A stretch of 64,000 nt of DNA from Candidatus Zixiibacteriota bacterium (GTDB taxonomy: Bacteria; Zixibacteria; MSB-5A5; GN15; PGXB01), in assembly GCA_900498245.1 (NCBI GenBank), contig LS998015.1, positions 1,545,877 through 1,609,876 on the forward strand, written 5' to 3'. Made by a program: the position numbers and the translations under genes. Under the pieces are notes generated by a model. That model saw only the letters and a list, made by a program, of their open reading frames with translations. It was not told the DNA's origin and did not search any database. Below are positions 1 to 64,000 of the stretch, piece by piece (position 1 is the stretch's first letter; every line of letters begins with the position of its first letter).

Positions 1-1
1 G

Positions 2-427
2 GCGAAACGGCCGGTGATATTTACAAAACATGTCCATCATCCGGACTTTATCGATGCCGGAATCATGAAATGGTGGTGGGAAGGAGCTTGTTTGGAAGGA
101 TCCCCGGAGAGTGAGATACCCGACGGAATAGCACCGCTCCCCGGTGAAAAAATAATTCTCAAACATCGCTATTCGGCATTCTATAACACCGATTTGGAAA
201 CCATTCTGAGATGTCTCAAGGTCGAGGATCTCGTCATTGCCGGTATAATGACTAACATGTGCTGTGAATCGACTGCCCGCGACGCTTATTACCGGGATTA
301 TCGGGTTTTCTTTCCAGTCGATGCAACCGGGAGCATAAATGAGGAAATGCATTTGGCCAGTTTATTGAACCTTGCGTTTGGATTTGCATTTGTGACCACC
401 GTCCATGATATTATAAAGCAATTGTAA
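2..427 (+). CDS. Isochorismatase-family cysteine hydrolase (5' partial)
   Basis: The reading frame is already open at base 2, so the true start lies before the window. A GTG at 14 is in frame but is internal, because the upstream residues fit the family strand that precedes F-T-K-H. The C-terminal 140 residues carry the family signature T-N-M-C-C-E-S-T-A-R-D-A, where a Cys is the nucleophile of isochorismatase/nicotinamidase-like hydrolases. It is followed by the usual V-D-A-T-G-S segment. The missing N-terminus should hold the catalytic Asp. Family members hydrolyse isochorismate, nicotinamide, N-carbamoyl compounds and others, and the substrate cannot be decided here. It ends with TAA, and no partner gene follows within 340 bases. 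Confidence 0.85.
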   Translation, partial: AKRPVIFTKHVHHPDFIDAGIMKWWWEGACLEGSPESEIPDGIAPLPGEKIILKHRYSAFYNTDLETILRCLKVEDLVIAGIMTNMCCESTARDAYYRDYRVFFPVDATGSINEEMHLASLLNLAFGFAFVTTVHDIIKQL

Positions 428-767
428 CAGGAGAAAATCAACGAGTTCGATTATTAAAAGATGTGACAATACCATCTCCCCCGAAGTGAATTGCAGCGCG
501 GCGAAGATCCATATCCCGCAAAAAGCGTTCGAGGCCGGCTTCTTCATGGGGGCGATAAGGGGGCGGTTTTCTCTGATATTCAGGCCGGGGCAATTGTCCC
601 ATCCCCCTTCCCCTTTCGCCCAAGCAGGCAAGAATTATCTCACTTTCAGACGAATTCCTTTTCAATTGTGCACGGCCAATTCGTCAATATATTAAGGCAA
701 ATAGAGGAAGATTGAGCCTATCAGTAAAGAAAAATTATTAATATAATTTTAAGGAGGGGGGAGTCCT
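428..767. other. Intergenic stretch, no supported gene
   Basis: 340 bases between the hydrolase and an outer-membrane protein gene. Short open frames exist on both strands, but none has a ribosome-binding site, a signal or a recognisable motif. The last 20 bases hold a very strong A-G-rich Shine-Dalgarno for the next gene, preceded by an AT-rich tract that may contain its promoter. I see no hairpin with a T-tract. Confidence 0.5.
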
Positions 768-1442
768 ATGCGTTGGGTCATAATTTCTGTAATCGTACTT
801 TTTATACCAATTGCGGCCTCAGCGGAACTTGATCCTTTTGAGATAAGTTTGGGTGGCGGCATGTCACTGCCAGCCAATCCGACCGAATTTGCCAATTATT
901 GGCACACCGGACAATATTTCAATGTAGAATTGGGGCAGAAGGTAAGTCGATACTGGTACTTGACGTTTTCCGTCGAATATGGGCGATACGCTTTTGATGC
1001 CGATAGTTATCCCGTCCCTATTATTTTATTATCTCGGGTCGCGTCAGCCAAGCCCGGCCCGGAAGGTCAGGGGGACACCCAGTATCTGAATCCCGTCATC
1101 CTTAATCGCGATGGCGATCATGCTCGCACCGTTGCCGTCCTATTTGGCGCCAGAATGTATGCAAATGCCGTTGACCGGACAGCGGCTCCATTCCTTGCTG
1201 GCCAAGTGGGTTATTTTAAGCATAGCGGCAAGACCCAGATCACGTGGAATTATTCGGATATTTATAATTGGACTGGCATCGATGGTGACGGTGTGCTCTT
1301 AGCGCTGAATTTGGGACTCGATTTCAGTCTTTCTAAACATCTGTTGCCCTTTGTGAAATTCGGGTTTGGCTATTCATTCCTAAATAATGGGAAAACAACG
1401 CAATTTTTCCCTCTAACCGCCGGACTGCGATTCAGGCTCTGA
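768..1442 (+). CDS. Small outer-membrane beta-barrel protein
   Basis: 224 residues with a clear Sec signal peptide (hydrophobic core I-I-S-V-I-V-L-F-I-P-I-A-A, cleavage near A-S-A at about residues 17-19). The mature part alternates polar and aromatic/hydrophobic residues with glycine-rich turns, as in eight- to ten-stranded porin-like barrels. It ends in an amphipathic strand G-L-R-F-R-L, typical of a C-terminal barrel strand. The start is supported by an AAGGAGGGGGG tract ending about 7 bases upstream. No enzyme motif is visible. The closest general class is the OmpW/PorT-type 'outer membrane beta-barrel' domain. Its role is unknown, and it stands alone rather than in an operon. Confidence 0.7.
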   Translation: MRWVIISVIVLFIPIAASAELDPFEISLGGGMSLPANPTEFANYWHTGQYFNVELGQKVSRYWYLTFSVEYGRYAFDADSYPVPIILLSRVASAKPGPEGQGDTQYLNPVILNRDGDHARTVAVLFGARMYANAVDRTAAPFLAGQVGYFKHSGKTQITWNYSDIYNWTGIDGDGVLLALNLGLDFSLSKHLLPFVKFGFGYSFLNNGKTTQFFPLTAGLRFRL

Positions 1443-1519
1443 CTGATTTTCGAGTCGCCGCCACGCCCGATGCCGGTGATATCTGCTTCCTCGATCCCGT
1501 TAGAACCTCCCCGGCTCAT
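1370..1519 (-). CDS. Possible small ORF or gene remnant, 49 codons
   Basis: An ATG at 1519 (minus) follows a textbook AAGGAG with 7-base spacing and opens a 49-codon frame rich in Gly, Ser and charged residues. The frame runs 73 bases into the 3' end of the barrel gene on the opposite strand. I recognise no family. The good ribosome-binding site but tail-like coding sequence suggests either a very small protein or the surviving 5' end of a gene whose body was lost. It may also be chance. Confidence 0.22.
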   Translation of the reverse strand: MSRGGSNGIEEADITGIGRGGDSKISQSLNRSPAVRGKNCVVFPLFRNE

Positions 1520-1624
1520 GGTTTTTCTCCTTGACCTCGATTACCAAGTAAACTATTTTTCAGGCTGTAAAATTCAATTTCAAATTTGATGACAGCAGCA
1601 CTTCGAACCCAATAATAAAAATGG

Positions 1625-2371
1625 ATGATAGCCGCTATGAATAAGCAAAACGTGAACCGCTTGATTACAGCCCTGGGAGTATCCCTGATAGTATTTGCCC
1701 TTGCCATCATTTTGCCCAAATTGATTATCGAAGGCCCCGTGAGCCGTATCCTGACAACCCAGGCCTTGGAAGTCGGCCTGTCGCTTATCGCAATATTATT
1801 TCTGGGCAGAGGGAAGTTTGCCGAATACGGTTTCCGTCGCCCATTACCGGGAACTATTTCCGTCTCGAAATTATCTCATTGGTTTTGGCCCGGTCTTTTT
1901 GCCTTGGTTATCGGGGCGGCGGCCAGTATCGCTTTGTTAATAATGGGGGCCGCCGGAAATCCCATTATCAGGCAACTGACCATGCCTCAAATTTTATTAT
2001 TGGTCGTAATATTTTCAAGCACAATCGAAGAGATATTTACGCGCGGCTTCCTGCAGGGCCATCTGGAGCCTTTGTCCCATATATCACTCAATTTGATTTT
2101 CTTTCGGACAACTCTCCCGGCGCTCATCAGCGCTCTATTCTTTGCCTGTATGCATTTCTCCCTTCTGTTTTCAGGAGTCGACATCGCCACCATGATAATA
2201 ACGCTTCTTTTCACCTTCTCTCTTGGTCTGTTGGCGGCGCATCAACGGGCGCGGACGGGAAGTCTCATTCCCGCCATCGGGCTTCATATGCTGGGAAATA
2301 TCGGAGGGATATTGGGCGGTGTCATATTCTCAATTCTGAAATTTGCCATCAGCGGCAGGCTGCCGGGCTAA
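1625..2371 (+). CDS. CPBP-family intramembrane metalloprotease (CAAX protease-like)
   Basis: 248 residues with about seven or eight hydrophobic segments. The three conserved motifs of the CPBP/Abi (Rce1-like) family are present in order: E-E-I-F-T-R-G around residue 137, F-x-x-x-H-F in the C-M-H-F-S segment around 178, and H-M-L-G-N near residue 223. In this family the Glu and His residues activate water or bind metal within the membrane. Bacterial members act in bacteriocin self-immunity, protein maturation or scaffold roles, so the substrate is unknown. ATGs at 1621, 1625 and 1637 are close together and none has a strong Shine-Dalgarno; the one at 1637 would give a 244-residue protein. The gene ends convergently with the next one, and a palindromic terminator lies between them. 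Confidence 0.85.
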   Translation: MIAAMNKQNVNRLITALGVSLIVFALAIILPKLIIEGPVSRILTTQALEVGLSLIAILFLGRGKFAEYGFRRPLPGTISVSKLSHWFWPGLFALVIGAAASIALLIMGAAGNPIIRQLTMPQILLLVVIFSSTIEEIFTRGFLQGHLEPLSHISLNLIFFRTTLPALISALFFACMHFSLLFSGVDIATMIITLLFTFSLGLLAAHQRARTGSLIPAIGLHMLGNIGGILGGVIFSILKFAISGRLPG

Positions 2372-2399
2372 ACCGACCATGAAATTACAGAAATTCAAA

Positions 2400-2425
2400 G
2401 GCCCTTTAGCCGCGGCTAAAGGGCC
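2400..2425. terminator. Bidirectional terminator between convergent genes
   Basis: A perfect 26-base palindrome (arms 2400-2412 and 2413-2425, GGCCCTTTAGCCG and its complement) lies 28 bases after the CPBP gene and 25 bases beyond the end of the oppositely oriented DUF885 gene. The flanks are A/T-rich on both sides, but neither has a long T-run. The position and symmetry suit termination from both directions. Confidence 0.7.
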
Positions 2426-2450
2426 CTTAAAAATTGTCAGCTGTTACTGA

Positions 2451-4259
2451 TTAACTCTTGCTTTTAATATATTCATCCACCCGATCTTCCAGCATGTCGA
2501 GCGGGATACTGCCATTTTTCAAAATCACCATGTGAAAATCGGGAAGGTTGAATTTGTCGCCAAGCGCCGTTTGGGCCTTTTCCCGAAGAGCCATGATTTT
2601 GACCCTGCCCACCGTATAGGAGCAGGCCTGCCCGGGCCAGACTATATACCGGTCGATTTCATTTTCGGAGCCCCAGCCAAGGTTATCTGTCATATATTGC
2701 AGGGCCTGTTCTCTGGTCCATTTTTTATAATGAATGCCGGTATCGAGAACCACCCGTACGGCCCGAAATAACTGCGAATTGATTTCCGCCAGACGGGAGT
2801 AAATATCGGGTAGCCATCCCAGCTCGGACGCGAGTCTTTCCACATACATCGCCCACCCCTCACCAAAACCGGAAATGAAATAGAGGTTCTTGAAAAGGCG
2901 CCGCGATGTCAATTCCTGCTGGGTGGCAATTTGAAAATGATGCCCCGGGACCGTCTCATGATATGTAAGCGTTCTCATATTAGGCTTGGCCAGAGTATAT
3001 CCCATATTTATATAAAATGTCCCCGGCCGTTTGCCATCCAGTGACGCCGGCTCGTAATAGGTTGTTCCACCAGCCTCTCTGTACGACGGCACCGGTTCGA
3101 CTGCCGCTTTCGTCTTGGAGATATAACTGAATGCCCGGGGAAGGAGTGAATAGACGTTGTCGAGAATAGCCCGATAGTCCCGAAGAATCATCTCTCGCTT
3201 GTGGGTGCTGTCGGTATAAAAAAATATGTCCTGCATTTCCGGTCTGCGCCAATAGGCCCAGTAATCCTGCATCAATGCTCCAAAAGTCTTATCTCCGCCA
3301 ATCCCGAGGGAGTCCAGGAGTACCCGGGCTTCTTTCTGAAGGGACTCCACTTCCTTTTGGCCCAACTGGAAAATTTCCTCCGGAGGCGCCGACAAACTGG
3401 TAAATGATTTCAGTGAGTATTGATAGTAATTGTCGCCGTCGGGAAGTTTCCAGGCCCCGCAGATTGAATCCGCCCGCGTCGAAATATCTTTGAGTTGACT
3501 TATGAAGGCATTGAAAGAAGGATATACCTTATCTCGGACGGTGACCGCCGCGATCTGAATCATATGCTCTCGGTTTGTCTGATCAATCGCCCGGACAGAT
3601 TCCACTTTGTTTTTGAAATCAAGTGTCAAAACATCTTGTGCGAGCGAGGCGCTGACAAAATCCTCGACGTCCTTCAAGACGCGGTCGATTATATAAATCG
3701 GCGGGCGAATGCCCTTTTTGTCCTGAAGATCGATCAGTCTCATCGTCTGTTCGACCCGCGCCGGTATCGCTTCCATCCGCGACAGGTAATCCCGGGCATC
3801 CTGCATGTCACTTATTGTATGGTAGGTCGTCAGAACATTAATGACCTGGGCCTGCACCCCGCTCAAGTGATCAATATAATATCGCTGATAAAGATATTTT
3901 CCCCCTTGCATCTGGAGATCCAGAAACCAGGCCAGGAGATCGGCGTCGATTTTCTGAGCGGGAGTAATTTTATTCGAATCGATTTCAGAAAGTCTTTTGC
4001 GGAAGTCTCTTGCCATAGCGAAATTGGCCTCTATCCCGCGATCGGAAATATCATCAAGAGCGCCCCGGTTAAATTCGTAGCCCCATTCTTTGGGAAAACC
4101 CAGCGCGGCGGCCTCTTCGGGATTTAGCGAGATGAAGCCTTTGAAATAATCATCGAAAAGCATTTCCATCCGGGCCGAATCGGGATAAACAGCCCCGTGG
4201 CTTCCTCCTGCTTCGAGCAGCAGGCCGGCGAGGATTACCAGCATTGCCAACCTTTTCAT
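2451..4259 (-). CDS. DUF885-family secreted peptidase-like protein
   Basis: 602 residues, the usual length for DUF885. It starts with a Sec signal peptide (M-K-R-L-A-M-L-V-I-L-A-G-L-L-L-E-A, cleavage near residue 22), so it should act in the periplasm or outside the cell. The diagnostic H-E-T-V-P-G-H-H block is at residues 434-441, followed about 35 residues later by G-F-G-E-G-W-A-M-Y. These are the HExxx(G)HH and GEGW motifs characteristic of this zincin-like family, related to M32 carboxypeptidases. It is therefore probably a zinc-dependent peptidase of unknown substrate. The ferritin-like gene lies upstream on the same strand, separated by 136 bases. Confidence 0.85.
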   Translation of the reverse strand: MKRLAMLVILAGLLLEAGGSHGAVYPDSARMEMLFDDYFKGFISLNPEEAAALGFPKEWGYEFNRGALDDISDRGIEANFAMARDFRKRLSEIDSNKITPAQKIDADLLAWFLDLQMQGGKYLYQRYYIDHLSGVQAQVINVLTTYHTISDMQDARDYLSRMEAIPARVEQTMRLIDLQDKKGIRPPIYIIDRVLKDVEDFVSASLAQDVLTLDFKNKVESVRAIDQTNREHMIQIAAVTVRDKVYPSFNAFISQLKDISTRADSICGAWKLPDGDNYYQYSLKSFTSLSAPPEEIFQLGQKEVESLQKEARVLLDSLGIGGDKTFGALMQDYWAYWRRPEMQDIFFYTDSTHKREMILRDYRAILDNVYSLLPRAFSYISKTKAAVEPVPSYREAGGTTYYEPASLDGKRPGTFYINMGYTLAKPNMRTLTYHETVPGHHFQIATQQELTSRRLFKNLYFISGFGEGWAMYVERLASELGWLPDIYSRLAEINSQLFRAVRVVLDTGIHYKKWTREQALQYMTDNLGWGSENEIDRYIVWPGQACSYTVGRVKIMALREKAQTALGDKFNLPDFHMVILKNGSIPLDMLEDRVDEYIKSKS

Positions 4260-4395
4260 AATCTTTCCTTTTCAGAAATAATTCTAATTCCCATCACGGC
4301 GATACTGAGTGGATATAAAAGGTGGATAATAAATACTACGCCACATGCCCATGTTTGTTTCGTGGTCAGAATACTAAATAAAGCCATGAAGGCTA

Positions 4396-4893
4396 TTAAA
4401 AGGGGGCGAATCCGGCGTCGGCCCAGTAGTCTTCCTTCAGCGAATCCTGTTGGCTCAAAAGGGCATGGTAGTGACCCGCTTCCCATTCCGCCAACATGTC
4501 ATAGAATTTTTTGATTTCCGGGTCAGAGATTTCTTTCGCCTGAGATTTATAAAAATTCATGGCATCAAGTTCGAGCTGAATGCCGATAGCCAGGGCACTC
4601 ATTTCGATATGGGCCCCTTTGATGCGAGCTTTAATACTTTCGGAGAATATGGGAAACCCTCCTGTCAGTTCCGATCGGTTCCCCAATTTCAAATCGGGGT
4701 CGGGCCGCCCGGTCTTGATTATGGAATCAAGCTGCCCCTTAAGAAATCTCATATGGTCGAGTTCTTCGGCGGCTAGTGTATGGAAGACCTCTTTTCCTTT
4801 GGGATCCGACGTGCTATTGGCGGCCATAGTATAAAAGCTGTTACCCTCCAGCTCGGCCTTGATCCCTTTTTGCAATCCTTCGGCTATATTCAT
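4396..4893 (-). CDS. Rubrerythrin/ferritin-like di-iron protein
   Basis: 165 residues forming a four-helix-bundle ferritin-like domain. The paired iron-ligand motifs are visible: Glu in A-E-L-E-G-N near residue 14, E-E-L-D-H near residue 43, a second Glu helix (Q-L-E-L-D) near 107, and W-E-A-G-H near 137. There is no C-terminal rubredoxin domain, so this is the rubredoxin-less 'ferritin family/YhjR-like' type. Such proteins consume peroxide or store iron in the cytoplasm of anaerobes and microaerophiles. The ATG at 4893 has a good GAGGGAGAA ribosome-binding site. It is divergent from the pilin-like gene across a 266-base spacer. Confidence 0.85.
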   Translation of the reverse strand: MNIAEGLQKGIKAELEGNSFYTMAANSTSDPKGKEVFHTLAAEELDHMRFLKGQLDSIIKTGRPDPDLKLGNRSELTGGFPIFSESIKARIKGAHIEMSALAIGIQLELDAMNFYKSQAKEISDPEIKKFYDMLAEWEAGHYHALLSQQDSLKEDYWADAGFAPF

Positions 4894-4977
4894 AATTAGT
4901 TCTCCCTCTCGACTGATGTTTCAAATATCTCCCGATCGGCAATATAAACATTTCCGCCCATTTTAGTCAATAAAGGA

Positions 4978-4998
4978 GCTGTTCAGATTTTGAACAGC
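4978..4998. promoter_or_regulatory. 8-bp inverted repeat in a divergent intergenic region
   Basis: GCTGTTCA and its exact complement TGAACAGC are separated by GATTT, about 85 bases upstream of the ferritin-like start and 160 bases upstream of the pilin-like start. It is not followed by a T-run in either direction. It could be an operator or a 5'-UTR hairpin; the sequence alone does not decide. Confidence 0.3.
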
Positions 4999-5159
4999 CA
5001 TAACAATGGCGGAGAGACGTGATAAACCACGATTTTCTGCTTCGTCTCTTCGAAGAATAAAGAATTCCCGCCATATTCCGAAATTATTGAATGATAAGGA
5101 CAATTTTTCGGTCATCGGATATTGCATCGAAATTTGTAATTTTTTGAAAGGATCTATAT

Positions 5160-5645
5160 ATGTCATTCAGAAGCACCGGAAGGCAGAGGGGGTTTACTCT
5201 GATCGAGCTGGTCGTTATCATTGTCGTTCTGGGGATACTCGCGGCCATCGCCATCCCCAAATTATTCTCGGTTACAAAAGAAGCGGAGAAGGCGGCGGTG
5301 AATAATATGCTTGCCAATCTGGAAACGGCCCTCTCCAACTATACCGCCAAGCAGTTCGTCAATGGCCAGACCATTGCGGTTCATAATCCCTTCGACGATC
5401 TCTCCAATGTCCCGTCTAATTACAAAGGTGTTAATGATCCGGTGACCACGATTAATACCCCGAACGGGACCTGGTCGTGGCGCCCCACCGGAAACTGGAT
5501 CATGTACAATCCGAAAACATCAATTACCGGCGGATGGAACAACGGGGAGACGTTTATAATCTATCAGGTCCAGGTCGTCGTTGATGGCGCCGATACAGTT
5601 GGGCTGCGTCTGAACACCACGCCCCCGTATACCTACACCTGGTGA
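5160..5645 (+). CDS. Type IV pilin-like prepilin protein
   Basis: 161 residues with a short basic leader ending R-Q-R-G, then F-T-L-I-E-L-V, the prepilin peptidase (PilD) cleavage and N-methylation signal with the required Glu at mature position 5. A 20-residue hydrophobic helix and a linker K-E-A-E-K-A-A-V-N-N-M-L-A-N-L-E follow, as in PilA/GspG-type pilins. The globular part is Trp- and Asn-rich with no calcium-loop motif I can identify. A GAAAGG ribosome-binding site precedes the start. No assembly ATPase, prepilin peptidase or secretin lies nearby, so the machinery must be encoded elsewhere. It could be a pilus subunit or a pseudopilin of a type II-like secretion system. Confidence 0.88.
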   Translation: MSFRSTGRQRGFTLIELVVIIVVLGILAAIAIPKLFSVTKEAEKAAVNNMLANLETALSNYTAKQFVNGQTIAVHNPFDDLSNVPSNYKGVNDPVTTINTPNGTWSWRPTGNWIMYNPKTSITGGWNNGETFIIYQVQVVVDGADTVGLRLNTTPPYTYTW

Positions 5646-5667
5646 GAAGAATTTCCCCGCGAATAGA

Positions 5668-5692
5668 AGGCGGCTTTCGGGCCGCCTTTTTT
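5668..5692 (+). terminator. Rho-independent terminator after the pilin-like gene
   Basis: AGGCGGC, a 6-base loop TTTCGG, GCCGCCT, then a run of T. It starts about 22 bases after the stop codon, which makes the pilin gene a single transcription unit. Confidence 0.88.
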
Positions 5693-5770
5693 GTTTCTAT
5701 ATTTCAGAAATATTCAAATCTTGATATAATATCACTGCCTGAATTTATGGTTATTTTAAATGACTAAGGC

Positions 5771-6043
5771 ATGGAGAACATTTTGAAAAGTAATATCGCC
5801 CTGTTTCTGGGTTATATGGCCGGCATACTGACCACGACAGCATTTGTGCCGCAACTGGTCAAAGTCTGGAGAAGCCGATCCACTCATGATATCTCGCTGG
5901 CCATGTTTATTATTTTCTGCATCGGGATCGGGCTCTGGCTTGTTTATGGTCTTCTTATAAATTCTCTGCCGATAATTCTAGCCAATACCGTCACTCTGAT
6001 AATCGCCTTTGCTATCCTTATTTTCAAAGTCCGCTATAAATAA
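5771..6043 (+). CDS. SemiSWEET-type small sugar transporter
   Basis: 90 residues forming three transmembrane helices, the size of a single MtN3/SWEET repeat. The P-Q dipeptide in helix 1 (F-V-P-Q-L-V-K-V-W) followed by S-T-H-D-I-S is the family hinge and loop signature, and the conserved Asn of helix 3 (L-A-N-T-V-T) is present. Bacterial SemiSWEETs dimerise to form a passive sugar uniporter in the inner membrane. The substrate is not predictable here. It ends 22 bases from the convergent OsmC gene, with no room for a separate terminator. Confidence 0.85.
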   Translation: MENILKSNIALFLGYMAGILTTTAFVPQLVKVWRSRSTHDISLAMFIIFCIGIGLWLVYGLLINSLPIILANTVTLIIAFAILIFKVRYK

Positions 6044-6065
6044 GAGATTGTATGGGCGCCGAATT

Positions 6066-6533
6066 TCAGGATTCGGCCGCTTCGGAATTATATAACTCAA
6101 CTCCATCCTGATTTTGCACTTTGACCGCAACCGGAATCCCCTTGCGGACACTTTGAGTCACTACGCAGAAATCCTCGAACAGGCGGATACACTGGCCCAT
6201 CCGATTGGGCGCTTCGGTGCCGATATCCATTCTGATGGCGACTTCGCTATTGCCGATCCGGAGCCGGCCCTTATCGGTGCGATGAAGGGCGGTGGTCACT
6301 TCCGTTTTGACATTCCCGACCTCGATCCGGGCTTTTTGAAGGCAGAAGAGGAGCGAAGCGGTCAGGCAATTGCCAATGGCGGCAGAGAGCACTCGCGAGG
6401 CATTCGGTCCTTTGTCGGCACCCAAAGGCGACGGCTCATCCATCAGGAGTTCCGCCATATGCGGCTCGAATTTAATATTGAATTCGAAATCCTTAATCCG
6501 CTCCATCGTGACCTTCAGCAGTTTTTCTTCCAT
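6066..6533 (-). CDS. OsmC/Ohr-family peroxiredoxin-like protein
   Basis: 155 residues with both redox cysteines in place: A-I-G-N-C-L-T-A-S in the central helix (about residue 55) and F-C-V-V-T-Q-S-V about 70 residues later. This is the arrangement used by OsmC and Ohr to reduce organic hydroperoxides. Two features, E-P-S-P-L-G-A-D-K-G-P-N-A at 34-46 and the overall length, match the OsmC-like branch. A GGAGCGGTC ribosome-binding site supports the ATG at 6533. It lies just downstream of the two-CxxC thioredoxin-fold gene on the same strand, which may point to shared thiol/peroxide chemistry. Confidence 0.85.
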   Translation of the reverse strand: MEEKLLKVTMERIKDFEFNIKFEPHMAELLMDEPSPLGADKGPNASRVLSAAIGNCLTASLLFCLQKARIEVGNVKTEVTTALHRTDKGRLRIGNSEVAIRMDIGTEAPNRMGQCIRLFEDFCVVTQSVRKGIPVAVKVQNQDGVELYNSEAAES

Positions 6534-6557
6534 GACCGCTCCTTCAATTTATATTTT

Positions 6558-6582
6558 GGGGCCGGCCGGATAAGCCGACCCC
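6558..6582 (-). terminator. GC-rich inverted repeat between thioredoxin-fold and OsmC genes
   Basis: GGGGCCGGC (6558-6566) pairs with GCCGACCCC (6574-6582) across 7 bases. On the minus strand the right flank is A-rich rather than T-rich, so it would be an imperfect terminator, an attenuator or a processing site between the two genes. Confidence 0.4.
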
Positions 6583-6603
6583 AGTTTTCGAGAATAAATT
6601 GTC

Positions 6604-7248
6604 TTATTTTGCCAGAGCCTTTAAGGCTTCCTCGACAAATTTCGGCTCGGGAACGGCGCCCTCGATATGAATCTTCTCGTTAACGACCGTCTTCGGGACA
6701 CCGTAAACCTGATATTTATTCGCCAGATGAGGAAACTCGGTGGCCTCGACCATATCCGAGGTGATATTATCGTTTTCCATGGCGAAAGCATGAGCCAGCC
6801 GCACCGCGGCCGGACAGTACGGTCAGGTCGGTGTTACAAAAACCTGGAAGTGAAGCGATTCCTTGACCGTTTTCAGCTTCTCGCGGGTCTTCTCCGACAG
6901 TCCCGAATCGCGTTTGGAAACCATAATGATATCATCGAGGAGCGATGCAAACTCGTACCCGGCCGGGATACCATAATAACGGATACCATAGTCTTTTTCT
7001 CCCATGACAATGGTCGCCGGGATTTTGTCGATTTTATATTGTTCAGCCACCGTTTTATCGGTGATAAAATTATAAACCAGAAGCGAAATCTTATCCGAAA
7101 GGGCGGTCAGTTCTTCCAGAAGCATTCTGGTTTCACGGCAGTACTGACATTCCAGCTCCTGGGTGAAATTGATGATCTTTACGGGATGGACCAGTTCTTT
7201 CAGCCGATCCTGAATCGCCTTGCGGTCTTTGTCGCTTATAAGGGCCAT
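6604..7248 (-). CDS. Protein disulfide oxidoreductase-like selenoprotein (TGA read as Sec)
   Basis: One frame of 214 codons interrupted only by TGA at 6823-6825, codon 142. It has two tandem thioredoxin folds: the first with C-Q-Y-C at 34-37 and a cis-Pro segment K-I-P-A-T; the second with [TGA]-P-Y-C-P at 142-146 and a cis-Pro segment Y-G-V-P-K-T. This is the layout of archaeal/bacterial glutaredoxin-like protein disulfide oxidoreductases (PDO), whose second site is normally C-P-Y-C. The TGA sits exactly where the nucleophilic Cys belongs, and coding similarity continues without a break after it. A SECIS-like hairpin follows. I read it as a selenocysteine UxxC thiol oxidoreductase. The start has an AGGAGG ribosome-binding site. 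If Sec insertion is wrong, this would be a nonsense-mutated PDO gene. Confidence 0.82.
6795..6825 (-). promoter_or_regulatory. Putative bacterial SECIS element at the Sec codon
   Basis: Reading the minus strand: UGA (6825-6823), a 9-base linker, then CCGGCCGC (6813-6806), loop GGU (6805-6803) and GCGGCUGG (6802-6795). All eight pairs form, with one G-U. The bacterial SECIS consensus calls for an apical stem whose short loop begins with G, about 16-37 bases after the UGA; here the loop G follows 17 bases after it. It lies inside the coding region, as bacterial SECIS elements do. Confidence 0.75.
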
Positions 7249-7304
7249 ATCAAACCTCCTGTTTTATCCATATAAATCTGATTCTCTCCGTCATGTTCCC
7301 GTAA

Positions 7305-8135
7305 TTACCATTTTGCCAGAAACATTTTCACCACCTCCGCGGAATTGGCGGCGGCATTTTTGAAAAATTGCCCCATCTCCGACTGTGCCGTTGCTGAGCC
7401 GGAACCGCCCGCCAGGTCGGAGGCCGAGCGGAAAATGATAAACGGAATATCATTGACCGTGCAGACCTGCGCCACTGAGGCCGATTCCATATCGACGACT
7501 TCGGCTGCAAAATTCGATGACAGCCACTGTCGTTTGACGACATTGTCGATAAAAGAGTTTCCGCTCACCCCAACCCCGCCGATTTTAAGGTGGGGGAGAT
7601 GGTTGCCGATACTGTCAAATTTCAGACTGTCGCGATTGACGGCGAGGGCTTTTTCGAACAGAGCGCTATCGACCGGGAAATAGTCCATCTCCGCCTCGCT
7701 GTCGGCTTTGGGGTAATAGGCCCCGATGCCCGAAATTTTAAACCCCTCCGCGCCGTAGTAGCCGTAATCATGCGTGGCCCATTTGCGGCAGACCACGATA
7801 TCGCCGATATGCACGGTGCTGTCGATCCCGCCCGCGATACCGGTGAACAGTACTGCCGAAGGGCGGCAGAGGTCAATCAGGCGCTGGGTGGTCATGGCGG
7901 CGTTGGTCATCCCGACCCCCGATTCGGCGAGAACTATTTCCTGCCCGGAGAGAATGCCCTCGAAGATGGTCCGGCCAAGAATTTTCTCGGATTTGACGGT
8001 AGTCATTTCCTGCTGGAGAAGTTTTCCCTCGGCGGGGAAAGCGTAAAGCACCAGTACCGGTCGATGTTCGGAAGCAAAGATGGTTGAGGCAATCCAGACT
8101 AAGGACAAAAGAGAGAATATGAAAGTCCTTTTCAT
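7305..8135 (-). CDS. Exported MTA/SAH nucleosidase-like (PNP/UDP family) protein
   Basis: 276 residues from an ATG at 8135 with GGAGG 6 bases upstream. A longer frame to 8435 is open but lacks a signal. The first 20 residues (M-K-R-T-F-I-F-S-L-L-S-L-V-W-I-A-S-T-I-F) are a signal peptide, so the enzyme should be periplasmic. The fold motifs of 5'-methylthioadenosine/S-adenosylhomocysteine nucleosidase are present: F-T-G-I-A-G-G, V-V-D-M-E-S-A-S for ribose binding, and F-R-S-A-S-D-L-A-G-G with the catalytic Asp. It probably cleaves the N-glycosidic bond of a nucleoside. Export is unusual for housekeeping MTAN and suggests scavenging of extracellular nucleosides. Confidence 0.82.
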   Translation of the reverse strand: MKRTFIFSLLSLVWIASTIFASEHRPVLVLYAFPAEGKLLQQEMTTVKSEKILGRTIFEGILSGQEIVLAESGVGMTNAAMTTQRLIDLCRPSAVLFTGIAGGIDSTVHIGDIVVCRKWATHDYGYYGAEGFKISGIGAYYPKADSEAEMDYFPVDSALFEKALAVNRDSLKFDSIGNHLPHLKIGGVGVSGNSFIDNVVKRQWLSSNFAAEVVDMESASVAQVCTVNDIPFIIFRSASDLAGGSGSATAQSEMGQFFKNAAANSAEVVKMFLAKW

Positions 8136-8900
8136 AGTATCCTCCAATGAAATGCGATTGTCGGAAAAATAAGGATTGGGATTTTTGGGGGCAACAAAAA
8201 TAGGGTGGCTAAATTGCATGAATCGGGATGGCGGGATAAGATAAGCGCCGGTAAGTGATTGCGCCGCAAGGGGCGGGTTAAACGAAGCCGCAAAAATTCG
8301 GCGCAAGCGGATATCTGTCAGCGGATTAGGGCGCGGTGGCTTTGTTTTGCCAAATTTTTTTGATCGGCTCGGAAAGCGGTCGGGGAGGGGGTAAGATATT
8401 TGTCCTGTTGCGGTTGCGCCGATGGATAGGGACAAGATCTTTTGGGTTCGAAGTTGAAAATAAAGCGGATTTTGGATACAGAGGTGCGTTTGATAATCGC
8501 CGGATGAGTAGATGGGAAGATCGGGAAATGAACTTTCCGGCGGCAGATAAAATGGCTGAAATTATGGATATAGTACTTATCATAAATATAATCCGCTCTG
8601 TACATACCCCGCCATTGGACCAGATCACACCAAATTGGTATGAAAAGTGTACCGGATGCTTGAATTATGCAAAGCGGTCAGGAAAGGGTTCCTGACCGCG
8701 CTGAATTGTTCCGTCAGGAGAGACTCCTGACGGCGCGGGATGGGGGCTTTCCTTTGGCGCAAGGAGAGATTCCTGACGGCGCGGGGCGCGGGCATTCCTG
8801 CAGCCCAAGGCAGAATCGTGACGGCGCAAGACGAAGCTTTTATCAGGAATGGGGAGAGGTCCGTTAGCGTGCGGAAGTGGCTATTGGCGAATATGCAAAT
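8136..8900. other. Gene-poor stretch with palindromic repeats
   Basis: 765 bases between two minus-strand genes. Open frames are present on both strands but have no ribosome-binding site or recognisable motif. The part from 8674 to about 8835 consists of degenerate palindromic repeats described separately. The remainder shows nothing I can name. Confidence 0.5.
8674..8787. repeat. Cluster of three REP-like palindromic units
   Basis: Unit 1 (8674-8699) is GCGGTCAGGAA, AGGG, TTCCTGACCGC. Unit 2 (8711-8733) is CCGTCAGGAG, AGA, CTCCTGACGG. Unit 3 (about 8761-8783) keeps only the right arm TTCCTGACGGCGCGGGG. A fourth, eroded copy may lie at 8815-8832. All share the core TCAGGA..TCCTGA followed by a GCGCGG tail, so they are diverged copies of one short interspersed element. 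No T-run follows, so they are not standard terminators. Confidence 0.75.
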
Positions 8901-9449
8901 TCAATACACCATTCCCGATACGGTAATATTCAAACTGCTGAAACGCTCATCGGCATTGTCAGGATTCCCCAGCAGGCCATAAACACTGATACCCAGATGC
9001 CGGGCAAATTCATATCCGGCGCCGGCAACCAATCCCACGCCATGATCACTGGTCCAGCACTGGGACCAGTAGGTGGAAATGCCAAACCCGATTATACTGT
9101 AAAGCGATCGGCTTCGGGGCCGGAAATAATGATACCAATTAAGACCGTCAACTTCGTGCCCGATTACCCGATCATATTTCGAATCGTAGTAAAACGATCC
9201 TTTGGCCGACCATAAAAACGTGTTCTGATTATCAATTGAATATCCAATAAAAAAATCCACAGCGAAGGCAAATTTCCCATCGCCGAAATATTTAATATTT
9301 GAAACCGGTGTCGCTCCCATTCCAAGCCCCAAGTTAATCCCTTTTCTTTGCCCGTCAAAGGCATAGATACTTGTCGCAAATATCAGTGAGATTATCAAAG
9401 AAATGAATAAAGAAGCATAAATTGAGTTGGATTTTGCCCGCTGTTTCAT
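8901..9449 (-). CDS. Small outer-membrane beta-barrel protein
   Basis: 182 residues from the ATG at 9449, which has GGGAGGGACC just upstream. An extra 14 codons are open but unsupported. There is a long signal peptide (hydrophobic segment I-Y-A-S-L-F-I-S-L-I-I-S-L-I-F-A, cleavage near A-F-D). The mature part has alternating strands, Gly/Tyr/Trp-rich turns and a C-terminal strand ending V-S-G-M-V-Y, as in PorT/OmpX-like barrels. No motif gives a function. The gene is flanked by copies of the same palindromic repeat (8674-8787 and 9508-9540). Confidence 0.65.
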   Translation of the reverse strand: MKQRAKSNSIYASLFISLIISLIFATSIYAFDGQRKGINLGLGMGATPVSNIKYFGDGKFAFAVDFFIGYSIDNQNTFLWSAKGSFYYDSKYDRVIGHEVDGLNWYHYFRPRSRSLYSIIGFGISTYWSQCWTSDHGVGLVAGAGYEFARHLGISVYGLLGNPDNADERFSSLNITVSGMVY

Positions 9450-9507
9450 GAAATGGTCCCTCCCGTCAAATATTCGCTCATGCATGGTCAAAGTCGTGCG
9501 TTTTACG

Positions 9508-9540
9508 CGCCGTCAGGAGAGGGTTCCTGACCGCGCTGAA
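9508..9540. repeat. Further copy of the palindromic repeat
   Basis: Bases 9511-9540 match 8677-8706 except at two or three positions (core TCAGGA-GAGGGT-TCCTGACCGCGCTGAA). With the cluster at 8674 it brackets the barrel gene on both sides. Confidence 0.75.
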
Positions 9541-9589
9541 AAAGCGGAGTTGCCAATATGCAATCGTCGCTTTTAAGCGAAATCGCCTA

Positions 9590-9751
9590 TTAAGTAGCCT
9601 TATTTACATCCTTATCCTTTTCTATTTTGCCGCTCTTTGGTAATTTCTTTCCTTCGGTCACATTTTGTACTCCGGGTCCCGTTGGTATGGGAGGTATATC
9701 AGGGGGGGTGTTGTTGCTACTTTGAGGATTCTTATTATTATCTTCAGACAT
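9590..9751 (-). CDS. Small hydrophilic ORF, 53 residues
   Basis: ATG at 9751 lies 14 bases after the stop of the upstream membrane-protein gene and follows AAAGGAAAGGG. The 53-residue product is Asn/Pro/Lys-rich with no hydrophobic stretch (N-terminus M-S-E-D-N-N-K-N-P-Q, then a P-P-D-I-P-P-I-P-T-G-P-G linker and a Lys-rich tail). It shares the AT-rich composition of the two genes upstream and looks like the third gene of that operon. I recognise no family; it may be disordered. Confidence 0.5.
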   Translation of the reverse strand: MSEDNNKNPQSSNNTPPDIPPIPTGPGVQNVTEGKKLPKSGKIEKDKDVNKAT

Positions 9752-9765
9752 ATGACCCTTTCCTT

Positions 9766-10335
9766 TTATTTAATTAAAAAAAATATCAGCAATGACGCCA
9801 GCACAATTATGAATAAATATGAAATTGCCCTTCCTATAATAACCAATGCCGCCGATTTAGCATTATTGGCTTTAAAATCGCTATTAATACAATCTGACAA
9901 GGTGCCAATCATGTATATTTTGTATGCTTTGCTAATTACCAAATTTGCACTACCTATTTTTGAATAATTTTCAGAATATTTGCAGAAATACTCAATTAAG
10001 ATCTTTATGTACGATTCAATTTTTTCAATTTCAGGTGGATAAGCATAATTATAACCGTGAAAAAAATCTTTAAAATGCCATAAAATTATGCATAGCAATA
10101 TCATAGCAATAAATAAAAGCAAATAAATAGTGATATGTAGTATTGAAGCGCCTATTGGGAATCTCACATATATTGGCGCTAAACCCCCAAATATTAATGC
10201 AGTTGCTGCAAAATATACGGATACCTTAGAATTTAGATTAATCGGCCGTTCAGATTCTTGCTGATATCTTAGTATCACAAATCTATAAAGCTCATCCAAT
10301 GTATCTTGGGGAATATTCAAATCATCGGTGGTCAT
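9766..10335 (-). CDS. AT-rich membrane protein of unknown function
   Basis: The ATG at 10335 is chosen because AAGGA lies 7 bases upstream; a frame open to 10407 adds 24 residues. The 189-residue product starts with a polar helix (L-D-E-L-Y-R-F-V-I-L-R-Y-Q-Q-E-S-E-R), then two close transmembrane segments (A-A-T-A-L-I-F-G-G-L and I-T-I-Y-L-L-L-F-I-A-M-I-L-L-C-I-I-L). A cytoplasmic helical region of about 70 residues and a C-terminal transmembrane segment follow. This topology resembles small membrane effectors or sensors found near mobile regions (SLATT/Pycsar-TM style), but I see no diagnostic motif, so that is only an analogy. It is far more AT-rich than its surroundings. Confidence 0.6.
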   Translation of the reverse strand: MTTDDLNIPQDTLDELYRFVILRYQQESERPINLNSKVSVYFAATALIFGGLAPIYVRFPIGASILHITIYLLLFIAMILLCIILWHFKDFFHGYNYAYPPEIEKIESYIKILIEYFCKYSENYSKIGSANLVISKAYKIYMIGTLSDCINSDFKANNAKSAALVIIGRAISYLFIIVLASLLIFFLIK

Positions 10336-10412
10336 ATTTAAATCCTTATTAACAGTCCCATGCCTATCAATTTGAATATGGGTAAATATTGCATAAATTT
10401 GCTTCAATACGG

Positions 10413-10883
10413 TTAATGTCCGGACTCTGCGATTCTCTCCCTATATATTGAAAATTCTGCAATTGTATCCTTACCATCAATATTAATACTATTCAGTTCA
10501 ATCACAAATTCATGAAATTTGCTTTGAAGAAGCATACGACGGCCAGTATTAAAATTGTTGTAAGTATCCCAACTGGTACCGACAACCCAAATATTGAACG
10601 ACGGATAACATAATAATGAATCATTATCTTTCATATAGTAATTTGAACTATTAAAAGTTACGGCCAGTTCATTGCTTGAGATTTGTACTGTTTTGCCCTT
10701 GGGTACTTCAAAATTGCCTAGATTGCGTCCGAGATTTTTAAACTTTAAAATTGATGGATAAAAAAACAAAGTAAATATTATAGCTCCCACAAGTAAGCCC
10801 GCTATGAAACCAATCCATTGCTTTTTGACGATGCTCCATGTTGATTGAAATATTTTAAGCAAAATTTGTTGAAAGAATTCCAT
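10413..10883 (-). CDS. AT-rich membrane-anchored protein of unknown function
   Basis: 156 residues from ATG 10883; a TTG at 10895 would add four residues. One transmembrane segment (W-I-G-F-I-A-G-L-L-V-G-A-I-I-F-T-L-F-F-Y) near residues 22-41 anchors a mostly beta, Asn/Ser-rich domain outside the cytoplasm. No conserved catalytic motif is visible. Its stop lies 77 bases upstream of the supported start of the next membrane gene (5 bases before the alternative start), so the two and the small ORF probably form one unit. The gene begins about 55 bases beyond the 3' end of tRNA-Arg, a common insertion site for transferred DNA. Confidence 0.55.
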   Translation of the reverse strand: MEFFQQILLKIFQSTWSIVKKQWIGFIAGLLVGAIIFTLFFYPSILKFKNLGRNLGNFEVPKGKTVQISSNELAVTFNSSNYYMKDNDSLLCYPSFNIWVVGTSWDTYNNFNTGRRMLLQSKFHEFVIELNSINIDGKDTIAEFSIYRERIAESGH

Positions 10884-10939
10884 ATTAAATCTCAATAATT
10901 ATGTTTTTCAGCCTCACATCATTTTGATCACCACTTAAA

Positions 10940-11011
10940 TACCCCCGCCTGGAATCGAACCAGGATTACCGGCTCCGGAGGCCGATGCGTTATCCATTAC
11001 ACCACGGGGGC
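10940..11011 (-). tRNA. tRNA-Arg (CCG)
   Basis: A 72-base cloverleaf with acceptor GCCCCCG/CGGGGGT (the terminal pair is G-U), D arm GTGT/ACGC, anticodon stem TCGGC/GCCGG with loop C-T-C-C-G-G-A (anticodon CCG), a 4-base variable loop and T arm CCTGG-TTCGATT-CCAGG. CCA is not encoded. Confidence 0.93.
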
Positions 11012-11038
11012 ATTGAAATCTGATTTTGACCACCAAAT

Positions 11039-11065
11039 AGTATATTCCTGAACCATAAATGTCAA
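11039..11065 (-). promoter_or_regulatory. Sigma-70-type promoter of tRNA-Arg
   Basis: On the minus strand TTGACA (11065-11060) and TATACT (11044-11039) are separated by 15 bases. The predicted start of transcription is about 20 bases before the mature tRNA. Confidence 0.6.
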
Positions 11066-11246
11066 TCAAAGATTTTTCAAAAATCGCCTCCGCACGGGGA
11101 GGTGGGGCAACCGGGGCGGATACCGGCCGTAAATAGAGATAGTCATCATTTCGCGGCGACACCGGGCAATTATCTCCTTGACCGTGCGGGAAAAGATGAG
11201 TTAGATTGCGGCATTACGACAAAAACAAAACCGGAAAGGAATAGCC

Positions 11247-13223
11247 GTGCGGAAATATCTGTTCGCCATCATTATCACCCTGACCGCCTCATTAACCTTC
11301 GCCGGCCAGATCCCGCTTCAAGTCCCGGCCAAAGCGATCAAGATTTCGGACCGTTTCCGGGAGGTCATAAATAATACTCCCGTCGATCAGCCGATCAAGG
11401 CCTGGGTCTTTTTCACGGATAAGGGGATATTTGATGAAACCGGCTATAAGACCGCCCTTGCCGGAATACAGAATCGTTTTGCGCCCAAAGCGATTCAACG
11501 GAGGAGCGATAGAAGCGTATCTCCCGGACTCGATTTTTATGATATCCCGGTCTTTGAGCCGTATCTCGATTCGCTTCGTTCTCTCGGAGCGAAAGTATTG
11601 ACCGCCTCGCGGTGGCTCAATGCGGCTTCGATAGAGGCCGAATCGTCCGTTCTTAATGCGATTGCAGACAAACCGTTTGTTGCGGAATTGAAACCGGTGG
11701 GCCGTTTTGTCCGTCAGCCGGAACCGACTACAGTCCTCAAACCGTCGGGGGTGCCGATTCCGGATTCGCTCTACGGGGTATCTCTCACGCAGGTCAATCA
11801 GATTAAGGTTCCGGTTCTTCAGAAATTCGGATACAGCGGCAAAGGGGTTTTGATCGCTTTCTTTGATACCGGCTTTAAACTCGACCATCCGGTTTTTGAT
11901 ACGCTTCGCCCACATGTGTTGGCCACCTATGATTTCATCAACGGTGACAGCACGGTGACCGATTCGACCCCCAATGTTGACCAACTGGATCACGGGACTC
12001 TGGTTCTTTCGGCCTGCGGGGGATTTACCTCGGGGACCCTGATCGGGCCGTCGTACGGCGCCGACTATATTCTGGCGAAAACCGAAATAAGGGACACGGA
12101 GATAGTCGCCGAGGAATTCAACTGGGTGGCGGCCTCGGAGTGGGCCGATTCCATCGGGGCCGATATAATTTCGTCGTCGCTCGGTTATAACGATTGGTAC
12201 ACTTATGAAGATATTAACGGTCAGACGGCGCCGATAACGATCGCCGCCGATATCGCCGCGACCCGGGGTATCGCCGTCTTCAACGCCGCCGGGAACGAAC
12301 GGTGCAATTCGCCCGCCAACTGCTTTTATTATGTCACGCCGCCGGCCGACGGGTTTCATGTGATGGCGGTAGGGGCGGTTGACTATCTCGGCAATATCCT
12401 GGCTTTTTCATCAGCGGGACCGACTTACGACGGGCGGATCAAGCCGGATATCGTGGCGATGGGCTCGGGGGTGGTTTCCGCCCATTATACCGGCGGGTAT
12501 ACTTATGCCAGCGGGACCTCGCTCTCGACACCTTTAGCGGCCGGGGCGGCCGGGTTGCTTCTGGAGGTTCATCCCGGTTGGGGCCCGGCGGAATTGGATA
12601 CGGCAATGAAGAGCTCCGCCGACCGGTATGAGAATCCTGATAATCTTTATGGCTGGGGGCTATTTAACACTTTTAAGGCGGCGGATTTGTTTCATCTTGA
12701 CCCGATAGCGCCTCTTCGGTTGGCGGTCGGGGATTCGGTGAATATTCATGTAACTGTAAGTAAGATAATAGATTCGATACCCATTCTGACGCTTGTCGAT
12801 CCGCCTGTGGGGGCCTCTTTGACTGATAGCGGCAACGGGGCCGGGCTTTTTACATTCCATGTTTCGAGCGCCAATCTGGGGGCGACTTCGCTTACATTCG
12901 TGGCGACAGTCGGGCCGGCCGCCGACACTCTGATTGTGCCTTTGACCGTAACCGGCGAAAGCGGCATAGTCGCCGGGCCTAATCCATTTTCCGATTCTGT
13001 CGTCATTTTCCTCGGAAAAAGCGGTGAATTGAAAAAAATATCGATTCATGCGGCCGACGGGGGGAAAGTTTGGGAGAATTTCTCCGATAACTATAATAGT
13101 ACACGAGGGACGGTGGTTTGGCGCGGGGTTAATGACGAGGGTAAGGAAGTTGCTCCGGGCGTTTATTTTTTGGTCATACAAACTGACCGGGAATTGAAGA
13201 AGATAAAAGTTTTTAAGAAATGA
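11247..13223 (+). CDS. Secreted subtilisin-like serine protease (S8) with C-terminal sorting domain
   Basis: 658 residues from a GTG at 11247 preceded by GGAAAGGA. A signal peptide (residues 1-19), a prodomain-like region to about 180, and an S8 catalytic domain at about 195-490 follow in order. The triad is Asp207 (F-F-D-T-G-F), His249 (D-H-G-T) and Ser425 (G-T-S-L-S-T-P), with the oxyanion Asn in A-A-G-N-E around 350. The C-terminus has a beta domain then a FlgD-like/T9SS-type A module starting at G-P-N-P-F-S and ending with Y-F-L-V-I-Q-T-D and a Lys-rich strand. It should be exported and then anchored or released at the cell surface to degrade proteins. Confidence 0.92.
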   Translation: MRKYLFAIIITLTASLTFAGQIPLQVPAKAIKISDRFREVINNTPVDQPIKAWVFFTDKGIFDETGYKTALAGIQNRFAPKAIQRRSDRSVSPGLDFYDIPVFEPYLDSLRSLGAKVLTASRWLNAASIEAESSVLNAIADKPFVAELKPVGRFVRQPEPTTVLKPSGVPIPDSLYGVSLTQVNQIKVPVLQKFGYSGKGVLIAFFDTGFKLDHPVFDTLRPHVLATYDFINGDSTVTDSTPNVDQLDHGTLVLSACGGFTSGTLIGPSYGADYILAKTEIRDTEIVAEEFNWVAASEWADSIGADIISSSLGYNDWYTYEDINGQTAPITIAADIAATRGIAVFNAAGNERCNSPANCFYYVTPPADGFHVMAVGAVDYLGNILAFSSAGPTYDGRIKPDIVAMGSGVVSAHYTGGYTYASGTSLSTPLAAGAAGLLLEVHPGWGPAELDTAMKSSADRYENPDNLYGWGLFNTFKAADLFHLDPIAPLRLAVGDSVNIHVTVSKIIDSIPILTLVDPPVGASLTDSGNGAGLFTFHVSSANLGATSLTFVATVGPAADTLIVPLTVTGESGIVAGPNPFSDSVVIFLGKSGELKKISIHAADGGKVWENFSDNYNSTRGTVVWRGVNDEGKEVAPGVYFLVIQTDRELKKIKVFKK

Positions 13224-13230
13224 TAGAGCC

Positions 13231-14028
13231 ATGATCAGCGCCGGATACGAACGGAAGGCCATCGACGGAAAACTGACCCGATGCGCTGTTTTCAAAATCG
13301 ATCTGAAGGGCCGCTTTGTTTATCTCGATGATTTAGCCGAAGATCTTCTGTTATCACCCAAAGAGTGCCTTTTCGGCCACTCCGTCAAAGGTTTCCTGAC
13401 CGAGGAATCATACAATACGCTAAACGCAATCCTCTCCCGGGCCCGGCATTATGAGACTTTCTTTGAGGCGGTCGATCTGGAAATAATCGACGCCCAGAAG
13501 GTCGCGCACCCGCTTCGCGGTATTGTCTCATTGAATTTCGTGGCCGGAAATCCGTCGAACTATCAGATAATTCTGATCCCGACGTCGCGCGAGGAATTTT
13601 TTCATACTCCGGAAGGGGATCTCAACGGGCGACTCTATGATTTCATATCCGATATCGAAACCAATTTCGACTGGAACGATCTGGCCGGTTTGATTCGTGA
13701 ATATGCGGGCGCGTCGCAGGTCGGAGTTTATGAATATGCCGACGAGCGGCTGCGGCTGCTGGGCTCATCGGCCGACCTGGAATTCAAAGACAATCGGGAA
13801 CTGATGCTGACCGAGAGCCGTCATGTGGAAGTGACAATCAATCGCAAGCCGGTGTCTATGAAGGAGCCGGATGAAGCCGAATCGCGCGAGGTCTGCTATC
13901 CCACGGTGTGCGGCGAGGCCTGCTGGGGGATCATAAGGATTCTTTATAAAAGCGGCGTTGCCGGTCCCGATGACGCTCTGGTTAAAGCCAGCCGGTTGAT
14001 TGGAAAATCCCTTTTCATGTATGTATAA
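13231..14028 (+). CDS. PAS plus GAF-like sensory protein
   Basis: 265 residues, cytoplasmic, no membrane segment. Residues about 15-120 look like a PAS domain (F-K-I-D-L-K-G-R-F-V-Y-L-D-D-L-A-E-D-L-L, typical of the PAS beta-scaffold and helix), and residues about 135-262 look like a GAF domain (W-N-D-L-A-G-L-I-R-E-Y-A-G-A-S-Q-V-G-V-Y-E-Y). No output domain follows in this frame; the H-box protein 11 bases downstream may supply it. The ATG is 7 bases after the protease stop, without a clear Shine-Dalgarno, suggesting translation coupled to the protease. The ligand is unknown. Confidence 0.6.
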   Translation: MISAGYERKAIDGKLTRCAVFKIDLKGRFVYLDDLAEDLLLSPKECLFGHSVKGFLTEESYNTLNAILSRARHYETFFEAVDLEIIDAQKVAHPLRGIVSLNFVAGNPSNYQIILIPTSREEFFHTPEGDLNGRLYDFISDIETNFDWNDLAGLIREYAGASQVGVYEYADERLRLLGSSADLEFKDNRELMLTESRHVEVTINRKPVSMKEPDEAESREVCYPTVCGEACWGIIRILYKSGVAGPDDALVKASRLIGKSLFMYV

Positions 14029-14039
14029 CCGGGGGCGTT

Positions 14040-14495
14040 ATGAAAATCCTGACTCCCGGAGCCGAGACCGAAATCGATAATATCACCAATTCCAGTTTCT
14101 CCTCTCCGAAAGGAAACGAAAATAGAGAGTTTCGTTCCCGGCGGAGATTGCATCTTCGCCGCACCGCGCCGGAATATTTAATTCGGGATCCGCACTCGCT
14201 AAAAATTGTGGCCAAGACAGCCGCTACTTTATCTCATGAGATAAATAATCCTCTAATGGCCATCACCGGAATTGTCGAGCGGCTACTGGCCAAAGAGACC
14301 GAATTGACACCTGAAATGAAAGAGAAAATCCGTCAGGTGGGTGAAGCGGCCGCCAGGATTCGGGATGTGACGGAGCGTCTGATGGATATCGACGCCCTGT
14401 ATTTCCGGCCGACCGCCGCCGGACTTATGATCGATCTCGACAAGGTTCTGCACTCTGAGGAGAATGTTCCGGCGATAGGGGAGAGCGAGAAATAA
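14040..14495 (+). CDS. Stand-alone histidine-kinase DHp (HisKA) protein lacking the ATPase domain
   Basis: 151 residues. The segment T-L-S-H-E-I-N-N-P-L-M-A-I (His66) is a clear H-box of the HisKA family, and the helical pair to about residue 125 is the dimerisation/phosphoacceptor hairpin. There is no N, G1, F or G2 box and no room for one. The gene stops at a normal TAA and is followed by a tRNA promoter. The first 45 residues are Arg/Ser-rich. It could be a phosphotransfer partner for another kinase, pair with the PAS/GAF protein 11 bases upstream, or be a decayed kinase. Confidence 0.72.
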   Translation: MKILTPGAETEIDNITNSSFSSPKGNENREFRSRRRLHLRRTAPEYLIRDPHSLKIVAKTAATLSHEINNPLMAITGIVERLLAKETELTPEMKEKIRQVGEAAARIRDVTERLMDIDALYFRPTAAGLMIDLDKVLHSEENVPAIGESEK

Positions 14496-14499
14496 ACCC

Positions 14500-14527
14500 T
14501 TGACATCAATGGCTCAGGTAATATATT
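14500..14527 (+). promoter_or_regulatory. Sigma-70-type promoter of tRNA-Ala
   Basis: TTGACA (14500-14505), 16 bases, TATATT (14522-14527). Transcription would start about 10 bases before the mature tRNA. Confidence 0.75.
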
Positions 14528-14545
14528 AGCAAGTCGTTGTAAAAC

Positions 14546-14618
14546 GGGGCCGTAGTTCAGTTGGGAGAACGCTTGACTGGCAGTCAAGAGGTCAGGAGTT
14601 CGACTCTCCTCGGCTCCA
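14546..14618 (+). tRNA. tRNA-Ala (GGC)
   Basis: 73-base cloverleaf with acceptor GGGGCCG/CGGCTCC, anticodon stem CTTGA/TCAAG around C-T-G-G-C-A-G (anticodon GGC), and T arm AGGAG-TTCGACT-CTCCT. Discriminator A; CCA is not encoded. Confidence 0.95.
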
Positions 14619-14626
14619 AAATTTTT

Positions 14627-14662
14627 GAGGCCGTCCGAATTTTCGGGCGGCCTCGGTTTTTA
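14627..14662 (+). terminator. Rho-independent terminator after tRNA-Ala
   Basis: GAGGCCGTCCGAA pairs with TTCGGGCGGCCTC around a 2-base centre and is followed by GGTTTTTAT. It lies 9 bases downstream of the tRNA. Confidence 0.88.
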
Positions 14663-14699
14663 TATGGCCGAAAAAGGGATGATTCATTATTAGAAGATT

Positions 14700-15458
14700 A
14701 TGGAGAAGGTTTCATTCAGGAATTCCCAGGGTTTGAATCTGGCCGGATACCTATTTCGAGGCGGCTCGGATAAGATCGTTATCATGGCTCACGGTTTTGC
14801 ATCGGACAAGTTATCGCACGGCAAAACCGAGCGTGTGGCTTCCGCCCTCAATGAAAATGGATACGACGCCCTGGCATTTGATTTCGGCGGATGCGGCGAA
14901 AGCGACGATGATGTCATTACGGCCGATAATGAAGTCGAGGATTTAAAGGGGGTGCTGGAGTTCGCCAGGTCCGAAAAATATAAGAGGTTCGCTTTATACG
15001 GCCACAGTCTCGGCTCTTTGATTTGCCTGAAAGCATATCGCCCCGAAATCGAGACCATGGTTCTGACCGGCGCGTTGACCGGCCCGATGTACTACCGATG
15101 GAGCGATTATTACTCCGAACAGCAGTTGCGGGATTTAGAGGCCCGGGGGTATTTGGCCGATGAGAGCGATTCCCAATGGCGGCGGGAAGTTAAAATCGGC
15201 AAAGAGATGCTTCATTATTTCGAACGAATCGACCAAAGGGAATTGCTGACAAAAGTCAAATGTCCGGTTCTGATAATCCAAGGTAACAGGGAAGATGATG
15301 AAGAGGAGTTGGTTTTGCTGGAGAATTCAAAAAAGGGGCTGCCGTTATTGCCGGAGGGTTCACGGCTGGAAATTATCGACGGGGCCGGTCACAGATTACA
15401 GGAAAATTTCGATCGGGTCGTTTCTCTGGTTTGCGATTGGTATAAGAAATATTTTTAG
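14700..15458 (+). CDS. Alpha/beta-hydrolase (serine hydrolase)
   Basis: 252 residues with the full alpha/beta-hydrolase signature: oxyanion strand M-A-H-G-F-A-S-D, nucleophile elbow Y-G-H-S-L-G-S with Ser103, an acidic residue after strand 7 (I-I-Q-G-N-R-E-D-D) and catalytic His231 in G-A-G-H-R-L. A cap insertion near 128-185 is rich in Tyr, Glu and Arg. No signal peptide, so it is cytoplasmic. It resembles the S9/BAAT-like 'alpha/beta fold hydrolase' group (esterase or acyl-transfer type). Substrate is unknown. The SprT-like gene follows 35 bases later on the same strand. Confidence 0.88.
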   Translation: MEKVSFRNSQGLNLAGYLFRGGSDKIVIMAHGFASDKLSHGKTERVASALNENGYDALAFDFGGCGESDDDVITADNEVEDLKGVLEFARSEKYKRFALYGHSLGSLICLKAYRPEIETMVLTGALTGPMYYRWSDYYSEQQLRDLEARGYLADESDSQWRREVKIGKEMLHYFERIDQRELLTKVKCPVLIIQGNREDDEEELVLLENSKKGLPLLPEGSRLEIIDGAGHRLQENFDRVVSLVCDWYKKYF

Positions 15459-15493
15459 GTCTACTCGATATATCGAATAAAAGTAAGATTTCT

Positions 15494-16078
15494 ATGCGCC
15501 GCGGGAAGAAAAATAAGTCGCCGATTGGGATTAATCTTGATCTGTTTGATCCGCTCCCGAAGATTTTGCCGAACGAGACGCCGGTTGCGGAAGCAACGGC
15601 GGCGATTCTTCCCACGGGAGACGAGCTTTATAATATTTTTAATCGTCTGAATGTTGCCCATTTCGGCGGGATTCTGCCGCCGGTCAAGATTTCATATTCC
15701 GGGAAGATGCTTATGGCCGGATCATATACGCCGGCAAGAAGAGAAATCAAAATCGGTCTCAGATATCACCGGATATTTCCCTCGGAGATTGAAGATACTC
15801 TCAAACATGAAATGCTTCATATAGTTAACCCGAGTCACAACCGGGCCTTTAAGGCCGAGGCCCGGCGGATTGGGGCATCGGTCAAGGCCCGCAGTCATCC
15901 GTCGCTGAGAGCCGGTGTTCGTTATATTTATGTCTGTCCGGCCTGCGGGCGGGAATATCCCCGCCGAAAACGGTTGCGCCTGGCTTCCTGCGGAGTTTGT
16001 TCCTCCGGCGGAAAATTCGATTCCAGGTTTAAATTAAGCCTTAAAAAGGGAACCAAAAAGGGGAACCGGGGCGTTTAA
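15494..16078 (+). CDS. SprT-like zinc metalloprotease domain protein
   Basis: 194 residues. The zinc-binding motif H-E-M-L-H-I (HExxH) is followed by N-P-S-H-N-R-A-F, the third His being in the H-x-x-x-F block typical of SprT/Spartan-like proteases. A C-terminal zinc ribbon follows (C-P-A-C-G-R-E-Y and later C-G-V-C). SprT-like proteins digest DNA-crosslinked proteins in eukaryotes; bacterial SprT roles are less certain. The first 40 residues are a basic/Pro-rich extension, and the C-terminus is strongly basic, which fits nucleic-acid association. The ATG at 15494 has only a weak ribosome-binding site. Confidence 0.85.
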   Translation: MRRGKKNKSPIGINLDLFDPLPKILPNETPVAEATAAILPTGDELYNIFNRLNVAHFGGILPPVKISYSGKMLMAGSYTPARREIKIGLRYHRIFPSEIEDTLKHEMLHIVNPSHNRAFKAEARRIGASVKARSHPSLRAGVRYIYVCPACGREYPRRKRLRLASCGVCSSGGKFDSRFKLSLKKGTKKGNRGV

Positions 16079-16127
16079 CGGGGCACGAATTCCTCAAAAT
16101 AAATTGCGGAATATCATCTTAAAGAAC

Positions 16128-16155
16128 TTGACAGCCAAGAGGATTTGACTATATT
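16128..16155 (+). promoter_or_regulatory. Promoter of the rplM translation operon
   Basis: TTGACA (16128-16133), 16 bases, TATATT (16150-16155), 51 bases ahead of the rplM start. The hexamers and spacing are identical to those of the tRNA-Ala promoter. Confidence 0.75.
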
Positions 16156-16206
16156 ATTGGGCTTTTAGAAAACGGATATTGATTTAACGGAAAATTCGGG
16201 TGCATA

Positions 16207-16644
16207 ATGAAGACGTTTATACCGAAAATCGAAGAACTGAATAAGAAGTGGTATCTGCTTGATCTCAAGGGGGTAACATTGGGTAAGGCGGCCGTGATGA
16301 CGGCTGATATCCTTCGCGGCAAGAACAAGCCGATTTTCACCCCCCATCTGGACACCGGCGATTATGTTGTGGCCATCAATGCCGCTCATGTCAATGTCAG
16401 CGGGGCCAAGAGCGAGAGCAAGTTGTACTATCGTTTTTCAGGCTATCCCGGCGGCTTGAAGGTAACCCCTTATGCCCGCATGATGAGCACCAAGGCGCCG
16501 GATATTTTCACCCATGCCGTGTCGGGAATGCTTCCCAAGAACCGTCTGGGGAAAAAGATGATAAAGAAGCTGCATGTCTATGCCGATGAAAAGCATCCGC
16601 ATCAGGCGCAGAAACCGGAACTGTTGAAATTAACCGAATCCTGA
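16207..16644 (+). CDS. rplM: Ribosomal protein L13
   Basis: 145 residues, normal length. It carries L13 landmarks: K-W-Y-L-L-D near the start, G-K-A-A-V, F-T-P-H-L-D-T-G-D-Y-V, and the R-M-M-S-T-K-A-P and M-L-P-K-N-R-L-G-K-K segments. Binds 23S rRNA early in large-subunit assembly. First gene of rplM-rpsI-rpsB-tsf-pyrH-frr, 12 bases ahead of rpsI as in most bacteria. Confidence 0.97.
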   Translation: MKTFIPKIEELNKKWYLLDLKGVTLGKAAVMTADILRGKNKPIFTPHLDTGDYVVAINAAHVNVSGAKSESKLYYRFSGYPGGLKVTPYARMMSTKAPDIFTHAVSGMLPKNRLGKKMIKKLHVYADEKHPHQAQKPELLKLTES

Positions 16645-16656
16645 TTGAGATAATAA

Positions 16657-17049
16657 ATGAGCGAAACCACTTTTGCCGCGACCGGAAGAAGAAAAGAAGC
16701 GGTGGCCCACGCCGTAATCAAGGTTGGCGGCGGGAAGTTTGTCATTAACGACAAGACTCCCCAGGAATATCTGAAACGGGGCGTGCTGGTTGATATAATC
16801 AATCAGCCCATTCAAGAAACGGAAACGGCCGGAAAACTTGACATCATTTGCAATGTCAACGGCGGCGGTTTGGCCGGACAGGCCGGAGCGATTCGGCTGG
16901 CGATAGCCCGCGCGATCGCGAAACTCGATCCCGACCTGCGTCCCCAATTGCGGAGAAAAGGATATTTGACCCGCGACCCGCGTGCGGTGGAACGGAAGAA
17001 ATTCGGCCGTCCCAAAGCCCGTCGCCGGTTCCAGTATTCCAAGCGCTAA
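16657..17049 (+). CDS. rpsI: Ribosomal protein S9
   Basis: 130 residues with the conserved A-T-G-R-R-K-E-A-V-A N-terminus, the G-G-G-L-x-G-Q-A-G-A-I core and the invariant basic tail ending Y-S-K-R, whose last residues reach the ribosomal P site. It partners with L13 in a conserved operon. Confidence 0.97.
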   Translation: MSETTFAATGRRKEAVAHAVIKVGGGKFVINDKTPQEYLKRGVLVDIINQPIQETETAGKLDIICNVNGGGLAGQAGAIRLAIARAIAKLDPDLRPQLRRKGYLTRDPRAVERKKFGRPKARRRFQYSKR

Positions 17050-17059
17050 AAATAACCAT

Positions 17060-17129
17060 CCTGCCTCGGCAGGAAATAAGCACATTCCGCTCGAAGTGGC
17101 CGGCGGTCCCGCTCGTCTCGGGCCCGGCC
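17060..17129 (+). promoter_or_regulatory. Structured leader ahead of rpsB (candidate S2 autoregulatory RNA)
   Basis: The 123-base gap between rpsI and the rpsB start contains a hairpin CCTGC-CTCG-GCAGG (17060-17073) and a second, longer one with outer stem GGCCGG/CCGGCC (17098-17103, 17124-17129) and inner CCCG-loop-CGGG. Leaders of rpsB that bind S2 are known in other bacteria; whether this one does is inference. Confidence 0.35.
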
Positions 17130-17172
17130 GAAAATGGCGGAGTGGAAGTTCAACCAGATAGAAAGGTCCCAA

Positions 17173-17946
17173 ATGGTAACACCGGAAATCAAGGAATTGC
17201 TCGAAGCCGGGGTGCACTTCGGTCATCAGACCCGTCGCTGGAACCCCAAAATGAAACCGTTCATTTTCACGGAGCGGAACGGAATCTATATTATTGACCT
17301 CAACAAGACTCTCGATGCCATCAAGATGGCGTGCCAGAAGGCCCGCGAGGTTATGGCGCGCGGCCAGACGGTTCTCTTTGTCGGAACCAAGAAGCAGGCC
17401 AAGGATGTAATCAAGGAAGAGGCTTTGCGGTGCGGGCAGTTCTTTGTTACCGAGCGGTGGCTGGGCGGCATGCTGACCAATTTCACCACCATAAAGGCGT
17501 CTATCAAGAAGTTGAAAAATATGGAGCGGATGAAAGAGGACGGGGAAATGGCGAAATTCACCAAGAAGGAAATTTCCCATTTTGAGCATGAAATGCAGAA
17601 ACTCGACAAGGCCCTGGGCGGTATCAAGAATATGAATTATCTGCCGGGGCTGGTTTATATAGTCGATGCCAAGAAGGAAAAGATCGCCGTTTCCGAGGCG
17701 GCCAAACTGGGGATCCCGGTGGTGGGCGTGATTGACACCAACGCCGATCCCGATCCTATTGATTTTCCAATCGCGGCCAATGACGACGCCATCAAGTCGA
17801 TTCGGATAATTACCAAAACCTTTGTCGATGCCGTCCTGGAGGCCCAGCATTCGGTGTCGGCCGAAGAGATTGCCGATACGGTCGAGTCCGAAACCTCGGG
17901 CCGTCTTACAACCTACATCTCATCCGAGACCGAAGAAGATATTTAG
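17173..17946 (+). CDS. rpsB: Ribosomal protein S2
   Basis: 257 residues from the ATG at 17173, which has AGAAAGG 6 bases upstream and begins [14 protein letters not shown] frame open to 17134 adds 13 residues not found in the family. Landmarks include [22 protein letters not shown] and D-T-N-A-D-P. S2 is the last protein to join the small subunit. It is followed by tsf, as in nearly all bacteria. Confidence 0.96.
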
Positions 17947-17961
17947 AAAGGACATCGTCCG

Positions 17962-18555
17962 ATGGAAATAACAGCACAAAAAGTTAAAGAACTACGCGAA
18001 AAAACCGGCGCCGGCATGATGGATTGCAAAAAGGCCCTGGCCGAGACCGACGGTGATTTTGAAAAGGCGATCAGTTATCTTCGGGAGAAGGGGATAGCCA
18101 AAGCGGCCAGCAAGGCCGGACGGAGCACCAAAGAAGGTATCATTGTTTCCTATATTCATCCCGGCGATAAACTGGGCGTTCTGGTCGAGATCAACTGTGA
18201 AACCGATTTTGTGGCGCGCACCGATGATTTTCGGCAGTTTTCCAAAGATATAGCCATGCAGATCGCTGCGACCAGCCCGCTGGCCGTGACCCGCGAGGGA
18301 ATAGATTCTCATACGATCGAACAGGAATCCCAAATTTATCGGCAACAGGCGATCAATGAAGGCAAGCCGGAAAAAATCCTCGATAAGATTGTCACCGGCA
18401 AATTGGATAAATATTATGCGGAAGTCTGCCTGATGGAACAGGCCTTTGTCAAAGACAGCGAGAAGACCATAACGGATCTCCTGAATGGCCTGATCGCCAA
18501 ACTGGGCGAAAATATATCGATTAAGCGTTTCGTCCGATTCCGGCTGGGTGAATGA
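17962..18555 (+). CDS. tsf: Elongation factor Ts
   Basis: 197 residues, the short form of EF-Ts with one core dimerisation subdomain. Conserved N-terminal UBA-like module [19 protein letters not shown] and the T-D-F-V-A-R motif (Asp-Phe contacts EF-Tu and displaces the Mg ion) are present. It catalyses GDP release from EF-Tu. An AAGGA ribosome-binding site precedes the ATG. The next gene starts within a few bases of the stop. Confidence 0.96.
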
Positions 18556-18556
18556 T

Positions 18557-19288
18557 ATGGGTCAGGACGGCCAATCTCCCGCTCCCCGATACCGTCGGAT
18601 TCTGCTTAAATTATCCGGTGAGGCCCTGCTGGGAAAACAGTCGTTCGGAATTGACCTCGACACCCTTGAATATATCTGCGGTGAAATCAAAGAAATCAGG
18701 AATCTCGGCTTAGAGATAGGCATTGTTGTCGGCGGCGGCAATATTTTCCGCGGCGTGGCGACATCCCGCGCCGGCATTGACCGTGTTACGGCCGACAATA
18801 TGGGCATGCTATCTACCGTCATAAATTCTCTGGCCCTTCAGGATAAGTTGGAGAAACTCGGTCAGTATACCCGGGTTATGGCGGCGGTTCATATCCAGTC
18901 TTTTGCAGAACCGTATATCCGCCGCCGGGCGATACGGCATATGGAAAAGGGACGTATTGTCATTCTGGCGGCCGGGACCGGGAATCCGTATTTCACGACC
19001 GATACCGCCGCGGCACTTCGGGCCAAAGAACTCCATGCCGACGTGATGCTCAAGGCGACCAAGGTCGACGGTGTTTACGCCGCCGATCCGGTCAAATATC
19101 CCGATTCCGAATTCTATTCCAAACTGACCTATATGGATGTTGTCAGACGGGAACTCGGCGTTATGGATCTGACCGCCATAACCATGTGCAAAGACAATAA
19201 AATTCCGGTCATCGTGTTTAACCTTAATGCCCCCGGAAATCTTAAAAAAGTGATTATGGGAGAAGAGGTTGGCACTTTAATTAGTTAA
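18557..19288 (+). CDS. pyrH: UMP kinase
   Basis: 243 residues from the ATG at 18557, one base after the tsf stop; a GTG at 18548 overlapping tsf is an alternative. Amino-acid-kinase fold motifs are clear: L-L-K-L-S-G-E-A-L (ATP), [10 protein letters not shown] (UMP/ATP), D[10 protein letters not shown], and [10 protein letters not shown]. It phosphorylates UMP to UDP. The tsf-pyrH-frr order is standard. Confidence 0.95.
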
Positions 19289-19326
19289 AGTAAGAAGACA
19301 CTAATTCCAGATAAAGGAGAAGTCGA

Positions 19327-19884
19327 ATGCCTGAGAAAACTTATCTTGAAACCGATGAAAAGATGAAAAAGAGCTTTCAGTCCATTCAGAAAGAATTTTC
19401 GACCATTCGTACCGGCAAGGCCTCCGCTTCTTTACTGGATAGTGTCCGGGTCGATTATCACGGAACGATTATGCCCCTCAATCAGGTGGCATCGATATCG
19501 GCTCCCGAAGCCCGCCTGCTGATTGTTCAGGCCTGGGATAAAACCATTGTCGGCGAAATCTCCAAAGCGATTCAGAAGGCCGATTTGGGCCTCAATCCCC
19601 TGCTGGAAGGGAACATTATCCGCCTTCCCATACCTTCGCTCAATGAAGAACGGCGCAAAGAGCTGGTCAAACACTGCCGGAAAGTCGCCGAAGAAGGTAA
19701 AGTGGCCATTCGCAATATCCGCCGTGACGCCAACGAACATTTAAAAAAAGACGAAAAAGACAAAAAGATCAACGAAGACGAGCATAAAAAAGGGGCGGAA
19801 AAAATCCAGAAGTTGACCGACCATTATATTGCCTTGATCGATGATTTGATGGGCGCCAAAGAAAAAGAAATAATGGAGGTTTAG
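19327..19884 (+). CDS. frr: Ribosome recycling factor
   Basis: 185 residues, normal length. Starts with an AGGAG ribosome-binding site. The family pattern S-I-R/T-T-G-K-A-S-A-S-L-L-D, P-L-N-Q-V-A-S-I-S and the helical V-R-N/A-I-R-R-D-A-N motif are visible. It splits post-termination ribosomes with EF-G. Last gene of the translation operon, followed by a hairpin terminator. Confidence 0.97.
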   Translation: MPEKTYLETDEKMKKSFQSIQKEFSTIRTGKASASLLDSVRVDYHGTIMPLNQVASISAPEARLLIVQAWDKTIVGEISKAIQKADLGLNPLLEGNIIRLPIPSLNEERRKELVKHCRKVAEEGKVAIRNIRRDANEHLKKDEKDKKINEDEHKKGAEKIQKLTDHYIALIDDLMGAKEKEIMEV

Positions 19885-19919
19885 GTTCTCGGGCATTGAC
19901 GAAATTTTGTCGAATTTGG

Positions 19920-19961
19920 CCCTTCGCAGATGACCGTCCGATTTTTCGCGAAGGGTTTTTT
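19920..19961 (+). terminator. Terminator of the rplM-frr operon
   Basis: CCCTTCGC (19920-19927) pairs with GCGAAGGG (19948-19955) around a 20-base loop and is followed by six T. It lies 36 bases past the frr stop. Confidence 0.82.
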
Positions 19962-20011
19962 ATTTCAGCAGTTTTGGCCGATTTCCGGCCGTTTTCCAGA
20001 GTGGAAAGGGA

Positions 20012-20039
20012 TTGACAAATATAAATCAATCAATATATT
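20012..20039 (+). promoter_or_regulatory. Promoter of the aldehyde dehydrogenase gene
   Basis: TTGACA (20012-20017), 16 bases, TATATT (20034-20039); about 95 bases ahead of the start codon. Third copy in this window of the TTGACA-N16-TATATT layout. Confidence 0.75.
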
Positions 20040-20134
20040 AAAGGCCTTGTTGAAATTGTACTGTGAATAATTTCACAATGGCAAATTTTTGAGTAAGTTT
20101 GATAATTTGTTTTAAGTAATCTCAGGAGTTAATC

Positions 20135-21631
20135 ATGGCACAAGTCACGGAATATAAAAATTTTATCGGCGGGGAATGGGTTCGCTCCCGTTCCGGTCAG
20201 ACCTTTGAAAACCGCAACCCGGCCAATACCGACGACCTTATCGGGATCTTCCAGAAATCGACCCCGGATGATGTCAACGATGCCGTCTCGGCCGCCAAAG
20301 AGGCGTTCAAGAAGTGGCGCCTTGTCCCGGCGCCGAAACGAGCCGAAATCATTTATCGTATCGCCCTGCGAATAGCCCATGATAAGGAACGGCTCTCCCG
20401 CGAGATGACCCGTGAAATGGGCAAGGTTCTTAAAGAGACCAGAGGTGATGTACAGGAAGCGATTGATATGAGTTTCTATATGGCGGGCGAAGGACGGCGG
20501 ATGTTCGGCCAGACGACACCCTCGGAACTCCCCAACAAATTTATGATGTCGGTCCGTCAGCCACTGGGGGTCTGCGGTTTTATTACGCCTTGGAATTTCC
20601 CGATGGCGATTCCGTCATGGAAGATTATGCCGGCGCTGGTCTGCGGTAATACGGTGGTGATTAAGCCAGCCACGGATACCCCGCTGTCGGTTTACAATTT
20701 TGTCAAGATAATGGAAGAAGAGGGCTTGCCGGGCGGAGTGGTGAATCTGGTCACCGGTTCCGGGGGAAGTGTCGGCGACCCCTTGATGAAGCACAAAGAT
20801 GTCAGTGTTATCAGTTTCACCGGTTCCACCGATATCGGCCGCAAGGTTTCCGAGGCCTGCGCCGCCGATTTCCGTCACTGCCATCTTGAGATGGGCGGGA
20901 AAAACTGCATTTTGGTGATGGATGATGCCAATGTCGAACTGGCGGTCGAAGGCGCTCTCTGGGGAGCGTTCGGGACCACCGGCCAGCGATGCACGGCGTC
21001 CTCGCGCCTTATCGTGCACAAGAAAGTCATTAAGGAATTCACGGAGAAACTGGTGGCCCGGGCCAAGGCGCTGAAAGTCGGCAACGGCCTGGATGAAGCG
21101 ATCGATATGGGGCCGGCGGTCAACGAGAGCCAGATGCAGACGGTGTTGAAATATATGGACATCGGGAAAAATAAGGACGGGGCCAAACTGCTGTGCGGCG
21201 GGGGACGTCTCACTGGCGAGGCCTATAACAAGGGATATTTCACGATGCCGACCATATTCGGCGATGTGACTCCCAATATGACCATCTTCCGCGAGGAAAT
21301 TTTCGGGTCGGTCACCTCGATAACGGAATGCAGTTCTCTGGAAGAAGCCATCGAATTGGGCAATAATACCCCCTACGGTCTGTCATCATCCATCTACACG
21401 CAGGATGTCAACCGCGCCTTTGTAGCGATGCGCGATCTTTACACCGGCATCTTCTATGTCAATGCACCGACGATCGGGGCCGAGGTGCATCTGCCGTTCG
21501 GCGGCACCAAGGAGACCGGCAACGGTCACCGCGAGGCCGGCTCAGCGGCGCTCGATGTTTTTTCGGAATGGAAGTCGATTTATATCGATTTTTCCGGGAA
21601 GATTCAGAAGGCGCAAATCGATAATAATTGA
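20135..21631 (+). CDS. NAD(P)-dependent aldehyde dehydrogenase
   Basis: 498 residues, the normal ALDH length. Catalytic Cys286 is in G-Q-R-C-T-A and the general base Glu252 in L-E-M-G-G-K-N; the cofactor loop P-W-N-F-P and F-T-G-S-T are present. N-terminal G-G-E-W-V and the C-terminal [14 protein letters not shown] segment resemble the ALDH7/alpha-aminoadipic semialdehyde and related groups, so an amino-acid-derived semialdehyde is a reasonable guess but the substrate is not settled. It oxidises aldehydes to acids. An AGGAG site precedes the start, and it has its own promoter. Confidence 0.92.
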
Positions 21632-21816
21632 CGGAAAGAACCGTAGCGGGAAATTTGAACGTAATGTTGCGATGTAAATTCATATTCGGTCGTTTGAACG
21701 CGATACTGCTTTTGTACCTGATAATTTATATCTGGTTGTTGTCGTGCATCTAAGGGGCAGAAATTTCCTGTACCTAATATTGAAGATAACGAATAACCAG
21801 TATTTTGGAGATTAAC

Positions 21817-23169
21817 ATGGCTAAGAAAAAAGTAATCATTATGGGTGCGGCCGGACGGGACTTTCATAATTTCAACGTTCTGTATCGCAATAATAAAGAT
21901 GTCGAAATAGTCGCTTTCACGGCGACCCAGATTCCGGAAATCGAAGGGCGGGTTTACCCGAAAGTCCTGGCGGGGCCGCTTTATCCGAAAGGGATCCCGA
22001 TTTTCCCCGAAGAGGAACTTCTGGAACTGATTCAGAAACATAAAGTGGATGAGGTCATTTTCTCGTACTCCGACGTCCCATATGATTATGTAATGGACAA
22101 GGCGGCGTATGTGATGACGGCCGGGGCTCGTTTCGCGGTCGAAGGGGGCGAGCCGACCATGATAAAATCGATCAAGCCGGTGGTGGCGGTATGCGCGGTC
22201 CGGACCGGTTGCGGCAAATCCCAGACCACGAGGCGGGTCGCTCAGGTTCTGCTCGACCTCGGCCTGAAAGTGGTGGCGATTCGTCACCCTATGCCGTACG
22301 GCGATCTGGCCAAACAGGCCTGTCAGAGATTCGCCAATTATAAGGACCTCGATAAACATAAATGCACCATCGAGGAGCGCGAAGAATACGAACCGCATAT
22401 CGATAAAGGGATCGTGGTGTATGCCGGGGTCGATTATGAGATGATTCTTCGCGAAGCCGAAAAAGAGGCCGATGTGATTCTCTGGGATGGCGGCAATAAC
22501 GATATGCCGTTCTACCAGCCCGATATTCATATCACCGTGGTTGACCCGCATCGCCCAGGACACGAAATAAGTTATTATCCGGGGCAGGTCAATCTTCTGC
22601 TGGCCGATGTTATTGTCATAAACAAGATCGACACCGCTTCGCTGGAAGGTATCAATGAGGTTCGCGACAATATCCAGTACTATAATCCGGAAGCGGTGGT
22701 GGTCGATGCCGCGTCGCCGATTATGGTCGAGCAGCCGGAGATGATTCGGGGCAAGAAAGTTCTGGTCATCGAGGACGGTCCTACGACTACGCACGGTGAG
22801 ATGAAGTACGGCGCCGGAATGATGGCGGCCATGAAGTACGGCGCGGGGGAAATTATCGATCCGCGGCCGTACACGGTCGGCACCATCTCGGACACTTTCA
22901 AGAAATATCCGGAGATCGGGACCCTTCTGCCGGCGATGGGATATTTCGGCAAGCAATTGGCCGATCTGGAAAAGACCATCGAGAAAGTCCCGTGCGACAC
23001 TATCATTGCCGCGACGCCGATAGATTTGAGACGGGTGATAAAACTGAAAAAGCCGACGGCGCGCGTCTATTATGATCTCCAGGAAATCGGCAAGCCGACT
23101 CTGGCCGATGTCCTGAACGGGATGTTTTCCGGACCCGGCAAAGGAAAAGGAAAGTCCCGGAAAGCCTGA
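21817..23169 (+). CDS. Cyclic 2,3-diphosphoglycerate synthetase-like GTPase/ATPase
   Basis: 450 residues from the ATG at 21817 (GGAG 6 bases upstream; an in-frame TTG at 21805 would add four residues). It has an N-terminal Rossmann-like region (I-I-M-G-A-A-G-R-D-F-H-N-F) and a P-loop-type segment with T-G-C-G-K-S-Q-T-T near residue 134. A Walker-like D-G-G-N-N-D-M-P and I-N-K-I-D follow. These match the family of archaeal cyclic 2,3-diphosphoglycerate synthetase, an enzyme making a thermoprotectant/phosphate store from 2,3-diphosphoglycerate. The bacterial homologues' substrate is not established. It is followed after 7 bases by carbamate kinase. Confidence 0.78.
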   Translation: MAKKKVIIMGAAGRDFHNFNVLYRNNKDVEIVAFTATQIPEIEGRVYPKVLAGPLYPKGIPIFPEEELLELIQKHKVDEVIFSYSDVPYDYVMDKAAYVMTAGARFAVEGGEPTMIKSIKPVVAVCAVRTGCGKSQTTRRVAQVLLDLGLKVVAIRHPMPYGDLAKQACQRFANYKDLDKHKCTIEEREEYEPHIDKGIVVYAGVDYEMILREAEKEADVILWDGGNNDMPFYQPDIHITVVDPHRPGHEISYYPGQVNLLLADVIVINKIDTASLEGINEVRDNIQYYNPEAVVVDAASPIMVEQPEMIRGKKVLVIEDGPTTTHGEMKYGAGMMAAMKYGAGEIIDPRPYTVGTISDTFKKYPEIGTLLPAMGYFGKQLADLEKTIEKVPCDTIIAATPIDLRRVIKLKKPTARVYYDLQEIGKPTLADVLNGMFSGPGKGKGKSRKA

Positions 23170-23176
23170 TATATTC

Positions 23177-24133
23177 ATGTCGCAGTTAAATGGCAAAACG
23201 GCGGTGGTGGCGTTGGGCGGCAACGCCATCACCCAGCCCGGTGTTGAAGATACCATCGCCAACCAGTTCGCCCATACCCGTAAATCGCTCGACGGCATTG
23301 TGGAATTGGCCCGCGCCGGTTATAAATTGGCCATTACTCACGGCAACGGCCCGCAGGTCGGCAATGCCATTCTCAGGGTGGAGTTAGCACGGAGTCAGGC
23401 CCCGATTCTGCCTCTCGGCGTCTGTGTGGCCGATACCGAAGGAGGCATGGGGTATATGATCGAGCAGTCGCTTCAAAATCGTCTGAAGAAAGAAGGCATT
23501 AACCGGCCGGTGGTGACAATCATCACACAGATCATGATCGATCCCAAAGATCCGCAGATTGCGAGGCCCTCCAAATTTATCGGTCAATTTTACAGCGAGG
23601 AGGAGGCCAAACAGTATGCCAAAGAACGCGAATGGGTCGTGAAGAAAGATTCCAACCGCGGATGGCGGCGGGTGGTGCCGTCGCCGCAACCCCTGTCGGT
23701 GATCGAATCGGCAACTATCCGGGCCCTGGTCAATCAAGGTACGATCGTTATCACGGCCGGCGGGGGAGGGATTCCGGTCTATATCGATGATAAAGACAAT
23801 CTCGAAGGGCTCGATGCCGTTATTGATAAGGATCTCGCCTCGGCAGTTCTGGGAAATGACATTCATGCGGAAATCCTGATCATTCTCACCTCGGTCGATA
23901 AGGTGGCTATAAATTTCGGCCGGCTCGATGAAAGAATGCTGGATAGTGTCACCGTTTCGGAGATGGAGCAGTACGCCAAAGAAGGGCATTTCCCGCCCGG
24001 TTCGATGGGGCCAAAAATTCAGGCGGCGCTTCAATTTCTTAAGGGCGGGGGCAAAGAGGTGATTATAACTTCGTTTAATTATGCCGGAAAGGCGCTGGAG
24101 GGGGCCGCCGGAACAAGGATTGTACCGGATTGA
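23177..24133 (+). CDS. arcC: Carbamate kinase
   Basis: 318 residues, normal length. Amino-acid-kinase motifs V-A-L-G-G-N-A-I, T-H-G-N-G-P-Q-V-G, and the PK subdomain with W-R-R-V-V-P-S-P-Q-P are visible, followed by A-G-G-G-G-I-P-V. It interconverts carbamoyl phosphate + ADP and carbamate + ATP, normally making ATP in catabolism. No arginine deiminase or ornithine carbamoyltransferase lies in the window, so the source of carbamoyl phosphate is unknown. It is tightly spaced after the cDPG synthetase-like gene. Confidence 0.9.
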   Translation: MSQLNGKTAVVALGGNAITQPGVEDTIANQFAHTRKSLDGIVELARAGYKLAITHGNGPQVGNAILRVELARSQAPILPLGVCVADTEGGMGYMIEQSLQNRLKKEGINRPVVTIITQIMIDPKDPQIARPSKFIGQFYSEEEAKQYAKEREWVVKKDSNRGWRRVVPSPQPLSVIESATIRALVNQGTIVITAGGGGIPVYIDDKDNLEGLDAVIDKDLASAVLGNDIHAEILIILTSVDKVAINFGRLDERMLDSVTVSEMEQYAKEGHFPPGSMGPKIQAALQFLKGGGKEVIITSFNYAGKALEGAAGTRIVPD

Positions 24134-24138
24134 TTTTT

Positions 24139-25503
24139 ATGTGCCGCATTTCGGAAAAGGTTGTTGACGCCATCCTGGCGAAAGGCCGGATTTATGAGGT
24201 GGGGGGAGCGGTGCGCGATAAATATTTGACACCGCCGGTTGTCACCAAGGAACGGGACTACCTGGTCTGCGGTGTCCCCTATCAGGAACTATCGAAGATT
24301 CTATCACAATACGGGCGGGTCGATCTGGTCGGACGTTCGTTCGGGGTCATAAAATTCACCGAGTTTCGGGGTGAAAAGCATGATACCTTTGATATTGCCC
24401 TGCCCCGGAAGGAAATTTCCACAGGGGTTGGCCACCGCGATTTCGATGTTTCCTTCGATCCGGAATTAAAAATCGAGGATGATCTGGTGCGGCGGGATTT
24501 TACCATTAATGCCATGGCAATTCCTCTCGACGGCGGGGATCTAATCGACCCTCTGCACGGCATGGCCGATCTCAAGAATCGGTGCATTCGAATGGTCTCG
24601 CGCCATTCTTTTGTGGAGGATCCGCTTCGGATGGTGCGTGCCGTCCAGTTTGCGGCCCGATTCAGATTTGAGATAGAGAGAGATACCCTGGCGGCGATCA
24701 AAGAGCATGCGGACTTGATTTTGACGGTTTCCGCCGAAAGGATTTCCGAGGAAATCAATAAATTGCTGGTTCGCTCCGACGAGCCGTCATACGGTTTTCG
24801 CCTGATGCAGCAAACCGGCCTTCTAAAAAATATTATGCCCGAACTGGAGGCGACGGTCGGGGTGGAGCAACCGGGCGGATTCCATGCCTACGACGTTTTT
24901 GAGCATACCATGCATACTATCGACGCCACCCCGAAGGTCCTGCAGATTCGTCTCGCCGCTCTCTTTCACGATATTACCAAACCCCGAGCCAAGCGATTGG
25001 TCGAGGACGGGGCCACTTTTTACGGCCATGAAAAAACCGGGGCGAAAGTGGCGGCCCGGATCATGCGGAGGCTCCGCTATTCCACGGATCTGATTCATAA
25101 CGTGACGGTCCTGGTGGATAGGCATATGTTTGTCACCGGTGTCACGGAGAAGGGCCTGAGGCGATTGATCCGACGTGTCGGTCAGGATTTAATCTTTGAT
25201 CTGCTCGACCTGCGACGAGCCGATGTGGTTGGTCAGGGCAAAGGGGGCCGGACCGATGACGTCGATGAGTTTGAAATGAATATTAAAGCCGAATTGGAAA
25301 GGCGCCCGCCTTTTGGGCTGAAGGATCTAGCTATAAACGGGCGGGATTTGATGGAGACTTTCAATCTATCGGAATCGCCCGTAATCGGAGAGATATTGAA
25401 TTATTTGATGGAAAAGGTTCTCGATGAACCGTCGGATAATACCAGAGATAAATTAATGGAATTTGCCCGATCTTATCTGGCAAATCGCAAGCACATAGAA
25501 TAA
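24139..25503 (+). CDS. cca: CCA tRNA nucleotidyltransferase with HD domain
   Basis: 454 residues starting at ATG 24139 (M-C-R-I-S), five bases after the arcC stop. The class II polymerase-beta head is clear: G-G-A-V-R-D near residue 25, R-D-Y-L-V, a template-Arg region D-D-L-V-R-R-D-F-T-I-N-A-M-A and E-D-P-L-R-M-V-R-A. An HD domain (A-L-F-H-D-I-T-K-P) follows near residue 280. It adds or repairs the 3' CCA of tRNAs; in this window tRNA-Arg and tRNA-Ala lack encoded CCA, so this enzyme is required. A poly(A) polymerase activity cannot be excluded from sequence alone. Confidence 0.88.
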   Translation: MCRISEKVVDAILAKGRIYEVGGAVRDKYLTPPVVTKERDYLVCGVPYQELSKILSQYGRVDLVGRSFGVIKFTEFRGEKHDTFDIALPRKEISTGVGHRDFDVSFDPELKIEDDLVRRDFTINAMAIPLDGGDLIDPLHGMADLKNRCIRMVSRHSFVEDPLRMVRAVQFAARFRFEIERDTLAAIKEHADLILTVSAERISEEINKLLVRSDEPSYGFRLMQQTGLLKNIMPELEATVGVEQPGGFHAYDVFEHTMHTIDATPKVLQIRLAALFHDITKPRAKRLVEDGATFYGHEKTGAKVAARIMRRLRYSTDLIHNVTVLVDRHMFVTGVTEKGLRRLIRRVGQDLIFDLLDLRRADVVGQGKGGRTDDVDEFEMNIKAELERRPPFGLKDLAINGRDLMETFNLSESPVIGEILNYLMEKVLDEPSDNTRDKLMEFARSYLANRKHIE

Positions 25504-25534
25504 AGTAACTTAAGTTTTTTATTGGAGACGGTAA

Positions 25535-26695
25535 ATGAAGATACATGAGTATCAGGCCAAGGACATCTTCGCCGCCAGCGGCATTCCGGTACCGCGGGGC
25601 CGTATGGCCACCAGTGCCGCCGAAGCGGTGTCGATTGCCGAATCGTTCGGCCGTCCGGTGATGATCAAGGCCCAGGTGCATGTCGGCGGCCGCGGCAAGG
25701 CCGGCGGCATTCAGTACGCCGAAAACGTCGAAGCGGCCCGGGTCTGGGCGCAGAAAATTATCGGTATGGATATCAAGGGTCTGACCGTGAAGAAGGTCCT
25801 CGTGACCGAAGCGGCCGATATTGTTTCCGAGTCGTATGTCGGTATCATTATCGATCGAGCCCAGAAGAAGCCGGTTATCATGGTGTCCCCGGCCGGCGGT
25901 ATCGATATCGAAGAAGTGGCCGCCAAGACGCCGGAGAAGATTTTCAAACTGGCGGTCGATCCGATTGTCGGCCTGAAGTCCTATCAGGCCCGCGATCTGG
26001 CCATGAAACTCTATTCCGATTTCAATCTGGTTCGGCAGGCGGCCGACATCATCATGAAATTGTATGATACATATTGGAAAATCGATGCTTCGCTGGTGGA
26101 AATTAATCCGCTCATCACCACTCCCGATCACAAAGTGGTGGCGCTTGACGCCAAAATAAATATCGATGACAACGGATTGTTCCGTCACAAGGAAATCGAG
26201 GAACTTCGTGATCTCGACGCCGAAGATCCGGCGGAGATGGAAGCCCGGGACGGCGATCTGTCGTTTGTTAAACTCAACGGCAATATCGGCTGTATTGTCA
26301 ACGGTGCCGGGCTGGCCATGGCGACCATGGATCTGGTCAAGTATTACGGCGGCGAGCCGGCCAATTTTCTCGATATCGGCGGTTCCTCCAATCCGCAGAA
26401 AGTGCTTACCGCGATGCGGATAATTTTGCGCGATGCCAATGTCCGGGCCATTTTGATTAACATCTTTGGCGGCATTACCCGTTGCGATGACGTGGCCAAC
26501 GGCATCGTGATGGCCTATGAACAACTGAAACCGGAAGTTCCGATTGTGGTGCGCCTTACCGGAACCAACGAAGACAAGGCCAAAGTCATTCTCAAAAAAG
26601 TAAATCTGGAATCGGCTGACACCCTTGACAATGTGGTTAAGAAAGCAATTGCTCTGGCCGAGGCCGATGCGGCCGCGGCGGGAGGTGGGAAATGA
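25535..26695 (+). CDS. sucC: Succinyl-CoA synthetase beta subunit
   Basis: 386 residues. N-terminal ATP-grasp opening [23 protein letters not shown] nucleotide loop, E-I-N-P-L metal site, and the C-terminal F-G-G-I-T-R-C-D segment. Interconverts succinyl-CoA + ADP/GDP + Pi with succinate + CoA + NTP. It overlaps sucD by ATGA. GGAG precedes the start. First gene of a long TCA-cycle run extending to icd. Confidence 0.95.
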
Positions 26696-27705
26696 GTATT
26701 CTTATTAATAAAAAGACCAAAGTGGTGGTGCAGGGAATCACCGGCCGGGACGGTTCTTTCCATGCCGACCAGATGAAAAAGTATGGTACCAATGTGGTCG
26801 GGGGGGTAACCCCCGGCAAGGGCGGTACGACCATCAATGGTATTCCGGTATTTAATACGGTCGCCGATGCGGTGGCCAAAACCGGCGCCAATACATCGGT
26901 GATTTATGTCCCGCCGGCATTTTCGATTGATGCCGTCTATGAAGCAGTGGATGCGGGGATCAAGTTAGTTGTCTGTATCACCGAAGGGGTGCCGGCCAAC
27001 GATATGCTGAAGGTTTATGAATATGTCAAATCCAAAGGGGCGCGCCTGATCGGGCCCAACTGCCCCGGATTGATATCGCCCGGGGAATCGAAAGTCGGCA
27101 TCATGCCCGGCACTATCGTGGCCAAAGGGCCGGTCGGGGTCGTGTCCCGCTCCGGCACTCTGACGTACGAAGCGATCTGGGCCCTGACCTCGGCGGGAAT
27201 CGGGCAAACGACTTGTATCGGTATCGGCGGGGACCAGATTATCGGTACGAATTTCCTCGATGCGCTCGAAATGTTCGAGGCCGATCCGGCCACGAAGGCG
27301 GTCGTCATGATTGGTGAAATCGGCGGCAATGACGAGGAAATGGCGGCCAAATATGTGAAAAGCAAAATGACCAAGCCGGTGGTCGGTTTTATTGCCGGAC
27401 GGATGGCGCCTCCGGGAAAAAGAATGGGGCATGCCGGTGCTATTATATCGGGCGGTTCCGGGACGGCCAAAGATAAGATTGAAGCGCTCAATAAAGCGGG
27501 GATACCGGTGGCCGATTCGCCGACCCAGATACCGTTGCTGATTAAGCAGAAGATGGCCGGCGTGAAAAAGGCCGGGACAGCCAAGGCAACGGTAAAGAAA
27601 ACGGGACCCGGGAAGAGTTCGAAAATGACCAATAAAAAGACAAAAAATACGGCGTCCGGGAAAAAGCCGGGTAAAACTAGAAAGGGTGGCAGTAAGAGAA
27701 GGTAG
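26692..27705 (+). CDS. sucD: Succinyl-CoA synthetase alpha subunit with basic C-terminal tail
   Basis: 337 residues, about 45-50 longer than usual. The body is normal: [11 protein letters not shown] CoA loop, G-P-N-C-P-G, and G-H-A-G-A-I with the phosphorylated His. After about residue 288 comes a Lys/Gly/Ser/Thr-rich, low-complexity tail ending K-G-G-S-K-R-R, absent from typical SucD. The tail stays in frame to a normal stop, so it is not an obvious frameshift. It may bind nucleic acid or acidic partners, or be a lineage-specific disordered extension. It is coupled to sucC by a 4-base overlap. Confidence 0.94.
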
Positions 27706-27740
27706 GATTAGCCTGTCCTTCTCTCAAAGGAGACCATGAT

Positions 27741-28001
27741 ATGACCGATGCCGAATCGAAACCGCAAGTTTCGGGAACAACTCCGGAAGAGACAAATAAG
27801 ACGGAAGGCAATTTGCCCCCGCTCAATATATTCCTGCATTGGTGCAAGGGATGCAATATCTGCATTGCCTATTGTCCCAATAAGGTCCTTGAGCCGGATC
27901 GCGATGGCAAGCCGATTCTGGCCCATCCGGAAAAATGTACACAATGCGCAATATGCTGGCTTCATTGTCCGGATTTTGCCATAACCTCCAATTATAAATA
28001 A
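27741..28001 (+). CDS. korD: 2-oxoacid:ferredoxin oxidoreductase delta subunit (2x4Fe-4S ferredoxin)
   Basis: 86 residues with two complete CxxCxxCxxxC(P) motifs: C-K-G-C-N-I-C-I-A-Y-C-P and C-T-Q-C-A-I-C-W-L-H-C-P. It carries electrons between the TPP-bound oxidoreductase and external ferredoxin. A short acidic, Thr/Pro-rich N-terminal extension of about 30 residues precedes the first motif. Together with the next three genes it forms a four-subunit KorDABC enzyme. Confidence 0.93.
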   Translation: MTDAESKPQVSGTTPEETNKTEGNLPPLNIFLHWCKGCNICIAYCPNKVLEPDRDGKPILAHPEKCTQCAICWLHCPDFAITSNYK

Positions 28002-28019
28002 ACGGAGGAGACAGGATAA

Positions 28020-29165
28020 ATGACAAATATTAAACATGACAGGGCGAGGTTGTTGCAGGGAAATGAAGCCTGCGTTCAGGGAGCACTGTATGCCGGTGTC
28101 AAATTTTTCGCCGGTTATCCTATCACCCCGTCCACCGAAATCGCCGAGGGTCTGGCCCGGGAACTGCCGAAGACCGGCGGCAAATTCATACAGATGGAAG
28201 ATGAAATCGGCTCGATTGCGGCCGTCATTGGGGCATCGAACGCCGGCTCCAAATCGATGACGGCCACCTCCGGCCCCGGTTTTTCGCTGATGCAGGAAAA
28301 TATCGGATATGCCTATATGACCGAAACCCCGTGCGTTATCGTCAATGTCCAGCGCGGAGGACCGTCGACCGGCCTGCCGACTAAAATCAGCCAGTCCGAT
28401 ATCATGCAGGCCCGCTGGGGAACGCACGGCGACTATACCGCCATAACCCTGGCGCCGTCCTCGGTGAAAGAATGTTTTGAAGAGACGGTTCGGGCTTTTA
28501 ATCTCTCCGAGAGGTTCCGTACTCCTGTGACGGTTTTGACCGATGAAGTCCTGGGTCATATGCGGGAAATGATGATAGTTCCGGAAGCCGGGGCGCTCGA
28601 TGTTTTGGATCGGGAGAAACCGGAAGTTCCGGCGGATTGGTACAAGCATTTCGAATTGACCGCAAATTTTGTCAGTCCGATGGCGTCTTTCGGCGAGGGG
28701 TACCGCTACAATGTGTCCGGTCTCACGCACGATCAGGCCGGATTCCCCACCAATGTTCCGTCCGAAATTCGGGAGAAACTCGACAAACTTAAACTGAAAA
28801 TCGAACGGTTCACGGATGAAATTATCAAGATCCGCACGGAGATGATAGATGATGCCAGAATCGCCGTGATATCGTGCGGCACCGTGGCGCGGGCCGCCAT
28901 CCAGGCGGTCAAAATCGCCCGGGATAATCGTCTCAAAGTCGGCGCCATTCAGCCCCTGACGCTCTGGCCGTTCCCCGATAATCAACTGCGGCAACTTCTG
29001 ACCAATGTGCGTAAAGTAATAGTCGCGGAATTGAACATGGGTCAGGTGGTGAATGAAATCAGGCGAATCGTCCCCGATCATACCGAGGTCTTCTTCCTGG
29101 GACGCTATGACGGTGAAGTGATGACCCCGCAGCAGATTTATGAGAAAATTAAGGAGGTCAAATAA
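28020..29165 (+). CDS. korA: 2-oxoglutarate (2-oxoacid):ferredoxin oxidoreductase alpha subunit
   Basis: 381 residues. Domain I begins G-N-E-A-C-V-Q-G-A-L-Y-A-G with F-A-G-Y-P-I-T-P-S-T-E-I, the KorA/PorA pyrimidine-binding signature; Q-M-E-D-E-I-G-S and S-G-P-G-F-S-L follow. GGAGGAG sits in front of the start. The neighbouring sucCD makes 2-oxoglutarate/succinyl-CoA the likely reaction: reversible oxidative decarboxylation with reduction of ferredoxin. Its stop overlaps korB by one base. Confidence 0.92.
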   Translation: MTNIKHDRARLLQGNEACVQGALYAGVKFFAGYPITPSTEIAEGLARELPKTGGKFIQMEDEIGSIAAVIGASNAGSKSMTATSGPGFSLMQENIGYAYMTETPCVIVNVQRGGPSTGLPTKISQSDIMQARWGTHGDYTAITLAPSSVKECFEETVRAFNLSERFRTPVTVLTDEVLGHMREMMIVPEAGALDVLDREKPEVPADWYKHFELTANFVSPMASFGEGYRYNVSGLTHDQAGFPTNVPSEIREKLDKLKLKIERFTDEIIKIRTEMIDDARIAVISCGTVARAAIQAVKIARDNRLKVGAIQPLTLWPFPDNQLRQLLTNVRKVIVAELNMGQVVNEIRRIVPDHTEVFFLGRYDGEVMTPQQIYEKIKEVK

Positions 29166-30016
29166 TGGCAACCGACTTACAACAGAAATCGGATGTAACC
29201 CATCACTATCTCCGGACAAAGAAGAAATTTCCCAATGTCTGGTGCGCCGGATGCGGCAATGGAATCGTGATGGGAGCCCTGATTCGGGCCATTGATCGCC
29301 TGCAGATCGACAAGGATGATGTGGCGGTGGTTTCCGGTATCGGCTGCTCCAGCCGTATGCCGGTCTATCTCGATTTCAATACGCTTCATACTACGCACGG
29401 CCGGGCCCTGGCCTTCGCCACCGGCGTTAAAGTGGCCAAGCCAGAGTTGAAAGTTATCGTCATTACCGGCGACGGTGACGCTCTCGCGATCGGCGGCAAT
29501 CATTTCATTCATGCCTGCCGGAGGAACATCGATATCACGACCATTTTAATCAATAACAAAATCTACGGCATGACGGGCGGGCAGTTTTCTCCGACCACTA
29601 CGGCGGGAGCGTATGCAACAACGGCCCCGTACGGTAATTACGAGAAGCAGTTCGATGTCACCAAACTGGCGATCGCGGCGGGCGCGTCGTATGTCGCCCG
29701 GGGGACGGTTTATCATGTACAGCAACTGGAAAAATTAATCGAGGGCGCCATAAATAAAAAGGGTTTCTCCGTGGTGGAAGCGGTCTCCAACTGTCATACC
29801 TATTACGGGCGGATGAATCGCGAAGGGGATGCCGTGGCGATGATCAGCTGGATGAAAGATCATGCGATGCCGATTCAGGCGGCGACCAAACTCCCGCCGG
29901 AAAAAATGGTCGGCAAATTCGTCACCGGTTTGCTCCATGAGACCAATGCGACGGAATTTTGCGAGGAATATCAGATGCTGGTTGACCGGCTGGCGGCCAA
30001 GGAGGTGGGTAAATGA
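29165..30016 (+). CDS. korB: 2-oxoglutarate:ferredoxin oxidoreductase beta subunit
   Basis: 283 residues with the TPP-binding signature: W-C-A-G-C-G-N-G, G-I-G-C-S-S-R, T-G-D-G-D-A-L-A-I-G-G-N (GDG...N Mg-TPP motif) and N-N-K-I-Y-G-M-T-G-G-Q. It is the catalytic TPP subunit, with Cys residues for a 4Fe-4S cluster near the N-terminus. The stop overlaps the next start by ATGA. Confidence 0.94.
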   Translation: MATDLQQKSDVTHHYLRTKKKFPNVWCAGCGNGIVMGALIRAIDRLQIDKDDVAVVSGIGCSSRMPVYLDFNTLHTTHGRALAFATGVKVAKPELKVIVITGDGDALAIGGNHFIHACRRNIDITTILINNKIYGMTGGQFSPTTTAGAYATTAPYGNYEKQFDVTKLAIAAGASYVARGTVYHVQQLEKLIEGAINKKGFSVVEAVSNCHTYYGRMNREGDAVAMISWMKDHAMPIQAATKLPPEKMVGKFVTGLLHETNATEFCEEYQMLVDRLAAKEVGK

Positions 30017-30585
30017 AAGCGGTAGCAAAACGCAAAAGCGACCGTTATGAAGTCCGGTTTTCCGGATCGGGGGGGCAGGGATTGATCCTTGCCGGAGTCA
30101 TGCTGGCCGAAGCGGTGGGGACCGGCGACGGTAAAAATGTTGTCCAGACTCAGTCCTATGGACCGGAGGCCCGCGGCGGCGCCAGCCGTTCCGATGTGGT
30201 TATTTCGGACGGGGAGATTTATTATCCCAAGACAATGAAACTCGATTTGCTTCTGGCTCTGACGCAGGAAGCCTGCGATAAGTACTACGGCGATCTGAAA
30301 GACGGCGGGATGCTGGTAATCGATTCCGTGCTGGTGACACAGGTTCCGACAAAATTGTACTATGGGTTCCCCTTTGTCCGCCTGGCCCGGGAGGAAATCG
30401 GGCATGTCATGGTGGCCAATGTCATCGCCCTCGGCGCGATCGCGGAACTGACCGGGATCGTTTCGCTTGAGGCGGTCGAAAGAGTGGTAAAAAAGCGGGC
30501 TCCCCGGGGTACAGAGGAGAAGAATATCAAGGCCCTGGAATTGGGGATCGCCATCGCCAAGAAGGCCAAAAAACAGAAACAATAA
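30013..30585 (+). CDS. korC: 2-oxoglutarate:ferredoxin oxidoreductase gamma subunit
   Basis: 190 residues with the gamma-family opening F-S-G-S-G-G-Q-G-L-I-L-A-G, Q-S-Y-G-P-E-A-R-G-G-A-S-R-S-D-V-V-I-S. In the complex it links the CoA-binding region to the catalytic subunits. The 4-base overlap with korB shows strict coupling, and the subunit order D-A-B-C is typical. Confidence 0.94.
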   Translation: MKAVAKRKSDRYEVRFSGSGGQGLILAGVMLAEAVGTGDGKNVVQTQSYGPEARGGASRSDVVISDGEIYYPKTMKLDLLLALTQEACDKYYGDLKDGGMLVIDSVLVTQVPTKLYYGFPFVRLAREEIGHVMVANVIALGAIAELTGIVSLEAVERVVKKRAPRGTEEKNIKALELGIAIAKKAKKQKQ

Positions 30586-30595
30586 GGAGTTGTTC

Positions 30596-30994
30596 TTGGA
30601 GCAGACGCTGTTAATAATCAAACCGGATGCCACGAAACGCAATCTGATCGGCCATATCATAGGCCGGCTGGAAAGAGCCGGCTTCGAAATAGCGCAGATG
30701 CGGCTGGAACGTCTTACTCCCGAAAAGGCGCGCCGATTTTATGCCGTCCACGAGGGCAAGACGTTTCTTGATTCCCTCGTGGAATTTATGTCGTCCGGCC
30801 CGGTGGTGCCGATCCTGCTTCGTAAACAGAATGCCGTTGCCGACCTGCGGCTTTTGATTGGCGCGACCGATCCGGCCAAAGCGGCCTGTGGCACGCTCCG
30901 GCAGGAAATCGCTCTGAATATCCAGGAAAACTCCGTGCATGCTTCCGATTCGCCGGAAAATGCCGTCAAGGAAATCGCCTTTTTCTTTGAATGA
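30596..30994 (+). CDS. ndk: Nucleoside diphosphate kinase
   Basis: 132 residues from a TTG at 30596, six bases after AAGGAG; the TTG at 30590 directly abuts that site and is less likely. It begins E-Q-T-L-L-I-I-K-P-D-A and carries the active-site phosphohistidine in N-S-V-H-A-S-D-S-P-E-N-A. It balances NTP/NDP pools using ATP. The succinyl-CoA synthetase neighbour could supply GTP/ATP for it. Confidence 0.95.
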   Translation: MEQTLLIIKPDATKRNLIGHIIGRLERAGFEIAQMRLERLTPEKARRFYAVHEGKTFLDSLVEFMSSGPVVPILLRKQNAVADLRLLIGATDPAKAACGTLRQEIALNIQENSVHASDSPENAVKEIAFFFE

Positions 30995-30997
30995 GAA

Positions 30998-32236
30998 ATG
31001 GATAAATTCATCAATTATGGTGATGAAAAGTTGCCACTGAATTTTCCCGAGAATGTATCTCTGGATGAATTCCAGTATTCTGAAAAGCATGATTCATTCG
31101 ATTTCAAGGCTCTTCATCATGCCATAAATGAAGAGGGAAACGACCTCTTTCCCTTTCGTTCAGCCGATCTTTTTGTTGTCAACGACGCTTATCGCCACAC
31201 ACCGACGGATATTATTCTAAAGTGGTTCAATGATAACGGCTACCTGGGGGACAGATCCATTTTTATCGTCGCCACCGGCTGTCATGCGGCGCCGAACGAT
31301 ATGCAGATGCGCAAGATTTTCGGGGCCCTGTATGATTCATTGAAGAATCGCATTCGCGTGCATGACGCCTATGATCGGGGCAGTATGGTGAAAATAGGGG
31401 TCGATGGCGAGGGCCATCCGGTTTATATAAATAGATTGCTGCATGATGCCGGCAATATTGTCGTCATCGGCTCGGTGGAGCCGCATTATTTTGCCGGTTT
31501 TACGGGGGGACGAAAATCCATTTTCCCGGGATTGGCCGACTACGATACTACGGTTCGCAATCATGCCCGGGCGGTCAATTTCGAAGCGGCGCCGATGCGA
31601 CTCGACGGCAATCCGGTGGCCGATGATTTATCCTCGCTTATGAATCTCGTCGCCGATAAAATGATTTTCAGTTTTCAGATAGTATCGATTCCATCGGGCG
31701 GTATAGTGGGGATTTTCTGCGGTGCAATGGGGAAATCTTTCGAGATGGCGGCGCAATTGGCCCGGGAGGTTTTTGGGATCACGGCCGAAAGTCATTATGA
31801 TCTGATACTTGCCGAGGTTCGCCCGCCGCTCGACAGCAATCTCTATCAACTTCAAAAGTCGCTTGAAAATTGCCAGATGGCGCTTCGCGACGGCGGGAGC
31901 ATGGTGCTTTTTTCGCCCTGTCACGAAGGAATCGGAAGTGAGAGTTTCTATAATTTGGCCGATATCTGGAAATCGGGGGAGAACCACGAAGATGCGGTCA
32001 ATGACAAATTCGGTATTCATAAATTATATCGAGTAAAGAAAATCTCGGAGCGGATCGGGATTTATCTCCATTCGAATCTTCCGGAAGGCGTCTCTGATAA
32101 AGTCTTTTTCAGGACGGTAAAGGACTCGCAGGTCCTCATAAACGAAATATCGAAAAAAGGGAAGACAATTAAGGCCGCACTGGTCAGGGATGCCGGGCAG
32201 ACGGTACTGACGGTGCGCTCGAAAAGTCAGAATTAA
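30998..32236 (+). CDS. LarA-like (nickel-dependent racemase family, DUF2088) protein
   Basis: 412 residues, a typical length for LarA. The N-terminal D-A-Y-R-H-T-P motif, V-A-T-G-C-H, and the diagnostic P-H-Y-F-A-G-F-T-G-G-R-K-S-I-F-P-G block with a later conserved His (N-H-A) match the family. LarA uses a nickel-pincer nucleotide to racemise or epimerise 2-hydroxyacids. The pincer-making genes larB, larC and larE are not in the window, so they must be elsewhere, or this homologue has changed function. Its position just before mdh suggests a 2-hydroxyacid of the TCA region (malate or lactate). Confidence 0.8.
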   Translation: MDKFINYGDEKLPLNFPENVSLDEFQYSEKHDSFDFKALHHAINEEGNDLFPFRSADLFVVNDAYRHTPTDIILKWFNDNGYLGDRSIFIVATGCHAAPNDMQMRKIFGALYDSLKNRIRVHDAYDRGSMVKIGVDGEGHPVYINRLLHDAGNIVVIGSVEPHYFAGFTGGRKSIFPGLADYDTTVRNHARAVNFEAAPMRLDGNPVADDLSSLMNLVADKMIFSFQIVSIPSGGIVGIFCGAMGKSFEMAAQLAREVFGITAESHYDLILAEVRPPLDSNLYQLQKSLENCQMALRDGGSMVLFSPCHEGIGSESFYNLADIWKSGENHEDAVNDKFGIHKLYRVKKISERIGIYLHSNLPEGVSDKVFFRTVKDSQVLINEISKKGKTIKAALVRDAGQTVLTVRSKSQN

Positions 32237-32257
32237 TAAACAAAACGTGGAGGAAGA

Positions 32258-33184
32258 ATGAACAGGAAAATCGCCGTAATCGGAGCCGGAAATGTCGGCG
32301 CCAGTGTGGCGCAGTATCTGGCCGAGGCCAATCTGGCCGATGTCGTCATGGTTGACATTCTCGAAGGGATTCCGCAGGGGAAAGCGCTGGATCTGACCCA
32401 GGCCGGCCCGGTCCGGAAGTACAATTGCCATGTTACCGGCAGTAACGATTATAAAGATATCAAGGGCGCCGATCTCGTGGTCATCACGGCCGGTCTGGCC
32501 CGCAAACCGGGCATGACCCGCGAGGATCTGCTGAAAATGAACGCCGATATCGTGGGCGGAGCCGCGGACAATATCAAAAAGCACGCTCCCAAATCATTTG
32601 TCATCGTGGTGACCAACCCGCTGGATATCATGACCTATCATGCCTTCAAGAGAACCGGTTTCCCGGCCAATCGCGTCTGCGGTCAGGCGGGAATTCTCGA
32701 TTCCACGCGGTTCCGCGCTTTTGTCGCGATGGAACTGAATGTCGCCATGTCCGATATTCAGGCGATGGTGCTTGGCGGTCACGGCGATACGATGGTCCCG
32801 CTGCCGCGCTACACTACGGTCGGCGGTATCCCGATCGGGGAACTGATTCCGGCGGAGAGAATTCAGGCGATATCGGATCGGACCCGTGACGGCGGGGCGG
32901 AAATCGTGAAACTGCTCAAGTCCGGTTCCGCCTATTATGCACCGGCGGCCGCGACCGTAGAAATGGCCCGCGCCATTCTGCTTGATGAAAAGAGAGTCGT
33001 TCCGGCATCGGCCTATCTAAACGGCGAATACGGCTTGACCGACCTGTATATCGGCGTGCCGGTCATTCTCGGCGCCGGCGGAGTGGAAAAGGTACTGGAA
33101 CTGAAACTGCAGAAAAAGGAACTCGATGCCCTTACCAAATCCGGGGCGACATACAAGGGATTCCTTAAGGAAATCGGTTATTAA
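32258..33184 (+). CDS. mdh: Malate dehydrogenase (LDH-like type)
   Basis: 308 residues. NAD loop I-G-A-G-N-V-G-A, Asp-terminated second strand [15 protein letters not shown] with the two Arg that select a dicarboxylate, T-N-P-L-D, and the catalytic His in G-G-H-G-D-T-M-V-P. It interconverts malate and oxaloacetate with NAD. GGAGGAAG precedes the start. It is 14 bases from icd. Confidence 0.95.
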
Positions 33185-33198
33185 CGGAGGTTGAATTA

Positions 33199-34449
33199 AT
33201 GTCCCCCAAATTCAAACATATTGTTATCCCCAAAGACGGGGAGAAGATTACGATCAAAAACAAGAAACTGGCCGTGCCCGACCAGCCGATCATACCGGTT
33301 ATGGAAGGCGACGGCATCGGCCGGGATATCATGAGGGCCACCCGCCGGGTGGTCGATGCGGCGGTCAACAAGGCATATGGCGGCAAGCGGCGCATTGCCT
33401 GGATGGATATTTACGCCGGGGAAAAAGCCCAGGAGATATACGGCGAAATAATGCCCAAAGAGACTTTTGACGCCATCAAGCAGTACATTGTCGCCCTCAA
33501 GGGTCCTCTGACCACACCGATCGGCGGCGGCTTCCGCTCCCTCAACGTGACCCTGCGACAGGTCCTTAATCTCTACGCCTGTGTCCGCCCGGTGCGGTAT
33601 TTCGAGGGTGTTCCCGCCCCGGTGAAGCATCCCGAGAAGATGAACGTGGTCATTTACCGGGAAAACACCGAGGATGTTTATGCCGGTATCGAGTGGGCCA
33701 AAGGGACCAAAGAAGTCAAGCAGGTGATTGATTTTCTGAACAAGAAATTCAAACTCTCGATTCGGACCGATTCCGGTATCGGGATCAAGCCGATATCTGT
33801 TACCGGCACCAAGCGGCTGGTGCGCAAGGCGATCCAGTACGCGATCGATAAGAAACGTAAATCGGTGACCCTGGTGCACAAAGGGAACATCATGAAGTAC
33901 ACCGAAGGGGCTTTCCGTGACTGGGGCTACAAACTGGCCACCACCGAATTCCGGGACAAAGTCGTGACCGAGGATGAGGTGAACAAGCAGTTTGGCGGAC
34001 AGGTCCCGGCCGGCAAGATTCTGGTTAATGACCGTATCGCCGATTCGATGTTCCAGCAGATATTAACCCGCACCGGCGAATATGAGGTTCTGGCGACCCC
34101 CAATCTTAACGGCGATTACCTCTCCGACGCCTGCGCGGCGCAGGTCGGCGGACTCGGCATGGCGCCGGGCGCCAATATCGGCGATTTTGTCGGCCTGTTC
34201 GAGGCGACTCACGGGACCGCTCCGAAGTATGCCGATAAGGATGTCATCAATCCCGGTTCATTGATACTCTCTGCCGTGATGATGCTTGATTATCTCGGCT
34301 GGGGCGAGGCCGGCGAGATGATCGAACGGGCGATGGAAGCCACTATTAAGAATAAGACGGTGACCTACGATCTGGAACGTCAGATGGAAGGGGCCACGAA
34401 GGTTTCCACGTCGCAGTTCGCCACCAATATTATCAATAATATGCGTTGA
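33199..34449 (+). CDS. icd: NADP-dependent isocitrate dehydrogenase
   Basis: 416 residues, the dimeric bacterial type. The G-G-G-F-R-S-L-N-V substrate loop (Ser/Asn), [11 protein letters not shown], and H-G-T-A-P-K-Y with the Lys-Tyr pair that indicates NADP are present. It converts isocitrate to 2-oxoglutarate, the substrate of the Kor complex upstream. A strong GGAGG site leads it, and a hairpin terminator ends the whole metabolic run 45 bases later. Confidence 0.95.
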
Positions 34450-34493
34450 CCCGAAATGGCGCATTTAATTGAGATATTAATTATCTGAAATAG

Positions 34494-34523
34494 CCCGGCG
34501 GGTTTCCCACCCGCCGGGTTTTT
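34494..34523 (+). terminator. Terminator of the suc-kor-mdh-icd run
   Basis: CCCGGCGGGT (34494-34503), 5-base loop, ACCCGCCGGG (34509-34518), then five T. Confidence 0.9.
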
Positions 34524-34545
34524 AATTGAAATATTCCAAAATTTA

Positions 34546-34574
34546 TTGCAGAGCGCCCCGGCATTTCATATCCT
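34546..34574 (+). promoter_or_regulatory. Possible promoter of the transglutaminase-like gene
   Basis: TTGCAG (34546-34551), 17 bases, TATCCT (34569-34574), directly after the terminator and about 30 bases ahead of the start codon. Confidence 0.4.
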
Positions 34575-34604
34575 GACTTAAATATTTTTGATGAGGTTAT
34601 TGAA

Positions 34605-36173
34605 ATGTCCAAGACATATACGATTTGCTTTGCCATATTTATGACTTTGTCCGGGGTCGTTTTTAAAACCAATGCTCAGTCGATAAATTATCCCGATGAT
34701 ATTGCCGCCGTCCTTGATTCGGCGGGAGAAAATCGGGTGGCGCTGGAGGAAGTTCTGTTTCATTATCGGGACGATTCTCTTAAGTTTCAGGCCGCCTGCT
34801 TTCTTATCAGAAACATGCCGGGGCACAGTTATGTGACCTACAAACTGGTCGATACTGCCGGCAATGAGGTTCTGTTCAACGCTCTTGAATACCCGACTTA
34901 TGACAGTCTGAACAGGGCCTTCGACGCCATTCAGGCAAAGACGGGCGACCTTGATTTCAGAAAGAAGGATCTATTCGACGATACAAAAACAATCAGGGCC
35001 GATTTTCTGATAAATCATATCGATTATGCCTTCCGGGCCCGGACAGAGAAGCCGTGGGCGAAGTGGCTCACCTTCGACCAGTTCTGCCAATATGTTCTTC
35101 CGTACCGCGGAAGTAACGAACCTCTGGAAGATTGGCGCCCCTATTTTTGGGAAAAATATATTAACCTCCCCAAGGAGATGAAAGATTCGACCGATCCGGT
35201 CGAAGCGGCCAGTCTTATCAATAACGATATCAGAAAATGGTTCACCTTCAGCGAAATCTATTATTATCATCCCACTGATCAGGGGTTGGAAGAAATGCGT
35301 CAATCCGGCAAGGGCCGCTGTGAAGATATGACCAACCTGGCCATTTTTGCCATGCGGGCCAATGGGCTGGCGGTCACGAGCGATTATACGCCGTTCTGGG
35401 GCAATGCCGGAAACAATCACGCCTGGAACGCTATTCTTCTGCCCGACGGCCGAGTGGTGCCGTTTATGGGCGATGAAGCCAATCCCGGCGAATACAAACT
35501 CGCCAATAAGATTGCCAAGGCGTATCGCAAGACCTATGAAGATCATCCCGAGAACCTTGTTTTTCAGGAACGAAAGCAGAAGAAGATCCCCGGCTGGCTG
35601 GCGGGGAAGAGTTATATCGATGTCACGCCGGCCTACGCCAGAGTCTCCAACCTGAATATAAATTTGGACGCACCGCTTCCCGATTCGATCGATATCGCCT
35701 ATCTATGCGTTTTCAATTCCGGGGAATGGCAGGCGATCCAGTGGGGGAGAGCCGCCGACAGCACGGCACTGTTCAAAGAAATGGGACGCGATATTTTGTA
35801 CCTTCCGGCGTTGTACATCAACGAAAAGATTGTCCCCGGCGGCACCCCGTTCATTCTTGATACCGTCGGAACGATGCACGCCCTTGCGCCCGATACATCG
35901 ACCCGGGTTGCTCTCACTCTGATTTCGATCACCAATCCCAAACTGGAATGGTCCACCGAAGGGATCGAAAAGACGAAAGTGAAACCGGGGCAGGAATACG
36001 AGTTGTTCTACTGGAACGGGGAATGGCTATCGCTCGGAAAAGTGACATCCGACGATAGGGGAGTATCGTTCGCTAATGTCCCGTCCGGCGCCCTGTACTG
36101 GCTCCGCAAGACCGATTCCAGCAAAGAGGAGCGGGTATTCACCATGGAGAATGGCGAGCAGAAATGGTGGTGA
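34605..36173 (+). CDS. Secreted transglutaminase-like protein
   Basis: 522 residues with a signal peptide (cleavage near N-A-Q-S at about 24). A transglutaminase/cysteine-protease-like core spans about 190-340, with the catalytic Cys in G-R-C-E-D-M-T-N, His in N-N-H-A-W-N and Asp in D-V-T-P. The C-terminal third holds two beta-rich domains (V-C-V-F-N-S-G-E-W-Q and similar repeats). Such proteins cleave or cross-link peptide bonds outside the cytoplasm; many TGc proteins of this group are peptidases. It has no C-terminal sorting domain, unlike several neighbours. The start has GAGG about 9 bases upstream. Confidence 0.82.
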   Translation: MSKTYTICFAIFMTLSGVVFKTNAQSINYPDDIAAVLDSAGENRVALEEVLFHYRDDSLKFQAACFLIRNMPGHSYVTYKLVDTAGNEVLFNALEYPTYDSLNRAFDAIQAKTGDLDFRKKDLFDDTKTIRADFLINHIDYAFRARTEKPWAKWLTFDQFCQYVLPYRGSNEPLEDWRPYFWEKYINLPKEMKDSTDPVEAASLINNDIRKWFTFSEIYYYHPTDQGLEEMRQSGKGRCEDMTNLAIFAMRANGLAVTSDYTPFWGNAGNNHAWNAILLPDGRVVPFMGDEANPGEYKLANKIAKAYRKTYEDHPENLVFQERKQKKIPGWLAGKSYIDVTPAYARVSNLNINLDAPLPDSIDIAYLCVFNSGEWQAIQWGRAADSTALFKEMGRDILYLPALYINEKIVPGGTPFILDTVGTMHALAPDTSTRVALTLISITNPKLEWSTEGIEKTKVKPGQEYELFYWNGEWLSLGKVTSDDRGVSFANVPSGALYWLRKTDSSKEERVFTMENGEQKWW

Positions 36174-36235
36174 GGAGAAGAATGAATTAATATTGAATTA
36201 TATTTCCTTTCGAAAAAACAAATATTGGGGAATTT

Positions 36236-37021
36236 ATGAAAATCCGGACATTGTTATTATTCATATTGGTTTCAATTACGATTCTTACTTTCGGCGAAGA
36301 GCAGAGTCCCGTCAAGTTTCGGAATTCTGCAAATTATCTCCCGGTCGATACAATAGCAAATTTTCATATCATTACCCGCCTTGAAAGCAGTCCTGCCTAC
36401 AACCGCAACGCAACCGGGAATTTGTCATTAACAGGCGAAATTGATATTAGTTATCGCCCATCGCCGGAAGAAGCATCCCCCAATTCTATGCCGGAAATCT
36501 CGGTCGATTCTTTTCGTATTGTTTATGATGGCGACAGTGTCTTCAATTACCCGCGGCTGTCGCGGAAATCGGAGTTAGGAAATTCGGAAGGCGGAATGAG
36601 AAGAGATAGCATAGTTATCTCGCTATCTCCGCTCAATTGTCCGGCGGCAGTTGAAAAACTGCTTTTCCGATACACCGCCGTTATTTGGGATGATACAAAT
36701 CGAATTGTCGGAAATTATGAGCACTTACTTTATCGTAAGTCGCGAGATAATTCCTGGATATGGATCACGGAGCCGCCCCGGTCAAATCCTTTTTCTCAGA
36801 ATACGACCATTGCCTATACTGTCCCGGAGTCATCCCGGGTGATGATAGTCATTTATAATGTCAAGGGACAGATTGTCGACACTCTGGTCAACGACATGCA
36901 GGCCGAGGGGCAATATGAGATGGAATGGGTGCCGGATACTTCGCTTCCCGGAGGCGTTTATTTCTATAAAATAACCGCGGGAACAATGGCTGTGACAAAG
37001 AAAATCGTATTGGTGAAATAA
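36236..37021 (+). CDS. Secreted protein with FlgD-like/T9SS-type C-terminal domain
   Basis: 261 residues. Signal peptide at 1-20 (I-R-T-L-L-L-F-I-L-V-S-I-T-I-L-T-F). Residues about 25-170 are beta-rich with no recognised family. Residues about 180-261 form a FlgD-like/T9SS type A module: R-S-N-P-F-S-Q-N-T-T-I-A-Y, V-M-I-V-I-Y-N-V-K-G-Q, L-P-G-G-V-Y-F-Y-K and a terminal Lys-rich strand. It should reach the cell surface. Function otherwise unknown. A short hairpin terminator follows. Confidence 0.72.
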   Translation: MKIRTLLLFILVSITILTFGEEQSPVKFRNSANYLPVDTIANFHIITRLESSPAYNRNATGNLSLTGEIDISYRPSPEEASPNSMPEISVDSFRIVYDGDSVFNYPRLSRKSELGNSEGGMRRDSIVISLSPLNCPAAVEKLLFRYTAVIWDDTNRIVGNYEHLLYRKSRDNSWIWITEPPRSNPFSQNTTIAYTVPESSRVMIVIYNVKGQIVDTLVNDMQAEGQYEMEWVPDTSLPGGVYFYKITAGTMAVTKKIVLVK

Positions 37022-37091
37022 GCGGTATCCGCGTCACGGCTCAACCATATCCCGCAAGAACTTAGAAGTTGGGGGAGGGAATATCCCGCCG

Positions 37092-37111
37092 CGGGACATC
37101 CCGGTTTTTTT
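37092..37111 (+). terminator. Terminator after the FlgD-domain protein gene
   Basis: CGGG (37092-37095), loop ACAT, CCCG (37100-37103), G, then seven T (37105-37111). The stem is short but the T-run is long. Confidence 0.55.
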
Positions 37112-37113
37112 AG

Positions 37114-37142
37114 TTGCAAATTCCAAGACAAGCAACTAAATT
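37114..37142 (+). promoter_or_regulatory. Promoter and inverted repeat ahead of the kinase gene
   Basis: TTGCAA (37114-37119), 17 bases, TAAATT (37137-37142). The region also contains TAGTTGC (37111-37117) and its complement GCAACTA (37132-37138), which would overlap the -35 and -10 boxes and could be an operator. Confidence 0.42.
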
Positions 37143-37194
37143 TAATTGGATTTTCATTCAATCATAGGCATCAAGAACTAACGGAGGGCGCATT

Positions 37195-40134
37195 ATGCCT
37201 GCCGATAACGGCGAAGACAGGACGCGGTCGTATTCCGTCCTGAGTAAAGACACCCTCGTTGGACATTACAGGATAATAGAAAAGATCGGCTCCGGCGGAA
37301 TGGGAGAGGTGTATCTGGCCGAGGATACGGCCCTCAACCGCAGGGTAGCCCTCAAGTTCCTGCCGCCCCACCTCTGCCAGGATGCCGAATGCCGGGCCCG
37401 GTTTAAGAGGGAGGCGCAGGCGGCCGCCAGGCTGGATCATCCCAATATTGCCGCGGTGTTTGAAGTGGCGGAATTTCAGGATCGTCCCTTTTTCTCCATG
37501 CAACTTGTCGAAGGGCAAACCCTGAGGGACGCCATGAAAGGCGAGATTATGCCGCTGGAGCGAATACGCGAGATCGGGATGCAGATTTGCGACGGGCTTC
37601 AGGCCGCGCACGATAGCGGCATCACTCACCGGGACATTAAGCCGTCGAATATCCTGATCGATTCCCACGGACGGGCGCGCATTGTCGATTTCGGGCTGGC
37701 ATCGATAATCGGAACCGAGCAACTGACCCGGACCGGTTCGACTCTGGGCACCATCGGCTATATGTCACCGGAGCAGGTGAAGGGTGAAAAAATAGATCAT
37801 CGCACCGACCTGTTTTCGTTCGGGGTGGTCCTATATGAAATGATTACCGGTCACGCACCGTTCAAAGCCGAATCGGACGCCGCCACATTTCGCGCGATTA
37901 CCGGCTCCCATCCGGAACTTCTGGCGCATTTCCGCCGCGATGTCCCTTCCGAATGGCAGGCAATTATTGACAAGGCCCTGGAAAAGAATGTGACGCTCCG
38001 CTATCAACACGCCGATGATCTCCTTTTGGATTTGAAAAGACTGGCGCCGGGGCCCGTCCCTCTATCCGGCGAAAAAAAGAGCCGAATAAGGTCCGCTTAT
38101 CCCTGGATGATAATAGCCGGACTGATCCTGCTGGCGCTCATTTTAAGGCCGTGGAAACTGGAATTTTCGCGGACCCAGGAAACACAAGCGGCGGCCAACT
38201 GGCTGGCGGTGATGTATTTCGACAATATTACCGATCCCTCGGATTCGAAACGGCTGGGTGAAATTGCCACCAATCTTCTGATCACCGGGCTGTCGCAATC
38301 AGAATATGTCAAGGTTCTGTCCAGCCAGCGCCTGTATGATCTCCTGAAGCAGGTGGGCAAAGAAGGTCTTCGGACCATCGATCGTGCGACGGCTTCACAG
38401 GTGGCCGAGAAGGCGCAGGCCAAATGGATGTTGACCGGGTCCATTCTGCAGAGCGATCCGGCCATCATCCTGACATCCCAGTTAGTTGATGTTTCCACCG
38501 GTGCGGTGATTGCCAGTCAGCGGGTAACAGGCAATTCGGGGGAGAATATGTTTGCCGTAATAGATCGCCTGACGGAAGAGTTGAAGAAAAGCGACGCTTT
38601 TCCGGCGGCGATTCGGACCGAGTCTCCCGTGAAAGTCTCCGATGTCACCACCCGATCGCCGGAAGCATATAGATATTACCTGGAGGGGTTGGATTACTGG
38701 AACAAACTTTATGGTGATGATTGCCGGCGTTCCATGCGAAAGGCGATTCAATTCGATTCAACTTTCGCCGACGCCTACGCCATGCTGGCCCTATCCTTGG
38801 GAGCGGGTTCTGAAGAGGCGGAAGCGGCCATCGCCAAGGCCGCCAAATATATCGATCGGGCCGATGAGCGGAATCGTCGGCGCATTATCGCCATACAGTT
38901 GTATATAAAAAAGGACTATAAAAATGCCATAGCCGCTACCCGGGAAGTTCTCCGAATCGATCCCGACGATAAACAAACCTGGGTTGGCTTGGGCGAAATT
39001 TATACCATGGACGGGTGGCAGAAAAATATTGACTCTATCATAATGTGCGCCAATCGCGCCCTGGCCCTGGACCCCAATTTTCGAATGGCTTACAATCTTC
39101 TGGCCTATTCGATGGAAAGATCCGGACGGCAAAAAGAGGCCATTGATGCCATCAACAGATACATCAAGTTAGCCCCCGGCGAGGCCAACCCCTACGATAC
39201 CCGCGGGGATCTGTATGCAGAGACGGGAAATATTGATTCCGCGCTGGAATCTTACCGAAAGGCACTCGCAATTAAACCGGATTTTCTGGAATCATTGAAA
39301 AAGACCGGATTTATGTATATGTTCAAGGAGCGGTACCAGCAGGCCGAAAGTTGCTACCATGCCTATATCTCCAATCTTCCGCGTAAGCAAAGAGGCTATT
39401 GGCGCGCTTCGCTGACATATATACCGAGTTTCCGGGGACGGTTCCGCGAAGGGCTCCGCATCGCCGATGAGTGCATTTCAGCCAATAAGATCGATGGCAT
39501 GGAAAATACCAATTGGGTCCTGTACACTCTCAAATCGGATATGTATAATTATCTCGGGCGGCCCGATTCGGCTCTGGCCATGATTAAGATGGCGATGGCC
39601 ATAGAGGACAAAGAAAGGCAGCACGAAAGTGGTTTGGAAAGTTGGCAGGCGGTCATGTATCTGAAGACCGGCGATACGGCATCGGCGAATCTTCTTGTCG
39701 CCCGGTTGGAACGAGTGGCTCAATCGGAAAATGATTTTGATATTGAGGAATATTGGAGCGCCAGGGGAATGATAGCCCTGGAACTGGGAGACTATACTGC
39801 GGCAATTGAATATTTGGGGAAACATGACAGCCTTTCTGAGGGCATGATCGGAAACGATTTGCTGGCAAAGGCATGTTTATACGCGGGAAACTATAAGCGC
39901 GCCGCAGAGATGCTTGAGATAATGCAGACGAAATACAGCGAGAATAATGCCATAAGCGGAGCTCATTTTGTCGAAGGATATTATTGGCTCGGTCGCGCCT
40001 ATGACGAGATGGGAAAAAAGGACAAGGCGCGAGCCAATTTGGAGAAATTCCTATCGATCTGGAAGGATGCCGACCCGGGACTGAAAGAAGTCGAAGACGC
40101 CGGGGCACGATTGTCAAAATTGAGAGTTGGATAA
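37195..40134 (+). CDS. Transmembrane Ser/Thr protein kinase with FlgO-like and TPR regions
   Basis: 979 residues with GGAGG before the start. Residues about 25-285 are a Hanks-type kinase: G-S-G-G-M-G-E-V P-loop, A-L-K-F Lys, H-R-D-I-K-P-S-N catalytic loop, V-D-F-G-L-A and S-P-E-Q. A single transmembrane helix (M-I-I-A-G-L-I-L-L-A-L-I-L) lies at about 302-318. The exported part has a FlgO/TolB-like N-terminal domain (about 330-460, L-A-V-M-Y-F-D-N-I) and about ten TPR repeats (490-970). The kinase would be cytoplasmic and the TPRs periplasmic, so it likely senses envelope or peptide signals. Targets are unknown. Confidence 0.9.
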   Translation: MPADNGEDRTRSYSVLSKDTLVGHYRIIEKIGSGGMGEVYLAEDTALNRRVALKFLPPHLCQDAECRARFKREAQAAARLDHPNIAAVFEVAEFQDRPFFSMQLVEGQTLRDAMKGEIMPLERIREIGMQICDGLQAAHDSGITHRDIKPSNILIDSHGRARIVDFGLASIIGTEQLTRTGSTLGTIGYMSPEQVKGEKIDHRTDLFSFGVVLYEMITGHAPFKAESDAATFRAITGSHPELLAHFRRDVPSEWQAIIDKALEKNVTLRYQHADDLLLDLKRLAPGPVPLSGEKKSRIRSAYPWMIIAGLILLALILRPWKLEFSRTQETQAAANWLAVMYFDNITDPSDSKRLGEIATNLLITGLSQSEYVKVLSSQRLYDLLKQVGKEGLRTIDRATASQVAEKAQAKWMLTGSILQSDPAIILTSQLVDVSTGAVIASQRVTGNSGENMFAVIDRLTEELKKSDAFPAAIRTESPVKVSDVTTRSPEAYRYYLEGLDYWNKLYGDDCRRSMRKAIQFDSTFADAYAMLALSLGAGSEEAEAAIAKAAKYIDRADERNRRRIIAIQLYIKKDYKNAIAATREVLRIDPDDKQTWVGLGEIYTMDGWQKNIDSIIMCANRALALDPNFRMAYNLLAYSMERSGRQKEAIDAINRYIKLAPGEANPYDTRGDLYAETGNIDSALESYRKALAIKPDFLESLKKTGFMYMFKERYQQAESCYHAYISNLPRKQRGYWRASLTYIPSFRGRFREGLRIADECISANKIDGMENTNWVLYTLKSDMYNYLGRPDSALAMIKMAMAIEDKERQHESGLESWQAVMYLKTGDTASANLLVARLERVAQSENDFDIEEYWSARGMIALELGDYTAAIEYLGKHDSLSEGMIGNDLLAKACLYAGNYKRAAEMLEIMQTKYSENNAISGAHFVEGYYWLGRAYDEMGKKDKARANLEKFLSIWKDADPGLKEVEDAGARLSKLRVG

Positions 40135-40232
40135 TTTTCATTCCGGGATGTGGCGGCCGTTAGACATTATTCCGGAATTATTAATAAAAACCACATAAAA
40201 AGCCGTTATTGGGACAAAAGCAAAATGCATAA

Positions 40233-40265
40233 CCCCCGCGTCGGTTTTGCGCCGAACAGCGGGGG
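40233..40265. terminator. Structured inverted repeat between convergent genes
   Basis: CCCCCGC (40233-40239) pairs with GCGGGGG (40259-40265), with an inner GTCGG/CCGAAC pairing around TTTTGCG. It lies in the gap between the kinase gene (plus) and the lipoprotein gene (minus). No T-run, so the terminator role is tentative. Confidence 0.42.
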
Positions 40266-40325
40266 TGGTAACATCTATGTTATTGTGACGGCTTCTGACG
40301 GCGGAAATTCCGCCCCTGTCGAAAA

Positions 40326-40979
40326 TCACAACTTCGTCATAGTAAGACAGATATTTATACTGTGACCCAGGGCGTGGGGATTGGTCGAGGATATATCAAT
40401 GATTGCATTGGCGCCCAACGCCTGGTCCAGATCCAGTTCCAGTTTCTTGGATAGATCCCATGTGACCTTTTGGCCATCGATATCGACCACAAGTTTCTGC
40501 GGCGGCTGGTCGCTTTCAATGGCGGCGGTGAATTCGAGACGGTACGACCCTGCGTCATTCCGGAACATCCAGATTATCTCTTTCTGGTTGCAGGCCAGAC
40601 GGGAACAGAGCGTCAAGGGGCCATCGGGGCCCGGTTCGACAATGATGACCGTATCGACATGCCCGGTGGTATCATGCACGAAAACCGTATCGACATGAAA
40701 GGTGGTATCGACAATAATCAGCGTATCGGTTTGATTGGTCGTGTCGGTAATAATCAGGGTATCGATATGGTTGATAGTATCCACAATGATGAGGGTATCG
40801 GTGTGATTGGTGCTGTCGATGACAATGACGGTGTCGTAATAAATAATCGTATCGGTGCCGGGATTTACGGGAGTCAGGTTCCTGGAATTTATATTATCCA
40901 TGGGATCGGAGCAGTTGGCGATAAATTGCAGTGCCAGGACCAGGACCGCAAAAGCCAAAAATATTATAATCCGTTTCAT
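40326..40979 (-). CDS. Lipoprotein-like protein with six 12-residue repeats
   Basis: 217 residues. An N-terminal signal ends at I-A-N-C, with Cys23 as a possible lipidation site (Asn at -1 is atypical). Residues about 48-119 are six 12-residue units, such as T-D-T-L-I-I-V-D-T-I-N-H, rich in Asp, Thr and hydrophobics. The C-terminal 100 residues form an unrecognised beta domain with two Cys (L-C-S-R-L-A-C). It probably sits on the outer membrane, the repeats acting as a rigid spacer. Its start overlaps the stop of the upstream gene (ATGA), so the two are cotranslated. Confidence 0.68.
   Translation of the reverse strand: MKRIIIFLAFAVLVLALQFIANCSDPMDNINSRNLTPVNPGTDTIIYYDTVIVIDSTNHTDTLIIVDTINHIDTLIITDTTNQTDTLIIVDTTFHVDTVFVHDTTGHVDTVIIVEPGPDGPLTLCSRLACNQKEIIWMFRNDAGSYRLEFTAAIESDQPPQKLVVDIDGQKVTWDLSKKLELDLDQALGANAIIDISSTNPHALGHSINICLTMTKL
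40623..40838 (-). repeat. Tandem 36-bp coding repeats
   Basis: Six in-frame units of 36 bp encode residues 48-119 of the lipoprotein-like gene. Units keep a D-T-[LV]-[IF]-[IV]-x-D-[TS]-[TI] core but have diverged at the DNA level, so this is not a recent slippage array. Confidence 0.7.
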
Positions 40980-41932
40980 CTTTCGCCTCCGAAAGTTTTA
41001 TGAGCCATGATTGAAAGCATAAATTGGTCGTTGTCGGTATGGGAAAATTCATTGCCGGCGAGGCGGTGCCGTGACGGGTTATAGCAACCGGTGAGGGAAA
41101 GAAATTCTACCGGCGTATAGCGCAGGCCGAAAAGAGGCCCCTCGGACATCCTTACATATTGATAGTATAACTGCGAAATCTCCTCGATTCGAACCCAGCC
41201 GCCGACAAAACCGAGCGGCAACCGGTCAAACGGATAGACGATCACATCCGCGCCGGCCAGCCGCCGCCGGGTGGAGAGGTCCGAGCCGGCGACGGAGAAG
41301 GTACTCTTCCAGAAGGTATGGCCGACCAGGGCTTCGACGAATATAATCCGTCGCCACGTTAACGATCCGGTCACCAGAGGAATCGCACCGAAGGGGGATG
41401 AGGATAATCCCCCTCCCAGGCGCAGGCCAAAATTCTCGACGAACGTGACCGTGCTTTCCGGGATTTCGACAATATGTTTTTCGAGAGGGGGTCGTTTTTC
41501 CAGATCGGCCAGCCGCGAATCAAAACTCTCCATGGTGCGATCGATGCGGATACCGGCGAAACGATATTGCTCGCCTTCAAATTTATCGTCAGTCGATTGG
41601 ATAATAATCTGAGTGGAATCAACCCGGAATTCCGTTATCAGCAGATTGCGAAGAACATGGGCGCGGCCGAGCGCCAGGCCGGGATTCAGGGCATCGTTGT
41701 TCTGCCTGTACTTGGTACCGTCGGCGCCGCCGGTGACAATGGCCCGCGCCAGCGGATATTTATGCAGGGTATCGGCGATGGCTTTAATTTGCGGGAGGTA
41801 TGGTTTGAACAACTCCGTTTTGACACTTCCGCCGACGCCGGTAGGGAAATCAGAAATTACCACTTCCTGCGCCATGAGACTCGATGTTAGAAGAAGAAGG
41901 CAGAAAGGGACCCAAAATATAGACTTAATCAT
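40976..41932 (-). CDS. Envelope protein: OmpA-like domain followed by beta-barrel-like region
   Basis: 318 residues from the ATG at 41932 with GGAGG 4 bases upstream; a frame extending to 42001 lacks a signal. Signal peptide at 1-21 ends near S-L-M-A-Q. Residues about 30-120 look like an OmpA/MotB-type peptidoglycan-binding fold (T-L-H-K-Y-P-L-A-R-A-I-V-T-G-G-A-D-G-T, then L-G-R-A-H-V-L-R-N-L-L). The C-terminal half alternates hydrophobic and polar residues with Gly/Tyr turns, as in an outer-membrane barrel (N-F-G-L-R-L-G-G-G-L). Normally OmpA folds are C-terminal to the barrel, so the order here is reversed. It forms an operon with the overlapping lipoprotein gene. Confidence 0.62.
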   Translation of the reverse strand: MIKSIFWVPFCLLLLTSSLMAQEVVISDFPTGVGGSVKTELFKPYLPQIKAIADTLHKYPLARAIVTGGADGTKYRQNNDALNPGLALGRAHVLRNLLITEFRVDSTQIIIQSTDDKFEGEQYRFAGIRIDRTMESFDSRLADLEKRPPLEKHIVEIPESTVTFVENFGLRLGGGLSSSPFGAIPLVTGSLTWRRIIFVEALVGHTFWKSTFSVAGSDLSTRRRLAGADVIVYPFDRLPLGFVGGWVRIEEISQLYYQYVRMSEGPLFGLRYTPVEFLSLTGCYNPSRHRLAGNEFSHTDNDQFMLSIMAHKTFGGER

Positions 41933-42374
41933 AAGTCCTCCTGATACCATTGCCGGTCTGCCGGAAGCAGTTTTGCACGTTGCCGGCAAAGCATACTCCA
42001 ATTTTTTGGCCTCATCGATTTTAGGGAGGATCGATCAGGATACTTCAAACATCAAGATGAACCACTGAAGTGTCCTTGTAAAGATGCAGGTTATTGCATC
42101 TTTTGTCCCTCCGCAATCGAAAGAAGGCATTATTTTTATTCTGTCCGTCATCTCAAGTCTTTTGAACCAAATGGCTTTGACGGACTTCAGGACTCAGTTC
42201 GTGCAAAAACCGTTCCTGATGACTCTGAAATATTTTTGACGATAATTTTGAACGGCCGCAAATAAAGATGAAAGCGCCGCTTACGACGTAAATTACATTC
42301 GGGGAGAATGTAACAGGGCCAAGAAAATTTAATTAATCAAATGGGAAATTTATTGAGATCTCCTTCTGCCGCAT
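41933..42374. other. Intergenic stretch with one small hairpin
   Basis: About 440 bases between two minus-strand genes. The only structure I see is AAAGATGCA-GGTTAT-TGCATCTTT (42080-42103), a perfect 9-bp stem with no convincing T-run on the minus strand. No open frame has a ribosome-binding site. Confidence 0.45.
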
Positions 42375-42896
42375 TTACAACCACATCATCATCTCTTCGT
42401 GATCGATGTACCGGCCGTCGGGGAGTTTGTACTCATGTAATATCAGGCCGGTCGTGAAAAAGCCGAGGGAAGTGTACAGGGTCCGGGCACCGGTCTGAGT
42501 TAACGCCACCACCAGATTCAGTATTTCCAGCCCCTCCATCCGGCGGGCCTCTTCAATCAATTTAAGCATCAATTGGCGGCTTATACCCCGGCCGCGGGCT
42601 TCCGGCCGGGTATAGACCGACCAGATCCAGCCGCGGTGTTTCTCTTTAATGCTGTCTTCACGGCGGAACGCCACCGATCCGAGCAGGCGATCGCCGTCAA
42701 AAGCCCCCAGTACGAAATTCTCGGGAAAAGTTTCTTTGGGGGTCATCCATTCCGCGAATTTCTCATCGGCCATTTCGGCGACTTCGTCGGGTGTCTGCCC
42801 GAACGCCTCGGGATGCTTGCCGCACATCTCGATCCGGAGTTCGCGAAAGGCGGAGGAATCGTCGATAGTTAGTTTGCGTATTTGCATGATGCTCAT
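42375..42896 (-). CDS. GNAT-family N-acetyltransferase
   Basis: About 173 residues. ATG at 42896 or 42887 (M-Q-I-R-K-L-T) are both plausible; neither has a strong Shine-Dalgarno, and the frame is open further upstream. The acetyl-CoA motif R-G-R-G-I-S-R-Q-L-M (Q/RxxGxG/A) is near residue 115 after the strand W-S-V-Y-T, and a D-x-R-L-L-G-S-V-A-F beta strand precedes it. It transfers an acetyl group to an amine; the substrate is unknown. Single gene, no operon partner. Confidence 0.82.
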   Translation of the reverse strand: MSIMQIRKLTIDDSSAFRELRIEMCGKHPEAFGQTPDEVAEMADEKFAEWMTPKETFPENFVLGAFDGDRLLGSVAFRREDSIKEKHRGWIWSVYTRPEARGRGISRQLMLKLIEEARRMEGLEILNLVVALTQTGARTLYTSLGFFTTGLILHEYKLPDGRYIDHEEMMMWL

Positions 42897-42951
42897 AATA
42901 TGAGAATTTTTCCAAAGAAGCAATAGCCGAATTGAGGGGAGAGGGAGGGAC

Positions 42952-42979
42952 AAAAAAGGGGTGACGCTTCGGTCACCCC
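42952..42979 (-). terminator. Terminator of the hbd-ackA-nfnAB operon
   Basis: On the minus strand GGGGTGAC, loop CGAAGC, GTCACCCC, then six T (42957-42952). It lies 28 bases beyond the nfnB stop. Confidence 0.9.
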
Positions 42980-43006
42980 GTAAAGGAAATTATAAATGGA
43001 AATCTA

Positions 43007-44491
43007 TCATCCGGCCGCTTTGGTCGCCGCCTTTTCGCCGGCTGGGGCGGGTTGGTCGAATGGAATTCCCATCACATATTTATGCATCGCCCGGGCCGCC
43101 ACTTTGCCGGCTCCGGCCGCCAAAATCACGGTGGCCCCGCCGGTTACGATATCGCCGCCGGCAAAGACGCCGGGGCGGGAGGTCATCTGGGTGTTCGGAT
43201 CAACTTCGATATTGCCCCACTTATTGGTTTTCAAACCGGGAGTGGTCTGCGGAATGAGCGGATTAGACGAGTTACCGACCGCGACGACCACGGTATCGAC
43301 CGGAAGGACGAAATTGGAGCCGGGGATCTCGACGGGGCGGCGGCGCCCGGAGGCATCGGGCTCGCCCAGTTCCATCTTGACGCATTCCATCGCTTTCACC
43401 CAACCGTTTTCATCGCCAATGTATTTAACGGGATTGGTCAGAAACATGAACTGAACCCCTTCCTGTTCGGCGTGATGAATTTCTTCCTTACGGGCGGGCA
43501 TTTCGGTCCGGCTGCGGCGATAGACAATGTATGCGTTTTTGGCCCCGAGACGAAGCGAAGTCCTGACCGAGTCCATAGCGGTGTTACCGCCGCCAAGCAC
43601 CGCGACATTCTCGCCGACAAAGATAGGGGTGTCATGATTGGGAAAATCGTACGCAGCCATCAGATTGGAGCGGGTGAGAAATTCATTGGAGGAATAAACC
43701 CCATTGAGATTCTCGCCTTCGATTTTCATGAAGTTGGGCAGGCCGGCCCCGGTGCCGATGAAGATGGCATCGAAACCCTGCTCGAAGAGTTCGTCGACCG
43801 TGTCCAGTTTGCCGATGACAAAACTGGTGTGCACATCGACGCCCATCTTCTGAAGATATTCCACTTCCGATTTTACGATCGCTTTAGGGAGGCGGAATTC
43901 CGGTATCCCGTAAATAAGCACCCCGCCCGGTTTATGGAGGGCCTCGTAAATGACGACTTTATGCCCCAATAGCGCCATATCGGCCGCTACGGTCAGTCCG
44001 GCCGGGCCGGCACCGACGACCGCGATCTTCTTTCCGGTCGCGGGAGGCATTTCGGGAACCTCGATGTCGCCGTGCTCTCTTTCGTAATCGGCCACGAATC
44101 GTTCCAGATTACCGACCGCTATCGCGCCGTATTTCTTGGTCATGACGCAGACTTTTTCGCACTGCTCTTCCTGCGGGCAGACTCGTCCGCAGATAGCCGG
44201 CAGGGCATTGGTCTTCTTAATGACTTTCGCGGCCTGGCTGAATTTGCCTTCGGTGACGAGTTTGATGAACCCCGGTATATCGACTTCCACCGGGCAGCCG
44301 TTCATGCAGAGCGGTTTCGGACAGGCCAGGCAGCGCCGGGCCTCCGTAATTGCCAGTTCCGGTGTCAGTCCGTGGGGAACTTCGCGGAAATTCTTGATTC
44401 GGGCCTTAGGATCCTGCTCCGGCATTTTCTGCCGCGGAATTTTAACTCTATCTTTTTTATCCAGGGGCTGATTCTTGTTTTCTTCTGTCAT
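43007..44491 (-). CDS. nfnB: NADPH-dependent flavoprotein large subunit (NfnB/GltA-like)
   Basis: 494 residues. N-terminal Fe-S motif region with C-L-A-C-P-K-P-L-C-M-N-G-C-P and C-G-R-V-C-P-Q-E-E-Q-C-E-K-V-C; FAD loop V-V-G-A-G-P-A-G-L; NADPH loop V-L-G-G-G-N-T-A-M-D with R-R-S-R. The family is shared by glutamate synthase small subunits and NfnB. Because the partner gene upstream is an NfnA-type flavoprotein and no glutamate synthase large subunit is nearby, it is best read as NfnB of electron-bifurcating NADH-dependent ferredoxin:NADP oxidoreductase. Twelve bases separate the two genes. Confidence 0.86.
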   Translation of the reverse strand: MTEENKNQPLDKKDRVKIPRQKMPEQDPKARIKNFREVPHGLTPELAITEARRCLACPKPLCMNGCPVEVDIPGFIKLVTEGKFSQAAKVIKKTNALPAICGRVCPQEEQCEKVCVMTKKYGAIAVGNLERFVADYEREHGDIEVPEMPPATGKKIAVVGAGPAGLTVAADMALLGHKVVIYEALHKPGGVLIYGIPEFRLPKAIVKSEVEYLQKMGVDVHTSFVIGKLDTVDELFEQGFDAIFIGTGAGLPNFMKIEGENLNGVYSSNEFLTRSNLMAAYDFPNHDTPIFVGENVAVLGGGNTAMDSVRTSLRLGAKNAYIVYRRSRTEMPARKEEIHHAEQEGVQFMFLTNPVKYIGDENGWVKAMECVKMELGEPDASGRRRPVEIPGSNFVLPVDTVVVAVGNSSNPLIPQTTPGLKTNKWGNIEVDPNTQMTSRPGVFAGGDIVTGGATVILAAGAGKVAARAMHKYVMGIPFDQPAPAGEKAATKAAG

Positions 44492-44503
44492 AGTGCACTC
44501 TCT

Positions 44504-45376
44504 TCAGTCGGCTTTTTTCTGGAGTTCGTTTATTTTTTCGCCGAGGTGGCAACCCTCGTGAAGGAACCGCTCATAAGATACTTTTTCGTAGCGGACATAC
44601 ATCTTCATCCGCTTGGTCATCTCTTCGAAATTGACCTCGTGACCGTCGAAATCGGGCCCATCGACACAGGCGAATTTGGTCTTGCCTCCGACCGTCACCC
44701 GGCAGGCGCCGCACATTCCGGTGCCATCGACCATAATCGGATTGAGGGAAACGAAAGTTTTGATTTTCGGTTCGCGGGTAGTGTTGACCACGGCTTTCAT
44801 CATCGGGACCGGCCCGATGGCAATAACCATATCGATCTTTTCGCCGTCGTCGATCATCTTCTTCAGAATGGTGGTGACAAACCCGTGGGTTCCGAAAGAG
44901 CCGTCATCGGTCGAAATCAGCAGGCGATCCGATGCCGAGGTTAATTCGTCGCGGAATATCAGAAGACCCTCGGTGCGGGCGCCGATGATTGTGGTCACTT
45001 TGTTGCCGGCGTCTCTCAAAGTTTGCGCGATTGGATAGATGGGGGGAATACCGACCCCGCCGCCGATACAAACGCAATGGCCGAATTTCTCGACATGGGA
45101 AGGTATCCCCAGCGGGCCGACGACGTCGGCGAAATAATCGCCGGTTTTCATAGCGTTCATCGAGGCCGAAGTCTTGCCGACTTCTTGAATGACAACCGTG
45201 AGAATGCCGCGTTCCTTATCCAATCCTCCAATCGACATCGGGACGCGTTCCCCCATTTCGTCTTTGCGCAGGATAACAAACTGCCCCGCCCGGGCCTTTC
45301 GCACCACATGAGGAGCCTCGATTCGGAATTGATGAATCTTCTCGCAGAGCTCCCGTTTATCCAGAATCTTGAACAA
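44504..45376 (-). CDS. nfnA: NfnA-type FAD/NAD-binding subunit
   Basis: 290 residues from a TTG at 45376 with CGGAGG 4 bases upstream. FAD motif R-V-P-M-S-I-G (ferredoxin-reductase fold), NAD loop G-G-G-V-G-I-P-P, and a C-terminal [2Fe-2S] site G-M-C-G-A-C-R ... F-A-C-V-D-G-P, as in dihydroorotate dehydrogenase electron-transfer/sulfide dehydrogenase subunits. With NfnB it can couple NADH and reduced ferredoxin to NADP reduction. It follows ackA after 35 bases. Confidence 0.86.
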   Translation of the reverse strand: MFKILDKRELCEKIHQFRIEAPHVVRKARAGQFVILRKDEMGERVPMSIGGLDKERGILTVVIQEVGKTSASMNAMKTGDYFADVVGPLGIPSHVEKFGHCVCIGGGVGIPPIYPIAQTLRDAGNKVTTIIGARTEGLLIFRDELTSASDRLLISTDDGSFGTHGFVTTILKKMIDDGEKIDMVIAIGPVPMMKAVVNTTREPKIKTFVSLNPIMVDGTGMCGACRVTVGGKTKFACVDGPDFDGHEVNFEEMTKRMKMYVRYEKVSYERFLHEGCHLGEKINELQKKAD

Positions 45377-45411
45377 AATACCTCCGGGTTAATCAATAAT
45401 AGAAAATAATA

Positions 45412-46623
45412 CTATTTTTGACCTATTTTTTCAACTATTTCTTTGGTATCCCTTGCGATGACCAGTTCTTCGTTAGTGGGAATGGCCAAAACCTTAAGTT
45501 TGGCGCTGTCGGTCGATATGATCATATCTTTGGAGACAGCGGCCTGGTTTCTGGAATCATCCAGTTCGACTCCAAGGAATTCCAGTCCTTTGCAGGTCAA
45601 CTGCCTCACCACGGGAGAATTTTCTCCCACACCCGCGGTGAAGACTATGGCATCGATCCCTCCCATGGCGGCCGCATAGGCGCCTATATATTTCCGGAGA
45701 CGGTAGCAATAGATATCGAGAGCCAGTCTGGCATTGTCATTACCCTTGCCGGCGGCATCAATGATTTCCCGCATATCAGAAGAAACACCGGAAATGCCTA
45801 TCAAACCGGAATGTTTATTTAAAAGGGTATTGGCCTCGTTGAGACTCAATTCCTCCCGGCCCATGATCCAGAGGGGAATGGCCGGATCGATATCGCCGGA
45901 ACGGGTTCCCATCAAGAGACCCTCAAGAGGGGTGAAGCCCATGGAGGTATCGACAGAGACCCCGCGATCGACCGCGGCGATGGAGGCGCCGTTGCCGAGA
46001 TGGCAGGTGACTATTTTCAACTTATCGATCGGCTTACCGATTATTTCGGCGGCCCGATGGGAGACATAGGAATGCGATGTTCCGTGGAAACCATACCGCC
46101 GGATACCATAATTCTTGTACATGACATAAGGAATGCCGTAAACATAGGCCATAGCCGGCATCTGATGATGGAAAGCGGTATCGAATACCGCGACCTGCGG
46201 GATGCCCGGAAGCGTTTTTTCGCAGGCCTGAATGCCGCGGATATTATGGGGATTATGCAGGGGGGCAATATCGATAAGATTGCGGATTTCGGAGAGAACC
46301 TCTTTGTCGATCAGAATCGACTCCGTGAACCGCTCGCCGCCGTGGACAACGCGGTGGCCAACAGCGTGAATTTCCGACTTGTCTTTAATCACGCCATGGT
46401 TGGTCGAGAGAAGAATGGTGATTACGTAGCCGATGGCGGCGATATGGTCCAGAATTTCTCCCGAGACCTTCACTTCTTTGCGGTCATACGGTTTGTGGGT
46501 CAGGATGGCTCCCGACATTCCGATCCGCGAGACCATGCCACGGGCGAGCGTTTTTTCCTCATCCATATTGAAAAACTGATATTTGATGGATGATGAGCCG
46601 GCATTAACAACCAATATATTCAT
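45412..46623 (-). CDS. ackA: Acetate kinase
   Basis: 403 residues, normal length. V-V-N-A-G-S-S-S-I-K-Y ATP opening, R-V-V-H-G-G, N-P-H-N catalytic region, and T-A-G-V-G-E-N-S. It forms ATP and acetate from acetyl phosphate. No phosphotransacetylase is in the window. Its start overlaps the stop of the hydroxyacyl-CoA dehydrogenase upstream (46620-46623). Confidence 0.95.
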   Translation of the reverse strand: MNILVVNAGSSSIKYQFFNMDEEKTLARGMVSRIGMSGAILTHKPYDRKEVKVSGEILDHIAAIGYVITILLSTNHGVIKDKSEIHAVGHRVVHGGERFTESILIDKEVLSEIRNLIDIAPLHNPHNIRGIQACEKTLPGIPQVAVFDTAFHHQMPAMAYVYGIPYVMYKNYGIRRYGFHGTSHSYVSHRAAEIIGKPIDKLKIVTCHLGNGASIAAVDRGVSVDTSMGFTPLEGLLMGTRSGDIDPAIPLWIMGREELSLNEANTLLNKHSGLIGISGVSSDMREIIDAAGKGNDNARLALDIYCYRLRKYIGAYAAAMGGIDAIVFTAGVGENSPVVRQLTCKGLEFLGVELDDSRNQAAVSKDMIISTDSAKLKVLAIPTNEELVIARDTKEIVEKIGQK

Positions 46624-47531
46624 TTCTTTATCCGCCAGGTTCCGGAGGTGGTTTTATCGCAGGGAATGCGATTTCCCTCCTTATCGTATTTGAAAAAGCC
46701 CTCGCCGGTTTTGACTCCGAGATGTCCGGCGCGGACCATTTTTCGCAACAGGGGACAGGGATTATACTTGTGTTCGGAGAGTTCCTGGAGAAGATTTTCC
46801 ATCCAGGACATCACGACATCGAGTCCCATCATATCGGCCAGCGCGAGCGGCCCGACATTGAACCCGTAACCGAGTTTCATGGCCGTGTCGATATCATCGG
46901 CCGAAGAAACGCCCTCCATCAGCACATGCATCGCCTCATTCAGGAGCGGTACGATGATGCGGGTGGTGACATAACCGGGATATTCATAAACCAGAATCGG
47001 GGTTTTGCCGAGAAGGTCGGCGAATTCCCGGGCCTTTTGATAGGTGCTGTCCGAGGTTTTCAATCCGCGCACCACTTCCACCAGCGGAATCTTGGGGACG
47101 GGATTGAGGAAATGCATGCCAATAACGCGATCGGGGCGGTTGGTAGCATTGGCCAATTCGCTTATGGAAATCGTGGCCGTATTGGTGACAAAAATGGTGT
47201 CTTCCGGGCAAAGAGTGTCAAGCTTTTTGAGCATGTCACTTTTCATTTCCAAATCTTCCGGAATCGCTTCTATGACAAGGGCCGCTTCTTTGACAATTTC
47301 CATGTCACCATGGGGCGTGATCCGCGCAAGAATCGCCTTCTTGTCGGACTGTGTCAGGGCCCAACGGGTGATGGCGTGATCAAGGCTGTCGTCAATTTTC
47401 TCCAAACCATATTTGGCGAGTTTTATGGTTCGGTCGAGCAGAATCACCTCGGTTCCAGTGGTGGCGATGGCTTCGGCCAACCCCTGACCCATAACTCCGG
47501 CGCCGATGATGATTATTCTATTTGCAGGCAT
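46620..47531 (-). CDS. hbd: 3-hydroxybutyryl-CoA dehydrogenase
   Basis: 303 residues. NAD loop G-A-G-V-M-G-Q-G-L-A, conserved S/N region N-T-A-T-I-S-I-S-E-L, catalytic His in G-M-H-F-L-N-P-V-P, and E-A-M-H in the C-terminal domain. It interconverts acetoacetyl-CoA and 3-hydroxybutyryl-CoA or similar. No thiolase or crotonase is nearby, so the surrounding pathway is inferred. First gene of a four-gene minus-strand operon. Confidence 0.9.
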   Translation of the reverse strand: MPANRIIIIGAGVMGQGLAEAIATTGTEVILLDRTIKLAKYGLEKIDDSLDHAITRWALTQSDKKAILARITPHGDMEIVKEAALVIEAIPEDLEMKSDMLKKLDTLCPEDTIFVTNTATISISELANATNRPDRVIGMHFLNPVPKIPLVEVVRGLKTSDSTYQKAREFADLLGKTPILVYEYPGYVTTRIIVPLLNEAMHVLMEGVSSADDIDTAMKLGYGFNVGPLALADMMGLDVVMSWMENLLQELSEHKYNPCPLLRKMVRAGHLGVKTGEGFFKYDKEGNRIPCDKTTSGTWRIKK

Positions 47532-47741
47532 ACCGCAAATCTCCTAAGAAAGTGAAAAAAGTAACAAACAACGGTCTAATATATGCAATCGCAACATTCC
47601 CGCAAGGCTTTTTTGGCAAAGGAGATGACGGCCGATTTGGGCGACTCGCCAAATGGCGGACGGGGCGAGAGGTATAACCATCCGGCCGTCAAGGCAATTT
47701 GGTATGGGATAAGTCGTCCGGGCGGCCGCCTAATATTTTGC

Positions 47742-47770
47742 TTGACATAAGCGATAAATATTAATAAAAT
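47742..47770 (+). promoter_or_regulatory. Promoter of tRNA-Val
   Basis: TTGACA (47742-47747), 17 bases, TAAAAT (47765-47770). A second TTGACA at 47770-47775 lacks a good -10 partner. The transcript would begin about 40 bases before the tRNA. Confidence 0.6.
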
Positions 47771-47819
47771 TGACAGCTTAGGATTATTTGCGAACATAGC
47801 GTAGTTCAATGAGTTGAAT

Positions 47820-47896
47820 GGGCGATTAGCTCAGATGGTTAGAGTACTTGCTTGACATGCAAGGGGTCACTGGTTCGATTCCAGTATCGCCCACCA
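47820..47896 (+). tRNA. tRNA-Val (GAC)
   Basis: Cloverleaf with acceptor GGGCGAT/ATCGCCC, anticodon stem CTTGC/GCAAG around T-T-G-A-C-A-T (anticodon GAC), T arm ACTGG-TTCGATT-CCAGT, and encoded CCA at 47894-47896. Directly upstream of thrS. Confidence 0.95.
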
Positions 47897-47962
47897 TTTT
47901 CCGGCGGGGTATAAGCCGTATAATGGATATGGTTTATGCCCGCTTATAATTAAGAGAAGATA

Positions 47963-49906
47963 ATGAGCGACAAAGAGGTTAAAATAAAATTTCCTGACGG
48001 ATCGGAAAAGAAATATCCGTCGGGCATTACCGGTCTGGAACTGGCCCACAGCATTTCGCCGCGGCTGGCCAAGGATGCCATCGCGGTCAAATTCGACGGC
48101 ACCGTGAGGGATTTGAACGGTCGGCTCGAAGCCGACGGCCCGGTTGAAATTTTGACTTTCGATTCACCGGAAGGGAAAAGCGTTTTCTGGCATTCGACCG
48201 CCCATATCATGGCGCAGGCGGTGCAGGAATTATTTCCGGGTGCACGGCTGGCGATAGGGCCGCCGATCGAAGAGGGCTTCTATTATGATTTCGAAGTCGA
48301 GAAGCCGTTTTCGCCCGAGGATTTGCAGAAAATAGAAAATAAAATGGCGGAAATAATCGGCCAGAAGGCGGCTTTCAAAAGGGAGGAAATTTCCCGCGAG
48401 GAGGCGCTCAAGGAATTTGCCGGACGCGGAGAAAATTATAAGGTTGCGCTTCTGAACGAGGATATTCTGGATGATCGTGTCACCGTGTACCGTCACTCCA
48501 CTTTCGAGGATCTCTGCCGCGGTCCCCATATCCCGGACACCGGCGTGGTCAAGGCTTTCAAGTTAACTTCGTCATCGGGCGCCTACTGGCGGGGCGACGA
48601 AAAAAACAAAATGCTCCAGCGGATTTACGGTATTTCGTTCCCCAAGAAAGCGATGCTCGATGAATATTTGGCCCGTCTGGAAGAAGCCAAGAAGCGTGAT
48701 CACCGGGACCTGGGGAAGCAATTAGGGCTTTTCCATATTACCAATGATGTCGGCGCCGGACTGGTTCTATGGTTGCCGAAAGGGGCTGTCATTCGGAATG
48801 AAATCGAGAATTTTTGGCGGCAGGAGCATGCCCGTTTCGGCTATAATATCGTTTTCAGCCCCCATATCGCCAATCTGGAACTGTGGCACCGTTCAGGGCA
48901 CACCGGGTTCTACAAAGAAAATATGTACCATCCGATGAGCGTCGATGAGGCCCAGTACCAGATTAAGCCGATGAATTGTCCGTTCCATATCATGATGTAC
49001 AAATCGCGCCGCTGGAGTTACCGGGAACTGCCGCTTCGCTGGGCCGAACTGGGGACCGTCTATCGCTATGAAATGCCGGGTGTCCTGCACGGGCTGATGC
49101 GGGTGCGGGGATTCACCCAGGACGATGCGCATCATTTTGTCGCCCCGGATCGAATGGAAGAGGAACTGGTCTGGCTCATTAAATTCTGTTTCCATATTCT
49201 TGACCCCTTCTGTTTCAAGGACTATGATATTTACCTTTCGACCCGTCCGGACGATGCCATCGGCGAACCGTCGGAATGGGAACGGGCGGAAAACGGCCTC
49301 CGCCGGGCTCTTGAGACCCTTAAATTGACCTACAAGACCGATGTCGGCGGAGGAGCCTTCTATGGGCCCAAAATCGATATCAAGATTAAGGATGCCTTAG
49401 GGCGGAGCTGGCAATGCTCGACTATTCAGTTCGACTTCAATCTCCCGGAACGGTTCGATTTGACTTTTGCCGACAAAGACGGACAATTGCGCCGTCCTTA
49501 TATGATCCATCGGGCCCTTCTGGGCTCGCTGGAGAGATTTTTCGGGGTCCTGATTGAGCATTACGGCGGGAATTTCCCGCTCTGGCTGGCGCCGGTTCAG
49601 GTGCGGGTGCTTCCTATCACCGATGATTTCAACGGGTATGCGGGCGAAATCGTGGAACGTTTGAAGGGCCGGGATATCAGGGCCGAATTGGACAGCCGCT
49701 CGGAGAAAATCGGGCACAAAATTCGTGAATCGGAGTTGCAGAAAGTGCCTTATATGTTTATAATAGGGGCCAAGGAAAAAGAATCCGGTTCGGCGGCGGT
49801 GCGACTTCACGGCAAAGGCGATAAGGGCTCGTTTAAGATAGATGAATTGATTGACTTGCTCCGGGCGGAAATTGACGAAAAAGCGATTGAGTCCAAACTA
49901 GAATAA
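47963..49906 (+). CDS. thrS: Threonyl-tRNA synthetase
   Basis: 647 residues: TGS domain (K-F-P-D-G-S region), editing domain with H-S-T-A-H and C-R-G-P-H, class II core with motifs 1-3 (K-G-A-V-I-R, R-Y-E-M-P-G, G-S-L-E-R-F) and an anticodon-binding domain at the C-terminus. AGAGAAG precedes the start. It begins thrS-infC-rpmI-rplT-pheS-pheT, a classical cluster, and is probably cotranscribed with tRNA-Val, which is only 66 bases upstream. Confidence 0.96.
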   Translation: MSDKEVKIKFPDGSEKKYPSGITGLELAHSISPRLAKDAIAVKFDGTVRDLNGRLEADGPVEILTFDSPEGKSVFWHSTAHIMAQAVQELFPGARLAIGPPIEEGFYYDFEVEKPFSPEDLQKIENKMAEIIGQKAAFKREEISREEALKEFAGRGENYKVALLNEDILDDRVTVYRHSTFEDLCRGPHIPDTGVVKAFKLTSSSGAYWRGDEKNKMLQRIYGISFPKKAMLDEYLARLEEAKKRDHRDLGKQLGLFHITNDVGAGLVLWLPKGAVIRNEIENFWRQEHARFGYNIVFSPHIANLELWHRSGHTGFYKENMYHPMSVDEAQYQIKPMNCPFHIMMYKSRRWSYRELPLRWAELGTVYRYEMPGVLHGLMRVRGFTQDDAHHFVAPDRMEEELVWLIKFCFHILDPFCFKDYDIYLSTRPDDAIGEPSEWERAENGLRRALETLKLTYKTDVGGGAFYGPKIDIKIKDALGRSWQCSTIQFDFNLPERFDLTFADKDGQLRRPYMIHRALLGSLERFFGVLIEHYGGNFPLWLAPVQVRVLPITDDFNGYAGEIVERLKGRDIRAELDSRSEKIGHKIRESELQKVPYMFIIGAKEKESGSAAVRLHGKGDKGSFKIDELIDLLRAEIDEKAIESKLE

Positions 49907-49917
49907 GGGAGGAAGAT

Positions 49918-50529
49918 ATAGTTCAGAAAGGAATTCGGGTCAACGAGCAGATATCAATCTCACCGGTGAGATTGATAGGCGTCAATGGCGAGCAGGTCGG
50001 TATTATCCCGATCCGCGAGGCGTTGATTCGGGCGCGTGAAGCCGGGCTGGATCTGGTGGAAGTATCACCGACCAGCCGCCCGCCGGTTTGCCGAATCATG
50101 GACTTCGGCAAATATAAATACGAATTGGCCAAGAAAGCCAAGTTGGCCCGCAAGAAGCAGCATGTAGTACAACTTAAGGAGATGCGTTATCGTCCCAAGA
50201 TCGATGACCATGATTTTCAGTTCAAGACCAAGCATATCAGGGAATTTTTGATGCAGGGAAGCAAGGTCAAGGCCTATGTGATGTTCAGCGGCCGGGAAAT
50301 GGCGCATACGGAATACGGATACAAACTCCTCGAGCGCGTTGCTCAGGACCTTAATGATATAAGCACGGTTGAACAGACGGCCCGCCTGGAGGGAAGGAAT
50401 CTTTCGATGATTCTCAATCCCAAACCGACGGCCATGAAAGCGAAACCAAAGAGGACAGAAAATGCCCAAGATAAAAACCAACCGGTCGGCAGCCAAGCGG
50501 TTCAAGAAGACGGCGACCGGCAAGATTAA
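49918..50529 (+). CDS. infC: Translation initiation factor IF-3, probable AUA start
   Basis: 203 residues if it starts at ATA 49918, five bases after GGGAGG; the frame reads [11 protein letters not shown], matching the family N-terminus. A GTG at 49966 would delete this conserved part. Other IF-3 signatures are M-D-F-G-K-Y-K-Y-E and [14 protein letters not shown]-3 discriminates against non-AUG starts, and infC commonly uses such a codon for autoregulation. After the normal end there is an extra 30-residue hydrophilic tail that overlaps the rpmI gene by 68 bases in another frame. Confidence 0.92.
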
Positions 50530-50656
50530 GAAGAAAAAAGCGTTTCACACGCATATCTTGACGAAAAAAACGACCAAGAGAAAACGGCAGCTCCGCAAGG
50601 CCGATTATGTCAGCAAGGCGGACCATAAACGTATAAAGAAACTGATTCCGTACTGA
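50462..50656 (+). CDS. rpmI: Ribosomal protein L35
   Basis: 64 residues, normal length and strongly basic: [15 protein letters not shown], and the [12 protein letters not shown] block. GAGG lies about 8 bases upstream, inside infC. Its first 22 codons overlap the infC tail. Confidence 0.96.
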
Positions 50657-50689
50657 GACGATCACGGGATGCTTTCAGGAGAATGAATT

Positions 50690-51040
50690 ATGCCACGCGC
50701 GAAGAATAATGTCGCTGCTCATAAGAGGCACAAAAAAGTATTAAAACGCGCCCGGGGAAATTTCGGGGCGCGCGGCAATAAATACCGCACCGCAGTGGAG
50801 ACTGTCCATAAAGGGATGGCTTATGCCACCCGCGATCGCCGCGTTAAAAAACGCACTTATCGCAACCTATGGATCGCCCGGATTTCGGCGGCTACCAAAA
50901 TGTGTGGAATGAATTATTCCACTTTCATAAACGGATTGAAAAAAGCCGGTGTCGGGCTGGATCGCAAGGCCCTGGCCGATATCGCTGCCCGCGATTTCGC
51001 CACGTTCGGCCGTCTGGCTGAGATGGCGAAAAACCATTAG
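50690..51040 (+). CDS. rplT: Ribosomal protein L20
   Basis: 116 residues. Starts with AGGAG and [28 protein letters not shown] and W-I-A-R-I-S-A-A segments confirm the family. Builds early large-subunit rRNA contacts and in some bacteria represses this operon. Confidence 0.97.
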
Positions 51041-51054
51041 TCCCGGAAGTTCCT

Positions 51055-52068
51055 ATGTCCGGGACCGCGCAGGTTGAACAAATCCTGGCCGAAGCCCTTG
51101 CCGCGGTCGAGACCGCATCCTCGCTTGCCGATTTAGAGGCCATCGAAATCAAATATCTCGCTCGCAAGGGCCTTATTCCGTCTATTTTAAAATCTTTGAA
51201 AGACCTTCCTCTGGAAGAAAGAAAAGCGGTCGGGGCCGCCGGTAACGACGCCCGTATCAAACTTGAAGAGGCGATCGCCTCCGCCAAGAATAAATTTCAA
51301 GAAGCCCGGCCGATATCGACCTTTGATCCGACCCTGCCCGGCATTGCCAGGCGCATCGGGGCAAGGCATCTGGTCAATCAGGTCATCGATGACATCTGCG
51401 AATCTTTTCATGGAATGGGTTTCACGATTGCCCGGGGTCCCGATATTGAGACCGATTATTATAATTTTGAGGCCCTAAACTTCCCTCCCGATCATCCCGC
51501 CCGCGACATGCAGGATACTTTTTACCTCGAAAACGGGCTCCTTCTCCGCACTCATACCACTCCGGTGCAGGTGCGGGAGTTGGAGAGATCGAAACCGCCG
51601 GTAAAAATCATTACACCCGGACGGACCTATCGCAACGAGGCCATTTCGACCCGCTCTTATTGCGTCTTCCATCAGGTCGATGGCTTTCTGGTCGACGAAG
51701 GGGTCACCATGGCCGACCTCAAAGGGGTGCTGGTTGCCTTCTGCCGTGATTTCTACGGCGAGGGCCTGAAACTCCGCTTCCGGCCGAGTTTCTTTCCCTT
51801 CACGGAACCGTCGGCGGAAGTCGATATTTCCTGTTTTCTCTGCGGCGGCAAAGGGTGCCAACTGTGCAAATACGAAGGGTGGCTGGAAATTTTGGGGTGC
51901 GGGATGATCGATCCCAATGTCCTGAAGAATGTCGGCTATGATTCGGAAAAGTACACCGGGTATGCCTTCGGCATCGGTGTCGAAAGAACCGCCATGCTGA
52001 AATACCGCATCAATGATATCCGGCTGTTTTACGAAAACGATATTCGTTTCATAAGGCAATTTAAATAA
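51055..52068 (+). CDS. pheS: Phenylalanyl-tRNA synthetase alpha subunit
   Basis: 337 residues. N-terminal coiled coil, then the class II core with R-T-H-T-T-P-V-Q (motif 2 region), Y-R-N-E, and G-F-G-I-G-V-E-R (motif 3, here A-F-G-I-G-V-E-R-T). A C-F-L-C-G-G-K-G-C-Q-L-C-K zinc-like motif is present. The stop overlaps the pheT start by one base. Confidence 0.96.
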   Translation: MSGTAQVEQILAEALAAVETASSLADLEAIEIKYLARKGLIPSILKSLKDLPLEERKAVGAAGNDARIKLEEAIASAKNKFQEARPISTFDPTLPGIARRIGARHLVNQVIDDICESFHGMGFTIARGPDIETDYYNFEALNFPPDHPARDMQDTFYLENGLLLRTHTTPVQVRELERSKPPVKIITPGRTYRNEAISTRSYCVFHQVDGFLVDEGVTMADLKGVLVAFCRDFYGEGLKLRFRPSFFPFTEPSAEVDISCFLCGGKGCQLCKYEGWLEILGCGMIDPNVLKNVGYDSEKYTGYAFGIGVERTAMLKYRINDIRLFYENDIRFIRQFK

Positions 52069-54455
52069 TGCAACTACCCTATGGTTGGCTGAAGGAACTG
52101 GTCGCTTTCGATTGGTCCCCGGAGGAATTGGCTTCACGTCTGACCCTTTGCGGGACAGCGGCGGCCGCCTCCCGATTCAGTGATAATGGCTACGGCAATA
52201 TTGTTGTCGGTTCTATCACGGAATTGGAGACTATCAAGGGCTCGGATCATTTGAAAAAAGCGCTGGTCGATATCGGGGAGGGAAAGACCGTCCCGGTCGT
52301 CTGCGGGGCTCCCAATGCCGCTCGGGGTCAGAAAGTGGTTCTGGCGCAGGTGGGAGCGGTTCTTTCCAGCGGAATGGAAATAAAGAAAGTCACCCTGCGC
52401 GGGGTGGAATCGTACGGTATGATTTGCTCCGAGCGGGAACTTGGCCTCACCGATGATCACTCCGGCATCATGGTATTGCCCGACGATGCTCCGGTCGCAA
52501 ATAAGGCGGGCGAGTATCTCGGTGTCGATGATTATGTCTTGAAATTTGACCTGACGCCAAACCGCCCCGATTCACTTTCGGCTATCGGCGTGGCCCGCGA
52601 CATTGCCTGCCTGGCCGGTAATAAGATTAAAAGACCGTCATATGATTTGAAAGAGTCATCTTATAAGGCCTCCGATGCCGTCAAGATTTCTATCGCCGAT
52701 CCCGGGGCCTGTCCCCGTTACGCCGCGCGCGTAATCAAGGGAGTAAAAATCGGCCCGTCGCCGTGGTGGATAAAGGCGAAACTTATTCTTTGCGGCATTC
52801 GTCCCATCTCCAATGTGGTCGATATCACCAATCTGGTCATGCTCGAACTGGGACATCCGTTGCACGCTTTTGATTATCGTCAATTCGCGAAAAAGGAAGT
52901 TCTGGTTCGTCGCGCCGCGGAGGGTGAAAAATTCACCACTCTCGACGGCAAAGAGCATACTTTGACACCTGAAGTTCTTTTAATTACCGACGGCGACAAA
53001 GGGGTGGCGGCGGCCGGTGTGATGGGCGGGCTTCATTCGGAGGTTTCCGAAAGCACGACTGATATATTGCTCGAATCGGCCTATTTCGATTCGATAACAA
53101 TCCGGAAAAGCCGGATGAAACTCGGCATGACCTCGGAATCATCGCTTCGTTTCGAAAAGGGGGCGGATCCGAATATTATCCCGGAAGCGGTCAATCGCGC
53201 CGCCTATTTGATTCAAAAATATGCCGGCGGGGAGATTTATCAGGGAATAGTTGACTGCTATCCCCGAAAAATTGAACCGATGGTAATTGACCTCCGTCCG
53301 AGCCGAACCAATAAAATACTCGGGACAGAAATCGCCAGGGAGAGGATGCAATCGATACTTGAGGGATTGGAATTCCGAGTAACTGTCAAGGGTGACGATT
53401 CGTTAACGGTAGCGGTTCCGACTTTCCGCCCCGATATCACCCGCGAAATCGATCTGATCGAGGAAATTGCCCGGATCGAAGGATACGACAAAATACCGGC
53501 TGCGGATCGAAATATCGGGCCCTTGTTTACATCGATCCTTTCCGATGACCGGTTGCGGCAGGAAATCCGAAATATCATGACCGCCCAGGGTTATGATGAA
53601 ATTTGCGGGTCCGGTCTGGCCGACCCGATGATGCTGGAAAAAGTTTCGCCCGGGGCCGGCCAGGTTCGCATCATTAATCCTATTGCCGAAGACTTTTCGG
53701 TTTTGCAGAATACGATTATATATTCTCTCCTGCGGGCCGTTTCCAACAATTTTGCCCAGAGAAATCTCGATATCAGAATTTTCGAAATCGGCAGAATATT
53801 TATTCCTCAGGAAAAAGGCGCGCCCCTTGAAATCGAGCAACTCGGTTTGGCGCTGTCCGGCCGGACCGACGATCAATGGTATGGCAAAGGGCGGGAACAT
53901 GATTTCTACGGGATAAAAGGGGCCATTGAGGCACTCACGGAACAATTAAATATTAAGGTGGATTATCGGCCCCAGACTTATCCGATTATGGAGGACGGCG
54001 GCGCCTTTGAATTAAAAATAGGCGAAAAAGCGGTCGGTATGGCGGGTCAGATTAAGCCGCCATTGGCGCGGGCCTTTGATGTCAAGCAGGGAATATATAT
54101 CGCCGTTCTTGATTTCGGCGAACTGCTGAAAAACCGTCAGCGGGGAATCGCCTATAGGCCGCTCCCGCGTTACCCGGCCGCCCCCCGGGATATCGCCATT
54201 GTGGTAGATGAAACGGTAAAAGCCGGCGATATTATTGACCTGATTAAAAAGACCGGCGGCCCTCTCTTAGAAAGGGTGGAATTATTCGACCTGTATCGAG
54301 GCAAGCAAATCGGCGAGGGGAAGAAATCGCTGGCTTTCGCCCTGTCTTATAGATCCAATGAGCGCAGTCTTGAGAGTTCCGAAGTCTCTGAATTACATGG
54401 CAAAATCGCCTCGATGCTAAAGGAACACTTTAAATCGGAAGTTCGGGAAGGTTAA
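52068..54455 (+). CDS. pheT: Phenylalanyl-tRNA synthetase beta subunit
   Basis: 795 residues, normal length: N-terminal tRNA-binding EMAP/OB domain (about 40-150), B3/B4 editing domain (about 210-380), B5 domain (about 400-475), the catalytic-like core and a C-terminal FDX-ACB anticodon domain (about 700-795, R-Y-P-A-A-P-R-D-I-A-I-V). Forms the alpha2-beta2 enzyme with PheS and edits mischarged Tyr. Confidence 0.95.
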   Translation: MQLPYGWLKELVAFDWSPEELASRLTLCGTAAAASRFSDNGYGNIVVGSITELETIKGSDHLKKALVDIGEGKTVPVVCGAPNAARGQKVVLAQVGAVLSSGMEIKKVTLRGVESYGMICSERELGLTDDHSGIMVLPDDAPVANKAGEYLGVDDYVLKFDLTPNRPDSLSAIGVARDIACLAGNKIKRPSYDLKESSYKASDAVKISIADPGACPRYAARVIKGVKIGPSPWWIKAKLILCGIRPISNVVDITNLVMLELGHPLHAFDYRQFAKKEVLVRRAAEGEKFTTLDGKEHTLTPEVLLITDGDKGVAAAGVMGGLHSEVSESTTDILLESAYFDSITIRKSRMKLGMTSESSLRFEKGADPNIIPEAVNRAAYLIQKYAGGEIYQGIVDCYPRKIEPMVIDLRPSRTNKILGTEIARERMQSILEGLEFRVTVKGDDSLTVAVPTFRPDITREIDLIEEIARIEGYDKIPAADRNIGPLFTSILSDDRLRQEIRNIMTAQGYDEICGSGLADPMMLEKVSPGAGQVRIINPIAEDFSVLQNTIIYSLLRAVSNNFAQRNLDIRIFEIGRIFIPQEKGAPLEIEQLGLALSGRTDDQWYGKGREHDFYGIKGAIEALTEQLNIKVDYRPQTYPIMEDGGAFELKIGEKAVGMAGQIKPPLARAFDVKQGIYIAVLDFGELLKNRQRGIAYRPLPRYPAAPRDIAIVVDETVKAGDIIDLIKKTGGPLLERVELFDLYRGKQIGEGKKSLAFALSYRSNERSLESSEVSELHGKIASMLKEHFKSEVREG

Positions 54456-54457
54456 GT

Positions 54458-54694
54458 ATGGATGCCCTTGAGAAACTGGAAGAGAAAATCAATAGAGCTC
54501 TTTCCCTGATTGAAAAATTGACGGGGGATAACCGGGATTTGAAGCAGGAAAACGAGCGCCTGAAAAAGGAAATGGCCGAACTTCGGGCCAAGTCAATCGA
54601 TCAGGAGAAACAGGAAAAAGAGCGCTCCGATCAGGTCCGGGAAAAGTTGGGGAGTATTCTCAATAAACTCGATAACCTGGAAAAAATTTCGTAA
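54458..54694 (+). CDS. Small coiled-coil protein, ZapB-like in appearance
   Basis: 78 residues, almost entirely a charged coiled coil with heptad Leu/Ile (L-E-K-L-E-E-K-I-N-R-A-L-S-L-I) and no hydrophobic membrane segment. GGAAGG precedes the start, and it starts two bases after pheT. It lies directly in front of zapA, so a role in the Z-ring, as with the unrelated coiled-coil ZapB, is a reasonable inference from position and shape, not from sequence identity. Confidence 0.62.
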   Translation: MDALEKLEEKINRALSLIEKLTGDNRDLKQENERLKKEMAELRAKSIDQEKQEKERSDQVREKLGSILNKLDNLEKIS

Positions 54695-54705
54695 ATATAT
54701 TGTTG

Positions 54706-54734
54706 TTGACAAACGAGATGCTGAAGCTTAAGGT
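54706..54734 (+). promoter_or_regulatory. Possible promoter of zapA-rny
   Basis: TTGACA (54706-54711), 17 bases, TAAGGT (54729-54734), in the 105-base gap before zapA. Confidence 0.5.
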
Positions 54735-54799
54735 AAACTGGAATTAATCATAGATTAATGAAGATAACATGAGACTAAGCTGAGGAAACAGTTTAATTA

Positions 54800-55111
54800 A
54801 TGCCGGATATTTCAGATAAAAAAACGACCGTAAAAGTTAATATCTACGGTGACGAATACCCGATTCGCGGATCGGGCGACCCGGAGTATATAATTCGGGT
54901 GGCCGATTATGTGGATCGGAAGATGCGTGAAATTGCTTCCCGTTCAAAATATAAATCGCCGGACAAGATTGCCATCCTCACCGCCTTAAATATTGCCGGA
55001 GAGCTGTTTGATCTGGAGGCCCAACGAAGTGACAGCCTCACTGAAGTGGAAAGCCGGACCAAAAATATTCTGGAACTCCTGGAAAGCAAACTGCCTGTTT
55101 CCGGGGAATGA
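54800..55111 (+). CDS. zapA: Cell division protein ZapA
   Basis: 103 residues. V-K-V-N-I-Y-G-D-E-Y-P-I-R opening, a Y-I-x-x-V-A-D-Y-V-D-R-K-M-R helix, and a C-terminal coiled coil (about 60-100), as in ZapA, which cross-links FtsZ protofilaments. It precedes rny, a common arrangement. Confidence 0.88.
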   Translation: MPDISDKKTTVKVNIYGDEYPIRGSGDPEYIIRVADYVDRKMREIASRSKYKSPDKIAILTALNIAGELFDLEAQRSDSLTEVESRTKNILELLESKLPVSGE

Positions 55112-55209
55112 CAGAATTGTTTTCTCACATTCTCTCTTAATTATCTTCTTTTTTCTTAACTAGGTAACTTTAGTATAGATTGCCCCCTGCAACGGGGCGA
55201 GGAGGACCA

Positions 55210-56775
55210 ATGAACGGCACACTTTCGATTGTGCTTTCAGCGGTGCTGGCGGCAATTGTGGGTTTCGCGGCGGCGTGGTTAATTTTGCGCCGCATCGGGG
55301 ATACCAAGATTGCCAACGCCGAGGAATTTGCCCGCAAGGTCATTGCGGAGGCCGAAAAGGAATCGGAAATAAAGAAGAAAGAGGCGCTCCTTGAGGCCAA
55401 AGAGGAATGGTATAAGGTAAAAACCAATTTTGAGAGAGAACTGCAAAACCGACGGAACGAAGTTCAGAAAATTGAAAAGAGACTCCTCGAAAAAGAGGGG
55501 AATATCGATCGCAAAATTGAGTCGCTGGCCAAGCGGGAGAAAGATCTGCAGTACCGGGAACGAACTCTGGGCGGACGGGAAAAAGGGATAACGCTTCGGG
55601 AACAGGAACTGGAAAAGGCGATGCAGGTGCAGAATGAGAAACTGGAACGGATCGCCCAGATGACAGCCGAAGAAGCCAAACGCGAACTTAAAGAGAATCT
55701 AATCGGTGAAGCCAAAATAGAGGCCGCCGCAACCATAAAGGAAATCAAAGAAAGCGCCGAACGGAACGCCGAAAAGGAAGCCCGGGAAGTGATTATTTCC
55801 GCCATTTACCGGTGCGCCGCCGATCACGCGGTCGAATCGACCGTCTCGGTGGTTAATCTACCCAACGAGGAAATGAAAGGAAGGATTATCGGGCGGGAAG
55901 GGCGAAACATTCGTTCTTTCGAGACGGCGACCGGTATCGATGTGATTGTCGATGACACGCCGGAAGCGGTCATTCTGTCGGGATATGATCCGGTCCGCCG
56001 CGAGGTGGCCCGGATGTCGCTCGAAAAATTGATCACCGACGGACGAATTCATCCTACCCGCATCGAGGAAGTGGTCGAAAAAACCCAGAAAGAGATGGAG
56101 ATGATCATCCGTGAAACCGGCGAGCAGGCGGCATTCGATGTCGGCGTTCAGGGGTTGCATCTCGATGTTGTCAAATTGCTGGGGAAACTGAAATATCGGA
56201 CTTCCTACGGGCAGAATGTCCTTCAGCATTCCAAAGAAGTGGCCATCCTCTGCGGCCTGATGGCGGCGGAGTTGGGCCTGGATCCGAATATCGCCAAGCG
56301 TTCCGGGCTTCTGCATGATGTCGGCAAGGCAATCGACCGGGAAACCGAAGGAACCCATACCGAAATCGGCGCCACCTTCCTGAGCCGTCTCGGCGAGAAT
56401 CCGATCATTGTCAACGCCGTCGCTTCGCATCACGGTGATGTCCCGCAAGAGACGCCATACTCCGTTCTGGTGCAGGCGGCCGACGCCATTTCCGGAGCGC
56501 GCCCCGGAGCCCGCCGCGAACCGCTCGAGGCCTATATCAAGAGACTGGAAAAACTCGAAGAGCTGGCGGACTCGTTCAAGGGCGTTTCCAAGGCGTTTGC
56601 CATTCAGGCCGGGCGCGAGGTTCGTGTCATTGTCGAGTGTGAAACGATCGACGATCTGGCTACGACCATTCTGGCCGGCGATATCGCCAAGAAGATTGAA
56701 CATGAAATGGAATATCCGGGACAGATAAAAGTCACGGTTATTCGCGAAACCCGCGCCACCGAATTCGCCAAATAA
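55210..56775 (+). CDS. rny: Ribonuclease Y
   Basis: 521 residues from ATG 55210 with GAGGAGG upstream; an in-frame extension back to 55180 lacks support. N-terminal membrane helix (5-25), long coiled coil (about 35-200), KH domain with [11 protein letters not shown], and an HD phosphohydrolase domain with L-L-H-D-V-G-K-A and H-H-G-D. It starts mRNA decay as a membrane-bound endoribonuclease. It is followed after 9 bases by ymdB, its usual neighbour. Confidence 0.95.
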
Positions 56776-56784
56776 GGGTATGTG

Positions 56785-57609
56785 ATGGCGCAAATCAAAG
56801 TGCTTTTTTTCGCCGATGTGGTCGGCAAGCCGGGGCGGTTCATTCTTTCCCAGATGTGCAAATCGCTGAAGGAAAGATTCACGGCCGATTATGTCATCGC
56901 CAATATCGAAAACGCCGCCGGCGGTTTCGGTATCACCCCGGAAATGTCGCGCAAGATTTTCACCTATGGTGTCGATTGTCAAACCTCGGGCAATCATATC
57001 TGGGATCGTCAGGATATATTCAAATATCTCGATGAACAACCGAAACTGCTTCGCCCCGCCAATTATCCGCCCGGCGTCCCCGGCGCCGGATATTTAATTG
57101 ACGACATCAACGGAGTCAAAATCGGGGTGCTGAATCTGATGGGGCGGACATACATGAAAGAGATTGATTGCCCCTTCCGGACCGCCGACCGGGAGGTGCG
57201 GAGAATGCGGGAATCGACGGAGATAATCATAATCGATTTTCACGCCGAGGTGACCTCCGAAAAGCAGGCTCTGGCGTACTATCTCGACGGCAAGGTTTCG
57301 GCCATAATCGGAACCCATACCCATGTTCAGACCGCCGATGAGACGGTATCGGAACGGGGCACCGCATTTATCAGCGATGTCGGGATGACCGGCCCGCACG
57401 ACTCCATAATCGGCATGGAAAAAACGCCCTCCCTGGAGCGTTTTCTTACCGGAATGCCGCGGCGGTTCGCCTGCGCCACCGATGATCTCAAAATCTCAGG
57501 AGCCGTTGTCACTGTCAACAGCGACGACGGGAGCGCCGAGTATATCGAACGGTTTCGTATCGATTATGACGGTCAAAAACCGGAAGAACCGGATATCAAG
57601 GGGGTGTGA
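56785..57609 (+). CDS. ymdB: YmdB-family metallophosphoesterase
   Basis: 274 residues from ATG 56785. A calcineurin-like fold with F-A-D-V-V-G-K-P-G (Asp), N-I-E-N-A-A-G-G-F-G, T-S-G-N-H-I-W-D (Asn/His), D-F-H-A-E and G-T-H-T-H-V-Q metal ligands. In other bacteria YmdB hydrolyses cyclic nucleotides and modulates RNase Y. It is placed between rny and folD, with its stop overlapping the folD GTG. Confidence 0.92.
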   Translation: MAQIKVLFFADVVGKPGRFILSQMCKSLKERFTADYVIANIENAAGGFGITPEMSRKIFTYGVDCQTSGNHIWDRQDIFKYLDEQPKLLRPANYPPGVPGAGYLIDDINGVKIGVLNLMGRTYMKEIDCPFRTADREVRRMRESTEIIIIDFHAEVTSEKQALAYYLDGKVSAIIGTHTHVQTADETVSERGTAFISDVGMTGPHDSIIGMEKTPSLERFLTGMPRRFACATDDLKISGAVVTVNSDDGSAEYIERFRIDYDGQKPEEPDIKGV

Positions 57610-58505
57610 GGCAATTGACAGCGGTTGTTATTGACGGCAAAATGATTTCCGATCAGATCAAATCGGAGTTGAAATCAAAAGTCGAATCATTAAAAAGCGA
57701 AGGAATTATCCCCGGCCTTGCAGCGGTACTGGTGGGGAATAATCCGGCCTCGGAATCATATGTCAACGGTAAGGCCAAAGCATGCGAGAAAGTCGGGATA
57801 TATTCCGAAGTCATCCGCCGTCCCGCGGAAATCACCCAGGCGGAACTGGAAAAAATTGTGACCGATTTGAACCGGAGGGGGGATATCGACGGTATTCTGG
57901 TGCAATCGCCCCTTCCCGACCATATCGATGAATTAACGGTCACTCTGACCATCAATCCTCACAAGGATGTCGATGGGTTCCACCCGCACAGTGTCGGGAT
58001 GCTTCTTCTGGGCCGCCCCACCTTTCGCTCCTGTACGCCGTACGGGGTTATCGAGCTTTTGAGGCGGTACAAGATTGATACCTCGGGAAAAGAGATCGTC
58101 ATCCTGGGGCGCTCCAATATTGTCGGCAAACCCCTGGCGGCGATGCTGATTCAGAAAGCGGAGACGGCCGATGCCACCGTCACGGTCTGCCATTCCCGAA
58201 CGAAAAATTTGAAAGATCATTGCCGCCGGGCGGATATTCTAATCGCCGCCATGGGCCGTCCGGAATTTGTCACAGCCGATATGATTAAAGACAATGCCGT
58301 GGTTATCGATGTCGGTATAAATCGTGTCGATGACCCGGCCAAAGAAAAAGGGTATCGGTTGACCGGAGATGTCGATTATAGCGGCTGCAGGGAGAAAGCG
58401 TCATTCATTACTCCGGTTCCGGGAGGGGTCGGCCCGATGACCATCGCCATGCTTCTGACCAACACGGTCCATTCTGCCGAGCAAAGGAGGTCAAGACTAA
58501 AATAA
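57606..58505 (+). CDS. folD: Methylenetetrahydrofolate dehydrogenase/cyclohydrolase
   Basis: 299 residues. V-N-G-K-A-K-A (catalytic Lys), Q-S-P-L-P-D-H-I, G-R-S-N-I-V-G-K-P (NADP) and T-P-V-P-G-G-V-G-P-M-T are all present. It carries one-carbon units between 5,10-methylene- and 10-formyl-THF. GTG at 57606 overlaps the ymdB stop as GTGA; a TTG at 57615 is an alternative with better Shine-Dalgarno spacing. Confidence 0.94.
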   Translation: MRQLTAVVIDGKMISDQIKSELKSKVESLKSEGIIPGLAAVLVGNNPASESYVNGKAKACEKVGIYSEVIRRPAEITQAELEKIVTDLNRRGDIDGILVQSPLPDHIDELTVTLTINPHKDVDGFHPHSVGMLLLGRPTFRSCTPYGVIELLRRYKIDTSGKEIVILGRSNIVGKPLAAMLIQKAETADATVTVCHSRTKNLKDHCRRADILIAAMGRPEFVTADMIKDNAVVIDVGINRVDDPAKEKGYRLTGDVDYSGCREKASFITPVPGGVGPMTIAMLLTNTVHSAEQRRSRLK

Positions 58506-58769
58506 TAGAGAGCGCAAATCATTGCATATAACGAGCATCGCGATTCACGATAAAGAGACTATTAATCTTACGATCTGATTTTGCTGTTTAGGAATTACCG
58601 TCCCAGGTCCAAGTAACCCGCCCCGCCGCTGAATTATCCTACTGTGATAGAATTACTTACAAGGAAGCAATAAATTTTTATTCAACACGGTTTTACTTTT
58701 ATCAAGAATGGTGGATGAGAAACAAAAAGGCATACCCTTTGCTGAGAGTAGAAATACTCGAATAATACT
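58506..58769. other. Leader of the large secreted protein gene
   Basis: 264 bases after folD. Contains GAGTA-GAAA-TACTC, a small hairpin with a GNRA tetraloop, at 58746-58759, close to the start codon, which has no clear Shine-Dalgarno. I found no T-tract terminator for folD and no recognisable riboswitch. Confidence 0.35.
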
Positions 58770-61700
58770 ATGAAAAGCAAAAAGTTAACAATATTTGTAT
58801 TGATTCTTCTTCTTTTGGGATTTGCCTATAGAACTTCTCATTCTCAGGTTGAATCTTCGCTTCCTGATTCCCTACAATCCCTCAATTTCTGGAGTAATTC
58901 CGGGAAGTTTGTCGGGCAAAGATCTGCGGTGTGTCCGCCGCTGGCGTCTCTTGAGGTTTTCCCGGAAACAGGGATAGTGGGTGTCCGGGAAGTTTACAGA
59001 ATCAAGATGACCCTTCCGGAAGGGGGCATTCCGCGATCCGGCGGCGTGGCTTTCAATTTTCCGCCTAATTTTGATCTCGGGCATATTGCGGAAATAGATT
59101 ACTCCGACGATTACTCGGAAAGTGATTTGACTATCAGGAAAATTTTTGTATTTCGCGGCACGTGCGTCATTCTTTTCAAATCGGGCCAATCGCCTCCGGC
59201 CGGGACTGTCATCACATTTACAATGCATTCTGTAGGAAATCCGACTGTTGCCGGCAATTATCAGATTTCCGGTCTGATTTTCAGCCCGCATCTTAAAGTC
59301 GTATCAGGACCGACTCTGTCACAGCCATTCCCGATTTTGCCCGGTCCGCCGGTCACGCTCGAAATTACGCCGTCGGATCCGATCACTCTGCGAGCCGGAA
59401 ATAGTCAGCTGTTCCTGGCGTCCGCCCGTGACCGTTTCCAGAATGAAATTAGCAATCCGGAAGTTCTCTGGGCTTTTGCGCCCGGCTCCGATAGTCTCGG
59501 CGTCCTGAGCGGCGGCAATCTCTTCGCCACCACGGTCGGCACCGGCAAGGTTGTGGCAATTTACAATGCTCTTTCCGCCACTTCCGGCCCGATCACCGTC
59601 TTGCCGGGGATGATAGATCATTTTGAAATCAGTTCCTACCCGTTGCTGGTTGCCCCCGGAGAGCCGTTTCCGAGCGGCGTCCGGGCCGAAGCCTACGACA
59701 GGTTCGGTAATCTCAAGAATGATTATATCGAATCGGCTTATTTTATGTCATCGGATCCGAATGCCGAATTGTCGTATGATATTTCGAATCCCTATCAATT
59801 TGTGATCGCCGATTCCGGTCGGCACCTGTTTGCGGGAGATAATTTCAAACTCTTCACCCCCGGAGTTCAGACCATTTCCTTGACCGACGGTCTTCATAGC
59901 GGACGGAGCGGCATCATCACTGTCGGCGGGGCAACATCGCCGATCGTATCATTCAAAATTGCGGCTGAGCCGGCGGGGGAGATCCGCGCCGGGACCCCGC
60001 TTGCGATAAAGATTTATGATGCTGTCGATAGGGACGGCAAACCGGCCGGCGGCCTGGTAAAAATTTCTCTGGAGGGTGACGGGATATCGCCGGGAGGCTT
60101 TACGCCGATACTTAATGATGCGGTTGTCTCCGGCGGGGCCGGTTCGGCCAATCAATACTTATATCTTACCGGGGAGGCCAAAATAAGGGCCGCCGCCGAT
60201 ACGGTAATCCGAGAAATTGCCGTTACGGTCATGCCGGGGGATTTGGGTAATTTTAAATTAAGCATACAGCCGACCCAATTTACGGGCCACTCTCTTTTGG
60301 GTCCGGCCACTCTAACCATTTATGACAAATTCGGCAATCTCAAGACCGATTTCGATGCCGCCGTCACGCCTGTTACCATAGCGGTCGACCGGGGCGAGCT
60401 GAATCGGACCGCCCTTGCGGCCTCCGATGATTTCGTTGCCGGGGTTGCCGACCTGTCCACGAAAGATATCCGATTCGACGGCGATGCCGGTCAGGTCATC
60501 ATGATATTTGCCGTCGCGAATCTCGATGCTTCCGCTCTGCTTCGCTACGACGGCCTCGATTTCAGAATTAACGAACCGATTCCCGACACCATTATGATAG
60601 GGCAGAGGTACATGCTTCGAGCCGAAGTCATAAATAACGGTTTTACATCACCCCTGTCACCGGTGACGCTGTCCGATTATTTTACCTCCTGTCCGGTGGT
60701 ATGTCTCACACAAATGGATATAAGGGAGATTGAACCGGGCGAAACATATCGGTTATTGCTTGGTTTGAATACTGATCATCTTACACCCCATCCATTGGAC
60801 ACGGTTCATGTGACGGTCGCTTCGAAATATTTATTCGGCGGGGACACTGTGACAGTAATGCGGACACGGTCTTTCCCGGTCGCGGTGGTCGAGCCGATCA
60901 ACCTTACCTATGTCCCCGGTTCGCTCACTTTTGATACCGTTCTTTCGCCGTCATTTCTTCCGAACGCCTCGTTCCAATTGACCATCGACCGGGATATTGA
61001 TACCTCGTCACTAAATATAAATGCTTATCTTAATATTGACTGCGGCGGAAACGATTTTGGGGTCTATGTCAATAGCGTGACCGCAAGCCTGAACGGTCGG
61101 ATTATCACTCTGGCTCTGACGGGACTGCATATTCCGGATTTGAAGCAGAGCGGTTGCTTTGAAGGCCTTAAGAAATTGACGGCCGGTATAACTCTCTATT
61201 ACATGGATCAATTGCTGTACCGAAGCGATTTAATCAGTCTCGATTCGGTTTTTGTCGTATATCCCGCCGAATTAAGTTATCGAAGCGGGACATTGAGCCC
61301 CAGCATCGCCCCGGCCGGCGGATCCGTTCCTTTTGAATTCGGACTTGATTTCAGCGGCCTCACAACAATCATGCTTGACTCATCGAATTCATGGCTCGAA
61401 TTGGCGTTTGACGGCGGCAGTCTAACCGGGTTCCTGACCCCGGCGGGCCTGACGCTCAAGCCGGGTGAGAACAAATTGACGACTAAAACGATGGATATCC
61501 CGTCGTCGCTTCTTAATAAGATCCTGACCCCGCATCTTTATCTTAACGGGACGGAATTGTACATGACGCGCTCGGACACGATTTCTTTCGGGTCGGATAA
61601 AATCACGGTTTCCGGTCTGCCCCAGATCAAGATCGTATCGACCGACCTGGTGACGATCAATCCGCCGTACCTGGATTACGGACAGAAATTTTCTATCAAG

Positions 61701-63101
61701 CTGCGAGTGCAGAATTTATCGGGGCAGGTTATTTCCAATGTCGCCGCGGTGATTACCTCGGAAAACGGGCACGACACCCTGTCTTCGGGGACGATCAGTG
61801 CCATCGCCCCTTATAATTATCAGGATATTCTTCTGCCGATGACCGCCGATACTGTATCTCAGCCGATTGTGATATTCAAATCCCTGATTTCCTCGCTCGG
61901 TGCGCTCATTTTACCTCCCGATGATAATTTTACGGCGGCGACCATTCAATCCCCGGCGGAAATTACTCTCCTGGCGAATATCACCGGGGCCTACGGGACA
62001 ATTCATTATCTCGACTACGCCCAGCCCTTCACGATAACGGTGCAGATGACCAACTCCGGCGAGGCCGATGCCCGGCCGGGGCAGGTGATGCTTCTGACCG
62101 GCACCTACGATTTTGGGATACCCGATTCATCGACAATGGCGCTGGCCGTCGGCAATACCGGGCAATGGTCGCTGGTATCTCCATCGATAACCGCCCTGGT
62201 GAATCTTGTGGTAAAAATGGTGGAAATCCCCATCGATAAAAACACCGGTCTGCCGGCACGGGTCAAGACAGGCCAGGTGGCTATTCCGGTTTTGATCGAA
62301 CCGAGCGCGGCCGAACTTCTGGTATCCGGGACAGTCAGTCCCGCCCCTCTGATAGTGGAGGGGACATCGCGCGAACTGCTTTCCCTGAATTTAAAAAATA
62401 ATACGGAAAACAGACTTAATGTCATCTCTTTGAAAACAATCGATATCAGATTCTACGATCGTGACAAAAATCCGATTTCGCCGGCGACCGTCATTGATGC
62501 CGATTCCAGCGGCTTCTTTGCCGGTGACAGCAAATTGACTTCGTCTTTTCTTACCGACAACATCCTGCGCTTGTCGTTTGTGGATTTCACCATCCAACCG
62601 AAAGATGAGAGAACGATCTCTTTTCACGCCCATTTCCGCGATGTTATCACGCAAGCGGGTTTCAGTTTGGAGATCGCCAACAGCGATGTCAGGGCGATAT
62701 TTGCCTCCGGGCCCCGCATGAATCAACCGGTTCCGATTAAGGGACGCATCGACAGTAATTTCCGGGTGGGCGGGAATTTTATCCTGACGCCGCAATCGAC
62801 CGAAAAATCGCTGATGGTTCGTAATAACCCCTTCAATCCGAATTTGGAGCAGGCCGAAATCGCCTATAATCTGGAGACCGATGCCGGAGTCGATTTGAAT
62901 ATCTATACTTTGGCCGGAGAGAAGGTGTATGGAACAACCTATCCGGCCGGCTCGTCCGGCGGCCGGCAGGGGCCGAACTATGTCAATTGGGACGGCCGAA
63001 ACTCGGACGGCAAAGTGGTCATGAACGGCGTTTATGTGATGATCATCCGCAATACTTCGAGCGGGCAATCATTCAAATTGAAACTGGCGGTGCTCAAGTG
63101 A
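58770..63101 (+). CDS. Large secreted Ig-like protein with FlgD-like sorting domain
   Basis: 1443 residues. Signal peptide at 1-26 (hydrophobic I-F-V-L-I-L-L-L-L-G-F-A). The middle is a string of Ig-like/Big and CARDB-like beta domains; two copies of a Y-D-[RK]-F-G-N-L-K-[NT]-D turn (about residues 309 and 520) show internal duplication. The last 100 residues are a FlgD-like/T9SS module with R-N-N-P-F-N-P-N, L-N-I-Y-T-L-A-G-E and N-G-V-Y-V-M-I-I-R. It should be surface-exposed or released; adhesion or matrix function is a guess. The stop overlaps the next gene (GTGA), so the two are cotranslated. Confidence 0.85.
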   Translation: MKSKKLTIFVLILLLLGFAYRTSHSQVESSLPDSLQSLNFWSNSGKFVGQRSAVCPPLASLEVFPETGIVGVREVYRIKMTLPEGGIPRSGGVAFNFPPNFDLGHIAEIDYSDDYSESDLTIRKIFVFRGTCVILFKSGQSPPAGTVITFTMHSVGNPTVAGNYQISGLIFSPHLKVVSGPTLSQPFPILPGPPVTLEITPSDPITLRAGNSQLFLASARDRFQNEISNPEVLWAFAPGSDSLGVLSGGNLFATTVGTGKVVAIYNALSATSGPITVLPGMIDHFEISSYPLLVAPGEPFPSGVRAEAYDRFGNLKNDYIESAYFMSSDPNAELSYDISNPYQFVIADSGRHLFAGDNFKLFTPGVQTISLTDGLHSGRSGIITVGGATSPIVSFKIAAEPAGEIRAGTPLAIKIYDAVDRDGKPAGGLVKISLEGDGISPGGFTPILNDAVVSGGAGSANQYLYLTGEAKIRAAADTVIREIAVTVMPGDLGNFKLSIQPTQFTGHSLLGPATLTIYDKFGNLKTDFDAAVTPVTIAVDRGELNRTALAASDDFVAGVADLSTKDIRFDGDAGQVIMIFAVANLDASALLRYDGLDFRINEPIPDTIMIGQRYMLRAEVINNGFTSPLSPVTLSDYFTSCPVVCLTQMDIREIEPGETYRLLLGLNTDHLTPHPLDTVHVTVASKYLFGGDTVTVMRTRSFPVAVVEPINLTYVPGSLTFDTVLSPSFLPNASFQLTIDRDIDTSSLNINAYLNIDCGGNDFGVYVNSVTASLNGRIITLALTGLHIPDLKQSGCFEGLKKLTAGITLYYMDQLLYRSDLISLDSVFVVYPAELSYRSGTLSPSIAPAGGSVPFEFGLDFSGLTTIMLDSSNSWLELAFDGGSLTGFLTPAGLTLKPGENKLTTKTMDIPSSLLNKILTPHLYLNGTELYMTRSDTISFGSDKITVSGLPQIKIVSTDLVTINPPYLDYGQKFSIKLRVQNLSGQVISNVAAVITSENGHDTLSSGTISAIAPYNYQDILLPMTADTVSQPIVIFKSLISSLGALILPPDDNFTAATIQSPAEITLLANITGAYGTIHYLDYAQPFTITVQMTNSGEADARPGQVMLLTGTYDFGIPDSSTMALAVGNTGQWSLVSPSITALVNLVVKMVEIPIDKNTGLPARVKTGQVAIPVLIEPSAAELLVSGTVSPAPLIVEGTSRELLSLNLKNNTENRLNVISLKTIDIRFYDRDKNPISPATVIDADSSGFFAGDSKLTSSFLTDNILRLSFVDFTIQPKDERTISFHAHFRDVITQAGFSLEIANSDVRAIFASGPRMNQPVPIKGRIDSNFRVGGNFILTPQSTEKSLMVRNNPFNPNLEQAEIAYNLETDAGVDLNIYTLAGEKVYGTTYPAGSSGGRQGPNYVNWDGRNSDGKVVMNGVYVMIIRNTSSGQSFKLKLAVLK

Positions 63102-64000
63102 AATCAATCCGTCAAATAGCCCTTTGGTTGGCGCTTGCCGCGACCCTTGCATCCGGAACGGCCCTTGCCTCTTCCGACGCCGGGCGGGAGTCCCAATTCA
63201 GTATCGGTTCGGGGGTACGGCCGCTGGGGATGGGCGGCGGTTTCGTGGGATTATCGGATGATGCTTCCGCCGTCTTCTGGAATCAAGCGGCCCTGTCAAG
63301 TCTGGATGGCCAGGAAATAAATTTGATGCATGTGACATTGCTGGAAGGTTCCATTTATGATGTCGTGACCTATGTTTACCCGAACCCCAAATTGGGCGGA
63401 TTCGGCTTTTCATTCATGCGACTCGGGACGGGCGACATCATCCGCCGTCAGGACTGGAACGATATGGGCGAATTCTCCTACAGCACCTGGCAATTTCTGG
63501 TTGCTTACGGCCGTACCCTGGAAGGCGGCTATCAAGTCGGGACGGCCCTCAAAATCGTGAATCAGTCCCTTGACAGCAAATCGGCATACGGCGTCGGTAT
63601 GGATCTTTCTTTCTACAAAAATGTCTACAAGAATTTATCGGTCGGCGTGCTGTTCCAGGACGTCATCGCACCGCACCTTCGTCTCGAAGACGCGACCGAA
63701 ATCACCCCGACCACGATATCGGCCGGAATTGGCTTGAAAAAATTATCTTTCGGGCGGGGATTCGAACACAATGTCGGACTGAGCCTTGAAAAAACCGAGG
63801 ACCGTTCCTTGAAGCTCCGCGTCGGTCTGGAATCGGTCTATCATAAATATCTTGCCCTCCGGGCCGGATACGACCGCGATAATATGGCCTTTGGTATAGG
63901 GATTTATTATCAAAGACTTCATTTCGATTACGCTTATAAGTTTCTGGACGGCCTGGCCGATTCTCATCGACTCGGAATGACCATTGCGGTCGGGATGCCG
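63098..64000 (+). CDS. PorV/PorQ-like outer-membrane protein (3' partial)
   Basis: A GTG at 63098 opens a frame that is still open at the window end (301 codons). Signal peptide residues 1-26 (I-A-L-W-L-A-L-A-A-T-L-A-S-G) are followed by the family's G-S-G-V-R-P-L-G-M-G-G-G-F-V-G-L-S-D-D-A-S-A-V-F-W-N block. Alternating strands, such as W-Q-F-L-V-A-Y-G-R, continue to the end. PorV-like barrels act in type IX secretion or as FadL-like carriers. The overlap with a sorting-domain protein suggests it could handle that protein's export or anchoring. Confidence 0.83.
   Translation, partial: MKSIRQIALWLALAATLASGTALASSDAGRESQFSIGSGVRPLGMGGGFVGLSDDASAVFWNQAALSSLDGQEINLMHVTLLEGSIYDVVTYVYPNPKLGGFGFSFMRLGTGDIIRRQDWNDMGEFSYSTWQFLVAYGRTLEGGYQVGTALKIVNQSLDSKSAYGVGMDLSFYKNVYKNLSVGVLFQDVIAPHLRLEDATEITPTTISAGIGLKKLSFGRGFEHNVGLSLEKTEDRSLKLRVGLESVYHKYLALRAGYDRDNMAFGIGIYYQRLHFDYAYKFLDGLADSHRLGMTIAVGMP

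Follow-up and report, generated by a model that had tools for sequence, protein, structure and literature searches.

The question raised by this locus is whether a TGA triplet that interrupts a long frame of a Candidatus Zixiibacteriota bacterium ends the gene prematurely or encodes selenocysteine (Sec). The frame is located in the window, by which the entire analysed stretch of 64,000 nucleotides is meant. It starts with ATG, ends with TAA and contains a single in-frame TGA, so that 214 residues are encoded when Sec at position 142 is counted. The evidence presented below indicates that the gene, which specifies a two-domain protein disulfide oxidoreductase (PDO), is very probably a selenoprotein gene in which UGA at codon 142 is read as Sec. 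The coordinates of the gene and its surrounding features are given in Table 1.

Table 1 Features of the PDO locus, in positions of the window
Feature	Positions	Strand	Basis
OsmC-like protein, Cys form	6066..6533	-	PF02566, 45.8 bits
Gene of putative Sec-containing two-domain PDO	6604..7248	-	TIGR02187.2; 1a8l; translation with TGA=U
Predicted bacterial SECIS hairpin	6795..6813	-	Folding; comparative pairing test; rules of PMC13188914
Second active site U-P-Y-C, residues 142-145 (U predicted)	6814..6825	-	Translation; homologue alignment
TGA, codon 142, very probably read as Sec	6823..6825	-	Translation; TGA/TGT/TGC only in 82 homologues
First active site C-Q-Y-C, residues 34-37	7138..7149	-	Translation; homologue alignment
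Ribosome binding site AGGAGG, ATG 6 nt further on	7255..7260	-	Sequence

The protein obtained by reading through the TGA scores 302.8 bits, well over the cut-off of 185, with the NCBIfam model TIGR02187.2 (PDO_seleno_TRX, "protein disulfide oxidoreductase"), the name of which points to Sec-containing members. The match spans residues 6-210 of the protein and positions 2-208 of the 209 in the model. A phmmer comparison with the Pyrococcus furiosus PDO 1a8l covered residues 1-212 (E = 5e-59), and the P. horikoshii PDO 1j08 could be aligned from end to end (E = 1.5e-58). The window protein shares with these archaeal enzymes two thioredoxin folds and two CxxC-type sites, but the second site of the archaeal PDOs, CPYC, has Cys where the window protein would carry Sec. 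The TGA codon aligns with the first Cys of this CPYC motif in both enzymes and homology is present on either side of it in one and the same frame, which bears out what the initial annotation had claimed on both points. Matching to 1a8l assigns one active site to each thioredoxin-fold unit (CQYC and UPYC), and on the basis of the sequence matches to solved PDOs the fold can be regarded as settled.

Homologues from members of the phylum, in which a family member over the cut-off is present in 21 of 133 genomes, were pooled with those from a GTDB genome scan, yielding 82 distinct sequences that cover the site. The codon at the Sec position is TGA in 20 of these, TGT in 35 and TGC in 27; no other codon occurs, and the resolving Cys three residues further on is present in all 82. 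The TGA forms are from records named Zixibacteria, Chloroflexi, Gemmatimonadota and TA06. In a maximum-likelihood tree, the Sec/Cys label changes 11 times, with at least nine of the changes forced by well-supported branches. Repeated exchange between TGA and Cys codons is a classic mark of Sec. Such exchange at codon 142 in close homologues was what the initial annotation had proposed to look for, and the stop or unrelated sequence that it had named as evidence to the contrary was not encountered among the 82.

An in-frame stop usually signals decay and a broken copy of the PDO gene does exist in one relative (G005, see below), which would fit a recent pseudogene or a TGA that is a sequencing error for TGC or TGT. 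Within the window's family, the TGA is retained in relatives with 93, 76 and 73 % identity, while a relative at 68 % carries TGT. The first of these three is a sister metagenome-assembled genome (MAG), and all three were assembled separately, which argues against a premature stop, as does the fact that TAA or TAG is never found at this codon in the 82 homologues. The dN/dS ratio between the window gene and its sister is 0.031 before the TGA and 0.027 after it; such strong purifying selection indicates that the region beyond the TGA is translated and constrained. Together with the conservation of the SECIS hairpin described below, this makes a premature stop highly improbable. An in-frame TAG is present in a Cys-form homologue of genome G108 (L038, identical to L103), where it replaces a conserved Tyr (EKD-stop-GVR); it may be a nonsense change or a sequencing error. 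The possibility that it represents a UAG-coded Sec was rejected, as the TAG is located away from the Sec codon, which is TGT in this gene.

Recoding of UGA at a hairpin by SelB and tRNA-Sec is an established mechanism in bacteria, and every component of it is present in the host genome, which is a single contig of 3,508,505 bases (98.9 % complete). The tRNA-Sec gene selC was detected with 71.9 bits (cut-off 47) and is called tRNA-SeC with anticodon TCA (UCA) by ARAGORN. The selB gene scores 325 bits (cut-off 242) over almost the entire model, and selA (486 bits) is located some 30 bp from it on the same strand. The selD gene (384 bits) has one in-frame TGA as well, which fits the known existence of Sec-containing SelD. 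The set of selA, selB, selC and selD that the initial annotation had suggested to search for is thus complete. Of 12 other genomes of the phylum that carry a TGA form and were searched for selB, 10 have a full-length match over the cut-off. A partial selB match, also over the cut-off, was obtained in G102, and in the 390-contig MAG G001 only a C-terminal piece of selB was found, along with selA; no selD over the cut-off was found in G001 or G013. Most of the Cys-form genomes of the phylum that were searched also have selB, so the machinery is necessary without being discriminating.

A different way in which the TGA could be translated is by reassignment of UGA in this host, for instance to Trp, or by suppression by an ordinary tRNA. 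UGA is, however, also a normal stop codon here: among the window's 66 stop-to-stop frames with 200 codons or more, TGA closes 26. Other homologues have Cys at the site, and the host possesses a tRNA-Sec with UCA anticodon as well as selA, selB and selD. Reassignment or suppression is for these reasons scarcely conceivable, and Sec insertion, the reading at which the initial annotation had arrived from the sequence alone, is the preferred explanation.

The hairpin expected for Sec insertion has an 8-bp stem, CCGGCCGC/GCGGCUGG, and an apical GGU loop (6805-6803). When the U of the UGA is numbered 1, nt 13-20 are paired with nt 24-31 and nt 21-23 form the loop. Published rules for bacterial SECIS elements specify a loop of 3-9 nt with G in its first two positions, a stem of 4-16 bp, a distance of 16-37 nt from the UGA and a minimum free energy of at most -7.5 kcal/mol (PMC13188914). 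The PDO hairpin is within all of these limits, with a 3-nt loop, 8 bp, a location 17 nt after the UGA and -13.9 kcal/mol for the stem-loop alone. The claim made earlier, of a SECIS-shaped hairpin at the correct distance, is in agreement with this and with the pairing test described next. The interval then proposed (6795-6825) had the correct 3' boundary of the stem, 6795, but it began at the TGA itself, whereas the stem-loop runs from 6813 to 6795.

Two registers of the hairpin were discerned among the homologues. The 3-nt loop occurs in six TGA forms, namely those of the window's family plus two more, whereas 12 have a loop of 5 nt and pair 15-20 with 26-31, so that all six tested pairs are formed in either register in 18 of the 20 TGA forms. 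The null consisted of 2000 sets of synonymous shuffles, which preserve each protein sequence; since the better of the two registers was picked after viewing the sequences, the same choice was allowed to the null. The TGA forms make a mean of 5.65 of the six pairs versus 3.81 (sd 0.19) in the null, a value reached by none of the 2000 sets. The mean in the 62 Cys forms is near background, with 3.24 pairs versus 3.08 (126 of 2000 sets). For the gene of the window by itself, 2 % of the synonymous recodings pair equally well. The mean apical folding energy is -10.4 kcal/mol in the TGA forms versus -5.9 in the Cys forms (P about 1e-7, which is indicative as the sequences are related).

Plain folding of longer windows gave unremarkable shuffle z-scores of -0.06 to -1.9, and it is the comparative pairing test that carries the case for the SECIS. 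Stem changes within a register are mostly one-sided (e.g., G-C to G-U), the sole two-sided one being a G-C to A-U change in the TGA form L051. It is therefore the synonymous test, along with the contrast between Sec and Cys forms, that supports the case, and not compensatory changes. The GU of the loop belongs to a conserved codon for Val and is just as common in Cys forms, and it is thus no evidence on its own. A scan of the locus with Rfam did not report a SECIS, the only match being a chance one to a CRISPR repeat, and the Rfam model SECIS_1 (RF00031) had no match in the genome nor in any of 14 control genomes, so that the lack of a match with this model tells nothing either way.

A few homologues depart from the general pattern of hairpins. 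The TGA forms L121 (Ardenticatenales, with the motif UAYC) and L070 (Gemmatimonadota) lack a hairpin in the tested registers, and their SECIS may have another shape; in L070 a different hairpin is formed, CGGCCGUAGUUACGG. The Zixibacteria Cys form L044 of G105 (identical to L082), with TGT at the site, retains all six stem pairs of the SECIS. Its sister is the TGA form L051, and the hairpin of L044 is likely to be a fossil SECIS that has followed a recent change from Sec to Cys. L051 itself, from G104 (identical to L104), has GQFC as its first site, with the first Cys lost, and a TAA near the N-terminus; it may be decaying, or its true start may be further in.

As a rule, UGA is recoded only in part, and the TGA is preceded by the whole of the N-terminal unit, its active site included. 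Termination at the UGA might accordingly yield a second functional product, a truncated 141-residue CQYC protein, with selenium supply switching between the two. Such a break would fall inside the second thioredoxin fold and leave a partial domain, and no sign was seen that a separate short product is under selection, which makes this variant very unlikely, if a little less so than a premature stop. In the favoured reading, with full-length Sec-PDO as the product, SelB with Sec-tRNA(Sec) would bind the GGU-loop hairpin, which starts 9 nt downstream of the UGA, and insert Sec at codon 142 to give UPYC. Sec would then serve as the nucleophile with which the C-terminal thioredoxin-fold site attacks. 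The mixed bond would be resolved by Cys145, and the selenenylsulfide so formed could be re-reduced via the N-terminal CQYC site, thioredoxin reductase, or both. Mutagenesis of a Sulfolobus PDO has shown that the C-terminal site is fundamental to thiol transfer (PMC7465337), and peroxiredoxins are known to receive electrons that PDO has taken from thioredoxin reductase (PMC7278568, PMC7465337). A TrxB is encoded in the host genome (383 bits). The window PDO may well be a reductase of cytosolic disulfides that is supplied by thioredoxin reductase, with electrons presumed to flow from TrxB via PDO to client disulfides. Both this direction of flow and the occupancy of the site by Sec in the cell are inferred. 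Likely clients would be cytosolic disulfides, peroxidases and possibly the adjacent OsmC.

Whether a Sec form of the two-domain PDO layout had been described was left open by the initial annotation; the literature answers this in the affirmative. In tables of later reviews, Sec-PDO is credited to Kryukov and Gladyshev 2004 (PMC9312934, PMC13188914). A 2006 survey lists it in Carboxydothermus hydrogenoformans and Symbiobacterium (PMC1794560), and a paper of 2024 describes it from Asgard archaea (PMC11227280). As Sec-PDO figures in published lists from 2004 onwards, the gene of the window is an addition to a known family and not a discovery. It shares with the known bacterial Sec-PDO the family model, the UxxC motif and a single Sec, and differs in its host, Zixibacteria, for which no report of a member was found in the literature searched. 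The Asgard Sec homologues of the N-terminal domain of AhpF belong, by name, to the same selenoprotein family, but they are archaeal, and the paper in question regards them as a new development out of Cys forms (PMC11227280).

General knowledge of selenoproteins is unchanged by the Zixibacteria Sec-PDO. What the analysis contributes is a number of well-supported Sec-PDO genes, from Zixibacteria and several other phyla, that would be truncated at codon 141 in a standard reading. The most useful extras are the repeated switches between Sec and Cys and the hairpin, apparently a fossil, of a single Cys form. The many related Sec/Cys pairs offer a natural set in which to ask what benefit selenium brings to a thiol-disulfide enzyme.

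The osmC gene follows the PDO gene directly on the same strand, with a gap of 70 bp. The two genes also adjoin in G001, G013, G006, G008 and one Calditrichota MAG. The OsmC of the window scores 40.7 bits with NF041052, the model of Sec-containing OsmC, which is under the cut-off of 95, and no in-frame stop was found in its gene. Its position next to PDO in the window and in relatives makes OsmC a reasonable client on the basis of adjacency, although a role of PDO in serving OsmC is put forward only tentatively. Equally speculative is a wider proposal, according to which Sec-PDO switches often between Sec and Cys (at least nine changes in the sampled set, with the SECIS kept or faded accordingly and the likely fossil hairpin in L044), and in the window's family forms a peroxide-reducing unit with OsmC, Sec speeding the regeneration of the peroxidase.

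A gene for a rubrerythrin-family protein (4396-4893, reverse strand; PF02915, 51.5 bits), another gene of the oxidative-stress type, is located at about 1.2 kb from osmC. In G005 (G005:C1:319156-319269; L006, 1501-1614), a genome of the same family as that of the window, the PDO gene is reduced to about its first 17 codons fused in frame to about its last 40, so that both active sites are lost. Its nucleosidase and OsmC neighbours are still present, OsmC adjoining the deleted gene, and the loss may be a real deletion or an assembly artefact.
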